Below, one piece after another: positions 1 through 64,000 of a stretch of DNA of 64,000 bases. The notes below the pieces were generated by a model. The model did not search any database, was not told the origin of the DNA, and worked only from the letters and a program-made list of their open reading frames with translations. Origin of the DNA: Streptomyces agglomeratus (lineage in GTDB: Bacteria > Actinomycetota > Actinomycetes > Streptomycetales > Streptomycetaceae); NCBI RefSeq assembly GCF_001746415.1, contig NZ_MEHJ01000001.1:496001-560000 (forward strand), in the 5' to 3' direction. Each line of letters opens with the position of its first letter. The first letter of the stretch is position 1. The translations under genes were made by a program, and so were the position numbers.

Positions 1-291
1 ATCAACGGCTCCAGCGTCACCTGGACCGACAGCGCGAAGGAAGACGTGGACGCGATCATCCTGGCCACCGGCTACGCGCCGGACCTCGGCTACCTCACTC
101 CGCGCAACGCCCTCGACGAGGCGATCCGGCCGCGACACCGCGACGGCACTTCGCTCACCCATCCCCGCCTCGCCCACGTCGGGCTGGAATGGCAGCGAAG
201 CCTGTCGTCCGCATCCCTGCGAGGCGTCGGCCGCAATGCGCGCCGGAGCGCCCGGCGCTTGACTCTCGCCCTCGGCCGCTCGTGGCACTAG
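1..291 (+). CDS. Flavin-binding monooxygenase, C-terminal end (ArsO-like), partial
   Basis: The reading frame is open from the first base, so the start lies outside the window. About 96 residues are visible. They include the ILATGY stretch typical of the NADPH-linked part of class B flavin monooxygenases and a GLEWQRSLSSASLRGVG tail, which resembles the end of ArsO-type proteins. ArsO proteins are found in actinobacterial arsenic operons. The next two genes on the same strand are an ArsR repressor and an ArsN-like acetyltransferase, which supports an arsenic-related role. The exact substrate cannot be read from this fragment. Confidence 0.7.
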   Translation: MNGSSVTWTDSAKEDVDAIILATGYAPDLGYLTPRNALDEAIRPRHRDGTSLTHPRLAHVGLEWQRSLSSASLRGVGRNARRSARRLTLALGRSWH

Positions 292-302
292 GCGGTTGAT
301 TC

Positions 303-328
303 GACATGTGTCAACATAGACGTATGTC
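303..328. promoter_or_regulatory. Candidate ArsR operator pair
   Basis: Two imperfect 10-bp palindromes, GACATGTGTC (303-312) and GACGTATGTC (319-328), lie one and a half helical turns apart immediately before arsR. The second covers the probable arsR start codon. ArsR-family repressors normally bind such dyads at their own promoter, so autoregulation is inferred. Confidence 0.45.
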
Positions 329-686
329 AAACGTTAAGGCGCTGCCGCTGCTGGAGACCGTCGTCGAGCCCTGCTGCCCGCCGCTCACCGAGCGTCCGCT
401 GACCGCCGACGAGGCCGAGCGGACCGCCGTGATGTTCAAGGCACTGGGCGACCCGGTACGGCTGCGACTGTTCTCGGCCGTCGCCTCGCACGAGGGTGGC
501 GAGGCATGCGTCTGCGACATCTCCGACGTGGGCGTCTCGCAGCCCACGGTCTCCCATCACCTGAAGAAGCTGAAGGAGGCCGGGCTGCTCTCCTCCGAGC
601 GGCGTGGCACCTGGGTCTACTACCGCGTCGAGCCTGCGGTCCTGGCCGCGATGGGGCAGCTCCTGACCAAGGCATCCGCCGCGTGA
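324..686 (+). CDS. arsR: ArsR-family metalloid-responsive repressor
   Basis: This 120-residue winged-helix repressor would turn off the arsenic operon until As(III) binds. Residues run through a MFKALGDPVRLRLFSAV helix, the metal site EACVCDISD (CxC), a recognition helix VSQPTVSHHLKKLKEAGL, and the wing ERRGTWVYYRVEP. An EPCCPP cysteine pair near the N-terminus may add ligands. An in-frame ATG at 306 exists, but the ATG at 324 is preferred: it matches the usual N-terminus and has no Shine-Dalgarno sequence, so the mRNA may be leaderless. The stop overlaps the GTG of the next gene by four bases (GTGA), so the two genes are translationally coupled. Confidence 0.88.
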   Translation: MSNVKALPLLETVVEPCCPPLTERPLTADEAERTAVMFKALGDPVRLRLFSAVASHEGGEACVCDISDVGVSQPTVSHHLKKLKEAGLLSSERRGTWVYYRVEPAVLAAMGQLLTKASAA

Positions 687-1183
687 CCGCCTCCACCGTC
701 GTGGTGCCGCTGACCGCAGACCACGCCGATGAGGTCGTCGCGATCTATCAGGCCGGTGTCGACGAGGGCAACGCGACGTTCGAGACGACAACCCCCACGT
801 GGGCGGAGTTCGACGCGGCCAAGCTGCCCGAGCACCGCTTCGCCGCCGTCGACGAGACCGGGGGCGTGCTCGGCTGGGTCGCCGCGACCAAGGTGTCCGA
901 CCGCTGCGCGTACGCGGGCGTCGTCGAGCACTCGGTCTACGTGCATCCCGACGCCCGGGGCCGCGGCGTCGCCTCCACGCTGCTGAAGGCGCTGGTCGGG
1001 TCCACCGAGGCGGCGGGGATCTGGACCATCCAGTCCGGCGTCTTCCCGGAGAACGCCGCCAGCCTCGCCGTCCACGAACGGGCCGGCTTCCGGATCATCG
1101 GCACCCGCGAACGCATCGGCCGCCACAACGGCCGCTGGCGCGACACCGTACTGATCGAACGCCGCAGCCCCCACATCGACTGA
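683..1183 (+). CDS. GNAT N-acetyltransferase of the ArsN/phosphinothricin type
   Basis: The 166-residue protein has a GNAT fold: HSVYVHPDARGRGVASTLL carries the acetyl-CoA-binding RGRGVA loop, and IQSGVFPENAASLAVHERAGF is the strand and helix seen in phosphinothricin acetyltransferases. ArsN proteins in ars operons are this type, and ArsN1 acetylates the arsenic antibiotic arsinothricin. The GTG start at 683 overlaps the arsR stop, so both are expressed together. The position in an ars operon favours detoxification of an organoarsenical. A phosphinothricin or methionine-sulfoximine acetyltransferase is the main alternative. Confidence 0.75.
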   Translation: MTASTVVVPLTADHADEVVAIYQAGVDEGNATFETTTPTWAEFDAAKLPEHRFAAVDETGGVLGWVAATKVSDRCAYAGVVEHSVYVHPDARGRGVASTLLKALVGSTEAAGIWTIQSGVFPENAASLAVHERAGFRIIGTRERIGRHNGRWRDTVLIERRSPHID

Positions 1184-1189
1184 CCGGAC

Positions 1190-1732
1190 TCAGCCGCGCT
1201 CGCCGAGGGTGAGCTGGCGGTGGTGAAAGTCGAAGTGCTGGGTGGGGTACCGGTAGAGGTCCGCAAGCGTCATGAAGTCCTTGAAGAACGGGTCCCACCG
1301 GACCGGATAGTGCATCCCCCGCGCCAGATCACGTTCGGACTCCTTCACGAGCCGCCGCGCCAGCGAATCGGTGATCCGGTCGAACGCGGCCCCCGTCGCG
1401 CGGGGCCCGAACACCCTCACCGCCCCGCACGGCCCCAGGTAGTTGATCACGTCGAAGGGCCTCGTCCTCGCGTCGAGTACCCGGGCGAACGCCTTGCTCG
1501 CGCTCCGGGGCAGGCGGCTGAAGCCGCGCGCGAGCCCCAACAGGACGCGGGTGACGCAGTAGCCGAAGAGCATGTGCCAGAGCAGCTGCCTGTTGGTCCA
1601 ACGGGTGCCGCTGGTCGGGCGAGCGAGGTCGGCCGGCGTGGCCTCGTCCAGAAGCGCGTGAAAAGTCCGTCGGGCCCTGTCGTAGTCGTCGAGGACGGCC
1701 TGCCGTTCCGGCGATGAAGGACCGTATGCCAT
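1190..1732 (-). CDS. DinB-like four-helix protein
   Basis: The 180-residue protein matches the DinB/YfiT-like metalloprotein pattern. It has an N-terminal helix with RRTFHALLDEATPADL, TRWTNRQLLWHMLFGY with a probable metal-binding His, and the C-terminal HFDFHHRQLTLGERG with further His residues. Families of this type bind a divalent metal and include thiol transferases, but many have no known reaction. An in-frame GTG precedes the chosen ATG by one codon. The gene is convergent with the acetyltransferase, only seven bases from its stop. No specific function is proposed. Confidence 0.65.
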   Translation of the reverse strand: MAYGPSSPERQAVLDDYDRARRTFHALLDEATPADLARPTSGTRWTNRQLLWHMLFGYCVTRVLLGLARGFSRLPRSASKAFARVLDARTRPFDVINYLGPCGAVRVFGPRATGAAFDRITDSLARRLVKESERDLARGMHYPVRWDPFFKDFMTLADLYRYPTQHFDFHHRQLTLGERG

Positions 1733-1811
1733 CACGCCGCTCCCGTTCCAAGCCCGAGTGCCGAGGTCTGGATTTTCTCACGCGCGCCGTGAGTTCGCGC
1801 ACCTCCGACGA

Positions 1812-1849
1812 GTAGACACTGTCTACCTCCCCTGGTAGACAGTGTCTAT
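1812..1849. promoter_or_regulatory. Two TetR-type operators
   Basis: GTAGACACTGTCTAC at 1812-1826 is a perfect palindrome around a central base. GTAGACAGTGTCTAT at 1835-1849 is the same palindrome with its last base changed, and it overlaps the ATG of the TetR gene. The centres are 23 bp apart, which would suit two repressor dimers on the promoter. Binding by the adjacent TetR is inferred. Confidence 0.8.
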
Positions 1850-2423
1850 GAACGAGCCGAACACGGGGCTGCGGTCTCGGCTGATCGATGTAGGGGTCGA
1901 GTTGGTGACGACGGAGGGCATGCAGGCGCTCTCCCTACGGGAGATCGCGCGGCGGGCGGGTGTGTCGCACGGGGCACCGCGCCGCTACTTTCCGACGCAC
2001 CTGGAGCTGTTGTCGGCCATCGCGCGCCGGGGGTTCGAGGAGTTGGCGGGTCAGGGAATCGCGGCGCTCGGGGACGGCACCGCGAGCCCGCGCGAACAGA
2101 TCGCGACGCTGGGGCGCGTGTATCTCGACTTCGCGCTCACCCACCGGGGCATGCACGAGTTGATGTTCCGTCACGATCTTCTGCAAAGCGACGAACTGGG
2201 CTTGCGCGACGTCAGTCTGCCGATCTTCTCCCTGCTGGTGGATCTCGTCCGACGGACCCGTCCCGACGCCGACGCCCCCCTCGTCGCGGGCGCATTGCTG
2301 GCGAACCTGTACGGCATCGCCCAGCTGTGGACGTGGGGCAGCCTCCAACTCACCACGGGCGCCGACGACGTCGTCCCCTTGCTCGACACCGCGCTGGAGG
2401 CACATCTGGGCAGGGAGTGCTGA
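1848..2423 (+). CDS. TetR-family transcriptional repressor
   Basis: The 191-residue protein starts with a TetR DNA-binding domain: LSLREIARRAGVSHGAPRRYF is the helix-turn-helix, at about residues 27-47, followed by a ligand-binding helical domain (MHELMFRHDLL and onwards). The ATG at 1848 lies inside an operator and has no ribosome-binding site, so a leaderless message is likely. The GTG two codons upstream is less likely. The stop overlaps the start of the efflux gene by one base (TGATG). The repressor presumably controls itself and the transporter, released by a transported drug. Confidence 0.9.
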   Translation: MNEPNTGLRSRLIDVGVELVTTEGMQALSLREIARRAGVSHGAPRRYFPTHLELLSAIARRGFEELAGQGIAALGDGTASPREQIATLGRVYLDFALTHRGMHELMFRHDLLQSDELGLRDVSLPIFSLLVDLVRRTRPDADAPLVAGALLANLYGIAQLWTWGSLQLTTGADDVVPLLDTALEAHLGREC

Positions 2424-3808
2424 TGACGGCGTCCACGACGGAGGCCGGCGTCAATCGCGGCAGGCCGATATCCGCGCGGCACCGCCGTCTCACGCTCGCC
2501 AACAGTGTGCTCGGCGCCGTGATCGTCGCCCTCGACGGGACGGTGCTGATGATCGCCCAGCCCACCCTGCGGCGTGATCTCGACGCGTCCCTCACCGAGA
2601 TCCAGTGGACCAGTACCGGCTATCTCAGCGCAGTGGCGGGGCTGTTGGTGTTCGCGGGGCGGATCGGCGACCGGTTCGGTCATCGACGAGTCTTCGCCTG
2701 GGGGCTGCTGGGGTTCGGTGCGGCCTCGGCGGGGATCGGGTTCGCACCCGAAGTGGGATGGGTGATCGGGCTGCGGGTTGTCCAGGGCATCTTCGGCGCG
2801 CTGTTGCAGCCCGCCACGTTGGGAATGCTGCGGGCCGCGTTCCCGCCCGACCGGCTGGGGATGCCCATAGCGCTGCGGACCAGCGCCATCGGCGTCGCGG
2901 CCGCGGCCGGTCCGCTGGTCGGCGGTGTGCTCGTCGCCCAGCTGGGCTGGCGGGCGGTGTTCCTCCTCAACGTCGTACCGGCGCTGGTGATGGGTCTCCT
3001 GGCGCTGGCGGTGCGTCCCCCGGAGACCGAGCGGACGGGGCAGGGGCCCGCACCCCGGCTCGATCTGCCCGGCGCCGCGCTGCTCGCCGTGGCCCTGGCG
3101 GCTTTCGTGCACACGCTGGTCGGGATGCCGGAGGACGGCTGGACGGCGACCGGAGTGGTCGGCCTGCTGATCGCGGCCGTCACGTCCGCTGCCCTCATCC
3201 GCCATGAACGGCGTACCGCCGACCCACTGTTGCCGCCGGCCTTGCTCGGGTCGGTGACCGTGAGTGCGGCACTCGGAGTGCTGGTGGCCGCGTCGGCGGC
3301 GATGCTCGGCGCGCTGTTCGTGTGCAGCTTCGTCCTGCAGGACGTCCTCGGCATGGACCCGCTGCGCACCAGTCTCGTCGCGCTGCCCGGCGGCGTGATG
3401 ATGGTGCTCGGTGCGCCGCTGTCGGCCGTACTGCTGCGCCGATGGGGCGCCCGTCCCACCGCCCTCGCGGGGACGGTGCTGCTCACCACTGGGATCCTGG
3501 CGCTGTCCCGGCTAGGCCCCGGGTCGTCGACGGTGCTGGTCGGCACTGGGTTCGTGCTGCTGGGAGCCGGTTTCGGCGCGCTGATGGTCACCGCGACCGC
3601 AGTCGTCGTACGGCACGTGCCGTCGGAGTCGGCCGGAGTGGCGGGCGGGCTACAGCAGACCGCGATGAACATCGGCCCGACGCTGGGAGTTGCGGCCGCG
3701 ACCACGCTGATGCCCCTCGGCACGGGCCCCGCACTCCTGGTCCTGGCCGGCGTGGCCGCGCTCGGCGCTCCTCTTGCCGTACGAATGCCCCGACTCGCCC
3801 GCGGGTGA
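2423..3808 (+). CDS. DHA2-type MFS drug exporter
   Basis: The 461-residue protein is an integral membrane proton antiporter of the EmrB/QacA type. After a basic cytosolic N-terminus comes LTLANSVLGAVIVALDGTVL (helix 1), then the inter-helix GRIGDRFGHRRVF motif A and VVQGIFGALLQPATLG (motif C-like, helix 5). The rest shows repeated hydrophobic spans consistent with 12 to 14 helices. The start at 2423 is set by the one-base overlap with the TetR gene; longer frames upstream read through that gene and are unlikely. It is co-transcribed with its probable repressor. The substrate is unknown. Confidence 0.88.
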   Translation: MTASTTEAGVNRGRPISARHRRLTLANSVLGAVIVALDGTVLMIAQPTLRRDLDASLTEIQWTSTGYLSAVAGLLVFAGRIGDRFGHRRVFAWGLLGFGAASAGIGFAPEVGWVIGLRVVQGIFGALLQPATLGMLRAAFPPDRLGMPIALRTSAIGVAAAAGPLVGGVLVAQLGWRAVFLLNVVPALVMGLLALAVRPPETERTGQGPAPRLDLPGAALLAVALAAFVHTLVGMPEDGWTATGVVGLLIAAVTSAALIRHERRTADPLLPPALLGSVTVSAALGVLVAASAAMLGALFVCSFVLQDVLGMDPLRTSLVALPGGVMMVLGAPLSAVLLRRWGARPTALAGTVLLTTGILALSRLGPGSSTVLVGTGFVLLGAGFGALMVTATAVVVRHVPSESAGVAGGLQQTAMNIGPTLGVAAATTLMPLGTGPALLVLAGVAALGAPLAVRMPRLARG

Positions 3809-4260
3809 TACCCGTCTCGGGATCGGCGCGGCCAGGGCCTCGTCACCCTCGCGTATCCGCTCGATCGGCGTGCCCGCACCGTCGCCCATGAGGACCGGAG
3901 TTCCGGCCGGGAAACTGTTGTCCTTGCGTCGGTGTCGAGTCCGGACGCGCCGGAGCTGATCACGTTTACAGCTGTGTGGTACGTCGCGACTCCACCATCC
4001 GTGCTTTGGGGAGTGTGTGGTCTCTGGTACTGGCAGGCCGCTGTAGCTACCGCCGGGGTAGACCCCTAGCCGTGCGCCCGCCGCACGCTCGTGGTGAGCT
4101 GCCGCTCTCGTGGGGCCCGGCCAGGGTGCCGGTCACCTTCGATCCCCTGCCGACGATGCCGGGCAGGGCCTGGGCTTCAGCCCTTCCCGAACTCCTCGGC
4201 CAGGCTGCTACGACGCACGCCCCCTGGCCCTTGCCAGGCGCGTGATCAGGCGGGGAAAGG
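3809..4260. other. No convincing gene
   Basis: This 452-base stretch between the MFS gene and a small minus-strand gene has an open frame at 3976-4245. Its product is Pro/Arg-rich with no family features, and it lacks a clear ribosome-binding site. It is treated as non-coding or decayed sequence. Confidence 0.4.
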
Positions 4261-4494
4261 TCAGTAGAACATCCACGCCGGGACCAAGTCGCCGTTGACA
4301 GAGAACATCACTTCTCCGGCCACGCACGGTGGATCTACATTCGCGACAGCGGCCGCTTGGGTGGGGTCTCCGTAATTGCCCATCCAGCGCCAGCGCTTGA
4401 TCGACCTCTGCGCAGCAATGCGTTGCTTGATTTCCGCCCCTTCCTCTACAGAAAGGACTCGGTCAGCAGCGATTTCCTCGTTTGAGTTCTCCAT
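4261..4494 (-). CDS. Small protein of unknown function (77 aa)
   Basis: The start at 4494 is chosen because AGGAGG lies six bases upstream (AGGAGGAGCGCC then ATG). An ATG five codons earlier overlaps that ribosome-binding site, so it is rejected. The protein begins acidic and helical (MENSNEEIAADRVLSVEEG). It then has a basic, Trp-containing stretch (AAQRSIKRWRWMGNYGD) and ends in VNGDLVPAWMFY, with one Cys. There is no signal peptide or membrane segment. It is divergent from the S8 protease gene that starts 650 bases away. The layout resembles some peptide precursors or small regulators, but no family is recognised. Confidence 0.6.
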   Translation of the reverse strand: MENSNEEIAADRVLSVEEGAEIKQRIAAQRSIKRWRWMGNYGDPTQAAAVANVDPPCVAGEVMFSVNGDLVPAWMFY

Positions 4495-5140
4495 GGCGCT
4501 CCTCCTCATGCCGTAGCGGTTGTAGCGGTCAGCCAGCAGTTGACTACAGCATGTGCCCAACCGCACCGATGCGCTAGACACAAGATCGGCGTGTCGGCCG
4601 GAGGAGCAGGGTCCACCGAATTGGCTCCTGAGCTCGGCCGGAGCCCAAGAAGGCCACTCAACCCGGAGGCGAACGGCGTGGGCCGAAGCCAGAATTACTG
4701 CCCGAGGGGAAGCAGGGTGCGGACCCACCTTCGCCGAACGCCGGAGCTGCTCGACTGGTGGCACTTCCTGGATCGAGCGCAGGGGATCGTTTCTTCAGGT
4801 GAAACCGAGCGCCCGCTTGGGTGAGCGAACGGCTCGCGCTCTCTCCAGGAGGTCGCCCCTGGATATAACCGGCTGTGCAATCAAGAGTTTGTGCGTGCTG
4901 CGACGGCCGTGACCTTGCTGCCCTTCCGTTTACCGTGACGACCCGTCGCACGCACTGGATACTGCGGCCGCCCTGGCGTGGTTCACCGAAAGTCCCCCGC
5001 TTCACCGTCGTCTACGTACGAAACGGCCCCCTGAGCACCTTCCCGGCCCCTTTCGGCCACTGGGCCGCACAGGCTACGCGCACGCCGCCAGGGATGACCC
5101 CTTGTCGACGTGGCACCCGGACCGGATTGGGAGAGCAGTC
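4495..5140. other. Intergenic region upstream of S8 protease
   Basis: This 646-base divergent spacer contains only overlapping short frames with no ribosome-binding site or family motif. It presumably holds the promoters of the small minus-strand gene and of the protease. No clear operator or hairpin was found. Confidence 0.4.
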
Positions 5141-6925
5141 ATGTCAGATGAAGAGCCCGTCAATCCAGCTGGTCGCGAGGACGAAGACGCCTTCGACCTC
5201 GTGTACCGGGCTGACCGGCGCGAGGGAGCAGCGGCGGGGATCGAGGTGCACCCGCTGCCCGGCGATGCCAGGTACAACGACAAGGGTCGGCCCAAGTACC
5301 TGGACGAGCCCGAACCGCAACATGCTCGGGACAAGATCGACCTCAAGCTACGCGAATGGCTTGCTGACCGATCCGGTGATGAGTACGAACAGATCGTGGT
5401 CGTCTTCGCGGATACGCTCACGATCCCGCGCTTTCCCGAACCTGCGACCGGCGAGCCGCGGGATTCGGACCTCAACCGTCGGCTCCTGGAGCGGGCACAG
5501 GAGTTGGTGCGTTCCGTCGAAGCGCAGCGCGCACCGGGTTACGAGCGGCTGGAGGCTGAGCTGGCCCACTACGAGGCCACGCCCCTGGAGCGGTTCTGGA
5601 TCATCAACGGTCTTGTGGTGGAGATGCCGCTGAGATCAGTGGAGCGCCTCGCACGGCGCGACGACGTCGTGTCGGTCGAGGCACGCTACTCCGGCGAAGA
5701 ACCCGGTCAGGACGAGGTGGACGACGGGCGGGCCAGCATCGTCTCCGACCACTTCGGGCTGGGCGTCAACGGCGGCCCGATCGGGATCCTTGACACTGGC
5801 GTGCGGGCCGGCCACACGCTGCTCTTCAACCCGTCCCACATCATCTCCACCAGAGACTGCGTCAACGGCGACGCCAACTGCAACCAGCCCGGTTCTGGCT
5901 TCGACTCGGGTGACGACTGCTGGAACCATGGCACGTCGATGGCCGCGATCATCACCGGCAACGGCAATCAGGGAAATGACTTCCGGGGCGTGACCGGGAT
6001 GGGCGTCGACAGCTTCAAGGTCTATCCCAGTGGCTGCGGACTCCTGGACAACCAGGCGGCGGTGCGCGGCTTCCAAGCCGCCGTCGCGGCCCTGGACCGA
6101 GTGATCGTGACAGCGATGCAGCGGTTCGCCGACCATCTGAGCGCGCTGGCCCAGGCAGCGGACGCGGCGTTCGACGCCGGCGCAGTGGTGATCTCCATCG
6201 TCGGGAACTACGGCCCCGGCCAAGCCACCGTGGTGGCCCCTGGTAACGCGCGCCGAGTGATCGGTGTCGGCGCCTACGACGTACAGACCGGCGCCCAGTA
6301 CGCCGTCCAGAGCCGCGGCCCCACGGCTGACGCCCGCTACAAACCGGACATTCAGTGCCCGACGAACACCGAGACGGCGAGCAACGCCTCGGACACTGCG
6401 AGACACATCTTCACTGGCACGAGCGGCGCCTCTCCCTACGCCGCCGGTGCTGCGGCGCTCGTACGCGACTGGCTCAGAGGGTCGAGCGACACGATCGACC
6501 CGGGTCACGTCTACGCGCACCTCATCCTCTTCGGCCAGAACCCGTATCCGTTCGACAACACCTCCGGCGCCGGTCCGCTGCGCCTGCTCTCGGGCGGCCT
6601 GTGGTGGTGGGGGAAGACGAGCGTGGGCCACCAAGAGACGGTCGACATCGGCTTCGGCATCGGTGGTAGCGGCAGCCTCCCCGACCTGCTCGACGCCGCG
6701 ATCTGGTGGCCCGATCCCGCCGCCGCCCACAGCGACCTCGACCTGTACCTGGTCCGCCCCGACGACGGCAGCATCGAGGGAAAAAGCATCACAAGCGTCA
6801 GCGTGTTCGAGAAGTGCCGGGTTGTGGGAAACGTAGGCGGCGGCTGGCTGCTGCGCATCCGCGGCTACGACGTCCCGTCAGGCCCTCAGACGGTCTACTG
6901 GACTGCTCGCATGCGATGGACATGA
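5141..6925 (+). CDS. S8 (subtilisin) serine protease without signal peptide
   Basis: The 594-residue protein starts at the ATG preceded by GGGAG. The N-terminal 200 residues are acidic and include an EQIVVVFADTLTIP segment and WIINGLVVEMPLRSVERLA, which look like a propeptide-type domain. The peptidase domain carries the full triad: Asp218 (GILDTGV), His263 (WNHGTSMA) and Ser428 (GTSGASPYA), plus the oxyanion Asn in SIVGNYGP. The end (AIWWPDPAAAHSDLDLYLV) resembles the jelly-roll domain that follows S8 domains. There is no export signal or membrane helix, so it probably acts in the cytoplasm. A possible 41-residue gene starts seven bases after the stop. The target is unknown. Confidence 0.9.
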   Translation: MSDEEPVNPAGREDEDAFDLVYRADRREGAAAGIEVHPLPGDARYNDKGRPKYLDEPEPQHARDKIDLKLREWLADRSGDEYEQIVVVFADTLTIPRFPEPATGEPRDSDLNRRLLERAQELVRSVEAQRAPGYERLEAELAHYEATPLERFWIINGLVVEMPLRSVERLARRDDVVSVEARYSGEEPGQDEVDDGRASIVSDHFGLGVNGGPIGILDTGVRAGHTLLFNPSHIISTRDCVNGDANCNQPGSGFDSGDDCWNHGTSMAAIITGNGNQGNDFRGVTGMGVDSFKVYPSGCGLLDNQAAVRGFQAAVAALDRVIVTAMQRFADHLSALAQAADAAFDAGAVVISIVGNYGPGQATVVAPGNARRVIGVGAYDVQTGAQYAVQSRGPTADARYKPDIQCPTNTETASNASDTARHIFTGTSGASPYAAGAAALVRDWLRGSSDTIDPGHVYAHLILFGQNPYPFDNTSGAGPLRLLSGGLWWWGKTSVGHQETVDIGFGIGGSGSLPDLLDAAIWWPDPAAAHSDLDLYLVRPDDGSIEGKSITSVSVFEKCRVVGNVGGGWLLRIRGYDVPSGPQTVYWTARMRWT

Positions 6926-6932
6926 GGTAGCC

Positions 6933-7058
6933 ATGGGTTCACAACAAGTCGTCCCACGGCCAGCCTACGCAGACCCCTACCGGGCCGACCGCGTAGTCGC
7001 ACAACGGCAGCCTACGAAGCCGATGTGTCCTGGCAGATGCCGCGCTTCCGGCGCTTGA
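6933..7058 (+). CDS. Possible small protein (41 aa) behind the S8 protease
   Basis: An ATG at 6933 has GAGG five bases upstream and lies just after the protease stop. The product (MGSQQVVPRPAYADPYRADR at its start) ends with two Cys in MCPGRC. The short length means chance is a real possibility, and no family is known. If real, it would be made from the same message as the protease and could be a substrate or partner. Confidence 0.25.
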   Translation: MGSQQVVPRPAYADPYRADRVVAQRQPTKPMCPGRCRASGA

Positions 7059-7188
7059 GGACCTCACACCGCGTCATGAAGTCCAGACGGCCATTCAGCC
7101 GCCAGGCAGCAGGACAGCAGGGCGACCGTTGCCGATCCGGAACATGCCAGGTCTGGTGACGCCGGTCGCCCGGTCGGAAACTCGGGAC

Positions 7189-8793
7189 ATGCCCCGCCGC
7201 CGGATCACCACCACCACCGCCGCCGTCGCCCTCGCGCTGACCATCGCCGGCAGAGTGACGCACCTTCACCTCTCCGGTTCCTCCAGTGGCCACCGCACCC
7301 CGGGCATACCGCAGGGCACTCCGCCGGTCGAATCGGACGGCAAGGCGCCGGACGTCGCACCGGCCGTGTGCGCCGCACCGCCTGACGCCTCGGCGCGCAC
7401 CGCCGTCCGGCCGGCCTCGAAACGGCCGGTCAACCGCGCGGATTTCAACGGCGACGGCTTCACCGACCTCCACCTCGACGCCTGGTACCGCCCGAAGGAG
7501 GGCGGTGGCTGGCTGCACCACCGAGCCGTCGTCCCCGGCTCGGCGCGAGGCATCGCCCCGGCGGCCGGCGTCTCGCTGAGCCTCCCCGGACTCGACCCCG
7601 CGACCAGCACCCGCCCGCTGGTCAGGAACAGTGCCGCCCACCTCACCGGGGACCTGGACGGCGACGGCCTGGCGGACCTCGTCGTCCAGAGCCTGTTTCA
7701 CAACCGCGAGCGCTCATGGACCGGACAGAGCATCGTCTGGGGCAGGGGGAAGGGCACGCCCCGCGCGGTGCGCCTCCCCGCCGAGTACCCGCTGTTCTCT
7801 GCGGTCGGCGACTTCGACGGAGACGGAGCGCTGGATCTCGTGGGGCTGCGGGACGGGCGTGAGGTACGGCCTGTCGGCTTCCACGAGCCGCGCCTCTCGG
7901 CGTGCCTGACCGTCCTTTACGGGCCGTTCAGCCGCACCGGCGCATTTGGCAGGACCGTCGCCGTCGAGGCGACCCAAGGTGGATACGTGGGAGTGTCCAC
8001 TCTCGTCACCGGCGACTTCGACGGAGACGGCCGCGATGATGTGGTCACCCGCGGTGGGTTGCCGATGGCGGCACAGGATCAGGACGTGTCAGACGGGTAC
8101 GACGAGGACCGCCTGCCACGCGGCCTCGTGGACACGCGGTACTACCGCGGTACGCCCGCCGGGCCGGCCGTCGCCTCCTTCCCCACGCTCGTGGGCAAGG
8201 CTCTGCCACTGGCGGACCGCGACCGCGACAGGGCCACGCCGCTGCTCACCGCCGGGAATCTCGACGCCGACCGGTTCATGGACCTCATCCTGACCGACGG
8301 CACGATCCTGCACGGCGGCCCGCACGGTCCCGGTGCCCGCACCAGCCGACTCCCCGCCCCCTACGACGCCGAGGGCGAGGAATCACCAGGGACGCTGCTG
8401 ACCACCGGCTACACCGGAGGGCCCGTCCTCGCCGACCTGAACGGTGACGGCCGGGACGACCTGGTGAACCGGGACTCCCGCAGCAAGCCGGCAGGCACCG
8501 TTACCGTTCTGCTCTCGCGGCCGAACGGCGGTTACAAGCCCCCACTCACCATCGATCGCTACCGGCTCGGTCTACCCAGCCGTCCCAGGCACAGTGCGGA
8601 CGCCGACAACTTCGGCTGGGACATCGCCGCCGCCGACCTCAACGACGACGGCCGCGCCGAACTCCTCGCCGGATACCGGGGCTTCTCCAAGCCGCGCGAG
8701 GAACACGGATACTGGTTCTTCCCCGGAACAGCCGACGGCCCGGACATCAGAATGGCGCGGTTCGTGCCCGTACGGGACCTGGGCACAGGGTGA
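7189..8793 (+). CDS. Secreted FG-GAP/VCBS-repeat beta-propeller protein
   Basis: The start at 7189 gives a signal peptide (MPRRRITTTTAAVALALTIAG). A TTG at 7129 in frame is possible but would bury the signal. The 534-residue product has at least six calcium-binding repeat motifs of the DxDGDGxxD type: DFNGDGFTDL, DLDGDGLADL, DFDGDGALDL, DFDGDGRDDV, DLNGDGRDDL and DLNDDGRAEL. These are spread from about residue 84 to 490, as in integrin-like propellers. Such proteins are exported and often bind polymers or act as adhesins. No enzymatic domain is visible. It stands alone and is not obviously in an operon. Confidence 0.85.
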   Translation: MPRRRITTTTAAVALALTIAGRVTHLHLSGSSSGHRTPGIPQGTPPVESDGKAPDVAPAVCAAPPDASARTAVRPASKRPVNRADFNGDGFTDLHLDAWYRPKEGGGWLHHRAVVPGSARGIAPAAGVSLSLPGLDPATSTRPLVRNSAAHLTGDLDGDGLADLVVQSLFHNRERSWTGQSIVWGRGKGTPRAVRLPAEYPLFSAVGDFDGDGALDLVGLRDGREVRPVGFHEPRLSACLTVLYGPFSRTGAFGRTVAVEATQGGYVGVSTLVTGDFDGDGRDDVVTRGGLPMAAQDQDVSDGYDEDRLPRGLVDTRYYRGTPAGPAVASFPTLVGKALPLADRDRDRATPLLTAGNLDADRFMDLILTDGTILHGGPHGPGARTSRLPAPYDAEGEESPGTLLTTGYTGGPVLADLNGDGRDDLVNRDSRSKPAGTVTVLLSRPNGGYKPPLTIDRYRLGLPSRPRHSADADNFGWDIAAADLNDDGRAELLAGYRGFSKPREEHGYWFFPGTADGPDIRMARFVPVRDLGTG

Positions 8794-9599
8794 CTGGCTC
8801 ACCAGCACCTTCTATGCGCGTGCCGGGCTTCGCGCCGCATCGCCCACAGCGCCGGCCCGTTCCCCGGCAGCCGAAGCTTCTCTTGCACGGTCAAGCCGAA
8901 GTGCCCGTCGAGACAGCCGCAGCCGAGATGACGGCCCAGACCGACGAGCCGCTGCGCCTACTGGCGGCCGCCGACGGCAAGGGACGGATCGCGCTGCGCA
9001 TTGCGGGCACCTCCCCCCAAGGAGCACAAGCAGTTCACCCGACGGGCCACCGTGCAACGCGCCGCCGGGTAGAGGGAAGCAGCCGATGCCCGGGTCGTGG
9101 CCTCCCGTGAAGTCGAGTCTGCGGCGGCCCCCGGGGCAGTGGACGTCGTCCTGCTCCTGGGCGTGCTCGCCGGTGCGGATGGGACCGGGTTTTTGGGCTT
9201 TCTGACTGCTCATCACACAGGCGCGCGCATATCCGGCAGACCGGTCGACTTCTGCGAGTTGCGAGAGACCTCGACGCAAACGCGCGTGTCGCGGCCATCG
9301 TGGTGGCTACGGGATGGCTGTCGGACGGCAGAAGAGTCCTCAAGTCGGCACGCCGGGCACCCGGGCACTGAAGTCTTCGTGCGGCGACCTGCACCACATG
9401 CGCCGCACCAAAGAGAGTATCCGACCACGCCCACTCCAGGCCGCACCATTCTTTCACTCTTCGTATCTGCGGACACGCAGAATGAAAGAGGTTCTCACGT
9501 GTTTGCACTGTCAATTGCCCTGCGGTCAGGGGCCTAGCGTGGAAATGACGAATCATCGTCCTCCTCCAAAGAGCTCCAAACAGTCAGGAGTGATCGCGG
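8794..9599. other. No convincing gene (806 bases)
   Basis: Short overlapping frames on both strands are Arg/Pro/Ser-rich and lack starts with ribosome-binding sites. A small hairpin (TCTGCG, GACA loop, CGCAGA) lies at 9466-9481 before the next gene. The region may contain decayed sequence but nothing recognisable remains. Confidence 0.4.
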
Positions 9600-10211
9600 A
9601 TGACAGTCACGGCACAGAAGCGCGAAGCGTGGGCGCAAATACAGGCCCGCCCAAACACCCCGGACCTCGCAAGGTACCTCGACGAGGGACGCCCGCCGGT
9701 GAGCGGCGCCGTGCGTCCTCTCGAACCCGAGGTCCCCGTCGTCCTCGATGGCGAAGTATTCGAGGACCTCGAGCGGCTCAACGCCATCATGAGGAAGCAG
9801 GCAATCTACACCACTCGGCTGTCCGACGGAGGCGCCGTCGCTCTCGGAGTCTTCACGGACCGAGCGGCGATGCTCTCCGAGGCGCACTCGCTGGACAGAG
9901 AAGCGGCGTTGGACTTCGGGCTTCCCACCTTCACCAGGGTCTGGGAAGACGCCAACGAGGGCGGAGACCGTCTTGAACTGGAGCACGGCTTCCACTGGCC
10001 GAACCTCCTGAATGTCCCCAGGGGATTTCTCCACACGCAGAACTGGAACGACATCGTGTCGTCAATCAGCGTCTGCGCGTTCGACGTCGATCTCTTCTGG
10101 GACATCAACCTGTCAGGGCCTCAGTTCTTCGTTCCGGCAGGCAACCGTTTCCCGGACCTGAATGCCTTCGGGTGGAACGACGCGGTGTCTTCCTTCATCT
10201 GCTGGGAGTAG
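9600..10211 (+). CDS. Beta/gamma-crystallin-like protein
   Basis: The ATG at 9600 is preceded by AGGAG. The 203-residue protein has an alpha/beta N-terminal half that is not recognised. The C-terminal half resembles a beta/gamma-crystallin or peptidase-inhibitor-I36 fold: VDLFWDINLSGPQFFVPAG, then the Trp-containing FGWNDAVSSFICWE, which matches the usual Greek-key ending (NDxxSS). A second, weaker motif lies just before it (NWNDIVSSISVCAFD). No signal peptide is visible, unlike most bacterial proteins of this type. Calcium binding or protease inhibition is possible; inhibition is attractive given the S8 proteases in the window but remains speculative. Confidence 0.6.
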   Translation: MTVTAQKREAWAQIQARPNTPDLARYLDEGRPPVSGAVRPLEPEVPVVLDGEVFEDLERLNAIMRKQAIYTTRLSDGGAVALGVFTDRAAMLSEAHSLDREAALDFGLPTFTRVWEDANEGGDRLELEHGFHWPNLLNVPRGFLHTQNWNDIVSSISVCAFDVDLFWDINLSGPQFFVPAGNRFPDLNAFGWNDAVSSFICWE

Positions 10212-10277
10212 CAGGACAATTCATGCGGCCGGCCAGAGCAGGTCGGCTCCGCTTACGCCGCCGTCGTCTTCGGTAGA

Positions 10278-10345
10278 CCGCCGTGCACGGCGGCGGCGTG
10301 CAACCTGAATACCGGCCCGCCGTCGGGTGGTGGTAGCAGGTTGCA
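10278..10345. terminator. Hairpins between convergent genes
   Basis: The 16-bp palindrome CCGCCGTGCACGGCGG lies at 10278-10293. TGCAACCTG (10299-10307) pairs with CAGGTTGCA (10337-10345). They sit between the convergent crystallin-like and AraC genes, so a bidirectional terminator is likely, although there is no T-run. Confidence 0.5.
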
Positions 10346-10510
10346 TTGCGCGTCCAGCGCCAGCCAAAGGCAGGTTCACTGAGACGCAGTTGGCACGTAG
10401 ACCTGCAAGCCGACTACGGCGGTATCCACTCGTTGCCACAGTCGTACCGGCCGCAGGATCGCTCCTGACGCACGAGGAGAGCACAGCCCCCCCGGTCGCC
10501 GGACCGGAAC

Positions 10511-11449
10511 TCAAGCCGCCGCGGCGCGGAACGTGCTGGGACTCATGCCCTTGTGTCGTTTGAACGCGACACTGAAGCCGAAAGCGTCGGCATAGCCGAC
10601 GGACCTTCCGATCTGAGCGATGCTGAGGTCGGTGTCGGTCAGCAGCGCCTCGGCCTCGTCCATGCGACATTCCGTGAGGTAGGCGAGGGGCGGACGGCCC
10701 ATCAACTTGGTAAAGCGCTTGGCGAACAGCGCCCGGGAGACACCGGCTCGAGTGGCCAGCGACGCCACCGTCCATGCCTCGGCGGGCCGGTCGTGGAAGG
10801 CCTGCAGCGCGGGAGCGAGGACCGGGTCGGCGAGACCCCGGTACCAGCTGGGCGCGTCGGCGCCGGCCTGGTCGAACCAGCTGCGCAACGTGCACACCAG
10901 GGCCCAGTCGAGGAGCCGGTCCATCAGCGCCTGCGAACCGGCGGAGAGTTGGGCGGCGTCGGCGGCGGCCGTCTCCAGCCAGGCACAGACCTCGGCCTCC
11001 TCCTTGACCACCAGGACGGGCGGCAGAGCACGCAGGAGACGCTCGCAGCTGTGGCCCGATGCGCGGTAGGCGCCCACGATCAGCGCGGTCGCCTCCTGCG
11101 AGTCGGTGCCCCAGTGGATACCGCCGAGTTCCTGGGCGGTGCACTCGGTGTCCGTGGTGAAGCAGGCGATCTCGTACGCCGCATGGGAGCTGTGGACCGT
11201 GGCGGGATGGTCCGCGAGATGGAACGGTGCGGGGCCGCGCACGATGGCCGTATCGCCCACGCCGACCGCTCGCTCGGTGCCGTCGGGCAGCAGCAGGGTG
11301 CCCCCGCCGCGCAGCACGCTGATCATGATGAGCGGTGCGTCGTCGGCGAAGCGGATGGTCCAGGGCGCCGTCAGTACGGCGTGGCTGACGACCGAACCCT
11401 CGGCCCGGATGCCACTCAGCAGCGAACTCAAAGGATCCACAGAACGCAT
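10511..11449 (-). CDS. AraC-family regulator with cupin sensor
   Basis: The 312-residue protein starts at an ATG with AGGAGA upstream; longer frames exist but lack this site. The N-terminal half matches a cupin-type sensor (VLRGGGTLLLPDGTERAVGV, then HLADHPATVHS). The C-terminal half has two AraC helix-turn-helix motifs: WTVASLATRAGVSRALFAKR and LSIAQIGRSVGYADAFGFSV, followed by FKRHKGMSPSTFR. It is divergent from an NAD(P)H-quinone reductase gene, with 104 bases between them. That arrangement suggests that it controls the reductase in response to a small molecule such as a quinone or aldehyde. Confidence 0.9.
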   Translation of the reverse strand: MRSVDPLSSLLSGIRAEGSVVSHAVLTAPWTIRFADDAPLIMISVLRGGGTLLLPDGTERAVGVGDTAIVRGPAPFHLADHPATVHSSHAAYEIACFTTDTECTAQELGGIHWGTDSQEATALIVGAYRASGHSCERLLRALPPVLVVKEEAEVCAWLETAAADAAQLSAGSQALMDRLLDWALVCTLRSWFDQAGADAPSWYRGLADPVLAPALQAFHDRPAEAWTVASLATRAGVSRALFAKRFTKLMGRPPLAYLTECRMDEAEALLTDTDLSIAQIGRSVGYADAFGFSVAFKRHKGMSPSTFRAAAA

Positions 11450-11553
11450 CGTAGACGATCTCCTATGTTTCCGAGCGTTTCTCCCATGGATCATCCAAGT
11501 CGCCGTGGCTGTAATGGATTTATCGCATCGACCGAGACCAGCCGGGAGACACA

Positions 11554-12234
11554 GTGACGCAGCATGACAGCCAGGCCAGGACAGCCCTCGTGGTCGTCGC
11601 ACACCACCGCACCGATTCCCTCACTGCGCACACGGCCCGCCGTGCCGCCGCCCGGCTCGAAGCCGCCGGCTACCGCATCGATCTGCTCGACCTGCACGCC
11701 GAGGGGTTCGACCCGCGGATGAACATGTCGGACCAGCCGGACTGGGGCAACAGGGAGAAGACGTATTCGGACGAAGCGCACGCCCATATGCAGCGCATCC
11801 TCGACGCCGATGTCGTCGTCGCCGTCTTCCCGGTGTACTGGCAGAGCGTGCCCGCCATCCTCAAGGGCTGGATCGACCGCGTATGGAACTACGGGTTCGC
11901 CTACGGCCGCAGCAAGCCCCGCCTCGCCGGCAAGCGCATGCTGTGGCTGGGCCTGGCCGGCGCCACGGCCGACGATCCCATCGTGGAGGGGATGCAAACC
12001 GTCCTCGAAACCAATCTGAGCGAAGGCATCGCCTATTACTGCGGCTTCTCCCATTCCACCGTCGCCCTGCTCACCGACGCGGAGGATCGCCCGCAGCGCG
12101 TCGACGCCGAAGGCAACCTCCTAATCGGCGAAGCGGTCGCGGGCGCTGAGCGAGAGGCGCAGTACGCCGATCTCGACCGTCGTGCACGGGAGTTCGTGGA
12201 GGGCTTCGTCGCCGAGGAACTCGTGGCGGCCTGA
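11554..12234 (+). CDS. NAD(P)H:quinone oxidoreductase, flavodoxin-like fold
   Basis: The 226-residue protein starts at a GTG preceded by GGGAGA. It fits the Flavodoxin_2/MdaB-KefF family: ALVVVAHHRTDSLTAH is the FMN/FAD phosphate loop, DADVVVAVFPVYWQSVPAIL is the flavin-ring strand, and KGWIDRVWNYGFAYG follows it. These enzymes reduce quinones or act as modulators of K+ efflux using NAD(P)H in the cytosol. No Kef channel gene is nearby. The divergent AraC regulator is the probable control element. Length is normal for the family. Confidence 0.88.
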   Translation: MTQHDSQARTALVVVAHHRTDSLTAHTARRAAARLEAAGYRIDLLDLHAEGFDPRMNMSDQPDWGNREKTYSDEAHAHMQRILDADVVVAVFPVYWQSVPAILKGWIDRVWNYGFAYGRSKPRLAGKRMLWLGLAGATADDPIVEGMQTVLETNLSEGIAYYCGFSHSTVALLTDAEDRPQRVDAEGNLLIGEAVAGAEREAQYADLDRRAREFVEGFVAEELVAA

Positions 12235-12319
12235 CCGCCAGGGAGCCGGCGGCCCGTACGCACCCCGGGCCCCGGGCCTGTATCCGTGTGTCGGCCGTCC
12301 TCGCCGTGCGAGGCGTACG

Positions 12320-12925
12320 TCAGGGGCGCAGGCCAGTGTGTGCGAGGGCGACCGCGCTGAGGGTGGCGATGACCTCCTGGTCGCCCCGGCGCCAGGCGTC
12401 AGCGAATCCGCCGGGCGGCGTGGGCAGCTTGACGAGGGCGGCCGGCGGGCCGGTGAGAACGCGCAGGGCGAGCAGATCGGCGCCGCCCGGCGCGTCGGCG
12501 AGACGCCGGACGATCACGCTGCGGCGAATCCAGAGCAGGCGCGGGGGGAGCCACAGAACCAGGATGAGGAGCACGAGGATGACGATGAGAGCCGCAGTCG
12601 TCACATCGGCGACCCGGGTGACGGATTCCTGGATCGATTCGCCGGCGTCCGCGAAGCCGGTACTGGCATCGGCTGCGGACTGGAGCGGCTTCTTCAGGAC
12701 GTCGCCGATGAGCGGTACGTCCGACGCCGCGTCTCCGGCGTTGCCCAATTCCTCCGCGAGGCCGTCTCCGGAGCTCTCGACCTTCCGCCCCGGCTCGGCC
12801 AGCAGCATGATCATGTCTCGGACGAACAATGCCGCCCACACCGTGAGGGCGATCAGGGTCACGGCGATCAGGTCCACGAGCACCTGGCGGTTCCGGCGTG
12901 CGGGAGTCTGGGCGTAGAGGCGCAA
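12320..12925 (-). CDS. Membrane protein with two transmembrane helices
   Basis: The 201-residue protein has a first helix at about residues 17-42 (VDLIAVTLIALTVWAALFV). A polar extracytoplasmic loop of about 65 residues is rich in Asp/Ala/Ser (LAEELGNAGDAASDVP). A second helix covers about residues 111-130 (TTAALIVILVLLILVLWLPP), and a basic cytosolic tail carries RLLWIRRSVIVRRLADAP. It looks like a conserved actinobacterial membrane protein, but no function is recognised. It is convergent with the quinone reductase gene. Confidence 0.7.
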   Translation of the reverse strand: MRLYAQTPARRNRQVLVDLIAVTLIALTVWAALFVRDMIMLLAEPGRKVESSGDGLAEELGNAGDAASDVPLIGDVLKKPLQSAADASTGFADAGESIQESVTRVADVTTAALIVILVLLILVLWLPPRLLWIRRSVIVRRLADAPGGADLLALRVLTGPPAALVKLPTPPGGFADAWRRGDQEVIATLSAVALAHTGLRP

Positions 12926-13164
12926 CGGCGGGCTCCTGTTCTGTTCAGGGCGTCGAGCAGAATCGGCCGTCCCGCCGGCGAATCGGCCGGCCGGTCGTCG
13001 GGGTCAACTCTTCCACCCCGCTCCCCCGGCAAACGTGCAAGACGCGGACCCTGGCCGGCCCGGCGCCACGGTAGCCGCGACGCACCACGCTCCGGGGCCG
13101 GAACCGGCCCCGGAGCGGGACTTCCCCCGTGCACTTGGAAGCGTCGGGCGGCCAGGAGCACCGT

Positions 13165-13188
13165 TCAGGCACTCAGGCACTCAGGCAC
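13165..13188. repeat. Three 8-bp tandem repeats
   Basis: The unit TCAGGCAC occurs three times in a row in the non-coding stretch 12926-13558. Nothing suggests coding. The unit is too short to be a known iteron or array. Confidence 0.8.
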
Positions 13189-13344
13189 TGTATGGCGCGG
13201 TAGAGGCGCAGCTCGCGCTGTGTGGTCAGGGGCGGGAGGCCGGCCAGGATGAGGCGTCGGGCGCGGGGGGCTTTTGTCGGGCAGCGGCGTGCGGCTTTGC
13301 ACGGGCTTGCGAGGGCGGTGGGGCGCGGCAGGATATCGGCCAGG

Positions 13345-13421
13345 ATGTGGCCGGTGCGCCCTGGCAGTTGGTGCCCGCCGGCCTGAATGTGGCCGGTGCG
13401 CCCTGGCGGTTGGTGCCCGCC
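13345..13421. repeat. Tandem repeat, 42-bp period
   Basis: Two copies of a 35-bp segment start at 13345 and 13387. Each contains GTGGCCGGTGCGCCCTGGC, and the copies differ at one base. They lie next to the 3' end of the second S8 protease gene. The surrounding 12926-13558 stretch holds no convincing gene; this may be the remains of a decayed repetitive coding region. Confidence 0.75.
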
Positions 13422-13558
13422 TTGCGGACGCCCGGCAGCGGATCACCCTCGCCATGTGCGTCGGGAGCCGACGCCTCGTCCTGGAGGTCGGCTGCCGCCC
13501 GACCCGTGACCGCTGCCCCGACCCGAGCGAACGGGCCGGGACACTGCCTGTTTACGCG

Positions 13559-15592
13559 TCAAAGGATGCGCCAGGCGACGGCGTAAGGCTGAGCGAACAG
13601 GGTGATCCTATGAGCTCTGACGACGACCTCGGCCTCCCCGGCGGGGACATCCTGCCAGTGGACCTGCTCGACGTTGTTGACGCGGTCGAAGCCGGAACCC
13701 GTACCCATGTTGCCGTGGCGTTCCTGACCGTCCGCGCGGACGATCAGGTCGAGGTCGTTCTGCAGGGCTGCCCCAGGGGGGTCCGTCCAGACGACGGTCA
13801 CCTTCAGAGTGCGGGCCCCTCCCTCCGGAACGGTGATGTGGAAGGCACGCTCCTCCCCCTGGTCCAGTTCCCCGGCGTCGGTGAAGCCCGCCCGGCCGGC
13901 GTCGGTCGGCAGGACGACGGCACGCTGGAGGTTGACGAGGCCGAAGCCGGAGCTGTTGTTCGGCGACGGGCCCGCCTCGCTGGGGTCGTACTGACCGGCC
14001 AGTTCGTCGGCGCCGTTGATCAGCATGGCCTTGATGAGCGCGGCGCTGGGCTTCGGGGTGCCGTTCTTCACGAGCGTCTCGCGCAGCACCGCCACACAGC
14101 CGGCCACCAGCGGGGTGGCCATGCTAGTACCGCCTTGGAACATGAACGCGGGGTCCGTGGAGACACCGAAGTTCTGGGAGGCCGGCGCCAGCCGCGAGCG
14201 GGCGGACAGGATCGACGTGCCGGGGGCGACGACATCGGGCTTGAAGCGTCCCTCCTGGGACGGGCCGCGGCTGCTGAAGGCTGCCATCCCGTGGGGGCTG
14301 TCCGCCATCTTGTCGCCGTTGATCGGCGGGACCGGCCACCGGAACTGTCCGTTCTTCAGCTGACCGTACGTCTTGGAGAACTCGGGTCGGTTGCCCTCGC
14401 TGGCTCCCACGGTGATGACGTTCTTGGCCGCGGTCTCCCCGCTGACGGACCTCATGTTGATGCGTCCGTCCCCGTCCTGGTCCGTACCGGAGTTGCCCGC
14501 GGCGAAGAGGATGACGAAGTCCTTGTTGTCCCAGACCATCCGATCGGCCTCTTTGGCGGCCTGGTTGTAGGGCAGCCCCGGGGTGACCGGGCCCCACGAA
14601 TTGGTGTGGATCCGCGCCCCGTCCTCCAGGAAGGGCGGTTCGAACAGCTTGCGGAGGTTGCTCGGGATGCCGGAGAGAAAGCCATTCTCGTCCATCACGG
14701 ATTGCAGGACCAGTCTCGCCTCCGGAGCCGTTCCGGTGACGGGTCCGCCCATCGACGCCGACGTGCCGTCGCCGAGGACCGAGCCCGCCACATGGGTGCC
14801 GTGCCCGTCAGGGTCGTCCATCCGCTCGGGGCTCGTGCGGCCCAGGGCGACCAGCCGCTTGACCCGGCCGGTGAAGGCGGGGTGCACATTGGTGGTCGAG
14901 CCCTTGTCGAAGCCGGTGTCGGCGACGCACACGATCTGGCCCTCGCCCCGGAACTTCGTGCCGTTGAGCGACACGTGGGCGTTCAGCAGGGTGCCCGAGA
15001 CGGTGTTGTACAGGACCCGCTCGGGGACCTCCTCGATCTCCTTCACCTCGTCGAGCGAGGCGAGGGCGGGCAGGTCCTCATCGCGGATCGTGATGCGGAC
15101 CTTCTCGCCGTCGTTCTGTACGTCGCCGTAGCTGACTCCGGCCGCCGCCGCGATCCGGTCCCGCAGTCCGTCCTCACTCATGTCGACGTCCTCGTGCAGG
15201 ACGATGTCGACGAGGCGGGGTCGCGGACCCGCACCGCCCAGAGGCTCGGCCAGTTCGGCGACGCCCGTGCGCAGCCGGGCCGAGCGGAGCGACTGGCCGA
15301 TCTTGAAGCCGTTGAGGTACACGTCCGCCCAGGCCACGAAGGGCAGTGCGCGTACGGCGTCCAGATCGCTCGGCCGGTAGCCGCACAGATAGGTGTCGTC
15401 CGGAACGTATTCCTGGAGCACCACGCCGAGTTCCGAGAGCTGTTCCTTCTCCTCGGGCGTGGGTGGGTGTGTGGTCTGTACGAGCAGATAGTTGGACGCG
15501 GAGGCGTCCTCGGACACCAGCGATGCGGCGACCAGCTCCTCGGACTGGAGCAGTGGGTCCACCGTCACGCCGTTGATGGTGATACGGGCCAT
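13559..15592 (-). CDS. S8 serine protease with C-terminal beta-domain, no signal peptide
   Basis: The 677-residue protein starts at the ATG preceded by CGGGAG. A 210-residue N-terminal region precedes the catalytic domain (SNYLLVQTTHPPTPEEKEQL, then YVPDDTYLCGYRPSDLDAV). The triad is complete: Asp225 (VADTGFD), His264 (GHGTHVAG) and Ser490 (GGTSMATP), with Asn in FAAGNSGT and FSSRGPSQEG after it. The C-terminal 130 residues (LKVTVVWTDPPGAALQNDLD) resemble the jelly roll of the KP-43-like subgroup. Related enzymes are exported, but here the N-terminus (MARITINGVTVDPLL) has no signal. The gene stands alone, with decayed genes upstream. The substrate is unknown. Confidence 0.92.
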   Translation of the reverse strand: MARITINGVTVDPLLQSEELVAASLVSEDASASNYLLVQTTHPPTPEEKEQLSELGVVLQEYVPDDTYLCGYRPSDLDAVRALPFVAWADVYLNGFKIGQSLRSARLRTGVAELAEPLGGAGPRPRLVDIVLHEDVDMSEDGLRDRIAAAAGVSYGDVQNDGEKVRITIRDEDLPALASLDEVKEIEEVPERVLYNTVSGTLLNAHVSLNGTKFRGEGQIVCVADTGFDKGSTTNVHPAFTGRVKRLVALGRTSPERMDDPDGHGTHVAGSVLGDGTSASMGGPVTGTAPEARLVLQSVMDENGFLSGIPSNLRKLFEPPFLEDGARIHTNSWGPVTPGLPYNQAAKEADRMVWDNKDFVILFAAGNSGTDQDGDGRINMRSVSGETAAKNVITVGASEGNRPEFSKTYGQLKNGQFRWPVPPINGDKMADSPHGMAAFSSRGPSQEGRFKPDVVAPGTSILSARSRLAPASQNFGVSTDPAFMFQGGTSMATPLVAGCVAVLRETLVKNGTPKPSAALIKAMLINGADELAGQYDPSEAGPSPNNSSGFGLVNLQRAVVLPTDAGRAGFTDAGELDQGEERAFHITVPEGGARTLKVTVVWTDPPGAALQNDLDLIVRADGQERHGNMGTGSGFDRVNNVEQVHWQDVPAGEAEVVVRAHRITLFAQPYAVAWRIL

Positions 15593-15938
15593 GCCGAACT
15601 CCCGGAGAGTGTGGGGGGATGCAGAAGGGCGCGCACCTGGCAGCCGTGGCGCGCCCGGCACTGCCCGCGCCGACACCCACATGGCCGAAGCCCGTCCGGA
15701 CCGGCGGCATGCCAGGCCGCGTGGTTCCTTCCGTTCGACCAACACGCTAGGCGGGCGAGTGCCCACCTGCACGCCGAGCCCGGCCGGAGGCCCCCATCTG
15801 GGCTCGGTATTGGTCAGGGAGGGCGCACGACAGCAGCATCGGCCTGGACGCCACGCCTGCGCGGGGCGCGCGGAGGCGTGGAGTCGATCTCCGGGCCTGC
15901 ATGGCGCCGGCGGAGCTGCTGCCTGCGACGATGCGCTG
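15593..15938. other. Spacer with no recognisable gene
   Basis: The 346-base stretch upstream of the S8 gene has only shadow frames. It should hold the promoter of the minus-strand protease gene. No palindromic operator stands out. Confidence 0.4.
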
Positions 15939-16262
15939 GTGAGCCATGAGTTTGCGGTGTGGGACGGCAACCGTCCACTCGATGCCGACCAAGCGGGCTC
16001 GACCTACGACGAGCTCTACGAGCACTACATGTAGGCCTACTGCCGCGCATCGTGGCCTACGTGGAAGCTCTCGTCGCGCGATACCCAGACGATATCGACC
16101 GCGGTGACGTAAGGGCGTCTCCGGGTCATCGAGGAGGTATCGGGCCCGATCGTGGACATGCTTATGTCCCATGGCAAGGCTGAAGAGGTGTCCGAGTACG
16201 CCGCTGCACTGGCTCGCGAACACGGGCTCATCTGCTTCGACCCGCAGGGAGTGCCGCGTTCT
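15939..16262 (+). pseudogene. Broken gene for a small conserved Streptomyces protein
   Basis: Three pieces in different frames line up in order: SHEFAVWDGNRPLDADQAGS from the GTG at 15939, ending at a stop at 16034; RIVAYVEALVARYPDDIDRG; and GPIVDMLMSHGKAEEVSEYA to about 16262 (AREHGLICFDPQ). Together they resemble a common actinobacterial protein of about 120 residues that starts YDFAVWEG and ends LVCFDPQ. A stop and at least one frameshift separate them, so the gene is dead. Its original role is not known. Confidence 0.6.
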
Positions 16263-16269
16263 ACCTCCG

Positions 16270-16751
16270 TGCGACCAGACCCGTGGCGCCGAGGGAGACG
16301 GTGGACAGGGCGAAACAGAAGTGAGCGCCGGCCGCGACGTCCCGGTCGGTCGTCGGAGTTACTTCCCCGCCCATCGCCGGGACGCTCAGGAGCAGCATGA
16401 GGAGGCCACGGCGTACAGGGCGGCGACCGAGGCCGCACGCAGCCACAGAGCCAAAGTTCGGTTCTCGGGTATCAGGGCTGACCCGACGCCGACAAGGCGC
16501 CCGCCGCCCTGCTGGAGATGCTCCTGCACATGCTGGGCGTTGCGCCGGACGACGCCCGCTTACTCGCCCGTCGCGGCCTTCCCAGCCCCAGGTGCGGCCC
16601 GCGTTCGGTCGGCGCAGACTGGAATTGTGTGGCCCGGATGGAGGCGGTTGCACCATCACCGGGCTCGTCAGCCGCGCGGAATGCGCCCAGCGAGCACGCC
16701 GCATGGCTCTCCCAGCCTTGCCGGGCAAGTGTCGTTGACGAGGGATTGACC
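16270..16751. other. Decayed sequence
   Basis: No open frame with a start signal and family motif was found. Short stretches on both strands look like fragments of hydrophobic or helical proteins, but none can be named. Confidence 0.35.
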
Positions 16752-17534
16752 ATGTCAGTGCCAGGTCGGCAAGCCGTTCGCCTCCTGGTCGTGGCGTTCC
16801 TCGTCATTGTGGTTTCACTCGCTGCGGCCGGGGCGCAGGGCAGGGGCAGGTGCGGGACGGTGCCCGTACAGGGGGTGGCAATCGCGGGAGCATGGGCTGT
16901 CGGGCAATCCGCTCCTGATCGTGACTACTGCGACAGTTGTCCCTCGTGCCCCGAGTGTTCGGGCGAAGGGGAGGGAAACGTAGATCCCCCGAATCCTCCT
17001 CCTCCGCAGCCCCCTCCTCCCCCGCAGCCGCCCCCTCCGGAACAATCTCCTCCGCCCGAACAATCGCCGGAAGTTCCTCCAGAAGTACCTCCCGAGGTCC
17101 CGCCGGAAGAGCGTCCGGAAGTACCTCCACCGGTACCACCAGAAGTGCCTCCGCCGACACCCGACTCTCCGGCCGTGCCACCCGGGGTCGAGCCTCCCGG
17201 CACCGATGGATCCGACACCGACGCCCCGGACACGGACGTCCCCGGCACCGAAGACCGGGCGCCGGACGGTGACGAAGAGTCCGGAGCCTTGCCGATCGTC
17301 CTCGTACTGCTGGGCACCGCGATGGTCACCACGGCCGCCGTCGTCGGTGTCCGTCACCGGGGTCCGCGCTGGGTACACCGCCATGTGCACGCCGTACTGC
17401 GCAGCGGTCCCGGCCTCGACAGCGTGCGCCAGATCCGCGACTCGGATACGCCGGACCGCACGGTGCGGCTGGAGCCTCGCCGCGACCCCGGCGAGCAGAT
17501 CATCCAGGAGGAGGACGATCAATGGCGACCGTGA
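16752..17534 (+). CDS. Membrane protein with Cys knot and Pro-rich stalk
   Basis: The ATG at 16752 follows GAGGGA. The 260-residue protein starts with a signal/anchor helix (about residues 10-28, LLVVAFLVIVVSLAAAGA). A short segment with four Cys follows (Cys60, 63, 66 and 69 in YCDSCPSCPEC). A long Pro/Glu-rich stalk carries repeated PPE and PPEV units (about 79-150). After an acidic linker comes a second helix (about 185-207, LPIVLVLLGTAMVTTAAVVG) and a basic cytosolic tail. The last 13 bases overlap the next gene, so the two products are probably made together. It looks like a wall-spanning surface protein with a cytosolic partner; no family is recognised. Confidence 0.75.
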   Translation: MSVPGRQAVRLLVVAFLVIVVSLAAAGAQGRGRCGTVPVQGVAIAGAWAVGQSAPDRDYCDSCPSCPECSGEGEGNVDPPNPPPPQPPPPPQPPPPEQSPPPEQSPEVPPEVPPEVPPEERPEVPPPVPPEVPPPTPDSPAVPPGVEPPGTDGSDTDAPDTDVPGTEDRAPDGDEESGALPIVLVLLGTAMVTTAAVVGVRHRGPRWVHRHVHAVLRSGPGLDSVRQIRDSDTPDRTVRLEPRRDPGEQIIQEEDDQWRP

Positions 17535-18298
17535 CGAGTCCCCCGGAACCCATGTCTGTACGGGCCCTCCTGTTCGGGGAAGAGAGCGGGAGTACCATCG
17601 ACGCCCTCGCCGGTCATCTGCACGAGCGCCATGTCGCCGAGACGCTGTCGAATGGTGCCCGACGTATGCCAGGTGCGGCAGGCCGCGCTGTCGAGCGTGA
17701 GATCGCCGCCGTCGTCAACGGGTTCCTCGCCATGGATCTGCTCGACCTGCTGGGCGCGGGCTGGCGCAAACACTCGGCTCTCACGGCAGCCGCTCGCCGC
17801 ACCCACGACGCCCCCGACAGCGAGGAGCTCGTCGCTCTGACAAGTCATCACATCACGTCGACCCACCGTCCCTGCGTCGACTTGATCATCGATGGCGTGA
17901 GGGCGGGGACGATCGACCTGGCGGTCACAGTCGACTTCGACCTCAACGGAGTTCTCGCCGTCGTCCGGGACGCTCGTCTGGCCGCCCTGCGGTCCGGGGA
18001 GTGCACGGTGACCGGGACGCTGGGGATCCAGGAGAACACGGTGGCCAGCCGGTACCGCAGTCTCGATGTACCGGGCGCGATACGGCTCCGGTCGGGACTG
18101 CCTCTCCTCACGCCGGAACAACTCGCCTCCGCGAGCGGCCCCACTCCCGAGTCCATCGCGGCGGTGACCGGCTTCCGCACGTGGCTCGAATCCCATGCCG
18201 AGGAGAACGCGGCACTCGGCGACCTGGCCCGGGCCAACCCCGAGACGCTGGAGAACCTGCTGAGGGCAGGAGAGCATTACTGGGTCCGTACGCGATAG
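17522..18298 (+). CDS. Unknown cytosolic partner of the Pro-rich membrane protein
   Basis: The start at 17522 has GGAGGAGG eight bases upstream, lying inside the previous gene. The 258-residue protein is mixed alpha/beta with no signal or membrane helix. Recognisable stretches are VEREIAAVVNGFLAMDLLDL, the beta-rich VDLIIDGVRAGTIDLAVTVD, and GECTVTGTLGIQENTVASRY. The beta section reads like a lipid- or peptide-binding barrel, but this is only an impression. The strong coupling with the membrane protein argues for a complex in which this is the cytosolic part. No named family is recognised. Confidence 0.7.
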   Translation: MATVTSPPEPMSVRALLFGEESGSTIDALAGHLHERHVAETLSNGARRMPGAAGRAVEREIAAVVNGFLAMDLLDLLGAGWRKHSALTAAARRTHDAPDSEELVALTSHHITSTHRPCVDLIIDGVRAGTIDLAVTVDFDLNGVLAVVRDARLAALRSGECTVTGTLGIQENTVASRYRSLDVPGAIRLRSGLPLLTPEQLASASGPTPESIAAVTGFRTWLESHAEENAALGDLARANPETLENLLRAGEHYWVRTR

Positions 18299-18561
18299 GC
18301 GCGGAACCGGTGGGGCCGGCGGCGGTCGACGGTCGGCATGTCCCGCCATGCCGGGATGCATTCCCGTCGAAGGCGCCCGGCCAGGTCGACTGGGGCGGGG
18401 CAAGGTCGACGGCAGTCGTAATCAGAATCGTTGATTTTTCGCCGTTTTTTCGAATCAATAGTTGACCGTGATCGGGTGGTTGTTTCCAGATGCCTCCGTC
18501 TCCCGCTTGGGCGACAATCGATATAGATGCACGGCTTCTCGATGCGAAACGAGGGAAGACA

Positions 18562-18816
18562 GTGGACCTCAACACTGATTTGACCGATGCGCAGAAGCAA
18601 GCCTTCAAGGACAATGCAAACGATCTGGAGAAGATGCAATATCAACTGGATGAGGTGCGCAGAAAGGCTTTGTCTCGCCTGGACAGCGCGGGCGTAGTGG
18701 GCGGAACCGGCATACTTAACTGCCTGGCCTGCATCGGGTGTGAGGGATGGTCAGAGGGCCGCGACGGCAGATGCGACAATTGCCCGCACGGTTTCTTCTC
18801 TCACAACGTGATATAG
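18562..18816 (+). CDS. Small Cys-rich protein, possible peptide precursor (84 aa)
   Basis: The GTG at 18562 has GAGGGA upstream; an ATG at 18490 in frame lacks a ribosome-binding site. Residues 1-45 are charged and helical (DLTDAQKQAFKDNANDLEKM). A Gly-Gly at 47-48 is followed by a Cys-rich tail with Cys54, 57, 60, 71 and 74 (NCLACIGC, then CDNCPHGFF). This leader/GG/Cys-core layout is like a ribosomal peptide precursor. A two-CxxC zinc ribbon is an equal alternative. No lanthionine or radical-SAM enzyme is visible nearby. The copper-amine-oxidase-like gene follows 264 bases downstream on the same strand. Local GC is lower than that of its neighbours. Confidence 0.55.
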   Translation: MDLNTDLTDAQKQAFKDNANDLEKMQYQLDEVRRKALSRLDSAGVVGGTGILNCLACIGCEGWSEGRDGRCDNCPHGFFSHNVI

Positions 18817-19080
18817 CGGACTAGCGACTGTCCGAGGCCAGGGTAAACCTACGTAACCCATCTTCGGCCGGAGTGGCTCGACTCTGTGAAAGGAGCCCGG
18901 CCTGGCGCCGCGCTCCTTTTCCCGGGAACCAGCGCCGGGTGAGTCGAGCCGGAGCGGATACGCACCGCCTACCGACTTGCACGTCTCTCGACGGCTTGCT
19001 CCTGCCGCTCCGCCATATCGCCACCACTATTGCAAGACGGCGGTACAACGTCGGCACAACCGAGAGCCTATGGAAGTTCT

Positions 19081-20655
19081 ATGAATGACGCAGTAGTCGT
19101 CGATATCCAACCATACGAGAACGAGTCGGATGCCGCTCTGGCACTGGCCGGCGACCTGGTAAGACTGCCTGGTGTCCGCCAGCAGCTCCCCGGAGAGCGG
19201 CTAAGAATGGCAGACTTCCGTTTGCTGGAGAAGGACGGTGGGGAGGATGCGGCTTTCCAGGCTGTGATCCACGACCCCGACTCCTACCGATCGGTGTTGG
19301 TCAATGGGCGGCTTTCCGCGCTGGGCGAGGCGCAAGCACGCTCAGTGCGGTTCCGGCCGCGTCCGAGTGCCGAGGAGTTTGCTCAGGCTGTTGAAGCAGT
19401 GAGCGCTCACCCCGAATTGAGTCAGATACTCGCCCGGGATGGTGCTCATCCGTACCGGCCGATGCCACCCCTGGCGGATATTGAGCACGCCGATGGCACG
19501 ACTGACCGTATCGTCACCGTGGGGTTGCGCGATCCGGGTGGCGAAATGAAACATCGCATCGTTGGCGTGCGGATGCGGGACGGGATCGTGCTTCCTTCGC
19601 CCGTCGGAGTTCCAGTACCCGCGTCGTACGAATGCGAGACCACGCCGGGGGTCGACGACTGCCCTGAAGGGGGGCCGGGACACCGTTCGGTCCGGGTGCG
19701 GGTCCGCCGCGGTTCCAGCGAGCTGTGGAACTTGGTCGTCAGCCGCCCGGCCCAGTCCTCCGGCACCAACGGCTCCGGAGCGGAGCTGCGGTTCGTGGAC
19801 TACCGCGGTACTCGTGTGCTCTACCAGGCTCATCTGCCGATCCTCAACGTCCAGTACGGGCCGGACGGCGAAGCTGTCGGGTGCGGCCCTACGTATCGCG
19901 ACTGGCAGAACCAGGAAGCGTGCTTCACTGCGAGTGGCAGCGAACCGGCCGGGCCTGGTTACCGGTTGTGCAGCACCGCCCCGGCCACAATCCTCGACAA
20001 TGGAAGCGACAGTGGAAGCTTCCATGGCGTCGCCTTCCATCACGACGGGTCTGAGCTGCGCATTGTCAGCGAGCTCGCGGCCGGATGGTACCGCTACATC
20101 AGCGACTGGCGATTCGCGGACGACGGTGTGATCCGTCCCCGCTTCGGCTTCGCCGGCGTGACCAACCCATGTACCTGCCAGGTTCATACTCATCATGCCT
20201 ATTGGCGGTTGAACTTCGACATCGCCGGGGCAGCTGACGACCGCGTCGACGAGTACAACGATCCCCCCATCGGGGACGGTGCCTGGACACGCCTGCGCTT
20301 CGAGACCCGCCGCAACCGCCACTCGCTGCATCGTCGCCAGTGGCGAGTGGTCAACCGCGCAACTGACCAGGGGTATCACATTGTTCCTGGACCGAACGAC
20401 AGTACTGCTGACGCATACGGGGCCGGTGATCTGTGGGTAGTGCGCCGTCGCGGCGCCGAGATCGATGACGGCCAGGGCTTCACCACCGATCCCGCGTTGT
20501 CGAGGGCACGCATCGACGGTTTCGTCGGGGGTGAAGCCGTGGACGGCCGGGACCTCGTTGTCTGGTACGGAGGTCACTTCCACCATGACGAACACGACCA
20601 CACACCTCGCCCGCACGTAGTCGGCCCTGACCTGTACCCAGTCGGGCTCAGCTGA
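19081..20655 (+). CDS. Copper-amine-oxidase-like protein with altered cofactor motif
   Basis: The 524-residue protein follows GGAAG. Its C-terminal two-thirds tracks the catalytic domain of copper amine oxidases: GWYRYISDWRFADDG matches the region of the TPQ-forming Tyr, VHTHHAYWRLNFDIAG matches the copper HxH strand, and LVVWYGGHFHHDEHDHTPRP matches the last copper His region. Tyr337 is kept, but the usual Asn-Tyr-Asp/Glu becomes Trp336-Tyr337-Arg338. The copper pair would be His369 and His371. Normal enzymes make TPQ from this Tyr and oxidise amines. With both flanking residues changed, the cofactor may not form, so it may be a binding protein or a variant enzyme. No signal peptide is visible. 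Confidence 0.7.
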   Translation: MNDAVVVDIQPYENESDAALALAGDLVRLPGVRQQLPGERLRMADFRLLEKDGGEDAAFQAVIHDPDSYRSVLVNGRLSALGEAQARSVRFRPRPSAEEFAQAVEAVSAHPELSQILARDGAHPYRPMPPLADIEHADGTTDRIVTVGLRDPGGEMKHRIVGVRMRDGIVLPSPVGVPVPASYECETTPGVDDCPEGGPGHRSVRVRVRRGSSELWNLVVSRPAQSSGTNGSGAELRFVDYRGTRVLYQAHLPILNVQYGPDGEAVGCGPTYRDWQNQEACFTASGSEPAGPGYRLCSTAPATILDNGSDSGSFHGVAFHHDGSELRIVSELAAGWYRYISDWRFADDGVIRPRFGFAGVTNPCTCQVHTHHAYWRLNFDIAGAADDRVDEYNDPPIGDGAWTRLRFETRRNRHSLHRRQWRVVNRATDQGYHIVPGPNDSTADAYGAGDLWVVRRRGAEIDDGQGFTTDPALSRARIDGFVGGEAVDGRDLVVWYGGHFHHDEHDHTPRPHVVGPDLYPVGLS

Positions 20656-20949
20656 CGCAATGCTGGGACTGACAAGCGCTGGTCACGGCGCTGCTGCGCA
20701 GCCTCCATCCCGGCTCGCAGAAACACCGTGGACCACATCGACGCCGGTCGGCGGTCACTCCGCGCGCGCAAGCACGCCAGAAGCTGGCCGAGGAGATCAC
20801 CCGCCTCCGGCGTCGGCGAGGACAAGCGTCTTAAGCGGCAAAGGCTCGGAGACGAGGTCGACGCTGCGGCCACTGAGGGGGTTGGAGGCCACACTCCTTT
20901 CCTCGAGGCGTCGAGGCAGCCGAACTCCGGCAACGCCGCACCACGCCGA

Positions 20950-21500
20950 TCAGGTGCCGGATGACCTACCGGCTCGAACCCGGACCAGTACCTGATCGGC
21001 CAACTCCTGCGGGGACAACTCGCCGTCCAGGACCACTGTGCCAATGGGCAGAGCGTCGGCCGCGGTCATGCACGCTTCGATCCTGCCCTTGCACCAGCGC
21101 CGGACCCGCTCGTCCTGCTCGGGGTTATCCGGGGTGAAGCTCCGGCCGTCGATCCGCTTCTCCAGGACCTCTCGGGAGACCTTGAGGAAGAAGTGTTGAA
21201 CGTCGATGCCCGCGTCCTTCAGCGCGCTGAAGATCTCACCGGCATACGCGGGGTCGATCAGGGTCATGGGGACCAGAACAGGGCGGTGGTACTCCTCAAC
21301 CAGACCCACCGCCAAGCTGGCAACCTCCCGCCGCCACAGTCTGAGATCCTGGAAATCCCCGGTCGGCACCTCCACGATCTCCCGCAAGACATAGCCGATC
21401 ATCTCCGGGTCATAGACGAGCGCCTCGGGCCAGGCAGACGCAACTCGTCCACCAGCGTGGTCTTTCCGCTGCCGAACGCACCGTTCACCCAGACGATCAA
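20950..21500 (-). pseudogene. tmrB-like: Frameshifted TmrB-type P-loop kinase
   Basis: From a TTG at 21500 (GGGAGA upstream) the frame reads LIVWVNGAFGSGKTTLVDEL, with a Walker A motif. It then goes out of frame near 21440 and resumes as PEALVYDPEMIGYVLREIV through VPMTLIDPAYAGEIFSALKD to a stop at 20950. The order and motifs match the tunicamycin-resistance protein TmrB, an ATP-binding protein. Eleven bases separate the two homologous parts where twelve are expected, so one base appears to be lost. It could be a sequencing error. If real, the gene is inactive. Confidence 0.75.
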
Positions 21501-21868
21501 CGTGATTCTCCCAGCCCAGTTGCCGTGCCCACGCGCGGGCCCAGCCTGTCGGATCAGCATGCCGCGCGGCTTGGGTGACGCCAAATTCCTCCATCGACGA
21601 CGACGCGCCTCACAGCCTGGTCGCCCTGATGACCGGAGCCGAGCAGCATTCGTGGCACCCGATCCGGCTGGACCGCACTTCGGCATCCGCCTGAGCTGCG
21701 CCGGCCAGTAGGCCCTCCCCCGCCTACAGAGTGCGCCCTTCGGTCCTGCCTGCGCTCCTCAACCGCCACCAGGCGGCCGCGCACCGCCGTGCGGAAGGAG
21801 CCGAACGTGCGAGCGCACGTGCAGAGTCTGTACCGGGTCGGACTGCATCACCGGGAGACGCCTTCGAC
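21501..21868. other. Spacer before the IS island
   Basis: No gene is seen in this stretch between the TmrB-like gene and the first IS701-type element. Open frames here are shadows or Arg-rich. Confidence 0.4.
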
Positions 21869-21959
21869 TACTCCAGCCGTACTTCGGTATTTGGGCTGGT
21901 CAGCGGTCTGACGGCGGGGAGTTTAGCCGGGGCGTCGCAGGCGGGTGAGGGCTTTCGCC
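21869..21959. repeat. Long terminal inverted repeat, IS701 copy 1 (left arm)
   Basis: Pairs with 23338-23428. The arm contains the last codons of the transposase (ending EVRLE then stop), so the coding end is duplicated in inverted form at the other end. Classic IS701 ends are much shorter. Confidence 0.85.
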
Positions 21960-23428
21960 ATCTGGTGCCGGCGAACAGGTAGCCGCGCCGCGCGTAGTGG
22001 CAGGTCCGGGCACGGGCCTGGTGGCGTCGCCTCCACCGTGACCAGTTCACAGCGTGATCGCAGTGGTCCCGGGGTGGAGGGCCAGTTGCCAGGAGACGGC
22101 GGATCTCGGCCGGTGTGAGGTCCACGAGGTCGGGTGTGTCATCGTCCCGGCCCCTTTTCACGTTCCAGAGCGGCCATGGCGGCGAGGAAGGCGTGGGCGA
22201 GCATGGCGAGAGTGATGTGCCGGTACCAACTGGTGTGGCGGCGGACCTCGTACTCGTCGAGGCCGCATTCGTTCTTGGCGCTCTGGAAGCACTCCTCGAT
22301 CCTCCAGCGGCATCCGGCGATCCGGGCAAGGTCGGTGAGGGTGGCATCGAGCGGGGCGCTGGCCAGGAAGTAGGCGATCTCGGAGGGGTTGGAGATGCTG
22401 CGGCGGGCGAGCATCCACCGTCGCCGGGTGGGCTCGTCGCCGTCGCGTTCCCAGACGACGGGCAGGAGGGCGCCTGCCCAGTCGTAGACACGTTCGCCTT
22501 TCGCTCCGGGGCCGGCGGACAGGCGTTGCCAGGCTTCCGGCGGTGTTTCCCGGCGGAAGCGGTCCTCGATGCGAGGTCCGTGGACCTGTTGAGACTTGGG
22601 CACCGCCACGACGTAGTGCAGTTGGAGGTCTTCGATGAAGCGGCGGAAGCGGCCGTCCTGTCCGTAGGCGGCGTCTGCGGTGACCCAGCTGAAGCGGAGC
22701 GGGGAGTCGTGGGCCCGGCGGATCATGTCGCGGGCGAGGTCTCCCTTGGTGGCGAAGACGCGATGCTCCGGAACGTGGGCGGCCCGGCAGCGGTCCCGGT
22801 CGTCGGTCCAGGACTTGGGCTGGTAGAGCTCGCGGTCGACCAGCGCGTGCCCCCGGCCGGTGGCGTAGGCGGCAAACACTCCGATCTGGCAGTTCTCGGT
22901 GCGGCCTGGGTGCCGGAATATTGGCGCTGCACGCCTGCCGAGGTCTCGCCCTTCTTGACGAAACCGGTGTCGTCGAGGATCAACACTCCATCGTCCGCAC
23001 CGAGTTGGTCGGCAACGTACTGCTGGAGGTCGTCACGGACGGAGTCGGCGTTCCAGCGGCTCCTTGCCAGGAGATGCTGTAATCCGTCCGGCGTCGCGTG
23101 ACCTGCGTATTCGGCCAGCTGCCAGCCGTTCTTGCGGCCCACCGGGCCGAGCAGGCCACGCACGTAGTCCCGCATCCGCCGCCGGGGCTCGACGCGGGCG
23201 AAGCGGGCGCCGACCCGCAAGAAGAGTTCTTCGAGTTCCCGATCCCATACGCCTGCCGGAGCCTCATCGATCACGCTGAAGAACTACTCGGACACGCCCA
23301 CAGACATGCGGCAAGGCCCTCCTTCGAAGGAAATGCCGGCGAAAGCCCTCACCCGCCTGCGACGCCCCGGCTACACTCCCCGCCGTCAGACCGCTGACCA
23401 GCCCAAATACCGAAGTACGGCTGGAGTA
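21869..23428 (-). mobile_element. IS701-family element, copy 1, with broken transposase
   Basis: The element is 1,560 bp, bounded by a 91-bp inverted repeat (21869-21959 against 23338-23428, one mismatch) starting TACTCCAGCCG. The transposase runs on the minus strand from about 23274 to a stop at 21868. It shows [36 protein letters not shown] and GCRWRIEECFQSAKNECGL, the DDE-type pattern of this family. The frame breaks near 22910 and again near 22145, so no full protein is made. CTAG, a typical IS701 target, follows the right end. The left end lacks it, so this copy has probably recombined. Confidence 0.85.
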
Positions 23429-24471
23429 CTAGTACTCCAGCCGGACTTCTTCATTAGCGCTGGTCAACGGCTTGGGCGTGGAGAGTGTAGCGGGCTGGAA
23501 TGGGGGTGGGGCGGTCTTTGCCTGGCCGTCCCACGAACGTGTGGCCGCGCTGTTTGTAGTGGCAGTGGCGGGCGCGTGCTTGGTGGCGGCGACGCCAGTG
23601 GGACCACGTCATCGCGTGGTCGCGGTCCTGAGCACGGTGGCGGGGTCCAACTGCCAGCAGACGTCGAATCTCAGCCGGTGTGAGGTCCACGAGGTCGGGT
23701 GTGTCCCGCTCAGTGCCCCCTTTTCTCGTTCCTGGCTGGCCAGGACGGCGAGGAAAGCATGCGCGAGCATGGCAAGTGTGATGTGCCGGTACCACCCTAC
23801 GTAGCGGCGGACTTCGTACTGGTCCAGGCCGCATTCGTTCTTCGCGCTCTGGAAGCATTCCTCGACCTTCCAGCGACAGCCGGCGATGCGTACGAGGTCG
23901 GCGACGGTGGCTTCCAGGGGTGCGCTGGCGAGGTAGTAGGCGATCTCGTCGGGCTTGGCGATGCTGCGGCGGGCCAGCATCCAGCGTTGCCGGGTGAGTT
24001 CGTCGCCGTCGAACTCCCACACGGCCGGCAGGCGGGCTGCGGCCCAGTCGTAGAAACGCTCGCCCTTCGCGCCGCTTCCTGCGGACAGCCGCTGCCAGGC
24101 TTCGGGCGGGGCCTGGCCGATGAGGTGGTCGATGCGCGGGCCGTGGACCTGCTGGGACTTCGGGACGGCCACGACGTAGGAAACCTGATGGTCTTCGAGG
24201 AAGCGGCGGAAGTGGGAGTCCTGGCCGTAGGCGGAGTCCGCGGTGACCCAACCGATGGGCAGGGGTGAGGCGAGGGCCCGCAGGATTATGGCCCTCGCCA
24301 GTTCGCCCTTGGTGGCGAAGACACGATCGTCGGGGACACGGGCGGCCCGACAGCGTTCGCGGTCGTCGGTCCAGGACCTGGGCAGGTAGAGCTCGCGGTC
24401 GACCAGAGTGTGGCCGCGGGAGGTGGCGTAGGCGGCGAAGACGCCGATCTGGCAGTTCTCGGTGCGGCCAG

Positions 24472-26195
24472 GGGCCCGTATTTCAATAAGTGCTCGGCAG
24501 AGGGGTGTTGGTGGGAGTCTGAGATATGACCCCGTGTCTGTCAGGCCGCGTTGCAGCTCGTGCTCTGCGAGCCAAGTTCGATCAGATCCTGCCGCACTTC
24601 GATGAGCGCCGCCGTCGGTTGTACCTGGCCAGTGAGGCGACGGCCCTCGGCCGCGGCGGGATCGTCCGGGTCGCCGCCGCCTCCGGCACCAGCACTGCAA
24701 CCATCGCGCGAGGCATGGCCGAGTTGGCCGGTTGCTCCTCACCGACCCTGCGGGTCCGGGCTCCAGGTGCGGGCCGCAAGCGGCTGACAGATGCCGACCC
24801 TGGTCTGCTGCCCGCGCTGGAGTCGTTGATCGAGCCGCACACCCGAGGCGACCCCGTCTCCCCGTTGCGGTGGACCACGCTGTCGTTACGGGCCCTGGCC
24901 TCGACCCTCACCACACAGGGCCATCCGGTCAGCGCTTCAACCGTCGGACACCTGCTGCACACCCTGGGCTACAGTCTGCAGGGAACCGCGAAGACAACAG
25001 AGGGCATCAGCCATCCGGACCGCGATGCCCAGTTCTCCCACCTGAATGCCACCGCCGCCGCGTTCCTCAACGATGCCCAGCCGGTGATCAGCGTCGACAC
25101 CAAGGCCAAGGAATGGCTCGGCAACCGGGACCCTGGCGGCCGGGCAAGAACGCGATCAAGGTGGACTGCCACACGTTCACCACCAACGACCAGCCCATGG
25201 CGATCCCCTACGGGATCTACGACATTGCCAACAACAGCGGATGGGTCAACGTCGGTACCGACCACGACACCGCCCAGTTCGCGGTGGAGTCCATCCGACG
25301 CTGGTGGCAGCACCGCGGACGGGCAGACCACCCGAATGCCGGCAGGTTCCTGATCACCGCCGACTCCGGCGGCTCCAACGACCCCCGCCGCTGGACCTGG
25401 AAAAGCAACCTTGCCACCTTCGCACGAGAGAGCGGACTGGAGATCACGGTCTGTCACCTACCGCCGGGGACTTCGAAGTGGAACAAGATAGAGCACCGGA
25501 TGTTCTGTCACATCACCGCGAACTGGCGGGGGCGGCCGCTGACCAGCTACCAGGTCGTCCTCGAGACCATCGCCGCCACAACAACCAAGACCGGCCTGAC
25601 CATCGAGGCCGAACTGGACACAGGCAGCTACGACCTCGGCATCAGCATCACACCCGCCGAGTTCCACGCCCTTCCGATCACACCCAACACCTTCCACGGT
25701 GACTGGAACTACACACTGTCTCCCGTTCCACCGCGACCGCCAGACGCGTCGGCAACGACACACCGGACCGACCCGGCCCTGACCGCGATGCTCACCGATC
25801 CGGCCCTGACCGGCATGTCACGAACCGCCTTCGAGTACTTGGTGGCGGTCTCGGAGCCTTTCTGGGACGCCTTGGCCGAGGCAGCATTCCAGCGACGCTT
25901 CCACCGCCCGCGCAGCTACCGCCACCCACAGACCAGCAGCGTGGACCACACCCACCGGCTCCTGGCAGCCATCCTCCGCCGCCGCAGAGCGATGACCATG
26001 ACGTTCCTGGCCCAACTACTGGGCGTCAACCGCACCAACCTGTCCATCCAGTACCAGGACGCAAAACGGCTCCTGGACCTGCACCGGATCCTCGTCACGC
26101 CGATACCCGGATCGCCCGCCCGCACATTGGAACAGCTACACGCCCGAACCGCACCCGCGGAAACCCGTCCCTGACAGTTATTGAAATACGGGCCC
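24472..26195 (+). mobile_element. ISAzo13-type element inserted in IS701 copy 2
   Basis: The element is 1,724 bp. Its ends are perfect 18-bp inverted repeats, GGGCCCGTATTTCAATAA (24472-24489) and its complement (26178-26195). CAG is repeated on both sides (24469-24471 and 26196-26198). Deleting the element and one CAG restores the IS701 reading frame exactly (YSGTAGRTENCQ), which proves the order of insertion. Confidence 0.92.
24526..26174 (+). pseudogene. ISAzo13-family transposase, frameshifted
   Basis: The ATG at 24526 follows GGGAG. The first frame reads an N-terminal DNA-binding part (GTSTATIARGMAEL) and the start of the catalytic domain (PVISVDTKAKEWLGN). Near 25132 the frame changes by -1. 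The second frame continues with WRPGKNAIKVDCHTFTTNDQ, GRFLITADSGGSNDPRRWTW and CHLPPGTSKWNKIEHRMFCH, the conserved DDE core of this family, to the stop at 26174. No slippery heptamer is evident, so a one-base mutation is more likely than programmed frameshifting. Confidence 0.8.
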
Positions 26196-26738
26196 CAGCT
26201 GTGCCGGAGTACTGGCGCTGGACACCGGCGGAGGTGGTGCCCTTCTTCACGAAGCCGGTGTCGTCGATGATCAGCACGCTGTTGTCCGCGCCGAGGTGCT
26301 CGGCGACGTAGGCGTGCAGGTCATCGCGGACCTCGTCGGCCTCCCAGCGGCTCCGGGACAGGAGGTGCTGCAGCCCGTCGGGGGTGGCGTGGCCAACGTA
26401 TTCGGCGAGCTGCCAGCCGTTCTTGCGGCCCACAGGGCCAAGGAGCCCACGGACGTAGTCCCGCATCCGGCGCCGGGGCTCCACTCGGGCGAAACGGCCC
26501 CGATTCGCAAGAGCAGTTCGCCAAGTCCCTCTTCCCACAAGCTCGTTGGTGCATCGTTCATGCGGGCGGACTGCCCGGAACGTTGCCCCTACAAGCACCG
26601 CGGCCACACGTTCGTGGGACGGCCAGGCAAAGACCGCCCCACCCCCATTCCAGCCCGCTACACTCTCCACGCCCAAGCCGTTGACCAGCGCTAATGAAGA
26701 AGTCCGGCTGGAGTACTAGGGCGCGTATCGAGTCGTGA

Positions 26739-26822
26739 TCATCGGGTGGTCCTGGTGAGGTCCTTGATCCAGATCATCGAGGCGCGCAGGTGGAGACCGG
26801 CGAGGTAGCTGTCGGGAGTCTT
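26739..26822 (-). pseudogene. C-terminal end of a split IS5-type transposase
   Basis: The minus strand reads KTPDSYLAGLHLRASMIWIK then DLTRTTR and a stop, the usual end of Streptomyces IS5-family transposases. The missing front part is at 29893-30195, ending in WRGIATRYD. In family members RYD is followed directly by K-xx-SYLAGL, so the roughly 3.07 kb block between them was inserted at this point. Confidence 0.7.
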
Positions 26823-26838
26823 GATGCCCCTATGGATG

Positions 26839-27948
26839 TCAAGCAGCGACTCCGGCGGGTCCTGTCTGGTCAGCCGGCCGATTCGCTGGGACGAGGTGTC
26901 GGTAGATCTCTCGTGCGACGTAGCGCTTGAGGCAGCGGATGATCTCGCGTCGCGTCTTGCCCTCGGTCAGACGTCGTTGCAGGTAGTCGCGAGTCCGGTC
27001 GTCCCAGCGTAGACGGCTGAGGACGATCCGGTAGAGGGCGGCGTTCGCTTGACGGTCGCCGCCACGGTTCAGTCTGCGGCGCTGTGTCTTTCCAGAGGAA
27101 GCCTCGACCGGGCTGGTGCCGCATAAGGCCGCGAAGGATGCCTCGCTGACCAGTCGCTCAGGGTTGTCGCCGGCTGAGATGAGCAGGGCAGCGGCGCTGT
27201 CCGGGCCAACGCCACAAACTTCCAGCAGGCCCGGCGTGCTGGCTTCGACGGCCTCGGCTATCTGCTTGTTGAGATCGTCGATCTCCTCGGTCAGGTGCCG
27301 AATACGGCGGGCCAACAGCCTCAAGGTGTGACGGGCGGCCCCGGCCGGCCCGCTCGCGTCCTGGGGGTCGAGGTCAGCGCACCGCCTGAACAGGTGCGGG
27401 TTACTCAGCCCGGCCAGCGACTCGCGCAGGGCGGAGTCAGCTGAGACCAGGACGCTCTTGAGCTGGTTGATCGCCTGGGTTCTGGACTTGATCGCGGACC
27501 CCTTCGCCAGCTTGAACAGCCGGAGCATCTCGACTGGTCCGTCGCCGGTCTTCACCGCGGCGGTGGCGCGTCCCGTCAGCACGGCGCGGGCTGCGGCCTC
27601 GGCGTCGATGGCGTCGGTCTTGCCGTGACGGCGTCGGACGGCCTTGTCAGGCTGGTTCACCTCGGTCACCTCGATGCCCTCGGCTCGCAGGTGACGGGTC
27701 AGGGCGGCTCCGTAAGAGCCGGTGCACTCCACGCCGGCCCGCCGCAGCACGCCGAATGATCGGGCCCAGTGGAGGAGTTGTCGATAGCCGTCGGCGGTCG
27801 CGGGGAAGCTGCGGCCGTCCAGGGCGGCACCGAGCATGGTGATGACGGCTGCGGCGTGGACGTCCTTGTGAGTGTCCACGGCGAGCAGGACGTCCTCCGC
27901 GTCCGTCGGGACGTGACATGGGACGGTGGACTGCGTGATGCTGGTCAA
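26839..27948 (-). CDS. IS110-family recombinase A
   Basis: The 369-residue protein has the RuvC-like DEDD domain (LLAVDTHKDVHAAAV, GVECTGSYGAALTRHL, KTDAIDAEAAARAV). It also has the C-terminal Tnp domain with the serine motif (SPVEASSGKTQRRRLNRGG). IS110-family enzymes are guided by a structured bridge RNA made from the non-coding end of the element, in this subgroup upstream of the gene. The start is TTG at 27948 with only a weak ribosome-binding site. All core motifs are intact, so the enzyme could be active. The element's short 3' end (to about 26823) abuts the IS5 remnant. Confidence 0.92.
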   Translation of the reverse strand: MTSITQSTVPCHVPTDAEDVLLAVDTHKDVHAAAVITMLGAALDGRSFPATADGYRQLLHWARSFGVLRRAGVECTGSYGAALTRHLRAEGIEVTEVNQPDKAVRRRHGKTDAIDAEAAARAVLTGRATAAVKTGDGPVEMLRLFKLAKGSAIKSRTQAINQLKSVLVSADSALRESLAGLSNPHLFRRCADLDPQDASGPAGAARHTLRLLARRIRHLTEEIDDLNKQIAEAVEASTPGLLEVCGVGPDSAAALLISAGDNPERLVSEASFAALCGTSPVEASSGKTQRRRLNRGGDRQANAALYRIVLSRLRWDDRTRDYLQRRLTEGKTRREIIRCLKRYVAREIYRHLVPANRPADQTGPAGVAA

Positions 27949-28494
27949 GGTCGCCTGCCTCCTGATCGCCTCGGGAACCGGTGGCCGTCGCCGGACCGGG
28001 GGCGGTCAAGACTGTGACGGTGCCTGTCGCGAAGGCCCCTAATCCGTAGTGAAGGTGGTTCCAGAGGGCCGCATTTGGGCTCTGGACTGCCTGGTGACGG
28101 ACGCCTGCAAGGCCCCGGGCCCCTGAGGCCTCCCGATAGAGCGGCGCTGTCACGGTGGTGGGTTTCACGGGGCATGCGGACGCCGGGCAGACGTCTGGGA
28201 ATCTCCCCGGCCGTAAGGCCTCACGAGAGAGCGGCGCGGTTTCCGGCGTCTCCACGTCCCGTGAAACCCACCACCGCATGTCGTTCGTTGTCGTCGTGGC
28301 GCGAGCCCGCCGCAGGGCGACCTCCTGTCCACCTCCGCGAGCCGCGAGCTCTGGCGCAGGCAGAGGCCCCTGGGGTGCGCTGGTGTCCGCGAACGGCTAC
28401 CGAGATGGCGGACCGATCGAGTCCTGGGATTAGGACGCCGCGTGACCCGCATGAGCTCATGACCTGGGAAAACAACTCGATGATGGGAGAACGT
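27949..28494. ncRNA. Shared upstream region of two IS110 elements, candidate bridge-RNA source
   Basis: This 546-base non-coding region separates divergent IS110 recombinase genes. It contains a 21-nt direct repeat (28127-28147 and 28217-28237; GGCCTC, then CGA, then AGAGCGGCGC, two mismatches). It also contains a 19-bp inverted repeat (28153-28171 and 28258-28276; core GGTGGTGGGTTTCACGGG). IS110 elements of this type encode bridge RNA just upstream of the gene, so two RNAs may arise here, one per strand. The repeats may mark the abutting element ends. No RNA was folded, so loop sequences are not assigned. Confidence 0.45.
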
Positions 28495-29736
28495 GTGACT
28501 GTGTTCTGCGGAATCGACTGGGCAGAGAGGCATCACGACATCGCGCTGGTCGACGAGTCCGGCGAGCTATTGGCCAAGCGGCGGATCAGCGATGACGCTG
28601 CGGGCTACCGGATGCTGCTGGAGCTCCTGGCCGAGCATGGTGACAGCCCCGAGTCGCCAATACCGGTGGCCATCGAGACCAGTCGAGGCCTGCTCGTGGC
28701 AGCCCTTCGGACCGGCAGCCGCAAGGTCTTCTCGATCAACCCGCTCGCCGCCTCCCGCTATCGCGACCGCCACGGTGTGTCCCGCAAGAAGTCCGACCCG
28801 GGCGACGCCCTCGTGCTGGCGAACATCCTCCGCACCGACATGGCCGTGCACCGGCCGCTGCCTGCGGACTCCGAGCAAGCTCAGGCCATCGCCGTGCTGG
28901 CCCGGGCTCAGCAGGACGCCGTCTGGAATCGCCAGCAGATCGGCAACCAGATCCGCTCCCTGCTGCGCGAGTACTACCCCGCCGCTTTGGATGCCTTCCT
29001 GGCCAAGCAGGGCGGGCTGGCCCGCGAGGAGGCGCGCGTCATCCTCGCCAAGGCACCCACGCCGGCGGAGGGCTCGCGGCTGTCTCTGAGCCAGTTGCGC
29101 TCCGCCCTCAGGCGCGCCGGCCGCGTCCGCGGCGTTGAGGAGGAGGCTGACCGCCTGCGCGGTGTCCTGCGGGCCGAGTATGCTCGCCAACCCGCGGTTG
29201 TCGAGAACGCCTTCGGCAGGCAACTCCTCGCTCTGCTGAAGCAGTTCGAGGCAGCCTGCCAAGCCAGTGACGACCTCGCAGAAGCAGTGGATGCCCACTT
29301 TCGCGCGCATCCCGACGCCGAGATACTCCTGAGCTTCCCGGGCCTCGGCGTCCAGCTCGCGGCACGTGTTCTCGCCGAGACCGGCGACGACCGCAACCGC
29401 TTCGCCGACGCCCGCGGCCTGAAGGCATACGCCGGCTCCGCACCAATCACCCGCGCCTCCGGCAAGAAGCACTACGTCGGGCGCCGCATGGTCAAGAACA
29501 ACCGACTCCACCACGCCGGCTACCTATGGGCCTTCTCCTCCCTGCGCTCATCGCCTGGAGCACAGGCCCACTACCGCCACCGGCGCGACCTCGGCGACTG
29601 GCACGCACAAGCTCAGCGGCACCTGTTCAACCGCCTGCTCGGACAGCTGTTCCACTGCCTCCAGAAGCGCGTTCTCTTCGACGAAGAACGTGCCTTCGCT
29701 CCGCCGTCGCGCTCATCATTGGCAGCTGCTGCTTGA
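28495..29736 (+). CDS. IS110-family recombinase B
   Basis: The GTG at 28495 follows GGAGA and gives the common N-terminus VTVFCGIDWAERHHDIALVD; longer frames upstream are rejected. The 413-residue protein has the DEDD domain (CGIDWA, VAIETSRG, KKSDPGDALVLANIL). A helical linker follows, and then the Tnp domain (SFPGLGVQLAARVLAETGDD, ITRASGKKHYVGRRMVKNN) with the conserved Ser. It differs clearly from recombinase A, so two unrelated elements lie head to head. All key residues are present. The 3' end of the element is probably near 29760-29892. Confidence 0.92.
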   Translation: MTVFCGIDWAERHHDIALVDESGELLAKRRISDDAAGYRMLLELLAEHGDSPESPIPVAIETSRGLLVAALRTGSRKVFSINPLAASRYRDRHGVSRKKSDPGDALVLANILRTDMAVHRPLPADSEQAQAIAVLARAQQDAVWNRQQIGNQIRSLLREYYPAALDAFLAKQGGLAREEARVILAKAPTPAEGSRLSLSQLRSALRRAGRVRGVEEEADRLRGVLRAEYARQPAVVENAFGRQLLALLKQFEAACQASDDLAEAVDAHFRAHPDAEILLSFPGLGVQLAARVLAETGDDRNRFADARGLKAYAGSAPITRASGKKHYVGRRMVKNNRLHHAGYLWAFSSLRSSPGAQAHYRHRRDLGDWHAQAQRHLFNRLLGQLFHCLQKRVLFDEERAFAPPSRSSLAAAA

Positions 29737-29892
29737 CTTCTTCGGATCCGAGATGTCTATCGGGACACGCCCCCTGCCCGGCGGCAGCGAGTATCGCCCC
29801 GAGCAGTGGCCGACAGATCAAGCCCAAGGCACCAGTGCCAGTTGTATCGCGAGTCAGGCCACCGCCCGGAGCGGCACCTGAACATCCTCACA

Positions 29893-30195
29893 GTCGTATC
29901 GGGTGGCGATGCCTCGCCATGCTTTGAGCTTGTTGATCAGGCGTTCGACGGTGTTCCGCTCCTTGTAGAGATCGGCGTCGTGGCTGACGGGTCGGCCACC
30001 TCTGGAGCCCTTGTTCTTCCGGTTGGCGGCCTGGTCCTTCTTCTCCGGGATGACCGCCTTGATACGGCGTTTGCGCAGGTGGGCGCGGTTTCCGCGGGAC
30101 GAGTACGCCTTGTCCCCGGCGACCGCGTCCGGCCGGATGCGGGGTCGGCCGACGGGCCCGCGTACCCGTACCTTCTTCAGGACGGGGAGCCACAT
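29893..30195 (-). pseudogene. Middle part of a split IS5-type transposase
   Basis: The minus frame reads VAGDKAYSSRGNRAHLRKRR, IKAVIPEKKDQAANRKNKGS and YKERNTVERLINKLKAWRGI, then ATRYD. These are the second and third acidic regions of the IS5-family DDE domain. The 5' part is missing beyond about 30200, and the 3' part lies at 26739-26822 on the far side of the IS110 pair. Confidence 0.75.
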
Positions 30196-30249
30196 GGATC
30201 AGGTGCCGTCACTCAAGACGAGCCACACCCATCGACGATTGCCCTCTCG

Positions 30250-30660
30250 TTCGTGACGGTGTGAGCGGGGATCCCCACGGCTCAAGCGCTACCGCGTCGA
30301 CCAGAGCGAGTGCGCGATAGCGGGCGCCATGCAACAGATGCGCCCGCAGTGAGACGGACCCGCCGAACTCGTGCGCGACCGAGAGGAGTTCCTCCACTCC
30401 CCGGTGCGCCAGGAGTTCGGCGAAGACACTGCCCTGCGCAGCCAGGGGAGACATCCTGGCCGGCGGACATCTCCGATGCCCCGGTAACCGGGCATGTCCC
30501 ACACGCACACCTGGCGCCTGCGGGCGAGCGAGCGGGCGACAGCACTCCAGACATACGAGGAGAAAGGCGTGGCGTGCAGCAGCACGACAGGATCCTGGGC
30601 GGGCCGTCCGAGGCTTTCCCGGCGGACCTCGCCCGGCGTGCCGCGGAATGTCTCGGCCGG
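30250..30660 (-). pseudogene. Alpha/beta hydrolase remnant
   Basis: One frame gives PVVLLHATPFSSYVWSAVAR then RRQVCVWDMPGYRG, the start of an alpha/beta hydrolase with its oxyanion strand. Another frame continues VFAELLAHRGVEELLSVAHE then FGGSVSLRAHLLHGARYRAL, with the nucleophile-elbow region changed to HEFGGS. The frame break and the loss of the 3' part next to the IS5 remnant indicate that IS activity truncated the gene. Confidence 0.6.
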
Positions 30661-30912
30661 CTAATCACTCACAGATGCTGTTCCTCGCAGCTGTGCTTGT
30701 GATTCATACCTATCCTGGGCGATCCGCGCGCTGTCCGGACACGGCCCTCAGCCGGCTGGACTACGCAATCCGCGAAAGGGGTGCGCAATGGACACGTCGG
30801 CCGAATCGCCACACGGTGGCACCGCACGGCCTCTTCGGACGCAAGGAACGTGGCGGTGTCCCGCAGAGCTTTGGGAAGTGCTGCCCTGCGGGGCGTGGTT
30901 GCGTTCAGACCG

Positions 30913-31830
30913 TCAGGCGAGACCCGGCGCGAGGAGTTCAGCGGCTCTGCGAACGAGCGCCCCGTCTGCTGCCGCATCGGCCTCGTGCTTGGTTGTGAGG
31001 ACGGAGACGATGATCGGTGACCCCTTCGGGGTCCAGACGACGCCGACGTCGTTGGTGGTGCCGTAGCTGCCGGAGCCGGTCTTGTCCGCGACGGTCCAGC
31101 CCTTGAAGCCAGCACGGAACTTCTCGTCGCTGGTGGTATTTGCCAGCAGCCAGCCGGTCAGCCGCTTGCGGTCTGCCGGGGCGAGCGCGTTGCCGAGGAC
31201 GAGCCGCGCGTAGGTCCGTCCGATGGCGCGGGGGGTGGTGGTGTCGGTGATCCGGCCCGGCTCCGCGGAGTTCAGCTCCGGCTCCCACCGGTCGAGCCGG
31301 GTCGTGCCGTCTCCGATCGAGCGACAGAAGCGGGTGACGGCGGTGGGTCCTCGCAGCTCGTTGAGCAGCAGGTTGGCAGCGGCGTTGTCGCTGTAGGAAA
31401 TGGCGGCGCCGCAGAGTTCCTCGACGGTCATGCCGTTGGTGACGTTCTGCTTCTGGCCAGTGATCTTGTCGTAGCCGGAGGCTTTGGCGTACTCGGCGGT
31501 GTAGTGGATGCGCTTGGCGAGAAACGTGCCGTCGTGGTCAAGGTCCCGCAGTACCGCCGCGACGGCGATCGTCTTGAACGTCGAGCACATAGGGAAGCGC
31601 TCGTGGGCCCCGTGGGCGACGGTCTTGCCTGTGACCATGTTGCGGGCGTACACCCCAAGCCGCGCTGAGTGTTCACGCTCCAGATCGCGCAGACGACGGG
31701 AGATCCGGTCTCCTGCGGGCGTCAACGCGTGAGCCGTCCCGTTGGACGTGGCGGCTGCCAGCGCTGTACCGGCGCCGAACGTAAGCACAGAGCGGCGAGA
31801 TGGCTGTGCACCTGTACTCTTCAAGATCAT
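30913..31830 (-). CDS. bla: Class A beta-lactamase with twin-arginine signal
   Basis: The 305-residue protein starts at an ATG with AAGGAG upstream. An RRSVLTFG twin-arginine motif precedes a hydrophobic stretch, so export is by Tat. All class A motifs are present: Ser83-Thr-Phe-Lys86 (CSTFK), Ser147-Asp-Asn149 (YSDN), Glu183 in EPELN, and Lys250-Thr-Gly (DKTGSG). The enzyme hydrolyses penicillin-type beta-lactams outside the membrane. Length is normal. The gene lies just beyond the IS island on the minus strand, with no BlaI/BlaR-type regulator nearby. Streptomyces commonly carry such genes, so recent transfer is not implied. Confidence 0.95.
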   Translation of the reverse strand: MILKSTGAQPSRRSVLTFGAGTALAAATSNGTAHALTPAGDRISRRLRDLEREHSARLGVYARNMVTGKTVAHGAHERFPMCSTFKTIAVAAVLRDLDHDGTFLAKRIHYTAEYAKASGYDKITGQKQNVTNGMTVEELCGAAISYSDNAAANLLLNELRGPTAVTRFCRSIGDGTTRLDRWEPELNSAEPGRITDTTTPRAIGRTYARLVLGNALAPADRKRLTGWLLANTTSDEKFRAGFKGWTVADKTGSGSYGTTNDVGVVWTPKGSPIIVSVLTTKHEADAAADGALVRRAAELLAPGLA

Positions 31831-32139
31831 ATTCTCCTTGTGTTGCGCGGCGTGACGTGCACGGCCTGGTCACCACCCAGTAATACGCCGCTATGGCACG
31901 ATTGGTTCCACTTCCCCACTGTCGGGCATCATTTATGGACCACTCGCCCGGACGGAACAGCTCTCAGCCCGCAGCGTCCTCGGCCCCGGCCACTACACCA
32001 TCCGCGCCTGGAGACCGTGGCCGCCACTGCGATGCTGCCGACGGCCAGTTGCCTCAATCCGGGCCTGCCTGGACAGAGGCCGGCGCTTCGATCAGGGGGG
32101 CGACAGTGCCCCTCGAGGCGAGATGGCATCCTGAGATCA
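31831..32139. other. Divergent spacer between bla and nitrilase-like gene
   Basis: About 309 bases with no gene. It should hold the promoters for both flanking genes. No operator palindrome stands out. Confidence 0.4.
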
Positions 32140-32871
32140 ATGAAGATTGCGACAGCTCAGTTCACGTGTGCCCCTGTTGATATTTCAGCCAACGTGCGAC
32201 AGATGGCTGACCTCGCGGCCGCGGCGCGCGGGCAGGGGGCCGAGCTTGTGGTGTTCCCTGAGCTGGCCTTGACCGGGTACGAGCTCGAAGCCCTGCTTGC
32301 CCGCCGTGATCTTTGGGTGCAGGCGGACGACCCACGCCTGGACTCGGTCCGGTCGTCCGGTGTCGCCAGCGTCGTCAACTGTGCTACAGACACCGGCGGG
32401 GAGCGGCCTGCCGTGGAGACGCTGGTCTTCGCGCCCGACGGCGAACTGATCACCTCGTACCGCAAGCAACACCTGTTCAAGCATGAGCAGGACGTCTTCG
32501 TAGCAGGGCGGCACGACGGCCGATTTGAGTTCGGAGGGCTGCGTTTCGCTCTTGCCACATGCTTCGACAACCACTTCTCCGAGTTGGTATCCCGTGGAGC
32601 CGCCGACGGGTGCCAGGTACATCTGGCCAGCTCGCTGTACGGCACGGGTGGCGGGGCGGAAGAGCTGGCGGCGGTGTATCCGGGCATCGCCAAGGACTGC
32701 AACATGCACGTCGTCGTGGCCAACCATGTCGGCCCGGCCGGCGCCTGGACCGGTTGCGGCCGCTCCGCGCTGTGGGCCCCGGGCGGTGCCTTGCTCGCCC
32801 AAGCCGACGCCGAGACGCCCATGGTCGTCATCGCCGAGGTCGGCTGGAGCACAGCCTGGATCAGCAGCTGA
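32140..32871 (+). CDS. Carbon-nitrogen hydrolase (nitrilase superfamily)
   Basis: The 243-residue protein has the Glu-Lys-Cys triad of the superfamily: Glu41 (VVFPELALTGYE), Lys109 (ITSYRKQHLF) and Cys141 (LATCFDNHF). These enzymes hydrolyse amides or nitriles in the cytosol. The family specificity cannot be read from the sequence. The ATG at 32140 has only a weak upstream site, but it gives the usual MKIATAQF N-terminus. It is alone on its strand, facing away from the beta-lactamase gene. Confidence 0.88.
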   Translation: MKIATAQFTCAPVDISANVRQMADLAAAARGQGAELVVFPELALTGYELEALLARRDLWVQADDPRLDSVRSSGVASVVNCATDTGGERPAVETLVFAPDGELITSYRKQHLFKHEQDVFVAGRHDGRFEFGGLRFALATCFDNHFSELVSRGAADGCQVHLASSLYGTGGGAEELAAVYPGIAKDCNMHVVVANHVGPAGAWTGCGRSALWAPGGALLAQADAETPMVVIAEVGWSTAWISS

Positions 32872-33352
32872 GCCAGACCAGAAGCACCGCAGCGGTGACG
32901 GCCCCCCACAGAGGGGCATCGACGCCGACTCGTACCAGGGCTCACCACGCTTCAGCCGGTGTGCAGGTGTTCACCCGGACCACGGTGGTGAAACCGCCAA
33001 CATCCCCGGCGAGCACCTGGAGAGGCTCAGGCCCGACACAGCAGCGCCTTCCTCACCGCCGCGGAGCGCTCAGCACCCCAGCCGGCCGGACACCGCCATG
33101 ACTCTCTGTTCTCGAAGTCCAGGGAAGGGACGCCCACGGCCAAGGATTGTCCCGTAGTTGATCTCGCGCGTGAGTGTGGTTGGTCAGGACTGGATCGTGG
33201 GCACCACCGTTGGCTCCGCCGCCAGGGTCGAGTAGTGCTCGTGGGCTGTGCGGTTGGAACACTTCGTTTCCAAGGGCCCGCAAACGCGCCGGAGTTGCGG
33301 GCAATTTCACCTGGGGAGACGAGGGGCAGAGTCTCGCTGGTATGGTGCGCCG
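32872..33352. other. No convincing gene
   Basis: About 481 bases between the nitrilase-like and VOC genes. Frames on both strands are short and lack family features. Confidence 0.4.
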
Positions 33353-35442
<2,090 letters not shown>

Positions 35443-35459
35443 CCTGACACGGCGAGCCG

Positions 35460-35904
35460 GTGCCCGCCGAGGCGGCGACGACGGCCACCAAACCTGGTAC
35501 ATCCTGGTCAATCTGCACCGCGGCAAGGGGCTGGACGTCCATTCGCCCGTCGGCGAGACCGCAACCCCCTGCGTGTACCGCCATGGACGGCCGCCCCTCG
35601 CCAATGCCCAGCCGGATCACCCAGTCCGGAAGCGGCGGAGGAGGACGGCGAGCAGCGAGCTCGGCCTGGCGCTGTTCCTCGGCACGGAGCCGGCGCCCGG
35701 TCCGGTCGAGCTGCTGGAACTGAACACGCTCCAGCGGCACGATCCCGTCGTACGACCACTCGGGCCCCGACGCCTCGCACCAGGCGTCGTAGCCGGCGCG
35801 CGCACGGTGGGGTCCTCCGAGATGCGGGCGGCGACCACGCAGCCCGCCGGCCCCGCTCCCACGATGACGTACGAGTACTCAGTCCTTGCCTGGTTGCTGC
35901 CCAT
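35460..35904 (-). pseudogene. GMC-type oxidoreductase remnant
   Basis: A good ribosome-binding site (AGGGAGA) precedes MGSNQARTEYSYVIVGAGPA, the FAD-binding GxGxxG start of GMC oxidoreductases. After about 30 residues the frame breaks. Another frame carries YDAWCEASGPEWSYDGIVPL, typical of the next conserved part. Nothing of the substrate-binding or catalytic His region is seen. The gene is truncated and dead. Confidence 0.6.
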
Positions 35905-36132
35905 CACGTCTCCCTGGGAGCGTGGGGCGGCGCGGTCAGCGTGGACCCACGATCGGCATGCCGCACACGCCGCCCCGCAGGGATCAACGTCCGATCAACA
36001 CCCCGTTCCTCGCCCCCGGGTCCGTACCACCTGGACGGACGTATGTGGCGTGAAGGTTCAGCCTCTCTGTGGTCGGCTGAGGAAGTCGTCCGCCGTGGCC
36101 CGAGAAGCCGACCCAGAAGGAGCACAAACCGC

Positions 36133-38358
36133 ATGACGATGATCACCGACCCAACGGCCTTCGACGGCCAGGCTCCGTCGTCACAGGAAGTCGAACTCGA
36201 AGACTTGACCATGCGGCAGCAGGTGGCGGAGCTACAGGAAAAGTCCGCAGCCGCGGAGCTCGAAGGCGGTGAGCAGGCTGTAGAGCTCCAGGCAAGAGTG
36301 GCACAGCTGGAGGCGCACGCCGCGCTGAGGGCCACGACGCATCCGGTGAAGCGTCTGGTGCGCGGCCGCTACCGCAGCGCCAGCGCCGGAACCCAGCTGG
36401 AACTGCGTGTCGACGTGGACGGCCTCCGGCCGACCATGCGCGTGAGCGGCGACTTCTTCCAGAACAGCGGAGCCACCTCCAGCTATACCGGGTCCTTCGT
36501 CGTCGAGGCCCCGACGATCAGGCAGGCACCCGGCATCGTGAAGCTCGAAGGGCAGGGGAGGTTCAGCTCCCCCACCAGCTCCCGGCACGTGCGGGTGACC
36601 ATTCCCCGCGGGACGGGAGTTCCACCCACGCCGGGCATCGCCACTGTGGAATTTTCGGCAGGGCCGGGAACAGCGCCTACCGCAACCCACCTCTGTTCGT
36701 TCGTCTCACCGCACTTCCGCAGTGTCCAGCTCGAGCAGGACTCGGTCGCGGGGACCGTCCCGTTCATCTCCTACGACACCGGCTCCCTGCCTCAGCCGGT
36801 GACGAGCCCCCCGCGCACCCTCACCGTGCCGAAGGCGTTCGCGGAGGCGGGCATCGAGATGCAGGTGGCGGGCGCTCCCAACATCGTCCCCTTCCAGGAG
36901 GCCGGCCCCGACGCGAAGTGGGACGAGTCCGAGCTGCACAACGCGATGGTCAACCACTTCAGCCTCTGGAAGGACGCCCCCCTGTGGCGGGTGTGGACGC
37001 TGGTGGCCACTGCTTTCGTGGACAGCCGCGTCCGAGGGATCATGTTCGATGGGGCCGGAGCCTTCCAGCGGCAAGGCTGCGCGGTGTTCCACGACAAGAT
37101 CAAGGGAACCGACCCGGCCAGTCAGCGGGCGCAGCTGCGCACCTACGTCCATGAACTGGGCCACGCCTTCAACCTGTACCACTCCTGGCTGAAGGACCAA
37201 GTCAGTCCTCCGCAACCGCTGGGACCCAACGGCGGTATGGGCGACCTGTCGTGGATGAACTACGCGCAGGGGTACAAGCCTCTGCCTCCGGCACCGGGCG
37301 GAGAGGCCGCTTACTGGGCGGCCTTCCCCTTCCAGTTCACCGACAATGAGCTGGTCCACCTCAGGCACGGCTTCTACCGCGATGTGGTCATGGGCGGGAA
37401 CCGCTTCGGCGTCGGCGCCTCCGAAACCGAAGCCGACCTGTTCGGCGATCCCGTGGTGAACAACTCCGGCCTCGCCCTGGAGCTTCGCTCGCCCAGCGCC
37501 TTCCGGTTCGGGCAGCCTGTCGTCGTCGAGCTCAAACTGTCCACCACGGACCTGAACGGACGGAGCACGCACGGGTACCTGAACCCCGAGGAGGGCTTCG
37601 TCACCATCGCCATCTGCACCCCCTCCGGCGTTGTCAAGACCTACCGGCCGCCGATGACTCGCTGTGTGGACGACGCCGAACAGGTCCGGCTCGACAGCGA
37701 GCGGCCGGCGATCTACAAGAGCACGTACATCGGCTACGGAAAGGACGGCCTGTACTTCCAGCAGCCCGGCCGGTACCAGCTGCGGGCGCAGTACGTCGCC
37801 TCCGACGGCTCCCGCGTGCTCTCGCAGATCCACCACCTGACGGTCCGTTCGCCCCTCACCGACGAGGACGAGAACGTGGCCGAACTGATGATGGGCGACG
37901 ACCAGGGCATGCTCTTCCACCTCCTCGGCTCCCACAGCGAAACCCTGTCCTCGGGACGGGACGCGCTGGACGAAATGCTCGACCGGTACGCCGACCACCC
38001 GCTGGCCGTGTACCCGCACCTGGTCAAGGGAGCCAACGCCTCCCGGGACTTCAAGTACCTGCCCGCGACCGGGAAACCGTTCGTCATGGCAGCCGCGTAC
38101 CAGGAGAGCATCGATCAACTGAACAAGGTCGTGACCGCCTCGGTGGAGAACCACGGCGTCGACAACATCACCCTTGGCTGGGTGATGAAGCGCCGAGCCC
38201 GAATGGAGGCAAGGGCGGGCCGCGTCGAGCAGGCCCGGCAAACCGCGGACGACATGGTGTCCATCCTCAGCGAGAGGACGCACAACCCGTCGGTCCGGCG
38301 GGACATCAAGTCTCAGGCGCAGCGCCTCAGGGACACGCTGCCAGGTGAGCGCGGATAG
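36133..38358 (+). CDS. Metzincin-like metalloprotease without signal peptide
   Basis: The ATG at 36133 follows AGGAG. The 741-residue protein begins with a short coiled coil (about 18-65, MRQQVAELQEKSAAAELEGG). A beta-rich domain precedes the zinc site HELGHAFNLYH: His340, Glu341, His344 and His350, with Asn347 where Gly is more common. A Met-turn SWMNYAQ follows at Met375. The C-terminal half has another beta domain (LELRSPSAFRFGQPVVVELK) and a helical end (MEARAGRVEQARQTADDMVS). Metzincins are usually secreted; here no signal or membrane segment is visible. The role is unknown. Confidence 0.8.
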   Translation: MTMITDPTAFDGQAPSSQEVELEDLTMRQQVAELQEKSAAAELEGGEQAVELQARVAQLEAHAALRATTHPVKRLVRGRYRSASAGTQLELRVDVDGLRPTMRVSGDFFQNSGATSSYTGSFVVEAPTIRQAPGIVKLEGQGRFSSPTSSRHVRVTIPRGTGVPPTPGIATVEFSAGPGTAPTATHLCSFVSPHFRSVQLEQDSVAGTVPFISYDTGSLPQPVTSPPRTLTVPKAFAEAGIEMQVAGAPNIVPFQEAGPDAKWDESELHNAMVNHFSLWKDAPLWRVWTLVATAFVDSRVRGIMFDGAGAFQRQGCAVFHDKIKGTDPASQRAQLRTYVHELGHAFNLYHSWLKDQVSPPQPLGPNGGMGDLSWMNYAQGYKPLPPAPGGEAAYWAAFPFQFTDNELVHLRHGFYRDVVMGGNRFGVGASETEADLFGDPVVNNSGLALELRSPSAFRFGQPVVVELKLSTTDLNGRSTHGYLNPEEGFVTIAICTPSGVVKTYRPPMTRCVDDAEQVRLDSERPAIYKSTYIGYGKDGLYFQQPGRYQLRAQYVASDGSRVLSQIHHLTVRSPLTDEDENVAELMMGDDQGMLFHLLGSHSETLSSGRDALDEMLDRYADHPLAVYPHLVKGANASRDFKYLPATGKPFVMAAAYQESIDQLNKVVTASVENHGVDNITLGWVMKRRARMEARAGRVEQARQTADDMVSILSERTHNPSVRRDIKSQAQRLRDTLPGERG

Positions 38359-38577
38359 CGAACAGCCCGGCCGGCTCCGCCCCCTCGGGTAAGCCTTGCT
38401 CCGTGACAGGCTTGCGGTGATCACGGAGTGCCATGGCCCTCCCGGCCAATCGATCCAGGAAGGCAGTCCGTACGCAGGCTGGTGTACTCATCGCCTCCAG
38501 CCTCCCCTGATACGGTCGATCGGCCGGGAGTGGCGAGAGAACAGGGCGCGCCGAATAGCGTGCTGAGGAAGCGGACC

Positions 38578-38624
38578 GGTTACAGGTCGAGGACGGCCCA
38601 GAGGCGCCGGCCGTCTTCGCCGGT
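38578..38624. repeat. 47-nt copy of the tail of the 56951 gene
   Basis: The reverse complement of this segment matches 57431-57477 with one mismatch. It would encode TGEDGRRLWAVLDL and a stop on the minus strand. Sequence beyond the segment is unlike the other locus, so this is a remnant of a related gene in an otherwise empty stretch (38359-38889). Confidence 0.8.
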
Positions 38625-38889
38625 TCCTCTCGGCGCGGGGCAGCGCGGCTGCCTCGTCGCCCCTGGAACCGTTGCAGATTCCGAGCTGCACTGGACGGGG
38701 CTCCATGTGATCTACCCCTTCCCGCATCAGCCCGGAGCATCTCATCTCGGCGAGCTCGTCATCCCCCTTGGAACGAGCAGACGCTTCTCAGTCGGCAATT
38801 CCTGCGTTGATGTCTGTTCTTGCCGTCGTTGACGCCACCGACTGATATCAGAGTTGCCCTGCTTCGTTCTTGTACAGCAGGATCAGACA

Positions 38890-39198
38890 ATGTCCCGATC
38901 AGAAGGCCCGCACACTGCTGACCCGTGCCCTCGGTGCCTCGTCGAAGCGGTCCGTCCGGGTGTCCCGATGACCGTTGAGGGACGCGAAGTAGTCGGCTAC
39001 CTCTGCGAGCAATGCGCACATGCGTGGAACCGGCCGGTCGAGGGCGATCTGGAGGTCTACGACATCGTCAGGGTTGACCTCCCCAGCACCACGCTCTACG
39101 GCACGGTTTGGCAGGTGGAAGAAGACCGTGCCCAGGTGCGCGGTTCGGGTGGTCAGTGGCTGCTTTGGGCCGAGCGCTGGCGACTTATCCTCTACTGA
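38890..39198 (+). CDS. Small zinc-ribbon-like protein (102 aa)
   Basis: The ATG at 38890 gives MSRSEGPHTADPCPRCLVEA. Two CxxC pairs (DPCPRC and YLCEQC) about 32 residues apart make a probable zinc ribbon. The second half (DIVRVDLPSTTLYGTVWQVE) reads like a small beta barrel (SH3/KOW-like). No signal is present. Function is unknown. The ribosome-binding site is weak. Confidence 0.6.
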   Translation: MSRSEGPHTADPCPRCLVEAVRPGVPMTVEGREVVGYLCEQCAHAWNRPVEGDLEVYDIVRVDLPSTTLYGTVWQVEEDRAQVRGSGGQWLLWAERWRLILY

Positions 39199-39271
39199 CT
39201 GGGTTCGGCCGGGCTGCGCAACGCCAGCCGTCCCTCTGCGTCCGTGGTGTGCGGCCGCGGTTCGCGGGCCG

Positions 39272-40951
39272 TCAGCAGCAGCCGCCTTCCTCCGCGCCCG
39301 CGACCGCGACCGCTTCCAGACGGCAGAAGCAGGACGCGCTGATCGGTACGTCCGCCACGGCGGATGCCAGCTTCAGTTGCTGGGCCACGATCTGCGCCTC
39401 CGCGCTCTTGCCCAGGCGCAGGAGACACTCGTGGTATCCGTGCAGTGCCCATACGTTGCCGGGGTGCTGTGAAGGACGCGGCAGCGTGTCGTCGAGGCCC
39501 AGGTCGGCCCGGTAGACGGCCTCCGCCTCTTCCACGCGTCCCTGTTCGAGCAGCAGGGCGCCGTAGGCGTGCCGCGTGGGCTGCATCCACCCCCACGGCT
39601 CGTCGTAGGGAAGGTTGTCGTCGAGTGTGATCGATCGTTCCAGTGCGGCGAAGGCGGCGTCGTGGTTCCCCTTGCGGTACTCCAGTTCGCCGTCGAGCAT
39701 CTCCGACGCGATCGCGAGGATGTCGACGCAGGTGTTGTTGAACAGCGTGCGTGAGTCGGGTACGCGGGAGACGGCCTCACGGAACAGTTCCCGTTCGCTC
39801 TGCGCCTCGGGAATCCGGCCGGTCGCCGAGAAGGCGACGCCGCGGGCGTAGTGAAGCATCGCCGTCGTCACGCAGTACAGCTGCCGGTCAGCGGGCAGCG
39901 GCAGGTTCAGGATGTCGGACCAGCGGCCGAAGCGGATGAGCACGTGCACCCGCATGGCGAGGAAACCCTCCAGCCAGTCGGCCATGGGCGGACTTTGCAC
40001 CCTCAGCAGTTCCTCCGGGATGGAGGCCTCGAGCTGTGCGGCCGTCTCCAGGGCGGTCTCCGACTGGCCGAGGAACATCGCACCGTAGATCTTGAAGTGG
40101 TAGTTGTGCGAGCGATACAGCGTGTAGAAGTTCATCGCGCCGGCCCGCGCGTAGTACTTCTCGTCGGCGGCGATCGCGATGGTGTTGTCCGACACCACAC
40201 GCCGGTAATCCCCGCAGAGCACCTCCAGGTGGCTGGGCATGTGTTGCAGATGCCCGGCGTCGGGTACGAGGCCACGGAGCCGGTCCGCGACGGGCAGGGC
40301 GGCCTCGGGGGTCGGGGACATCTCCATGAGGTGGACGTACATGTGCAGAAGGCCGGGGTGCGCCTTCCCCCGCCTGGTGCCGATCGCCCGCTCGAGGACC
40401 GCCTTGGCCTCCAGCGTGCGGGAGCCTTCCGCCGGCATCCCGGTCCGCAGGTCCCACAGCTGCCAGGGCGTGAGGTTCATCTGCGCGTCGGCATGGAGAG
40501 TGACGACATCGAGATCGTCGGGAGCGAGTGCGTACACGGCGCGCATGCTGTCGGCGTAGGGCTCGTTCCACACCGAACAGTCCTCGGCCGCCTCCGCCTG
40601 CGGATACCGGTACCGCAACGCCCGGATCAGGGCCTGCTCGACCGGAGTGGCGCCGGCCGCCTTCTCGTGCGCGCGTTCGACGGCCGCGTTGGCACGCTCG
40701 ACGGTTCGGGCCAGCTCCTCGCCGTCGAAGAACTCCCAGGGCTTGTTGTAGTTCGGACCGAGGGCGTAGGCGATGCCCCAGTAGGCCATCGCACAGTCCG
40801 GATCCGCCGCGGCGGCGGCTTCGAAACAGGAGACGGCCTCCTCGTGGTGGAAGCCGTACGACCAGAGCAGCCCGCGGTCGAACCACATCTGGGCGGCCGG
40901 GGACGACGTCGTCACGGGGCGGCTGTGGGTGCCGAGGTCGTAGTAGTCCAT
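39272..40951 (-). CDS. Tetratricopeptide-repeat protein
   Basis: The 559-residue protein starts at an ATG preceded by GAGGAGA. Helical repeats run through the whole chain: RGLLWSYGFHHEEAVSCFEA, ADPDCAMAYWGIAYALGPNY, GKAHPGLLHMYVHLMEMSPT, EYRKGNHDAAFAALERSITL and ALLLEQGRVEEAEAVYRADL. This pattern matches a common bacterial TPR family whose role is unknown. The C-terminus has several Cys (SASCFCRLE and GGCC). No signal peptide is visible, so it probably scaffolds cytosolic complexes. Confidence 0.85.
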   Translation of the reverse strand: MDYYDLGTHSRPVTTSSPAAQMWFDRGLLWSYGFHHEEAVSCFEAAAAADPDCAMAYWGIAYALGPNYNKPWEFFDGEELARTVERANAAVERAHEKAAGATPVEQALIRALRYRYPQAEAAEDCSVWNEPYADSMRAVYALAPDDLDVVTLHADAQMNLTPWQLWDLRTGMPAEGSRTLEAKAVLERAIGTRRGKAHPGLLHMYVHLMEMSPTPEAALPVADRLRGLVPDAGHLQHMPSHLEVLCGDYRRVVSDNTIAIAADEKYYARAGAMNFYTLYRSHNYHFKIYGAMFLGQSETALETAAQLEASIPEELLRVQSPPMADWLEGFLAMRVHVLIRFGRWSDILNLPLPADRQLYCVTTAMLHYARGVAFSATGRIPEAQSERELFREAVSRVPDSRTLFNNTCVDILAIASEMLDGELEYRKGNHDAAFAALERSITLDDNLPYDEPWGWMQPTRHAYGALLLEQGRVEEAEAVYRADLGLDDTLPRPSQHPGNVWALHGYHECLLRLGKSAEAQIVAQQLKLASAVADVPISASCFCRLEAVAVAGAEEGGCC

Positions 40952-41768
40952 CCTTCTCTCCTCAAGAAACGGCCCGGTCTGCAAAATGGCGCGTACGAGC
41001 TGTACGGCCCGGCCGGACATGTGGACGCGCCGCGATCGACACGCACTGTCCCAACGAGATCAAGCCCTCCGGGGACACCTCAGGCCGAGGGCACAACCCG
41101 TCTCGCCCGGCCAGGAAACGCACGCGCCGGGCCACAGGCGGCCACTCGGACCGGGAAATGTCCGGCCCTCGCGATGATCCCACCGCACCGACGGCACCCC
41201 GGTCAACGCCGCCGTTGACCGGCCCGCTGATCGTCAGAGTGAGTTCGAAACCCGCTGTGCCCGCCTCAACATCGGCTGGCTGCCGGTCGACGACCCACGT
41301 GTTCCGGCCAGTGCGGCCTTCAGCACCCCGGCGGCCGCCGCCCCGCCCTGCACCGTGAAACGGCGCTGCGATGCCCGCCGCCTGCTCGCGCTGCCTCCCG
41401 GGGGAGGTCCGCCCGGGTCCCAGGTCCTGGGTGGCTGGATGGGTGGGACCGGGGTCCTCGTGCCCTCGGGCGATGTGCCGTACAGGGGCAGGTTCATAGC
41501 CTCGCGTCATGCGATCACACGAAGCAGTCGAGGCGCCGGATGCCGCCGGCCCGGTGCGCCCCCGCCTCTTGTTGGTTCACCTCTCGCTGTGTCCCGGGGC
41601 GGGGCCTCTTGATCCGCCTGCGCCGATCACCGCCACGCACATGTGCTGAACCGCCGCCGCAGGACGGCCTCGACACCGCCCTCGCCCTCGCCCTCAACGA
41701 CGTCCCTGGTTGCGAACCGAAGTCGGCTTGTGCGCCACCGACCGTACCCACCAGTTTCAAGGAGACTT
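40952..41768. other. Long stretch with no convincing gene
   Basis: About 817 bases between the TPR gene and the S33 peptidase gene. Open frames on both strands are long because of the high GC but Arg/Pro-rich, and they lack start signals or motifs. The promoters of both flanking genes should lie here. Confidence 0.4.
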
Positions 41769-43340
41769 GTGACCACTCTCAGCCCCGCCGCGAGGCGCGC
41801 CTGCATGAGCCTCGCCCTCGCCACCTGCTTCACCGCTTCCCCCGCCATGGCCGCAGCCTCCGAAGCCCCCGCCAAGGACGGCTCCGCTACCGGGCTCGAC
41901 CGGTACTACCAGCAGCACCTCGGCTGGGGCAGCTGCGTCAAGGGCCCCGCCGACACGACGGGCGGCGATCTCGACAGGGCCGGTGTGCGGTGCGCGGACG
42001 TGACCGTGCCGCTGGACTACACCGACCCCCTGGGGCGCACGATCACCGTGTCGATATCCCGGCTCAAGGCCACCGACACCCGCCACCGTATCGGCTCGAT
42101 CCTGCTCAACAACGGCGGCCCCGGCGGCCCCTCCGTCGAATCCCCGCCCGGCGTCCGCAAAGCGATGAAGGACGTCGGCGCGCGCTACGACATCATCGGC
42201 TTCGACCCACGCTTCGTCGGCCGCAGCACCCCACTGGACTGCGGCTGGCCCGTCGGCACGTCCTGGTTGTCGGCCGGAACCAGCCGGGCGGGCTTCGACC
42301 GCCAGGTCGTCCTCCAAAAGAGCCTGGCCGACAAGTGCCGCGCCGCCGACTCCTCGGTGCTCCCGCACATCAGCACGCGAAACACGGCCCGTGACATGGA
42401 CGTCATCCGCGGCGCGCTCGGCGAGCGGAAGGTTTCCTATCTGGGCTACTCGTACGGCACCTACTTGGGCACGGTCTACACGCAGATGTTCCCCGGCCGC
42501 TACGACCGGGTGGTGCTTGACGGGGCGATCTCGCCGAACCGGTACGGCCCCCAACTGCTGAAAGGCTCCGAGCGCGAGAACGAGAAGGCGCTCTCCGACT
42601 GGGCCGCCTGGGCGGCGGAGCGCCACGACGCCTACGGCCTCGGCCGCACCCGCGCCGAGGTGCTCGCCACCGTCGACCGCGTTGTCGCGGCGTCGGCGCG
42701 CGGCCCGCTGACCGTCGGCGCCGGCGCCGATGTCTTCCGGATCGACGACAGCCAGGTGCCGGTCCTCCTCTTCTCGAGCGTCGGTGACGACACCGACCCG
42801 ACGCGCGCGTTCCTCGGCGAGCAGTTGTCCGTACTGAACATGGCGGCACAAGGCGCGGCGCCGACCACGCTTTCGCCGAACTTCGCCGCGACGCTCCGAT
42901 ACCTGCTGCACGGCGGGGACGAGCCCTCGGGCGTGCAGCACGCGATCATCTGCGGGGACGTGGCCGCCCCTCGCGATCCCCGGCGCTACTGGCGGGACAT
43001 CGAGCGCAACCGGGCCGCGCACCCGCTGTTCGGCCCGCTGACCAGCAATATCGGCCCGTGCGCCTTCTGGGACCGGCCGCGCGAGGAGCCCACCCAGGTG
43101 CGGCGCGACGGCCGGGTGCTGATCGTGGCCGCCACCGGCGACCCGCGCACCACGTACAAGGGCAGCCTCGAACTGCACAAGCTGCTGCCGAGCTCCAGGC
43201 TGGTCACCCTTGAAGGCGCCAACCGACACGCCCTCTTCGGGCGCTACGGCAACACCTGCGTGGACGACGAGGTCAACCGGTACCTGGCTACCGGCAAACT
43301 GCCGACGAAGGATCAGACCTGCGTCAAGCAGGCCGGCTAG
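41769..43340 (+). CDS. Secreted S33 tripeptidyl-aminopeptidase-like hydrolase
   Basis: The GTG at 41769 follows AAGGAG and gives a signal peptide (RRACMSLALATCFTASPAMA). The 523-residue alpha/beta hydrolase has Ser228 (GYSYGTYLG), Asp458 (ATGDPRT) and His487 (GANRHALFG), in the order typical of Streptomyces S33 tripeptidyl aminopeptidases. It also has the NNGGPGGPS oxyanion loop. It probably releases tripeptides from the N-termini of extracellular proteins. A pair of Cys (WGSCVK and RCADV) near the mature N-terminus matches the family. Confidence 0.9.
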   Translation: MTTLSPAARRACMSLALATCFTASPAMAAASEAPAKDGSATGLDRYYQQHLGWGSCVKGPADTTGGDLDRAGVRCADVTVPLDYTDPLGRTITVSISRLKATDTRHRIGSILLNNGGPGGPSVESPPGVRKAMKDVGARYDIIGFDPRFVGRSTPLDCGWPVGTSWLSAGTSRAGFDRQVVLQKSLADKCRAADSSVLPHISTRNTARDMDVIRGALGERKVSYLGYSYGTYLGTVYTQMFPGRYDRVVLDGAISPNRYGPQLLKGSERENEKALSDWAAWAAERHDAYGLGRTRAEVLATVDRVVAASARGPLTVGAGADVFRIDDSQVPVLLFSSVGDDTDPTRAFLGEQLSVLNMAAQGAAPTTLSPNFAATLRYLLHGGDEPSGVQHAIICGDVAAPRDPRRYWRDIERNRAAHPLFGPLTSNIGPCAFWDRPREEPTQVRRDGRVLIVAATGDPRTTYKGSLELHKLLPSSRLVTLEGANRHALFGRYGNTCVDDEVNRYLATGKLPTKDQTCVKQAG

Positions 43341-43349
43341 CGGAGCGGA

Positions 43350-43389
<40 letters not shown>

Positions 43390-43454
43390 AAACGATCCCC
43401 GGCCGAGGTCGTTCGATGCGTATGCCGTCCCCGGCTCAGGACATCCGGCCGTGT

Positions 43455-44234
43455 TCAGAGGCGGGGCCGGTGTCCGGCCTCGTGCCGTGGCGGTCCGGAC
43501 CTGAGGCGACGAGACCTTGTTCCGCTGTGCCCGTCGTCGGGCGGGGCCCCGGCCGACGAGGCAGTGACCAGGCCCGCTTCGTAGGCCGCGATGACCGCCT
43601 GGGCGCGGTCGCGGACGCGGAGCTTGTCGAAGATGCTGGTGATGTAGTTCTTGACCGTTGAGAGACTGATGTCCAAGGCACGGGAGATCTCGGTGTTGTC
43701 GAGGCCGGTAGCCATCAGATGCCACACCTCGACCTCGCGGGGGGTGAGTTCACTCAGGCCGGTCGGGGCCGGCCGCGCACCGTGGGGTCCCCGTACATAG
43801 GTGGAGATCAGCCGGGTGAGCAGGCGCGGCGCGACTGCGGCCTCACCGGCGTGGACGGTGCGGATGGCCGCGCTCAGCTCCTCCGGGGAACTGTCCTTGG
43901 GAAGGAACCCGTACGCTCCGGCGCGCAGGGCGCCCACCACGTACTCGTCCATGTCGAAGGTGCTGAGGGCCAGGACCCGGCAGTCGGGCACGGTGGCGGC
44001 GAGCTCCCCGGTCGCGCCGACCCCGTCGAGTACGGGCATCCGGATGTCCATCACCACGACGTCGGGGCGCAGGCGGCGGGCGAGGGTGACGGCCTGCGCG
44101 CCGTTCTCGGCCTCGCCCACTACCTCGAAGGACGGGTCTGGGGAGAGGATCAGCGACAGGCCGCGACGGACCAGCGGCTGGTCGTCCACGATCAGCAGCC
44201 TGATCCTCGGCGGCGTCGGCCCGGTTCCGGCCAT
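43455..44234 (-). CDS. NarL-type response regulator
   Basis: The 259-residue protein has a receiver domain with the acidic pair in LLIVDDQPLVRRGL, the phospho-acceptor Asp63 (VVVMDIRMP) and Lys in FLPKDSS. A LuxR-type DNA-binding domain follows (LTPREVEVWHLMATGLDNTE, then ISLSTVKNYITSIFDKL). Its ATG overlaps the kinase stop in ATGA, so the two genes are coupled. It is divergent from the MMPL exporter gene beyond the kinase gene, which is its probable target. A basic extension of about 35 residues follows the DNA-binding domain and is unusual. Confidence 0.93.
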   Translation of the reverse strand: MAGTGPTPPRIRLLIVDDQPLVRRGLSLILSPDPSFEVVGEAENGAQAVTLARRLRPDVVVMDIRMPVLDGVGATGELAATVPDCRVLALSTFDMDEYVVGALRAGAYGFLPKDSSPEELSAAIRTVHAGEAAVAPRLLTRLISTYVRGPHGARPAPTGLSELTPREVEVWHLMATGLDNTEISRALDISLSTVKNYITSIFDKLRVRDRAQAVIAAYEAGLVTASSAGAPPDDGHSGTRSRRLRSGPPRHEAGHRPRL

Positions 44235-45457
44235 CAGTGTGCCCTCTCGTGCTGGACGGCCGCCTGGGCCGCCTCGGCCGTGGTCAGCGGTAGGTCGGCC
44301 ACCACGGCGAATCCCCCGCCGGCCTGCGGGCCGAAGGTGAGCGTGCCGCCTTGCAGGGAGACGCGTTCGCGCATGCCGATGAGGCCGTACCCGCCCGAGC
44401 CGGCCGCCGGCACCACCTCCTGCGGCGGTGCGCCTCCGCCGTCGTCCCGGACCTCGACAGTGATCCGCTCCTGGTGGTACGTCAGTTGTACGGACGCGCG
44501 GGCGGCCCCGGCGTACTTCCGGATGTTGGTGAGGGCCTCCTGGGAAATCCTGAACACCGTGAGGCCGACGGTCGGCGGCAGCGGACGCTGCGGCCCGCGG
44601 ATGCTGAACTCGGTCGGCAGTCCGGCGAGGCGGGACTCGGCGACCAGGCGGTCGAGGTCGTCGATGCCGGGCTGGGGCAGCTCCGGCGCGGCCTCCGGTT
44701 CGTCACCGGCCCGCAGTACGTCCAGGAGTTGGCGCATCTCGCTCAGCGCGAGCCGGCCAGATGCCTCCAGGGTGACCAGGGCGTCCCGGGCGACCTCCGG
44801 TTCGGCGAGGTTGGCCCGGGCTCCACCGGCCATGAGCTGCATGGTGGTGATGTGATGGGCCACGATGTCGTGCAGCTCCCGTGCAATTCGGCGGCGTTCG
44901 TCGGCCACCGCTCGGTCGGCAAGGAGTCTGCGGTTGGCCGCCACCTCCCGCTGCCAGCGGTTGACCGCCATGGCGGTGCCGACGACGATCAGGGTGCTGA
45001 GTGGCGATGCAACGGCGGCCTGCCAGGGTGGAATCCGGCCGTTGCTCTGGCTCAGCAGCGTCAGCGACACCGTCGCGACGGCGGCGACAGCCGTCACCCG
45101 GCCGGGGCAGGCCCTGGCGACCGAGTACAGGGCGACCACCAGGACGGCGCCGAAGTGGCTGGGCAGGGGTATGGCCAAGGCAGCCGTGGCATCGAGTGCC
45201 AGTACGGCGGCGAGCGCTGCCACCGGTTGGCGGCGCCGGGCGAGCAATGGCATGGCGGCCAGGGCGACGAGGAGGAATCCACCCACGCTCACGTCGTGTC
45301 GGCGGTCGGGGGCGTCGAAGAACACGTAGCTGAGCAGGTTCAGCGCGCAGGCCCCGCCGGTCACGAGTGCGTCGTTACGGGTCCACGGCGGCTCGGCGCT
45401 GCCGATCTGCAGCGCCTCCCGGGCATCGCCGGGCCCGATATGTCGACTACTGGGCAT
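44234..45457 (-). CDS. Sensor histidine kinase (NarL partner)
   Basis: The 407-residue protein starts at an ATG preceded by GAGGGAA. A membrane part with about five helices (GGFLLVALAAMPLLARRRQP, FGAVLVVALYSVARACPG) is followed by the HisKA_3 dimerisation domain (RRRIARELHDIVAHHITTMQ, with the phosphorylated His in ELHD). The ATPase domain carries ISQEALTNIRKYAGAA and GGYGLIGMRERV. It has no large external sensor loop, so it probably senses something in the membrane, as drug- or envelope-stress kinases do. The adjacent exporter fits this. Confidence 0.93.
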   Translation of the reverse strand: MPSSRHIGPGDAREALQIGSAEPPWTRNDALVTGGACALNLLSYVFFDAPDRRHDVSVGGFLLVALAAMPLLARRRQPVAALAAVLALDATAALAIPLPSHFGAVLVVALYSVARACPGRVTAVAAVATVSLTLLSQSNGRIPPWQAAVASPLSTLIVVGTAMAVNRWQREVAANRRLLADRAVADERRRIARELHDIVAHHITTMQLMAGGARANLAEPEVARDALVTLEASGRLALSEMRQLLDVLRAGDEPEAAPELPQPGIDDLDRLVAESRLAGLPTEFSIRGPQRPLPPTVGLTVFRISQEALTNIRKYAGAARASVQLTYHQERITVEVRDDGGGAPPQEVVPAAGSGGYGLIGMRERVSLQGGTLTFGPQAGGGFAVVADLPLTTAEAAQAAVQHERAH

Positions 45458-45736
45458 GCCTGTTCCCTCTCGTCCGGCCTCCCGGCGTTCGGGACAGGGT
45501 TGCACAGAAGCCGCAATGGCAGCACCGGCGGCAGCAGTTCGCGGCCCCTGTCCCGGAGGCGGGCCCAGATCGGGACCAGGACCAGAGTCCTGGTCCCGGG
45601 CCGGGCGGAGGACCCAGGGCCCCGGTCCGGATCATCCGCTGCCACGACGCTTGGCGGCCCCCGGAGTGATGGTCTGAAGACCGGCCGGGAGCCCCCGGCA
45701 GACGTCCGCACTCAAGTCCGTCCGCCGGAGGACATC

Positions 45737-47947
45737 GTGATCCGCGCCCTGACCGGATACTCCACCAGACACCCCTGGAAGGTCATCGCCCTATGGGCGG
45801 TGCTGGGCGTCGTACTGAGCGCCCTGGCCCCGACACTGATCGCCCGCGTCACCCAGCACCAGACCGGGGACTTCCTGCCCCGCAGCTACGACTCGGCCGC
45901 CGCGCTGCATATCGCCCAGGAACAGTTCGGGGTGAACCCCGACGCCACCACGGTGACGGTCCTGGTCGCCCGGTCCGACGGCAAGGCCCTCAGCGCCGCC
46001 GACCAGGAGCGTGTGGAGACCGAGGCCGCGAAACTGTCCCAACGCCGTGTGATCATGCCCAGGGAAGACGACGTCCCGCAGTTCCTCGTCCCGGACCGCT
46101 CCCAGACGCCCCGGATCGCCCCGGCGATGACGGCGCCCGACCGCAGTTTCGAACTGCTCTCCGTCCAGCTGATCGGGAACCCCTCGGACAGCGGGGTCCA
46201 GGGCGTCTACCGGACCTTCCGGGACGCCACCCGGACGCAGTTCTCCGAGGCGGGGATGCGCACCGGTTTCGCCGGGAGTCTCGCCGACACCGTCGATACC
46301 ACCGACGCCCACAAGACCGCCGCGACAGTCGCGAGTGCCCTCGTCATGGGGCTCATCGTCCTGCTCAACGTGCTGGTGTTCCGCAGCGTGCTGGCGGCCC
46401 TGCTGCCGCTGCTCGCGGTCGCCGTCATCGGCGGCGTGGCGTCGGGAGCCGTGGCGGGCGCCGCGATGGTCACGGGGCGCAAGCTCGACGCGGGCACCCC
46501 AGGGCTGATCAGCGTCGTCCTGCTCGGCATCGGCATCGACTACCTGCTGTTCCTGCTGTTCCGCTTCCGCGAGCAACTGCGCAACCGGCCCGAGCAGTCC
46601 GCCCGCGAGGCGGCCGAGCAGGTCTCCGGCCGGGTCGGCACCGCGATCACCTCGGCGGCGCTGACCATCGTTGCCGCGTTCGCCACGCTGGGCCTGGCGA
46701 CCTTCGGGCAGTTCCGCTCGCTGGGCCCCGCGATCGCCGTCGCGGTCCTGGTGATGCTGCTCGGCAGCCTCACCCTGCTGCCGGCGCTGCTCGCGGCCGC
46801 CGGGCGCAAGATGTTCTGGCCATCCCGAACCCTGCGCCGCAAGCCGAACGAAGGGCGTGCCGCCCGCTTGGGCGCGCTGGTCACGCGGCGACCACTGACG
46901 ATGCTGACGGCCTCCGTCGCCCTGCTTGCCGCACTTGCCGCCGGGCTGATCGGTATCCGCATGGACTACGGCCGGGGCGAATCCGGTGACCGGACCCCCG
47001 CCGCGGCCACCGCGGCCGAGATCTCCCGCGCACTGCCGGCCGGAGTGTCGGACCCGACGAGCGTCTTCGTCACCGCCACGGACGGCGGCACCCTCACCAC
47101 CGTCGGAGTCGACGGCCTCTCCCGTGCACTCACCCAGGTCAAAGGCGTGGGCAAGGTCGCACGGACCGTCCTGAACGAGGACCGTCGCGCCGCCCGGATC
47201 GACCTCTACCCGACCGCTGCCCCCCAGAGCCGGCAGGCGCGCGACCTGGCCTCCGGACCGATCCGGGCTGTGGTCGCCCAGCACACGCCCGCCGGGATGA
47301 CGGCACACGTGGGGGGAACGGCGGCCATCTTCGCCGACGTCTCGACCGCCGTCGACCACGACCTCACGATCGTGTTCCCGGTCGCGGCAGCGCTGATCGC
47401 GCTGATCCTCCTGCTGCTCCTGCGCAGCCTGCTCGCACCGCTGATGCTGATTCTCTCCGTCGGGCTCGGCTTCGCAGCCACCCTCGGCGCCGCCACGCTG
47501 CTCTTCCAGCACGCCCTCGGCCGGCCGGGCGTCAACTTCACCCTCCCGCTGGTGCTGTTCCTGTTCGTCGTGGCACTGGGCACCGACTACAACATCCTGA
47601 TCGCCGACCGGATCCGGGAGGAGATGCAGCGACCGGGCCCCGCCCGCGCCGCCGTGGCCCGCGCGGTACGGCACACGGCACCTGCCATCGCGATGGCAGG
47701 GCTGGTACTGGCCAGCTCCTTCGCCACGCTGGCCACGACACCAGGAAGCGAACAGGTCGCCTTCGCGATGACGCTCGGCATCATGCTTTCCGCGCTGGTC
47801 CTTTCGCTGGTGCTGGTCCCAGCTCTTGCCGCACTCTTCGGCAGGGCCCTCTGGTGGCCGGTCCGCCCGCGGCCCACCGTTGGCGGCCAGTCGCGCCGCC
47901 GTGCGACCGCAACTGCACCGGAACCCGAACGGGTCACGTCGTACTGA
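45737..47947 (+). CDS. MMPL/RND-family membrane exporter
   Basis: The GTG at 45737 follows CCGGAGGACATC. The long open frame upstream is a shadow of the kinase gene. The 736-residue protein has the MMPL duplication. Each half has a first helix, a soluble domain and a five-helix block (VASALVMGLIVLLNVLVFRS, GIGIDYLLFLLFRFREQL in the first; VFPVAAALIALILLLLLRSL, ALGTDYNILIADRIREEM in the second). The GxDY motif in each half is the proton path of this family. It probably exports lipids or drugs. It is divergent from the two-component genes. Confidence 0.93.
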   Translation: MIRALTGYSTRHPWKVIALWAVLGVVLSALAPTLIARVTQHQTGDFLPRSYDSAAALHIAQEQFGVNPDATTVTVLVARSDGKALSAADQERVETEAAKLSQRRVIMPREDDVPQFLVPDRSQTPRIAPAMTAPDRSFELLSVQLIGNPSDSGVQGVYRTFRDATRTQFSEAGMRTGFAGSLADTVDTTDAHKTAATVASALVMGLIVLLNVLVFRSVLAALLPLLAVAVIGGVASGAVAGAAMVTGRKLDAGTPGLISVVLLGIGIDYLLFLLFRFREQLRNRPEQSAREAAEQVSGRVGTAITSAALTIVAAFATLGLATFGQFRSLGPAIAVAVLVMLLGSLTLLPALLAAAGRKMFWPSRTLRRKPNEGRAARLGALVTRRPLTMLTASVALLAALAAGLIGIRMDYGRGESGDRTPAAATAAEISRALPAGVSDPTSVFVTATDGGTLTTVGVDGLSRALTQVKGVGKVARTVLNEDRRAARIDLYPTAAPQSRQARDLASGPIRAVVAQHTPAGMTAHVGGTAAIFADVSTAVDHDLTIVFPVAAALIALILLLLLRSLLAPLMLILSVGLGFAATLGAATLLFQHALGRPGVNFTLPLVLFLFVVALGTDYNILIADRIREEMQRPGPARAAVARAVRHTAPAIAMAGLVLASSFATLATTPGSEQVAFAMTLGIMLSALVLSLVLVPALAALFGRALWWPVRPRPTVGGQSRRRATATAPEPERVTSY

Positions 47948-48139
47948 AGCCCGGACCGGAGTGCCTCAGGGGCGCATGAGCCCGTGACAGCGGCGCGCAC
48001 CCGGTCGTCCGGGTTCCTCGTGGGCGGGTCGGTGGCGCGGTGGTGGGGCCAATCAAGTGGAGCGGCCCGCGTAGGCACCGAGCAGGGCGTCGGCGGCGGC
48101 CGCTCGCCGGACTCCCGCCGCGGCTCCCCCGCCGCGTCT

Positions 48140-48673
48140 TCAGGGACGGGGCTTCAGCACCTCCAGGGCGCCGGTCTCGGTGTCGTAGCTGCGCAGGGTG
48201 GTGAGCCGAGCCGACAGCGGCGGCGCCGGCAGCAGTTCGGGGACCCGCCGGCCGGCGAAGGCCCCGGCCCGCCGGCTCCGGCCGAGGGTGATGTGCGGGC
48301 TCCAGCGCCCGGGTGCGTGGAAGGGGTTGAGGGTCTCGGGCGGGCTGTCGGAGACCACCGCCTCCCACACCCGGCGGTGCAAGCCGGCCAGCGCCACGTC
48401 GCAGTCCAGCGCCCAGGCCAGCACCGAGGTGGGCCGCTCGAAACGGACCACGCCGGTGAAGTGCACCGGCAGCGGCAGGGCGGCGGCCACCTCGGCGAGC
48501 TCCCAGCGAATCGGGGCGGTCAGCTCCGGGCAGGCGGCCAGCGTGAGGTGCGGGCTGTTCGTCGGTGAGCGGTGGCGCGCCTGACTGGGCAGCCCCGCAT
48601 CCGCCAGCCGCCGCCAGGCCTCCCGGACCGCTAGCTCTGCCGTCTCGTCCAACAGGAGCTCGACCGTGCGCAC
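48140..48673 (-). CDS. 2H phosphoesterase (2'-5' RNA ligase-like)
   Basis: The 177-residue protein has the two HxT/S motifs of the superfamily, SPHLTLAACPEL and SPHITLGRSR, about 100 residues apart. MRTVELLLDETAELAVREAW is the usual first strand and helix. 2H enzymes open cyclic phosphates or act on 2'-5' linkages. The start ATG at 48673 lacks a strong ribosome-binding site. It is divergent from another 2H gene 260 bases away. Confidence 0.85.
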   Translation of the reverse strand: MRTVELLLDETAELAVREAWRRLADAGLPSQARHRSPTNSPHLTLAACPELTAPIRWELAEVAAALPLPVHFTGVVRFERPTSVLAWALDCDVALAGLHRRVWEAVVSDSPPETLNPFHAPGRWSPHITLGRSRRAGAFAGRRVPELLPAPPLSARLTTLRSYDTETGALEVLKPRP

Positions 48674-48933
48674 CGCCGTAGCCTACCGGCGATCGCCTGC
48701 GGTAGCGCCGCCCATCGGCCGGGCCGCCAGGCAGTACGCACCGCCTGCCACGTCAGGTGATGGAACAGATCGACGCGCAGCACGTCGGCGAGCCCGGCTT
48801 CGCGGTCCCGGGCCGCCGACCGCGGCGGCTGGTGGCTGGTGGCTGGTGGCGTGAGCCACGGCGAGTCCGCCTCGTTGAACGACAGCCCACCACGCACAGC
48901 AGCGGCTGGCCTCGGTGGTGTACGAAGTCCTTT

Positions 48934-49518
48934 GTGAACGAACAGATCCAGGCCGCGACCGTCCGTGTCTTCATAGCCCTTGCTCCGCCCGACGACGCCA
49001 AGGAGGAGCTGGCGCAGGCGCTGCGGCCCGCCTACGACGCCTACCCGAGCATGCGGTGGAACCGCATCGAGGACTGGCACATCACCCTGGCGTTCCTCGG
49101 TGAGCTGCCGACGTCAGCCGTTTCGCTCCTGCGGCCGCCGCTCGCGGAATTCGCAGCGAGGCGCCGGCCCCTGGACCTGGCCCTCTGCGGCGGCGGGCAC
49201 TTCGACGAGCGTGTGCTGTGGAGCGGGCTCAGCGGGGACCTCGAGGAGCTGCGGCTGCTCGCCGGGGAGGTGCGGGCGCTGGTGAAGGAACATGGTGTCC
49301 CCTTCATGGACCGGCCACTGAACCCCCACCTGACGCTCGCCCGTGCGCGCCGCGGTGATGCTTCCAGCGTGGTACAGGCCGCCGCAGGGCTTTCCACGTT
49401 CACCGGCCGCACGTGGCAGGCCGAGCGTCTGCATCTGGTCGGCAGCAACTTCGGCCGCGGCCCCGGGCCGATCCACTACCGCGACATCGAGGCATGGTCC
49501 TTCGGCAGCGCGAGATGA
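48934..49518 (+). CDS. thpR: RNA 2',3'-cyclic phosphodiesterase (ThpR-like 2H protein)
   Basis: The GTG at 48934 gives a 194-residue protein of normal length. The paired motifs are DWHITLAFLGELP and NPHLTLARARRG. RVFIALAPPDDAKEELAQAL matches the N-terminus of ThpR. It would hydrolyse 2',3'-cyclic phosphate ends of RNA in the cytosol. The ribosome-binding site is poor, so the start is provisional. It differs from the divergent 2H gene and is not a recent duplicate. Confidence 0.85.
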   Translation: MNEQIQAATVRVFIALAPPDDAKEELAQALRPAYDAYPSMRWNRIEDWHITLAFLGELPTSAVSLLRPPLAEFAARRRPLDLALCGGGHFDERVLWSGLSGDLEELRLLAGEVRALVKEHGVPFMDRPLNPHLTLARARRGDASSVVQAAAGLSTFTGRTWQAERLHLVGSNFGRGPGPIHYRDIEAWSFGSAR

Positions 49519-49975
49519 ACCGTCCTTGTGGGCGGGGCAGAATGAAGGTGTCTTCACATGGACACGCCGGACGACACCGCTCTTCGTGATGTGCGGGTCG
49601 AAACCGTGTCCGTACGGCCACAGGCGCTCGGCCGCGCCCGCCGCCTCGGCAAGCTCCTTCAGCTCGATCTCCAGCAGACCCGACAGGACGATCCGCTGCC
49701 ACAGCCAGTACGACAGGGCAACATGCCCCTCCACCGGCCGCAGCCCCGGTGCCTGGCGATCTCGCCCCGGCACCGGGCACCTCGCCGCACGTCGAGCGTC
49801 CTCGCACAGCAGTGCTGACCTGCTGTCATGTCTGCTTCAGGACAGGGTTCTTTCTGGTTTATGGCAGCCGTGTTCTTCGCCCTCTTGAGCCGACTAGGGT
49901 GCCTCCTGATCCACCGCCAGGCGCTCTCGGCCGTCGAGAGGAAGTACACCGGCATGTCCAAAGGACGGGTGTGAA
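49519..49975. other. Spacer with a coding-like minus-strand stretch
   Basis: The minus strand at about 49545-49755 reads VALSYWLWQRIVLSGLLEIE then RLWPYGHGFDPHITKSGVVR, which looks protein-like. It runs into the antisense of the ThpR gene without a stop and lacks a clear start. It may be the remains of an unidentified gene. Confidence 0.3.
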
Positions 49976-50581
49976 TTGAACAGTCAATCGCGTCGCCTTC
50001 AGAGCCGTACGACGATGTCGTTCCTCCGCAGCAGGTTCACCGCGATGGTCGGAGCGATCGCGATATTCGCGGCCGTCTTCACCGGCACAGCCACCAGCAC
50101 AGCGAGCGCCGCCGAGTCCGGATCCGCGGGGGCCACAGCAGGCGGGTGGACCTGCCCGGGCACCGCCGTCCCCCCCGGTTACGTCATCACCGCGTTCAAT
50201 CGCAGCGGCTGCAACGGTTCAGGGGCCTGGCTGCACGAGCCGGCCCGGGACGGCATATGGACGTGCTCGTACTCCCCAATCGTGACCGGGTATGTCATCA
50301 CCGGTTACATCAGGAGCGGTTGCGACGGCATCGGCGCCTGGCAGCACAAGCTCGCCCGTGACGGCATCTGGACCTGCGGGGGCTCCCCGGTCGTGTCCGG
50401 ATACGTCATCACCAACTACATGAAGAGCGGCTGCGACGGCGTCGGCGCCTGGTACCACCAGCTCGTCCGCGACGGCATATGGACGTGCCCCTACTCCCCC
50501 ATCCCGGCGGGCTACCGGAGCACCACCTACAACGCGACCGGATGCGGCGGCCTCGGCGCCTGGCTCACCGTGCGCGCCTGA
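49976..50581 (+). CDS. Secreted protein with four Cys-containing repeats
   Basis: The frame starts at a TTG (49976, AAAGGA upstream) or an ATG at 50015. Both give a signal peptide (FTAMVGAIAIFAAVFTGTAT, cut near ASAAES). The mature part, about 145 residues, has four repeats of about 36 residues. Each carries a WTC start, a GYVIT strand, a SGCxGxGAW element and an R-DGIW link (for example DGIWTCSYSPIVTGYVITGY). Each repeat has two Cys, so one disulfide per repeat is likely. The fold and function are not recognised; small extracellular carbohydrate- or inhibitor-type repeats are possibilities. Confidence 0.8.
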   Translation: MNSQSRRLQSRTTMSFLRSRFTAMVGAIAIFAAVFTGTATSTASAAESGSAGATAGGWTCPGTAVPPGYVITAFNRSGCNGSGAWLHEPARDGIWTCSYSPIVTGYVITGYIRSGCDGIGAWQHKLARDGIWTCGGSPVVSGYVITNYMKSGCDGVGAWYHQLVRDGIWTCPYSPIPAGYRSTTYNATGCGGLGAWLTVRA

Positions 50582-50663
50582 CCCCGGCCTCACACACACC
50601 GCGCCTGACCCTGAAGCATGTCCCGCTTTTTGAAGCCATCGCACAGGGTCAGGCCGGTGTCGT

Positions 50664-50699
50664 ATCCGCTGCTCCCGGGCCCGCCCGGGAGCAGCGGAT
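50664..50699. terminator. 36-bp near-perfect palindrome, likely bidirectional terminator
   Basis: A 17-bp arm (50664-50680, core CCGCTGCTCCCGGGC) pairs perfectly with 50683-50699 over a two-base gap. It lies between convergent genes (the secreted repeat protein and the third S8 protease). No T-run follows, as is common in Streptomyces. The rest of 50582-51032 shows no gene. Confidence 0.6.
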
Positions 50700-51032
50700 C
50701 GCACGAGACCGGAGTTCCGGTCCGACGCGTACGTTCCGCCCCGCCTCCTGCAAAGCGCTGATCGGCCGGATCAGCGCACTCGGTCGTAAACCATGGCGAC
50801 TTCACCCAGGCTCGGCCAGTTCGACGAGGCGGTCCAAGCCGCTACACCGGCCTCCTGCTTGGGGAAGCCTCCATTTGCACAGGGCGGCCGGTCGCACTGC
50901 CCTCGGCGCCGAGTGCGTCACTCGTGCCGAGTTCGTCACTCGTCGAGACCACACGGTGCAGCCAGGCCCACACCCCCTGGCCGCGGTGGGCGTACGACGG
51001 CGGCCATGATGGGCGGTGCGCGTGTCTACTGG

Positions 51033-52826
51033 TCAGGGTACGGAGTCGACCGCCGCTGCCGCGTCCACCTTGCCCGCCCCCCAGTCGTTGCCGGGCGCCG
51101 CGCCGGTGAAGGGGTCCAGCCGGGCCGAACTGGTCAGGAGCAGGACGAGGTCGTCCTGGGTCAGCGTGGGACTCGACTGCAACATGAGGGCACACACCCC
51201 GGTGAGATGCGGTGCGGCCATGCTCGTGCCGGACATGGGCTGGTATTGGCTCGGTCCTGTGGCTCCTACCAGTGCCGAGGTGATGGCCTGGCCCGGGGCG
51301 GAGAGCGTCGGTGCCTTGCGGCCGTCGCGGGTGGGGCCCCGGCTGGAGAAGGTGGAAAGGTTTCCCTGCCCCGCGCCTTTGGTGATGTAGGAAGCGGCGG
51401 TGACGACCTTCCGACTGGTCCCGGGTACGGAGATGGTTATCTCGTCATTCCGGTGTGATCCGATGAACTGGGGTACGGTCCGGCCCCTCTCCATCCAGGC
51501 GTGCCAGCGGCCGCTGTCGGCCACGGTCTGGCCAATGAGGGTGAGACTCCAGGTGCCGGACCGGATCGCTGTCTGGCTTCCCGGGCTCAGCTGAACGTAG
51601 ATCCGGTTGTCGCCGTTCTGTGAGTGGTGCACGACAGAGTCGACGAATGCCTTGTTTCCCCCGGGGAGATCCAGATCTGTGATGGTGGTGCCGGGGGCTA
51701 TTTCGGCGCTCGCCGTGCCAGTGGGTGGAGTGATCCGCAGGGAGAGACGGTCAGCGCCGGAGTACCAGATGTCCAGAGTATCCGGCGTGTTGTCGTCGAC
51801 GGGTACCAGGAATTGGACGACGTCGCTGCCTCCCTCCGTCACCTGGCCCGTCGCGTGTATGCCGGCATTCGCCGCGTTGCCCGCGGACTTCACCAGCGCG
51901 CGCCCCGGGGCGTTGAGCAGGTTGTCGATTCCGCGTTCCAGCAGGCTGGAACCGTCGTGCGGTCCCAGATTGTCGCCCTGGCTGATGTTGACAACCGCAG
52001 GCCGACCGAGGGTCTCGGCGACCTTGTAGACGTAACCGACGGCCTCGAGCGTGCCCATGGAATCGCCCAGGGCTTCCGTCGTCACCCGGTTGGCCACGAC
52101 GACCAGATCCGCCTCGGGCGCGACGCCGACAAAGGTGAACTCCGGTTGCCCATTACCGGCCGACGACCCGTCACCGGCGGCGATGCCGGCCACGTGGGTG
52201 CCATGGCCACCGGTGTCGTCCATGTGCCGCACAGTGCCCATGGGGTTCGCAGCGCGCAATGCGTCGTCGATTGCGGAACGCTGGTATTCCACCCCGTGAC
52301 CGAACGGCGCCGGTGAGGATTCCCCGGCTTCCGTGGTGAGGTTCTGGTCCCAGATACGCAGGATGCGGGTTCTCCCGGTCGGGTCCCGGAAGCAGCCGTG
52401 GCGCCAGTCGATTCCGCTGTCGACAACACCCACGATCACACCGGCGCCACGGAGTCCGGGGGGTCCGGTGTGCACCTTGTCGGCCTTGGTCTCGGGCACG
52501 GCGGCGTCCAGTTCCGAGAGGGTGGGGCGGGACGCCTCGACGTAGCTGACAGCTTCCAACTCGTCGAGCTCCGTGAGACGGTCGATTCCGATCTCGCCGC
52601 CAACCACGTCCCCGGCGCGGATGAGAACCGTCAGCCCCATGCCCTGGGACAGCTCCCCCAGGTCGTCGGCGCCGTATCCCTCCGCCATTCGCAGCAGTAC
52701 ACGCACACGAGGTGCCCTCACCCCTTCGGTAATGAGTGCGAAACGGCCGGTGGACTCCAGGCCCACCAGCTCCGCCGGACCTTCCTCGGCCCGGGACTGC
52801 AGGAATTTCAGCCGTGAGTCGAGCAT
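51033..52826 (-). CDS. S8 serine protease (Csp-like), no signal peptide
   Basis: The 597-residue protein has the complete triad: Asp136 (VGVVDSGID), His208 (GGHGTHVAG) and Ser535 (MSGTSMAAP), with Asn in VKSAGNAAN. A roughly 180-residue beta-rich insertion (SLRITPPTGTASAEIAPGTT) lies between the Asn and Ser regions, as in the Csp-type S8 proteins. The N-terminus (MLDSRLKFLQSRAEEGPAEL) has no signal, and residues 40-100 look like a built-in propeptide. A gene for a separate propeptide-like protein lies 57 bases upstream on the same strand, so the two are probably one operon. Confidence 0.92.
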   Translation of the reverse strand: MLDSRLKFLQSRAEEGPAELVGLESTGRFALITEGVRAPRVRVLLRMAEGYGADDLGELSQGMGLTVLIRAGDVVGGEIGIDRLTELDELEAVSYVEASRPTLSELDAAVPETKADKVHTGPPGLRGAGVIVGVVDSGIDWRHGCFRDPTGRTRILRIWDQNLTTEAGESSPAPFGHGVEYQRSAIDDALRAANPMGTVRHMDDTGGHGTHVAGIAAGDGSSAGNGQPEFTFVGVAPEADLVVVANRVTTEALGDSMGTLEAVGYVYKVAETLGRPAVVNISQGDNLGPHDGSSLLERGIDNLLNAPGRALVKSAGNAANAGIHATGQVTEGGSDVVQFLVPVDDNTPDTLDIWYSGADRLSLRITPPTGTASAEIAPGTTITDLDLPGGNKAFVDSVVHHSQNGDNRIYVQLSPGSQTAIRSGTWSLTLIGQTVADSGRWHAWMERGRTVPQFIGSHRNDEITISVPGTSRKVVTAASYITKGAGQGNLSTFSSRGPTRDGRKAPTLSAPGQAITSALVGATGPSQYQPMSGTSMAAPHLTGVCALMLQSSPTLTQDDLVLLLTSSARLDPFTGAAPGNDWGAGKVDAAAAVDSVP

Positions 52827-52883
52827 GAGCGGTCTTCTCTCTGGCGAAAAACGCCTGCCCTCATAGTGCGGGACAGGCGATCA

Positions 52884-53174
52884 CTAGTTGTGTGGCCGGG
52901 TGCTCGTGTCGGGGTGGAGCGGTTCAGACAGCTCCACGTATTCGACACAGTCGACTTCCGTCAAGCGTCCGAGATCGCCGGGGGCGACCGCCGCGGTCAG
53001 GACATCCCCCGCGGCCATACCCACCCGCGCGCCAGCATCGGCAATCTGGCGACGCTGTTCTTCACCGGGTTCCCCCTTCACCCGGATGAGCACCTGGAAG
53101 GGAGTGGGGCCGACCGCCTCACCGACATCCGACAGCGCACGCCGTGCGGCGGAGCCGAGCTTGTGAGCACGCAT
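52884..53174 (-). CDS. Stand-alone S8-propeptide/inhibitor-I9-like protein
   Basis: The 96-residue protein starts at ATG 53174, just after GGTGGGAAAG. It has PFQVLIRVKGEPGEEQRRQI, DAGARVGMAAGDVLTAAVAP and LTEVDCVEYVELSEPLHP. This is the beta-alpha-beta layout of subtilisin propeptides and the I9 inhibitor family, ending in a YVELSEP strand that could enter the protease active site. It is followed by the S8 gene. It could inhibit or fold that enzyme in trans. No signal peptide is present on either. The assignment rests on pattern, not on a search. Confidence 0.65.
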   Translation of the reverse strand: MRAHKLGSAARRALSDVGEAVGPTPFQVLIRVKGEPGEEQRRQIADAGARVGMAAGDVLTAAVAPGDLGRLTEVDCVEYVELSEPLHPDTSTRPHN

Positions 53175-53463
53175 CTTTCCCACCTGATCCGGTGAGCGGA
53201 CCCCCGTACGAAATCGGTGCGCCAACATTCTTAATCGTGTCGGCGACCATTCGTGCCGCATTGCCTCTTATACCACCGTAGGCATCACAGGCGGCGCGCG
53301 CCATTCGCCCCGGACCACTTTGTGCGGCCCCTCTCGAGAATCGGTATGGGGGCAGAGATGCCCCTGCCCGATGACACGCTCGGAAGCGCGTCTGCCCCTG
53401 ACAGTGGCAGAGCACCACCACCTGTCGGGTGCCGGGGTTCTGCCTCGGCTGTGTCGGTGACGC

Positions 53464-53646
53464 TTGACCAGGGCTGAGGCGAACCTGGCCCTCTTCGAGT
53501 ACATCGACGGCTTCTATAACAGCCGGCGCATCCAGCAACGGCTCGGCTACCTCAGCCCCATCGAGTTCGAGGAGAAGCACTACACCGACCAGGCGACGGC
53601 CGAACAAGCGAACCTGGAACCCCGTCACCCCGCCCTGACCAGCTGA
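53464..53646 (+). pseudogene. IS3-family transposase C-terminal remnant
   Basis: The frame reads EANLALFEYIDGFYNSRRIQ then QRLGYLSPIEFEEKHY and a stop, the usual end of IS3 OrfB. The rest of the transposase is missing upstream, where sequence goes straight to the propeptide gene's upstream region. Confidence 0.85.
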
Positions 53647-54659
53647 TCAGCACCTCCCGCACAACGGGGGAACCTCACTGTCGCTCGGCAGCGAGCGCCA
53701 GGTCATGGTGATGCGCGGGCCGGGCGTACGCCTCGCCCGTGGATCTGCCGACATCGTGGCGGGGTGCCGGGTGGCGGATCTTCGGCCTGGGCGGCGCGCC
53801 TAGGCCGGGGCGAGTAGGTTTCGGTGCCCCGGCTGGGGTGCCGGTCTTTGCCCGCTGGTCTCTGGTCGACCTGGGTGATGGTCGCCGCCCCGCACGCCGG
53901 GGAGATCTCCTGGGAGCCGTCGCTCCGTACGGGGGATGCCGTGGCTGACGTAGTGCACGCTGGGGCCGAGTGACGGCTCCAACTTCCGCTAGTGGACAAA
54001 GCGGTGACTCCGTAGAGGAGGAACGTCGCCCGGCCCACAACCATTGGCAGCTCAGGGAAGGCAATGCCCACGACGGGTGGACCTTGCCCTTGTCGTTCTT
54101 GTGGTCCAGCGGCGAGTAGCCGGAGAGCCGTCGCGCGGTGGATGTCGGCACGTGCAGCGCCATGGGGCTGCGCTGGGCGGCTGAGCCGACGGCGGTCATG
54201 CAACAGTCGCAGATTCGTTCCCCGGCTGCCTCCCCCTGGCGGAGGCGATGCGGGCAGCGGCAGAGGTCGCACCGCACAGAGCGCTGGTCCGCGCTTGTTT
54301 GCTGATCACGCGCCAGACCAAACCGCTTTGCCCGGGTATCGGCTCGCCGTGCCGCTCGTACATCGGTCTGCCCTCAGGATGCCGGCCAGCCGGGCACACA
54401 CGCCCCGTATCCGCATCTCCATCAGGACGTGGCCAGGGGGCGTACGTGCGGGCGTTTGCGGCTTACCTTCCATGGCCCGTCCATGTCGTGGACGCTTGCG
54501 TCATCGAGGGCGAGCGGCCGTCCCGGTAGGGAGTCACACGGGGTCGGCAGGTTCACGAGCGCGAGTTCGGCCGGTTCGACCGCTCCGGAACAGTGCAACC
54601 ATTCGGCCCACCCGGGTGTCTCCCTTAATGTCCGACACACCACCTTTCTAGGGGACGAA
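53647..54659 (-). pseudogene. Degenerate region with fragments of hypothetical genes
   Basis: This roughly 1-kb region has no intact gene. A minus-strand piece near 53800-53990 reads VHYVSHG in one frame and SPVRSDGSQEISPACGAATI in another, resembling a short Streptomyces hypothetical protein broken by a frameshift. Another minus-strand piece near 54130-54280 has Cys pairs (RCDLCRCPHRLRQG, ERICDCCMTAV). Both look like decay next to the IS3 remnant. Confidence 0.4.
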
Positions 54660-55244
54660 ATGGGACGAAACAGAGCCGCATGGGCGACGGTGGTCGCGCT
54701 TGTGGCCGCCATGGCAGGAGTGGCGGCGGTTCCGGCCGCGGCCGCAACGACCACCACCGCACAGACCACAAACTGCCCCACCGGCTGGGGCAGTGCGGCC
54801 AAGACCCGCTCCGCCGCGACGGCGGAGCCGGTGACGAACATCAGGACCGGCCGGCACGCCTGCTTCGACCGCATGGTCGTCGATGTCCCCGGCGCGGGCA
54901 CCAGCAGCCTCGGCTATTCCGTCAGATATGTCAGCCGCCTCCACCAGGACGGTTCCGGCAACTACATCCCCGTCGGCGGCGGCGCCGTCCTCGAGATACG
55001 GGTCAACGCCCCCGCCTACGACCCCGCCACCGGGAATCCCACCTACCCCGTGCGGGCCGGCCAGCGCCTGAAGGGCGTGGACCTCACAGGATACCGCACC
55101 TTCAGGGATGCCCGGTTCGCAGGCAGCTTTGAAGGGGACACTCAGATCGGACTCGGCGTCCGGGCGCGGCTGCCGTTCCGGGTGTCGGTGGCGCCCGACC
55201 GGGTAGTGATCGACGTGGCGCACAACTGGACGGGAACACGCTGA
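54660..55244 (+). CDS. Secreted AMIN-like-domain protein
   Basis: The ATG at 54660 follows AGGGGA. A signal peptide (RAAWATVVALVAAMAGVAAV) is cut near AAATTT. The roughly 165-residue mature domain has HACFDRMVVDVPGAGTSSLG, YSVRYVSRLHQDGSGNYIPV and a final beta strand VAPDRVVIDVAHNW, the pattern of the AMIN-like proteins of actinobacteria. Two Cys could form a disulfide. Such proteins are thought to act at the cell wall; the exact role is unknown. Confidence 0.75.
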   Translation: MGRNRAAWATVVALVAAMAGVAAVPAAAATTTTAQTTNCPTGWGSAAKTRSAATAEPVTNIRTGRHACFDRMVVDVPGAGTSSLGYSVRYVSRLHQDGSGNYIPVGGGAVLEIRVNAPAYDPATGNPTYPVRAGQRLKGVDLTGYRTFRDARFAGSFEGDTQIGLGVRARLPFRVSVAPDRVVIDVAHNWTGTR

Positions 55245-55611
55245 ATCCCTCAGAGCCCGGTCGAACATCGGCCCTCCGATCTCGAAGCCGCGGAGATGTC
55301 GACCGGGTGCTGTCCAGAGCGAAGATCTCCCCTCGGACGTGCTCAGCGGGACCAGTCCCGCTCCCCCCGGATGTACGAGATTGACGTGCGGTCGGGCCGC
55401 GTCCGAACAGCCCCGGTGTCACGGAGGCGCTGGAGACGCCGAGAACACAGGGCAACTTCGTACGGATCGGCGGAGGCGGGACCGCTCGGTACGTACGTCA
55501 TGGCAGCCAAACGTAGGAGCCGCATCTGCGGGCCTTCCCGTGCGCGACAGGTCCCCCGAATGGCCCTGCACGGAGTGTCTGGGTGTCCCGACCTTCCGAG
55601 CCGCGACACCG
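55245..55611. other. No convincing gene
   Basis: About 367 bases. A minus frame ending at 55343 is open but lacks a clear start site or family features. Confidence 0.35.
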
Positions 55612-56247
55612 CTAGGTTGCCGCGCGCAGACGCTTGGCCCGTCGGCCCAGCACCACCTTCACCGGGATCAGCACCGCCCACCAAAGCTGCGCGCCCGTCG
55701 GGGAGACGAAGGCCAGCGGCACGGCGACGGCGAAGATCAGCACCATCGACGCCAGGTCGAGCACGTCGTTGCGCGCCACGGGATCGGGGATCGCCGTACT
55801 GCTCAGCCACGGGCGCTTCCACAGCGCGACCGTCAACACGAGCTGTGCGGCACCGATGGCCGCGGCGGCGCCGGAGTAGACCGCCACCGACTGCCGCTGG
55901 TCCCCGTACTCGGCCAGCAGGGTAGTGGGAAAGGGCATCAGGGCGATCAGCCCCAGATTCAGCAGCCCGAGCTTGATGACTGTCCCGTCCACCACTCGCA
56001 CGTACCGGAAGACCTGATGGTGTCCCCGCCAGAACGCTGCGATGACCACGAAGCTGAGGGCGTACGCCCACAGGTTGGGTACCACCTCGCCCAGCGCCTT
56101 TTCGAAACCAGCCTGGTCCAGTCCGGCGGGCAGTGTGATGTCCAGCGCCAGCAACGTCATCGCGATGGCGAAGACGCCGTCCGACAGCGCGAGAAGCCGG
56201 GCCGCGCTCCCCTCGTCGTCCCGCATTCGCTGGTGGCCGTTCACCAC
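55612..56247 (-). CDS. TMEM175-like (DUF1211) membrane protein
   Basis: The 211-residue protein has the signature LLALSDGVFAIAMTLLALDI at its first helix (the FSDG motif of TMEM175-type potassium channels, here LSDG). About six helices follow (NLWAYALSFVVIAAFWRGHH, SGAAAAIGAAQLVLTVALWK). Bacterial members conduct K+ leak currents. The first GTG is used, but an ATG seven codons in (MRDDEGS) is possible. Convergent to it is the AMIN-like gene. Confidence 0.85.
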   Translation of the reverse strand: MVNGHQRMRDDEGSAARLLALSDGVFAIAMTLLALDITLPAGLDQAGFEKALGEVVPNLWAYALSFVVIAAFWRGHHQVFRYVRVVDGTVIKLGLLNLGLIALMPFPTTLLAEYGDQRQSVAVYSGAAAAIGAAQLVLTVALWKRPWLSSTAIPDPVARNDVLDLASMVLIFAVAVPLAFVSPTGAQLWWAVLIPVKVVLGRRAKRLRAAT

Positions 56248-56394
56248 GCCACCATAGGGTTGAGCGTCCAGAAATTTCCCGATATCCGCGTGCGTTACGC
56301 GAAGATCGACCGGGCCGGCCGTCCCGGAGGCTTGGCAGCGCCGTCATGCGATCAAAGGCGGGGGCGCCCCCACCAACACGGAACGCTGGTGAGA

Positions 56395-56655
56395 TCAGGC
56401 TTCCGCCCGGACCCGGGCCGCCCTGGCCGCCCGGCGCCGCTTGACAGCACGCCGCTCGTCTTCGGTCAGGCCGCCGCATACGCCCATGTCCTGGCCCCCT
56501 TCAAGGGCCCATTCCAGGCACTCGTCCAGAACCGGGCAACGGCGGCATACGGCCTTCGCCTGCTCGATCTGAAGCAGCGCAGGGCCACCCGTGCCGATGG
56601 GGAAGAACAGATCCGGATCCTCCCGCCGACAGGCGGCCTCGTGACGCCAGTCCAT
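56395..56655 (-). CDS. WhiB-like iron-sulfur regulator with altered turn motif
   Basis: The 86-residue protein starts at an ATG preceded by GGAGG. It has the four cluster ligands Cys9, Cys37, Cys40 and Cys46 (VCRRCPVLDEC) and a basic C-terminus (RRAVKRRRAARAARVRAEA). The family turn G[I/V]WGG reads GVCGG, so the usual Trp is Cys60. In WhiB proteins this turn contacts the primary sigma factor and DNA. The rest of the sequence is close to the short WblE/WhiB1 type. Whether the change alters function or adds a redox thiol cannot be told from the sequence. Confidence 0.9.
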   Translation of the reverse strand: MDWRHEAACRREDPDLFFPIGTGGPALLQIEQAKAVCRRCPVLDECLEWALEGGQDMGVCGGLTEDERRAVKRRRAARAARVRAEA

Positions 56656-56950
56656 CGTCGTGCCTCCATTCGCGTCGCCGGATGCTTCTCGTTCGCCTGA
56701 CCGGTATCGGCCGCTGTATGCAGCAGAGCGGGTAATCGCTCGTCTATTTCTGAACCGGCCGAGTGCTACCCGGGCCGGACGCGAACCGGGCTTCCCGGCA
56801 GGGAACCTGGGCCGATGGGTCGCATGCAGCCGTCCGTGCAAGCAGTCAGCAGCATTGGCCGGTGCCAAATTCCACCATCCCGGGCGCTTACGGGCCTACG
56901 CTGAGACTCCTGGGCGGCCCGGCGGCCGCCGCACCACCGGGGAGGGCCAC

Positions 56951-57475
56951 ATGGCACCGCGTACGAACATCGACGGCGACCACAAGCCGGATTACCCGCC
57001 GAAGACCCCGCCCCCGCCGAAGCGCCCCATCTCCCCACCCAGGCCCGAGCACCAGGCCCCGCCCGGCGCACCGCTGATGACGACCGCGCAGCGTGGGGTG
57101 GCGCTGAAGAACAGGCGGGCGGCGAACTGGGTGCACGAGAACGCTCCGTGGTCGCCCGCCAAAGCGGGGCGGCAGGTCGTCACCCAGCTCCACGCGTGGG
57201 GGCACCGGCCGGACGAACCCGCCCTGGAGGCCGTTGTCGGCGAGCTGGTGGGCGCGGTCCTGCACGACGGCGGCCGCCGCATCAGCGTCCATCTCTCCGA
57301 CCAAGACGGTCAGGCCTGCGTCCTCGTCCTCTCCCACCAGCCCAACCTGACCGCCGGCCATGCTCCGGACGGCGACGACGTCCTCGCCGAACTCAGCGCC
57401 CACTCCATCGTCTCCAGCTGCGGCACCGACACCGGAGAAGACGGCCGGCGCCTCTGGGCCGTCCTCGACCTGTAA
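56951..57475 (+). CDS. Degenerate HATPase-like/anti-sigma-type protein
   Basis: The ATG at 56951 follows GGGAGGG. A Pro-rich N-terminus (about 1-42) precedes a domain with ANWVHENAPWSPAKAGRQVV, LEAVVGELVGAVLHDGGRRI and a CGTDTGEDGRRLWAVLDL end. The layout is like the small ATP-binding (RsbW-like) proteins of Streptomyces, but the normal N-box Asn and glycine loops are weak. It may bind a partner rather than ATP. Its last 47 bases recur at 38578-38624. Confidence 0.6.
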   Translation: MAPRTNIDGDHKPDYPPKTPPPPKRPISPPRPEHQAPPGAPLMTTAQRGVALKNRRAANWVHENAPWSPAKAGRQVVTQLHAWGHRPDEPALEAVVGELVGAVLHDGGRRISVHLSDQDGQACVLVLSHQPNLTAGHAPDGDDVLAELSAHSIVSSCGTDTGEDGRRLWAVLDL

Positions 57476-57556
57476 CCGAGCGGCGGGGGTGAGCGGTGTC
57501 GACGCCGCACACCCATCGCGTTGACGGTGACGGACCGTCGCGCAATGCGCGCGGAC

Positions 57557-58183
57557 TCACGTGGCAGCGCGGGAGTGCACGCTGACGGCGTAGCCGCAGC
57601 CCTGGTGATAGGGATCGCCGCTCCACGTCGCACAACGCTGCCGCAGGGCCAGTCCGGCCTGGGTACACCAATGGTCGAACTCCGTAATGGTCACCGTCGG
57701 TTCCGGCAGCGGCAGGTGTGCCGCGTCCAGTCCCATGCCCGTGACCAGCAGACCGCCCGGGCGAAGCGCGGAGGCCAGTTGCCGGACGACGGCTGAGCCG
57801 GTGCCTGGGGCCAGCAAGGGGATGACGTTTCCGGCGGCGAGCGCCAGGTCGTACCCCGGATCCAGGCCGAGGGCATCCAGATGGGCCAGGTCACCCAGGA
57901 GCCACTCCTGCGTGGGGGCGTCGCGGCGGGCGACGGCGAGCATCGAGGAGTCGACGTCTACGCCAGTGCAGTAGTGGCCCAACTCGGCGAGCCTGATCGC
58001 GACCCGGCCGGTGCCGCAGCCAGCGTCGAGTACCCGGGCGCCGGGTTCCAGCAATGCGGCGCAGAAGGCGGCCTCGCCGTGAACGTCGTGTCCCGATGCG
58101 GCGAGTCGCGCGAAACGCTGGGCGTACTCCTGTCCGGCTTGTCCGCCGGTCAGTTCCGCCCAACGGTTTTCTTGCCCAGCCAT
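57557..58183 (-). CDS. Class I SAM-dependent methyltransferase
   Basis: The 208-residue protein has motif I ARVLDAGCGTGRVAIRLAEL, motif II CTGVDVDSSMLAVAR and the strand PGYDLALAAGNVIPLL. These bind S-adenosylmethionine. Length is typical of the small methyltransferase_11/25 type. The acceptor is unknown. The neighbours do not suggest a pathway. Confidence 0.85.
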   Translation of the reverse strand: MAGQENRWAELTGGQAGQEYAQRFARLAASGHDVHGEAAFCAALLEPGARVLDAGCGTGRVAIRLAELGHYCTGVDVDSSMLAVARRDAPTQEWLLGDLAHLDALGLDPGYDLALAAGNVIPLLAPGTGSAVVRQLASALRPGGLLVTGMGLDAAHLPLPEPTVTITEFDHWCTQAGLALRQRCATWSGDPYHQGCGYAVSVHSRAAT

Positions 58184-58578
58184 GTTCGGCGTGCCTTCCG
58201 GTCAGCCTCGCCAGCAGGAGCGAGGACGGTGCCATCACACTGATTATGGTCGCAGGTGTGGACCTCAGGGGCTGCTACGAAGGTGCGCAGGGCGAGGCGG
58301 TAGAACCCATCGGGCAGCATCTGGCGGCTGCGGCGCAAAGGGTGGTCTCGGGAAGAGGTAACCACCCGCCCGCTACTGGAAGTGGCGTTGCCTTGTGGAG
58401 AGGCGGCCCCGGGTGACGGCGACTGCGGGCGTCCTGGCCGATGCCGCACACCAGGGTGGCGGGCCGGCCCGGCTCGCGGGCTGCTCCAGTGCGGTGCCGC
58501 CCGGCCCGTCGACGGCGTGGGCGTCGCTGACCGACGGCACTGGGACCCGTTCCCTCCCGGGCTCGGCGGACGGGCCGG
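58184..58578. other. No convincing gene
   Basis: A minus-strand frame carries LPDGFYRLALRTFVAAPEVH, which looks somewhat protein-like, but there is no start signal or recognised family. About 395 bases. Confidence 0.35.
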
Positions 58579-59142
58579 CTAACGCGCCACGCGGTAGCGG
58601 AGATAGACGACTCTCGAGTTGAAGGTGCGGGTCTCGGCGAGTTCCAGAACCACCCGGCGCTCGCGTTGGGGAAAGTACGGGATGCCCCCGCCAACCAGCA
58701 CCGGGTAGACCATGGTCCGGTACTCGTCGATCAGACCCAGCGCGGCCGCCTCGGCGGCGAGAGTCGCGCCGCCGATCGCGATGTTGCCCTCCCCCGGCTC
58801 GGCTCGCAACCGCTCGATCTCCTCCGCCAGGCCGCCGGAGGCCAGGCGGGCATTGCCCTGCACCGTCGACAGCGTGGTGGAGAAGACCACCTTGGGGAGC
58901 GGCTTCCAGAGCCCGGTCCACTCGCGCATCGAGTCGTCGAGCGTTGGATCCTGGTCGGCGGTCTCCCAGTACAGCATCGTCTCGTACAGCCGCCGTCCCA
59001 ACAGGTGGACGCCGACCTGCCGGATCTCGTCGATCCAGAAGCGAAAGACATCCTCGCCGGGGACCGTCCAGTTGAAGTCACCGTCCGGCCCGACGATGTA
59101 GCCGTCGAGTGAGACGCTCATCGAATAGGTCACGCTGCGCAT
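58579..59142 (-). CDS. RibD-like/dihydrofolate-reductase-fold reductase
   Basis: The 187-residue protein starts at an ATG after GAGGAGG. SVSLDGYIVGPDGDFNWT and LLGRRLYETMLYW are the substrate/NADPH-binding parts. NIAIGGATLAAEAAALGLID and YPVLVGGGIPYFP are typical of the RibD C-terminal family. These proteins use NADPH, and most stand-alone members have unknown substrates. The gene ends at 58579, next to an empty stretch. Confidence 0.88.
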   Translation of the reverse strand: MRSVTYSMSVSLDGYIVGPDGDFNWTVPGEDVFRFWIDEIRQVGVHLLGRRLYETMLYWETADQDPTLDDSMREWTGLWKPLPKVVFSTTLSTVQGNARLASGGLAEEIERLRAEPGEGNIAIGGATLAAEAAALGLIDEYRTMVYPVLVGGGIPYFPQRERRVVLELAETRTFNSRVVYLRYRVAR

Positions 59143-59570
59143 CAGAAGCCCTCCTCGTGAACGGGTTCGACAGTATGACCCGCCGGACGCCGCAGGACTC
59201 ATCGCGGCTCGCGGGATCCCCTGGACCGAGTCACGTCACGAGACCATTTCAAGGAGAACCTCTGAGATGCGGCTTCCCTGCTTGCTGGTGGGCAAGGCTC
59301 GGCCCGCTCAAGCAAGGGTGACTACTTCTGGATCACGATGACGACGGTGAGCATGAACTCGGCCCCGCGTAAAGCGGGGGCACAACGGCCTCACCCGAGG
59401 ACATCCACGGCCTCACCCCACCGGACCCGCGCCGCCTCACGCTGCGCGTGGGCCTTCGCAGGACGGCCCTGGCCGGACGACGGCCGGCCGTACCGATTCC
59501 GCCCCCACGCCCACCATCTCTTCGCGTACCGGATGGCATGTGCGCGGTGAGCACACCGCCCGATCCGGCC
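59143..59570. other. No convincing gene
   Basis: About 428 bases between the RibD-like gene and the end of the right-hand cluster. Open frames are Arg/Pro-rich. Any terminator of the cluster should be here, but no strong hairpin was noted. Confidence 0.35.
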
Positions 59571-60452
59571 TCACTCGGCGCTGTATCTCGGCGTCTGGGG
59601 TATGTCCGGTTCGGCGCTGGGCACCAGCGGAGCGACGTTGTTGAGAGCGGCGGGAATCGCGTGTTGGATGCGGCGCTCGGGCTCTGCCGGTTCCCGGTGG
59701 GTCCCTCCAAGGCGCAATGCCAGGACATAGACGGGCTGAATCACGGTCTGCTGCTGGAGACGGCCGAGCTCGAGATATCCGGCCCGGGCCTCTTCTACGG
59801 TGAAGTCGCTGTCGCGGCGCAGCCGCAGGTGGTCCTCGGTTTCGGTCAGCACGTCGTCCAGTGAGCGCCAGCCGGACACGGCGGCACGAACGTTACTGAC
59901 TCGCCTGGCGACGCGTTCGAATCCGGTGAGGCTCCCGTCGGGGCCGAAGTACATGACCACGTTGCCGCCCTGTCCCTCGAAGGCGAGGCCGTCGAGCCGC
60001 CGCTTGAGGATGACCCCGACATCGATCACCCGCGGGTTCCTGGGGCTTTGGCCTCGGACGCAGGATGATGCACGCAGGCGCGTCACGCGGAACGGAGTGA
60101 AGTCGTTCTGCTCCATGAGTCCCACACGGCTTGCTTCTCGTACTGCCGCATCGAACGCCTCGGTGTCCGAGATATGCATGTCGGACGTTCCGTCATCCAC
60201 CTGCCATCGGCTGCTGTCGACGTACTGCACTGCTCGTGAGGGCCGGTAGACGGTGAGCGTGTGGGCATCGTGTTCCAGCCTCATGGACACCCCATCCTCG
60301 GACCAGGAGGGCTCCCGCGCCGGAATCGCCATGCCTGCGTGCCGTGCGAGCTCGACCGTGTCGTCCAGCGGCTCCAGTGAGGGATCGACCTCGTAGATGC
60401 TCGCCGGCGCCTCGAGCGCGTCCCAGCGTTGTCTCAGCGTGTTGTAGTCCAT
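59571..60452 (-). CDS. Unknown protein, last gene of the right-hand cluster (293 aa)
   Basis: The protein starts MDYNTLRQRWDALEAPASIY and has repeated small beta/alpha elements. Recognisable stretches are ALTVYRPS-like HTLTVYRPSRAVQYVDSS, a Gly-rich EGQGGNVVMYFGPDGSLTGF, and ARAGYLELGRLQQQTVIQPV near the end. The GYLELGRLQQQ stretch resembles a copper-oxidase or PepSY-type partner domain, but no family is certain. There is no signal or membrane segment. It follows the DUF6345-like gene by 33 bases, so it is in the same operon. Confidence 0.7.
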   Translation of the reverse strand: MDYNTLRQRWDALEAPASIYEVDPSLEPLDDTVELARHAGMAIPAREPSWSEDGVSMRLEHDAHTLTVYRPSRAVQYVDSSRWQVDDGTSDMHISDTEAFDAAVREASRVGLMEQNDFTPFRVTRLRASSCVRGQSPRNPRVIDVGVILKRRLDGLAFEGQGGNVVMYFGPDGSLTGFERVARRVSNVRAAVSGWRSLDDVLTETEDHLRLRRDSDFTVEEARAGYLELGRLQQQTVIQPVYVLALRLGGTHREPAEPERRIQHAIPAALNNVAPLVPSAEPDIPQTPRYSAE

Positions 60453-60485
60453 TGCGACCGCATCTCTCGTTGCATCGCGCGAAGT

Positions 60486-61232
60486 TTACGAACGCCACTT
60501 CCAAGCCAGACTGACGGATGGGACGGGCCCGCCTGCGCCGTCCGCCAAACGGCCGTTGTCGAGTCGAAATCGCGCGTCCGCCTCATCGTTGCCGCAGGCG
60601 ATCGCGATGGGTATGTTGGCCTGCTCCCCGGACCGTGCGAACGCTGCGTCGAGCCATGCGCTGCCTACCGGCGCACCGTGGGAGACGAAGGTGGCGAACT
60701 CCCCGCCACGGCCGGTGTCGAAACCGGCGAAGGACTCATCGACGAAAGTGCACAGGACGTGCAGCGACTCGAGGGGACGCGCGCTGTCTCCGTTGGTCGG
60801 TTCGGACCAGACCATGTTCACACTGGCGCTGACATCCGGTCCCGCCACCCCACCGCAGAGGTCCAGCACGAGCCAGCGCAGCTCCTGCACGCCCAGACGC
60901 ATGTTGCTGTAGAAGGCGCGGCAGCCGAAATGGTCCGACGCCAGGGAGACCGATACCTCCGGTAGCCCGTGCCCGGCGTAGTACATGAGCGCGACGCTGT
61001 CTATGCCGTCTTCGGTGAGCGACTGGCCGGTCGACGCGACTTCGGGGTGCTCGTAATCTGTCGCCCAGGCGTTCTCGTTACCACGTATGAAGCGGCGCGT
61101 GTGCCCCATGCTCTGCATGGCGGAGTCCATCCCGGACGCGACCGAGGAGATGACGGGAATGGCAACGAACGAACAGCTGGTCCCGACAGCGGGCGCCGCA
61201 TCGTTCCAGTGGACTCCATAGGTGACAGGCAT
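60486..61232 (-). CDS. DUF6345-like protein with clan-CD Cys/His pair
   Basis: The 248-residue protein has VALMYYAGHGLPEVSVSLAS, with His88 in AGHG, and LRWLVLDLCGGVAGPDVSAS, with Cys126 after a hydrophobic strand. This His-then-Cys order, about 38 residues apart, is that of caspase/gingipain-type (clan CD) peptidases. The overall pattern matches DUF6345 as known to me. The IPIAIACGND and FVSHGAPVGSAWLDAAFARS stretches follow. No signal is present. It may be a peptidase or an inactive relative. Spacing to the neighbours (33 and 31 bases) puts it in the operon. Confidence 0.7.
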   Translation of the reverse strand: MPVTYGVHWNDAAPAVGTSCSFVAIPVISSVASGMDSAMQSMGHTRRFIRGNENAWATDYEHPEVASTGQSLTEDGIDSVALMYYAGHGLPEVSVSLASDHFGCRAFYSNMRLGVQELRWLVLDLCGGVAGPDVSASVNMVWSEPTNGDSARPLESLHVLCTFVDESFAGFDTGRGGEFATFVSHGAPVGSAWLDAAFARSGEQANIPIAIACGNDEADARFRLDNGRLADGAGGPVPSVSLAWKWRS

Positions 61233-61263
61233 TTCCCTTACCCCTTCGCTGGTCCGCCGGCTG

Positions 61264-62214
61264 TCACAGTGGCCCCGACACGATCACGGAATTGTGCGAC
61301 TGGTAGAAGCCGCACCAGTCCGTGTAGCGGCCTCTGTTGCACGAGAACGGATTGGTGATCACGTTGTTGGAGTAGTCCACGTTCTGGGCAGGGTTGGTCG
61401 CCAGCTTGTGCCCCCAGAAACCCTCGCGGTGGCGCCGGTACCAGTGGTAGTCACGCTTCCCGCTCATCATGGTTCCGGTGACGAGCGCGACCAAGTGCCG
61501 TTCATAACCGGCCGGCTGACAGTCACCCCAAACCCGCAGCCCGTCCCGCAACACTCCCGTGCGCACATCCGCGCAGGTCACTGAGGGCGGGATTCTGTAG
61601 CCATGAGCCCATCCGGGTTGAGCGAACGAGTCCGTACGCTGGTTCACGGCGTAGTTGTAGCAGTTGTTGCGCTCTACGACGTAGAAGTTGTTCCAGAAGG
61701 CGGGCTCGAATGGACCGGCATCGAACGGACACGCATTCAGACGTTGATCGATAAGTCGGAGCTGTTCTTCGACTTCAGCCGCGAGTGCCTGGTCCGGTGG
61801 CTCCCCCGGCTCGATTGTCTCCGTCCCTCCTAGTCCTTCTTTGACTGATCGTTGAATTGCCTGACGCGTGGCGTCGCGCAGAACTCGAAAGTCACCCCTC
61901 TCTTCTTCCTCAGCAGGCTCCGGCATCGTCTCGAGAAGTTCCTCCGCCAACTCGGCACTGGCGAAGGGGTCTACGGCACCGCCACCTGCGATTTCGATGC
62001 TCGGCGGCAGACCGAACGACTGCACAGTGTCACTGGCGAAGTCGATCTTCATCCCGCGGAAGTCGACCCCCGTGAAGCCGCCGGGCGCCACTGCCAAGCC
62101 TGCGCGATGACGCAGGAACAGCCGCAGGAACCGTTGCACCTGATCGGGATCGGTGACCATCCACGAGGGATTTGGCAGGCCCGAATAGATTTCCAGCGTC
62201 ACACGGAACGCCAT
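61264..62214 (-). CDS. Cys/His (papain-fold-like) protein, long form
   Basis: The 316-residue protein starts MAFRVTLEIYSGLPNPSWMV, an N-terminal domain of about 160 residues with no known match. The second half has VVERNNCYNYAVNQRTDSFA (Cys185) and RDYHWYRRHREGFWGHKLAT (His257), then YTDWCGFYQSHNSVIV. The same NNC and DYHxYR pair appears in the gene at 63385. The order and spacing suggest a papain-like or NlpC-like catalytic pair, perhaps with an Asn/Asp in the NVDYSNN stretch. Activity is inferred. No signal is present. Confidence 0.6.
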   Translation of the reverse strand: MAFRVTLEIYSGLPNPSWMVTDPDQVQRFLRLFLRHRAGLAVAPGGFTGVDFRGMKIDFASDTVQSFGLPPSIEIAGGGAVDPFASAELAEELLETMPEPAEEEERGDFRVLRDATRQAIQRSVKEGLGGTETIEPGEPPDQALAAEVEEQLRLIDQRLNACPFDAGPFEPAFWNNFYVVERNNCYNYAVNQRTDSFAQPGWAHGYRIPPSVTCADVRTGVLRDGLRVWGDCQPAGYERHLVALVTGTMMSGKRDYHWYRRHREGFWGHKLATNPAQNVDYSNNVITNPFSCNRGRYTDWCGFYQSHNSVIVSGPL

Positions 62215-62262
62215 GTCGGCTCTCCTTGCTTCTCCTCTTGTGCACTGCGGCCCGTTTCTCCG

Positions 62263-63342
62263 TCACGGATCTTCCTCGACGTACAGGAATTCCGGGCCGT
62301 ACGTCTTTCCGCTCCCGTCGGGCAGCGGCGTCGCCATCAGCGTCTGGGCAGGTACCTGCAAGCTGACCATTTCCACGACTGCCCGGTTCAGCATCTGCTT
62401 CGCCGTGCCCGGCTGCTCCGCCTTCCAGGCGCGTTCGAGGAACCGGAGCATCGAGCTGTAGTGCCGGTTGAATTCGGTCAGGTCCCGTTGCACGGCATCG
62501 GAGACGGGCACCCCGCCTTCGACCCAGCCGCCTGCGGGCACCGTTCCCATCGGGAACGCCCGAGGCATGGGAATCTCATCTCCCTGGAAATCAAACAGTG
62601 GCGGATCGTCTGATACGCGGATCAGGTTGCGCCCGTGGAAGATCTCTCGGAAGGAGTAGAAGTGCGCCAACTCGTCGGCCTCGCCCGGGAACGGGTTCTC
62701 CGGTGATGCCGCGGTGCCCTCGCCCTGCTCCTTGATGACTTGCAGGGCAGCCTCTACATCACCGAGCGATCTGAGCGGGGCGACGTTGTTCCCCTGCCCG
62801 TGGGCCGCGGACATGTCCTTGGTCAGCTGCCGCGTGCCCTGGATCAACTCCGGGCGCGCACGGAAAGCTTCGAGAATCGCCGTGTAGAACGCGCCGATAG
62901 ACGTGTGCGCTATCCGTTCTTCGGCCACGGGGTCGTCGGGCCTCTCGATGCGGGAGTACATGTCGAGCGCCTGCTTGCTCAACCCGGTGAGAGACACCTC
63001 CAGATCCGGCTGAACACCACCGGGAAGCGGACCTGGGTACTTCGGTACGAGCTCGCTGTCGGCGATGCGCGGCACCTCACCAATGGTCGAGACCATGTTG
63101 CAGACCAAACCCATGTGTGACATCTCATCGAAGACGATTTCGTGAATCGTCTCGAAGACATCCGACCCCTGGTCCTCCTCCAGGATCGACCAAAGGCCAC
63201 ACAGATAGGGCGGCAGCGTCGCGAGCTCCAGCAAGACGGCCTGTTGCAGCGCCTCCTTCAGCCAGGTTTCGTCATGGTCCGTTGCGGGCATCTGCATGAG
63301 CTCAACGATCGCGTCGCTTCGATACTTAACGGCACCTGACAT
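62263..63342 (-). CDS. Ferritin-like di-iron protein (VioB/RebD N-domain type)
   Basis: The 359-residue protein starts at an ATG after AAGGAG. It has the four-helix ligand set: Glu39 (VLLELATLPPYL), Glu73 and His76 (EIVFDEMSHMGL), probably Glu157 (YTAILEAF), and Glu224 and His227 (ADELAHFYSF). This pattern matches the ferritin-like family seen alone in many actinobacteria and fused in VioB/RebD. In the latter it supports oxidative dimerisation. No other pigment-pathway gene is present. It probably binds a di-iron or manganese-iron centre. It is flanked by two Cys/His-type paralogues with gaps of 42 and 48 bases. Confidence 0.85.
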   Translation of the reverse strand: MSGAVKYRSDAIVELMQMPATDHDETWLKEALQQAVLLELATLPPYLCGLWSILEEDQGSDVFETIHEIVFDEMSHMGLVCNMVSTIGEVPRIADSELVPKYPGPLPGGVQPDLEVSLTGLSKQALDMYSRIERPDDPVAEERIAHTSIGAFYTAILEAFRARPELIQGTRQLTKDMSAAHGQGNNVAPLRSLGDVEAALQVIKEQGEGTAASPENPFPGEADELAHFYSFREIFHGRNLIRVSDDPPLFDFQGDEIPMPRAFPMGTVPAGGWVEGGVPVSDAVQRDLTEFNRHYSSMLRFLERAWKAEQPGTAKQMLNRAVVEMVSLQVPAQTLMATPLPDGSGKTYGPEFLYVEEDP

Positions 63343-63384
63343 GAGAGCTCCTTCGGCAACACGCGCTCGGACAACAACGACCCG

Positions 63385-64000
63385 TCAAGCAACCAAAGCA
63401 GTCGCATTTCTCTGGTAGAACCAGCCGACGAACTCGGTGTACACGGGCACAATGGGGTCGGGCGGCGTCTTCACACAGTTCTGGGGATGCCGCCAGATAA
63501 CCGAACCACCGCCGGTCACTTGTCGGCGTATCGGGTAGCCGGCGCCATCGAGGTACACCGCCGGGGTGCCACCGGTCTTGTGATACCAAAGCCAGTTGGG
63601 ATCCGGTGACACGAGACGGTAGAAGTGATAGTCCCAGCCCGGCCAGACGTGGGCCGCGATCACGAGAGTATTCGTCTGGCAGTTGTCAGCCCAGCCATCG
63701 GCGTAGAGACCGCCCCGAATGTTGTCGACTGTCGGGGAGGCAGCCGGCTTTCCCCCTCTACGTCCCGGCAAGGCATGTCGAATGTTCGCCACGTGGTTCG
63801 ACGCAAAGCAGTAGCAGTTGTTCTTTTCAACTGTTCCGGGACTGTTGAAGATGTCCGCGTTCGCGGCATAGAGCGTGCTGGGACACGGTCGATGCCATGT
63901 CACCCCCCGTTCGACATCCGGGGATTCATCGAACGAGTCAGGACTGGGTGGGTACAGCTCCTCCCGCTCGGCCGGCAGAATAGAGGGGCCTCCTGCAGCA
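63385..64000 (-). CDS. Cys/His (papain-fold-like) protein, 5' part missing
   Basis: The frame stays open to the right edge, so the start lies outside. A start at 63903 (GTG) is possible but cuts a coding-like stretch (SFDESPDVERGVTWHRP). About 205 residues are visible. They include TVEKNNCYCFASNHVAN (Cys at codon 63814-63816), WPGWDYHFYRLVSPD (His at 63625-63627), YHKTGGTPAVYLDGAGYP and YTEFVGWFYQ. These match the features of the gene at 61264, so the two are paralogues. It is the first visible gene of the right-hand operon. Confidence 0.65.
   Translation of the reverse strand, partial: AAGGPSILPAEREELYPPSPDSFDESPDVERGVTWHRPCPSTLYAANADIFNSPGTVEKNNCYCFASNHVANIRHALPGRRGGKPAASPTVDNIRGGLYADGWADNCQTNTLVIAAHVWPGWDYHFYRLVSPDPNWLWYHKTGGTPAVYLDGAGYPIRRQVTGGGSVIWRHPQNCVKTPPDPIVPVYTEFVGWFYQRNATALVA

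Follow-up and report, generated by a model that had tools for sequence, protein, structure and literature searches.

A conserved gene block joining a PF12902 ferritin-like protein and three candidate cysteine hydrolases in Streptomyces agglomeratus

The right edge of the window, a stretch of 64,000 nucleotides of Streptomyces agglomeratus DNA, carries most of a six-gene block of about 6.2 kb that is a conserved unit under selection, found at two genomic sites. At its centre is FerL, which by alignment carries conserved carboxylate and histidine residues of ferritin type, next to three candidate cysteine hydrolases, a beta-propeller protein and an orphan protein. Tentatively, we read the block as a cytoplasmic module built on FerL that oxidises and cleaves a protein or peptide, a reading that we hold to be plausible but somewhat short of probable. 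This combination of genes is not described in the literature searched, in line with the original prediction, which knew of no such pathway.

Layout of the block

Five minus-strand genes with gaps of 31-48 bp had been predicted here. The open reading frames are present, with gaps of 42, 48, 31 and 33 bp from CysA down to U293. Extension to the right of the window completed CysA at 64350 and added a sixth gene, encoding a YVTN beta-propeller, which belongs to the conserved block and had been missed because it lies outside the window. It is located upstream of CysA at a spacing of 500 bp.

59571..60452, minus strand: U293, orphan protein of 293 aa, encoded last in the block (ORF)
60486..61232, minus strand: DUF6345 protein, 248 aa, candidate caspase-like (clan CD-type) hydrolase (PF19872, E 3.6e-22)
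60855..60857, minus strand: Cys126 codon of the DUF6345 protein, candidate nucleophile (family alignment)
60969..60971, minus strand: His88 codon of the DUF6345 protein, candidate catalytic His (family alignment)
61264..62214, minus strand: CysB, 316 aa (Cys/His family alignment, 17 members)
61375..61377, minus strand: Asp280 codon of CysB (invariant in both Cys/His family alignments)
61444..61446, minus strand: His257 codon of CysB (invariant in both Cys/His family alignments)
61660..61662, minus strand: Cys185 codon of CysB, candidate nucleophile (invariant in 17/17 and 12/12)
62263..63342, minus strand: FerL, 359 aa, PF12902 ferritin-like protein (Pfam, E 2.7e-50)
63115..63126, minus strand: ExxH motif codons of FerL (Glu73, His76), candidate metal ligands
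63385..64350, minus strand: CysA, 321 aa, CysB paralogue (only 63385..64000 within the window)
64851-65783, minus strand, outside the window: YVTN beta-propeller gene (TIGR02276, E 1.7e-50)

The short gaps are operon-like and purine-rich stretches lie upstream of the genes, which are probably co-transcribed as an operon. A promoter scan found no promoter and terminators no more often than chance, and the window held no Rfam or tRNA features. As predicted, no export signal was seen: the first 30 residues lack a twin arginine, and a plain hydropathy scan, a cruder tool than a trained signal-peptide predictor, showed no N-terminus to be strongly hydrophobic, with its top value, 1.69 over 15 residues, for the DUF6345 protein.

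A conserved small ORF, proposed as something to look for nearby, did not emerge: comparison with the Streptomyces cirratus copy gave no conserved precursor-peptide ORF in the 6.2 kb block. The YVTN-CysA gap holds an 83-aa ORF, outside the part alignable to S. cirratus, where the gap region is shorter. The block contains no oxidase besides FerL and no gene for a modified protein, and PHROGs gave no useful match; a precursor may be encoded at a remote site.

The block is kept as a unit in S. cirratus

The same block is present in S. cirratus (locus L008) at a different genomic site, with 85.6% nucleotide identity across 3,845 bp; the beta-propeller gene is there too, as a 75% identical copy. Homology between the two copies stops at the gene borders of the block. 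Five genes have intact frames and dN/dS of 0.17-0.28 (0.28 for U293), and CysA is the only decayed gene of the S. cirratus block. Because the cluster is kept as a unit in S. cirratus and its genes show these dN/dS values, we regard it as more than chance.

Rare co-occurrence had been named beforehand as an argument against the cluster. The complete set is indeed found in only 1/392 genus genomes, plus S. cirratus, suggesting that the block is young or often lost; yet FerL also has Cys/His genes, or what remains of them, next to it in loci L004, L005, L008 and L030. A profile of the Cys/His family, to which CysA and CysB belong, matched 2/396 genomes of a phylum sample, one of them the genome studied here. 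In L004, L005 and L008 the genes upstream of FerL are decayed remnants of CysA, and this decay in three relatives makes CysA look dispensable.

FerL and its neighbourhoods in other genomes

The ferritin-like assignment was borne out: FerL matches PF12902 over profile positions 1-221 of 221 (171.7 bits, curated cut-off 22.3, E 2.7e-50), and is the sole PF12902 match in its own genome. A PDB sequence search returned a single match, 3hl1 (E 6.4e-5). Residues E39, E73, H76, E133 and E208 are present in all 68 aligned sequences, the window one included, and H227 is kept in 97% of them. PF12902 was found in about one third of the sampled genus genomes (135/392), and PF12902 proteins also occur on plasmids of cyanobacteria and rhizobia. 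In the accessible parts of the literature searched, no biochemical activity was found for PF12902 proteins, catalase-type activity included.

We tabulated partners within 6 kb for 25 close FerL loci, with 38 sister-clade loci for contrast. Among other plasmids, 26 records matched FerL; 8 of these were examined and 2 were included in the 25 loci. Of the close loci, 12/25 had a peptidase-type or oxidase-type partner, whereas 1/38 sister-clade loci had any partner, a contrast that is overstated because these 25 loci also supplied the partner list and L030 was fetched via CysB. Peptidase-type partners (Cys/His gene, DUF6345, subtilase, trypsin-like) were found in 8 of the 25, redox partners (DyP-like, LodA/LodB-like, tyrosinase) also in 8, a count that leaves out one weak FAD match, and both types in 4. 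Fifteen loci share some partner with another locus if a PatG-like protein and an unnamed 170-aa protein are counted. Nine of the 25 have none of the listed partners, and besides these nine, three have the 170-aa protein only, one of them with a weak FAD match.

The peptidases seen near FerL are a subtilase and a trypsin/Nal1-like protein, and the oxidases are DyP-like, LodA, a Trp-halogenase-like FAD protein and tyrosinase, the last also by annotation in Acaryochloris. A Bradyrhizobium plasmid encodes a fusion of a beta-propeller followed by a PF12902 domain, with LodA in split form and a radical SAM gene alongside. On an S. xanthophaeus plasmid, FerL and a CysB homologue lie 11 kb apart, together with a PatG_D/PatG_C protein. 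With about half of the close loci having such partners, FerL appears to form the core of oxidase/protease loci that mix and match their components, and the window block looks like a protease-rich version of them.

Manganese catalase and Dps have the ferritin fold, and FerL might accordingly be a peroxide- or iron-handling protein that shields oxidation-sensitive enzymes and keeps the cysteines of working hydrolases reduced. The enzyme types beside 8/25 close FerL loci that produce or consume peroxide or oxygen, the Acaryochloris tyrosinase among the FerL neighbours, and the three block proteins with candidate catalytic cysteines are all consistent with this role. However, the Bradyrhizobium fusion in a LodA/radical-SAM locus suggests a role directed at a substrate, and catalase-type activity was absent from what could be consulted on PF12902; we consider such a protective function unlikely.

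Candidate cysteine hydrolases and U293

The predicted DUF6345-like protein matches PF19872 at 79.4 bits (curated cut-off 26.9, E 3.6e-22). It had also been assigned to clan CD, and the His-Gly and later Cys expected for the dyad of this clan are conserved: His88-Gly89 and Cys126 are invariant in 10/10 family members. The DUF6345 profile had MALT1 paracaspase (3v4o) as its sole PDB match, with His and Cys aligned, including the Y-A-G-H-G and L-D-x-C motifs, but at an E of 2.6, which is not significant, and Pfam called no caspase domain in the protein.

CysA and CysB had been predicted to be related Cys/His proteins. They align at 23% identity, and both have the 22 columns found invariant across 17 family members. 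CysB consists of an N-terminal 'SGRPNP' domain and a C-terminal hydrolase-like domain with NNCY / DxH / W-x-HK / D. Cys, His and Asp, in that order, are invariant in 17/17 family members and in a further alignment of 12/12 sequences from Streptomyces, Rhizobium, Vibrio and phage, several of the aligned rows being closely related; the CysA counterparts are Cys179, His242 and Asp268. Such an ordered, invariant Cys-His-Asp/Asn is what characterizes the papain-like hydrolases of clan CA, but no profile match lends support: no papain-like profile matched the family in Pfam or PDB.

Pfam gave no match up to E 1 for CysB or for the 204-aa in-window part of CysA, and a scan of the 17 members gave two unrelated families, one member each, with a best E of 0.038. 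Searching PDB with the family returned a designed binder (E 5.8) outside the domain, and the domain profile alone returned nothing. By eye the domain may resemble the N-terminal glutamine amidase NTAQ1 (CY...DYH...D); the NTAQ1 family was not listed when the 17 members were scanned against Pfam with E allowed up to 10. A phage relative had a sub-threshold match to DUF7689 (PF24738, E 0.029), and the literature searched contained nothing on DUF6345 or DUF7689. A search for DUF7689 in the S. agglomeratus genome gave no match, but as its controls gave none either, the result carries no weight. Scans of viral contigs found one relative (L149), whose match is not covered by any single ORF. We treat the Cys/His family as a candidate hydrolase family with no clearly matching Pfam model.

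A cassette for defence, self-killing or conflict between bacteria, in which caspase-like and papain-like enzymes cut cell targets and the other proteins sense or regulate, would suit the caspase-like signature of the DUF6345 protein, the patchy occurrence of the block at two different insertion sites, and the phage Cys/His domain, which is encoded by the second gene after a holin and joined to a weak trypsin-like region. We nevertheless judge it quite unlikely: PADLOC protein models matched 0/6 block proteins at E 1, Pfam called neither an NTPase nor any further known defence domain among them, and 8/25 close FerL loci have redox partners.

The remaining protein, U293, was predicted as unknown and had no Pfam match to E 1 and no PDB match. 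Its gene adjoins the DUF6345 gene in three of the four loci where it is found; homologues lie beside DUF6345 in L008 and, with a zincin-like protein, in L039, and without DUF6345 in L040. We do not claim that U293 corresponds to the FTP/PepSY-like C-terminal half seen in long DUF6345 proteins: in a profile-profile comparison the alignment register was as guessed beforehand, but the probability was 0.14% and E 0.41.

Proposed function

In the oxidise-and-cleave reading, FerL would bind a metal pair and oxidise a polypeptide (or handle peroxide), with the beta-propeller serving as a platform for docking. As putative cysteine hydrolases, CysA, CysB and the DUF6345 protein would cleave the substrate or else activate each other, and the DUF6345 protein may have U293 as its partner or regulator. 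The original prediction had likewise suggested protein processing with oxidation by the ferritin-like protein. The partners at FerL loci, the Bradyrhizobium fusion and the invariant catalytic-type residues lend this proposal indirect support; no conserved small precursor ORF was found in the block.

A natural-product cluster, for a RiPP or an amino-acid-derived compound, with its precursor encoded elsewhere and FerL acting as in VioB, seems to us rather improbable. One FerL relative adjoins BTAD regulators and a PatG_D/PatG_C protein, and FerL weakly matches the VioB profile TIGR04492 over residues 60-171 (15.1 bits, E 0.0038). This score is, however, far below the equivalog cut-off of 1250 bits, the six block proteins include no transporter, carrier protein, P450 or methyltransferase, and the 6.2 kb block has no conserved small ORF. 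It is very unlikely that the block is a transferred remnant, linked by hitch-hiking without shared function and now decaying, as its G+C content (63.4% in 59571-64000 vs a mean of 68.3% over the first 59 kb), its rarity and the CysA decay in L004, L005 and L008 might suggest, given the dN/dS of 0.17-0.28 with intact frames in all five compared genes, the exact borders at two different sites, the operon-like gaps and the purine-rich upstream stretches.

The oxidise-and-cleave reading could extend beyond this block. PF12902 proteins may be the interchangeable oxygenase core of widespread, undescribed loci for protein maturation, modifying side chains of partner proteins, and in this block acting together with three cysteine hydrolases, one caspase-like and two papain-like, on a substrate bound by the beta-propeller. 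In LodA loci, the PF12902 protein would possibly carry out the first tryptophan hydroxylation. We regard this generalization as highly doubtful. As a compact, selected operon that combines PF12902 with three candidate cysteine hydrolases, the block offers a tractable handle on the PF12902 family.

Comparison with known systems

The qhp operon of quinohaemoprotein amine dehydrogenase resembles the window block by analogy. There, according to the portion of the source available, a cytoplasmic oxidising enzyme and a dedicated protease mature a protein encoded alongside, and the first tryptophan hydroxylation is already in place before the known flavoprotein acts (PMC7876137). Unlike that operon, the window block has no radical SAM protein, flavoprotein, CTQ protein or subtilase.

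VioB, the iminophenyl-pyruvate dimer synthase, has part of its PF12902 region in common with FerL, which at 359 aa lacks the remainder of VioB. A violacein review, in the part available, assigns haem b to VioB, and the PF12902 part is then not necessarily an oxidase.

PF12902 ferritin-like proteins also occur in fungi, beside lodA/lodB genes, as described in the accessible part of one report (PMC4417212). In such LodA/LodB loci (fungi, Streptomyces and Bradyrhizobium) a PF12902 protein is encoded, as it is here, and its neighbours are enzymes oxidising amino acids or proteins, whereas the window block lacks LodA, a LodB-like FAD protein and radical SAM and instead has three cysteine-hydrolase candidates. 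None of the block proteins matches LodA_N; the one match in the genome lies about 500 kb from the block, at C1:60924-61571.

A block of six genes recurs as a unit

The cluster of five genes that the original prediction placed at the right edge of the window (G000:C1:496001-560000; genome 9.13 Mb) was confirmed, and we could extend it by a sixth gene:

59571-60452, minus strand, U293, an orphan protein of 293 aa
60486-61232, minus strand, DUF6345 gene, a caspase-like candidate (PF19872)
61264-62214, minus strand, CysB, a Cys/His hydrolase-like protein
62263-63342, minus strand, FerL, a ferritin-like protein (PF12902)
63385-64350, minus strand, CysA, a paralogue of CysB, truncated by the window edge
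64851-65783, minus strand, right of the window, YVTN beta-propeller gene (TIGR02276, E 1.7e-50)

From U293 to CysA, the five genes are spaced by 33, 31, 48 and 42 bp. At 63.4%, the G+C content of 59571-64000 is lower than the 68.3% average (s.d. 2.4 per kb) of the first 59 kb. Right of the YVTN gene are short doubtful ORFs and then, at 66945, a gene that looks TetR-like by eye.

The block is a unit. A pattern-based scan of genome contigs with FerL gave seven loci, including one in S. cirratus (L008) whose proteins are 75% (YVTN), 84% (FerL), 82% (CysB), 90% (DUF6345) and 84% (U293) identical to those of the block, with dN/dS values of 0.26, 0.18, 0.17, 0.17 and 0.28, respectively. At the DNA level the two copies share 85.6% identity over a 3,845-bp stretch that starts at the CysA end and runs slightly beyond U293, and also over the beta-propeller gene. 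This homology ends at the gene borders of the block, and the flanks that were compared showed none; the block therefore lies at a different genomic place in S. cirratus. CysA is intact in the window genome (Cys179, His242 and Asp268 present) and is reduced to fragments in S. cirratus. L004 and L005 also have remnants of it immediately upstream of FerL; the L004 remnant carries Ser in place of the motif Cys and has a broken frame. These remnants point to CysA as an old neighbour of FerL that was lost either repeatedly or ahead of a split. The remaining four loci from the scan (L006, L007, L009 and L010) had FerL but no further block gene.

Distribution of the block genes

Among 392 genomes of the genus, 12 have a CysB-type gene, 3 U293, 135 a PF12902 gene and 16 DUF6345 (the CysB-type and U293 scans scored only 5-6 candidates per genome), and all four occur together only in the window's own genome. 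PF12902 genes were found in 9 of the 12 CysB genomes (hypergeometric 0.004) and DUF6345 in 2 of the 3 U293 genomes (0.005), values that are flattering because the own genome is counted and the genomes are related. CysB and PF12902 genes lie close together (1.5 kb) in just one of the other 11 CysB genomes, G162 (locus L030). Of 396 genomes sampled from the phylum, two matched the Cys/His profile, including the own genome.

DUF6345 and U293 are neighbours again in G159 (L039:8347-12565), followed by an unidentified gene, a protein resembling zincins (HExxHxxGxxH motif visible; Pfam matches all sub-threshold, the best at E 1.5e-4) and a protein whose HEAT match is very weak (E 0.065), making this a second protease-rich neighbourhood of the pair. 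That U293 is the split-off second half of long DUF6345 proteins could not be demonstrated.

Candidate cysteine hydrolases of the block

An alignment of 17 members of the CysA/CysB family has 22 invariant columns, including N183, N184, C185, Y186, D255, H257, R260, W267, H269, K270 and D280. For the C-terminal domain alone (n = 12, including members from a Rhizobium plasmid, a Vibrio plasmid and an Anaeroplasmataceae phage), Cys, His and Asp are kept in 12/12; Vibrio has Gln at the second His position. The Cys-His-Asp order is that of papain-like hydrolases, an identity that we only infer, because Pfam gave just weak single-member matches (best E 0.038, to an unrelated family) and PDB searches no useful match.

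All ten DUF6345 members compared, seven of them represented by the N-terminal half of a long protein, keep His88-Gly89 and Cys126. Up to E 10, the DUF6345 profile had a single match among 177,635 PDB sequences, the MALT1 paracaspase (E 2.6, not significant), with Y-A-G-H-G and L-D-x-C in register. Since a chance best match with both catalytic residues aligned would be a coincidence, we consider DUF6345 quite likely to be a caspase-like hydrolase. The C-terminal half of the two long proteins scanned (L075 and L076) has a weak, below cut-off FTP-propeptide match, and is possibly a built-in inhibitor of a caspase-like enzyme; the C-terminal half looks similar by eye in the remaining long proteins from L073-L086.

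FerL partners recur in different combinations

FerL residues E39, E73, H76, E133 and E208 are present in 68/68 aligned sequences and H227 in 97%, a pattern that fits a ferritin-type metal site and suggests metal binding. Among PDB sequences, FerL matched only 3hl1, a Caulobacter protein (E 6.4e-5). A violacein review gives haem b as the cofactor of VioB and states that no structure is available (PMC9705886); the PF12902 part of VioB may therefore have a role other than oxidation.

We inspected 69 FerL loci, 60 of them regions chosen by score, not randomly, from the PF12902 list, with L030 fetched via CysB; L108 lacked a FerL ORF and seven distant loci were excluded from both sets compared. The close set (at least 46% identity) has 25 loci, 23 from genomes plus two plasmids, own locus counted; the sister-clade set has 38 (38-45% identity).

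Partners of FerL within 6 kb in the close set, with number of loci
Redox: DyP-like, 4; LodB-like FAD, 4 (weak in L097); LodA, 3 (in L030 an end fragment only); tyrosinase, 1
Peptidase-type: trypsin-like, 3; CysB, 3; CysA or CysA-like, 3; subtilase, 2; DUF6345, 2
Other neighbours: P170 (170 aa), 4; P232, 3; PatG-like, 2; U293, 2; YVTN, 2; X1326, 1

Family names are from Pfam. DyP_N was above cut-off in 3/3 DyP-like proteins scanned and the catalytic Dyp_perox_C clearly in none; 'LodB-like' is our label for the Trp-halogenase/FAD protein adjoining LodA. 'Trypsin-like' reflects a Nal1_C match below cut-off (E 3.8e-4) in the L099 homologue, together with GDSG and His motifs recognised by eye; the proteins of L142 and L145 gave no Pfam match themselves. 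In the CysA count, the L008 match is to CysB, and the L005 remnant falls under the neighbourhood threshold.

At least one listed partner is present in 16/25 close loci (15/25 without the single tyrosinase locus) and none in 9. Peptidase-type partners (Cys/His, DUF6345, subtilase or trypsin-like) occur in 8/25, as do redox-type partners (DyP-like, LodA/LodB-like or tyrosinase, excluding the weak L097); 12 loci have at least one of the two types, including four with both (L005, L030, L142 and L145), and 13 have neither. Only 1/38 sister-clade loci has a partner (a subtilase), a contrast biased upward because the partner list was drawn from the close set itself. The solid part of the comparison is that the same partners recur in different combinations.

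The S. xanthophaeus plasmid NZ_CP116356 carries FerL (56.6%) and CysB (40%) homologues 11 kb apart, with P232, two large unidentified proteins, a PatG_D/PatG_C protein and BTAD regulators between and around them. P232 is also a neighbour of CysB in L030 and is found in L142 and L145, two loci that combine LodA, LodB-like and FerL genes. The second plasmid with a CysB homologue, from Rhizobium (L088), had no FerL in the 15 kb inspected. On a Bradyrhizobium barranii plasmid (L159:892-8035), PF12902 is fused behind a YCF48/BNR beta-propeller and an Ig-like domain in one 915-aa protein; the opposite strand carries LodA split into two genes (LodA_N above the cut-off, LodA_C just under it), together with a radical SAM gene and one annotated as tryptophan 7-halogenase. 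A Rhizobium leguminosarum plasmid (L160) has the same layout by annotation, and both are candidate quinone-cofactor-type loci. The 915-aa fusion favours a functional link between FerL and the block's own beta-propeller.

The Streptomyces loci L142:2528-10827 and L145:2315-10732 comprise LodA with a long N-terminal extension, LodB-like FAD, P232 and FerL, as well as a gene that looks regulator-like by eye and a protease judged to be trypsin-like from visual inspection and from the L099 homologue. In L030:13385-14659, a LodA homologue adjoining FAD, FerL and CysB genes matches only residues 15-379 and 1021-1053 of the L142 protein, and its oxidase core appears to have been lost.

Possible functions of the block

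The window block is a new form of PF12902-centred oxidase/protease locus. FerL would probably carry out an oxidation or handle peroxide within loci whose products mature or attack polypeptides, its partners being exchanged; here, exchange would have added three cysteine-hydrolase candidates. We favour this polypeptide-processing reading tentatively. The qhp operon, in which a cytoplasmic oxygenase and a dedicated protease act on one target protein (PMC7876137, in part), offers an analogy for combining oxidation with a protease. No target protein is evident in the window. The protein-processing role originally suggested, with the di-iron protein oxidizing and the Cys/His proteins cutting or ligating, is partly supported by the FerL-centred oxidase/protease loci; ligation found no support in this analysis.

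Against polypeptide processing stand the rarity of the full set, the decay of CysA in three relatives, the 13/25 close FerL loci without a peptidase or oxidase partner, and the absence of a visible precursor in the block. FerL might instead protect against peroxide, which we think unlikely. A PADLOC search gave no match for the block proteins, which counts both against polypeptide processing and against a conflict cassette; the latter is less probable still, on a par with a natural product cluster. That the block is a hitch-hiking remnant seems the least probable.

The Cys/His family beyond the block

The uncharacterised Cys/His family deserves its own model. In phage PV036447.1 (L150:3273-5471), the domain forms the C terminus of a 732-aa protein that also has a weak trypsin-like region below threshold and a sub-threshold DUF7689 match; its gene is the second one after that for a holin, an endolysin-like position. 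On the Vibrio plasmid NZ_MZ496297.1 (L151:1472-5552), it comes last in a four-gene run, after a C45-type enzyme (so annotated, with its Pfam match under the cut-off), an N-terminal-Asn-amidohydrolase-like protein and an asparaginase, which suggests an amide-hydrolase set. The N-terminal 'SGRPNP' domain is a separate small gene beside the enzyme gene in five loci:

L031:7537-7872, L032:10291-10626 and L033:9900-10235, separate 'SGRPNP' genes, three alike
L036:8114-8479, separate 'SGRPNP' gene
L038:7788-8297, separate 'SGRPNP' gene, product with a lipoprotein-like start

The stand-alone protein is possibly an inhibitor or adaptor.
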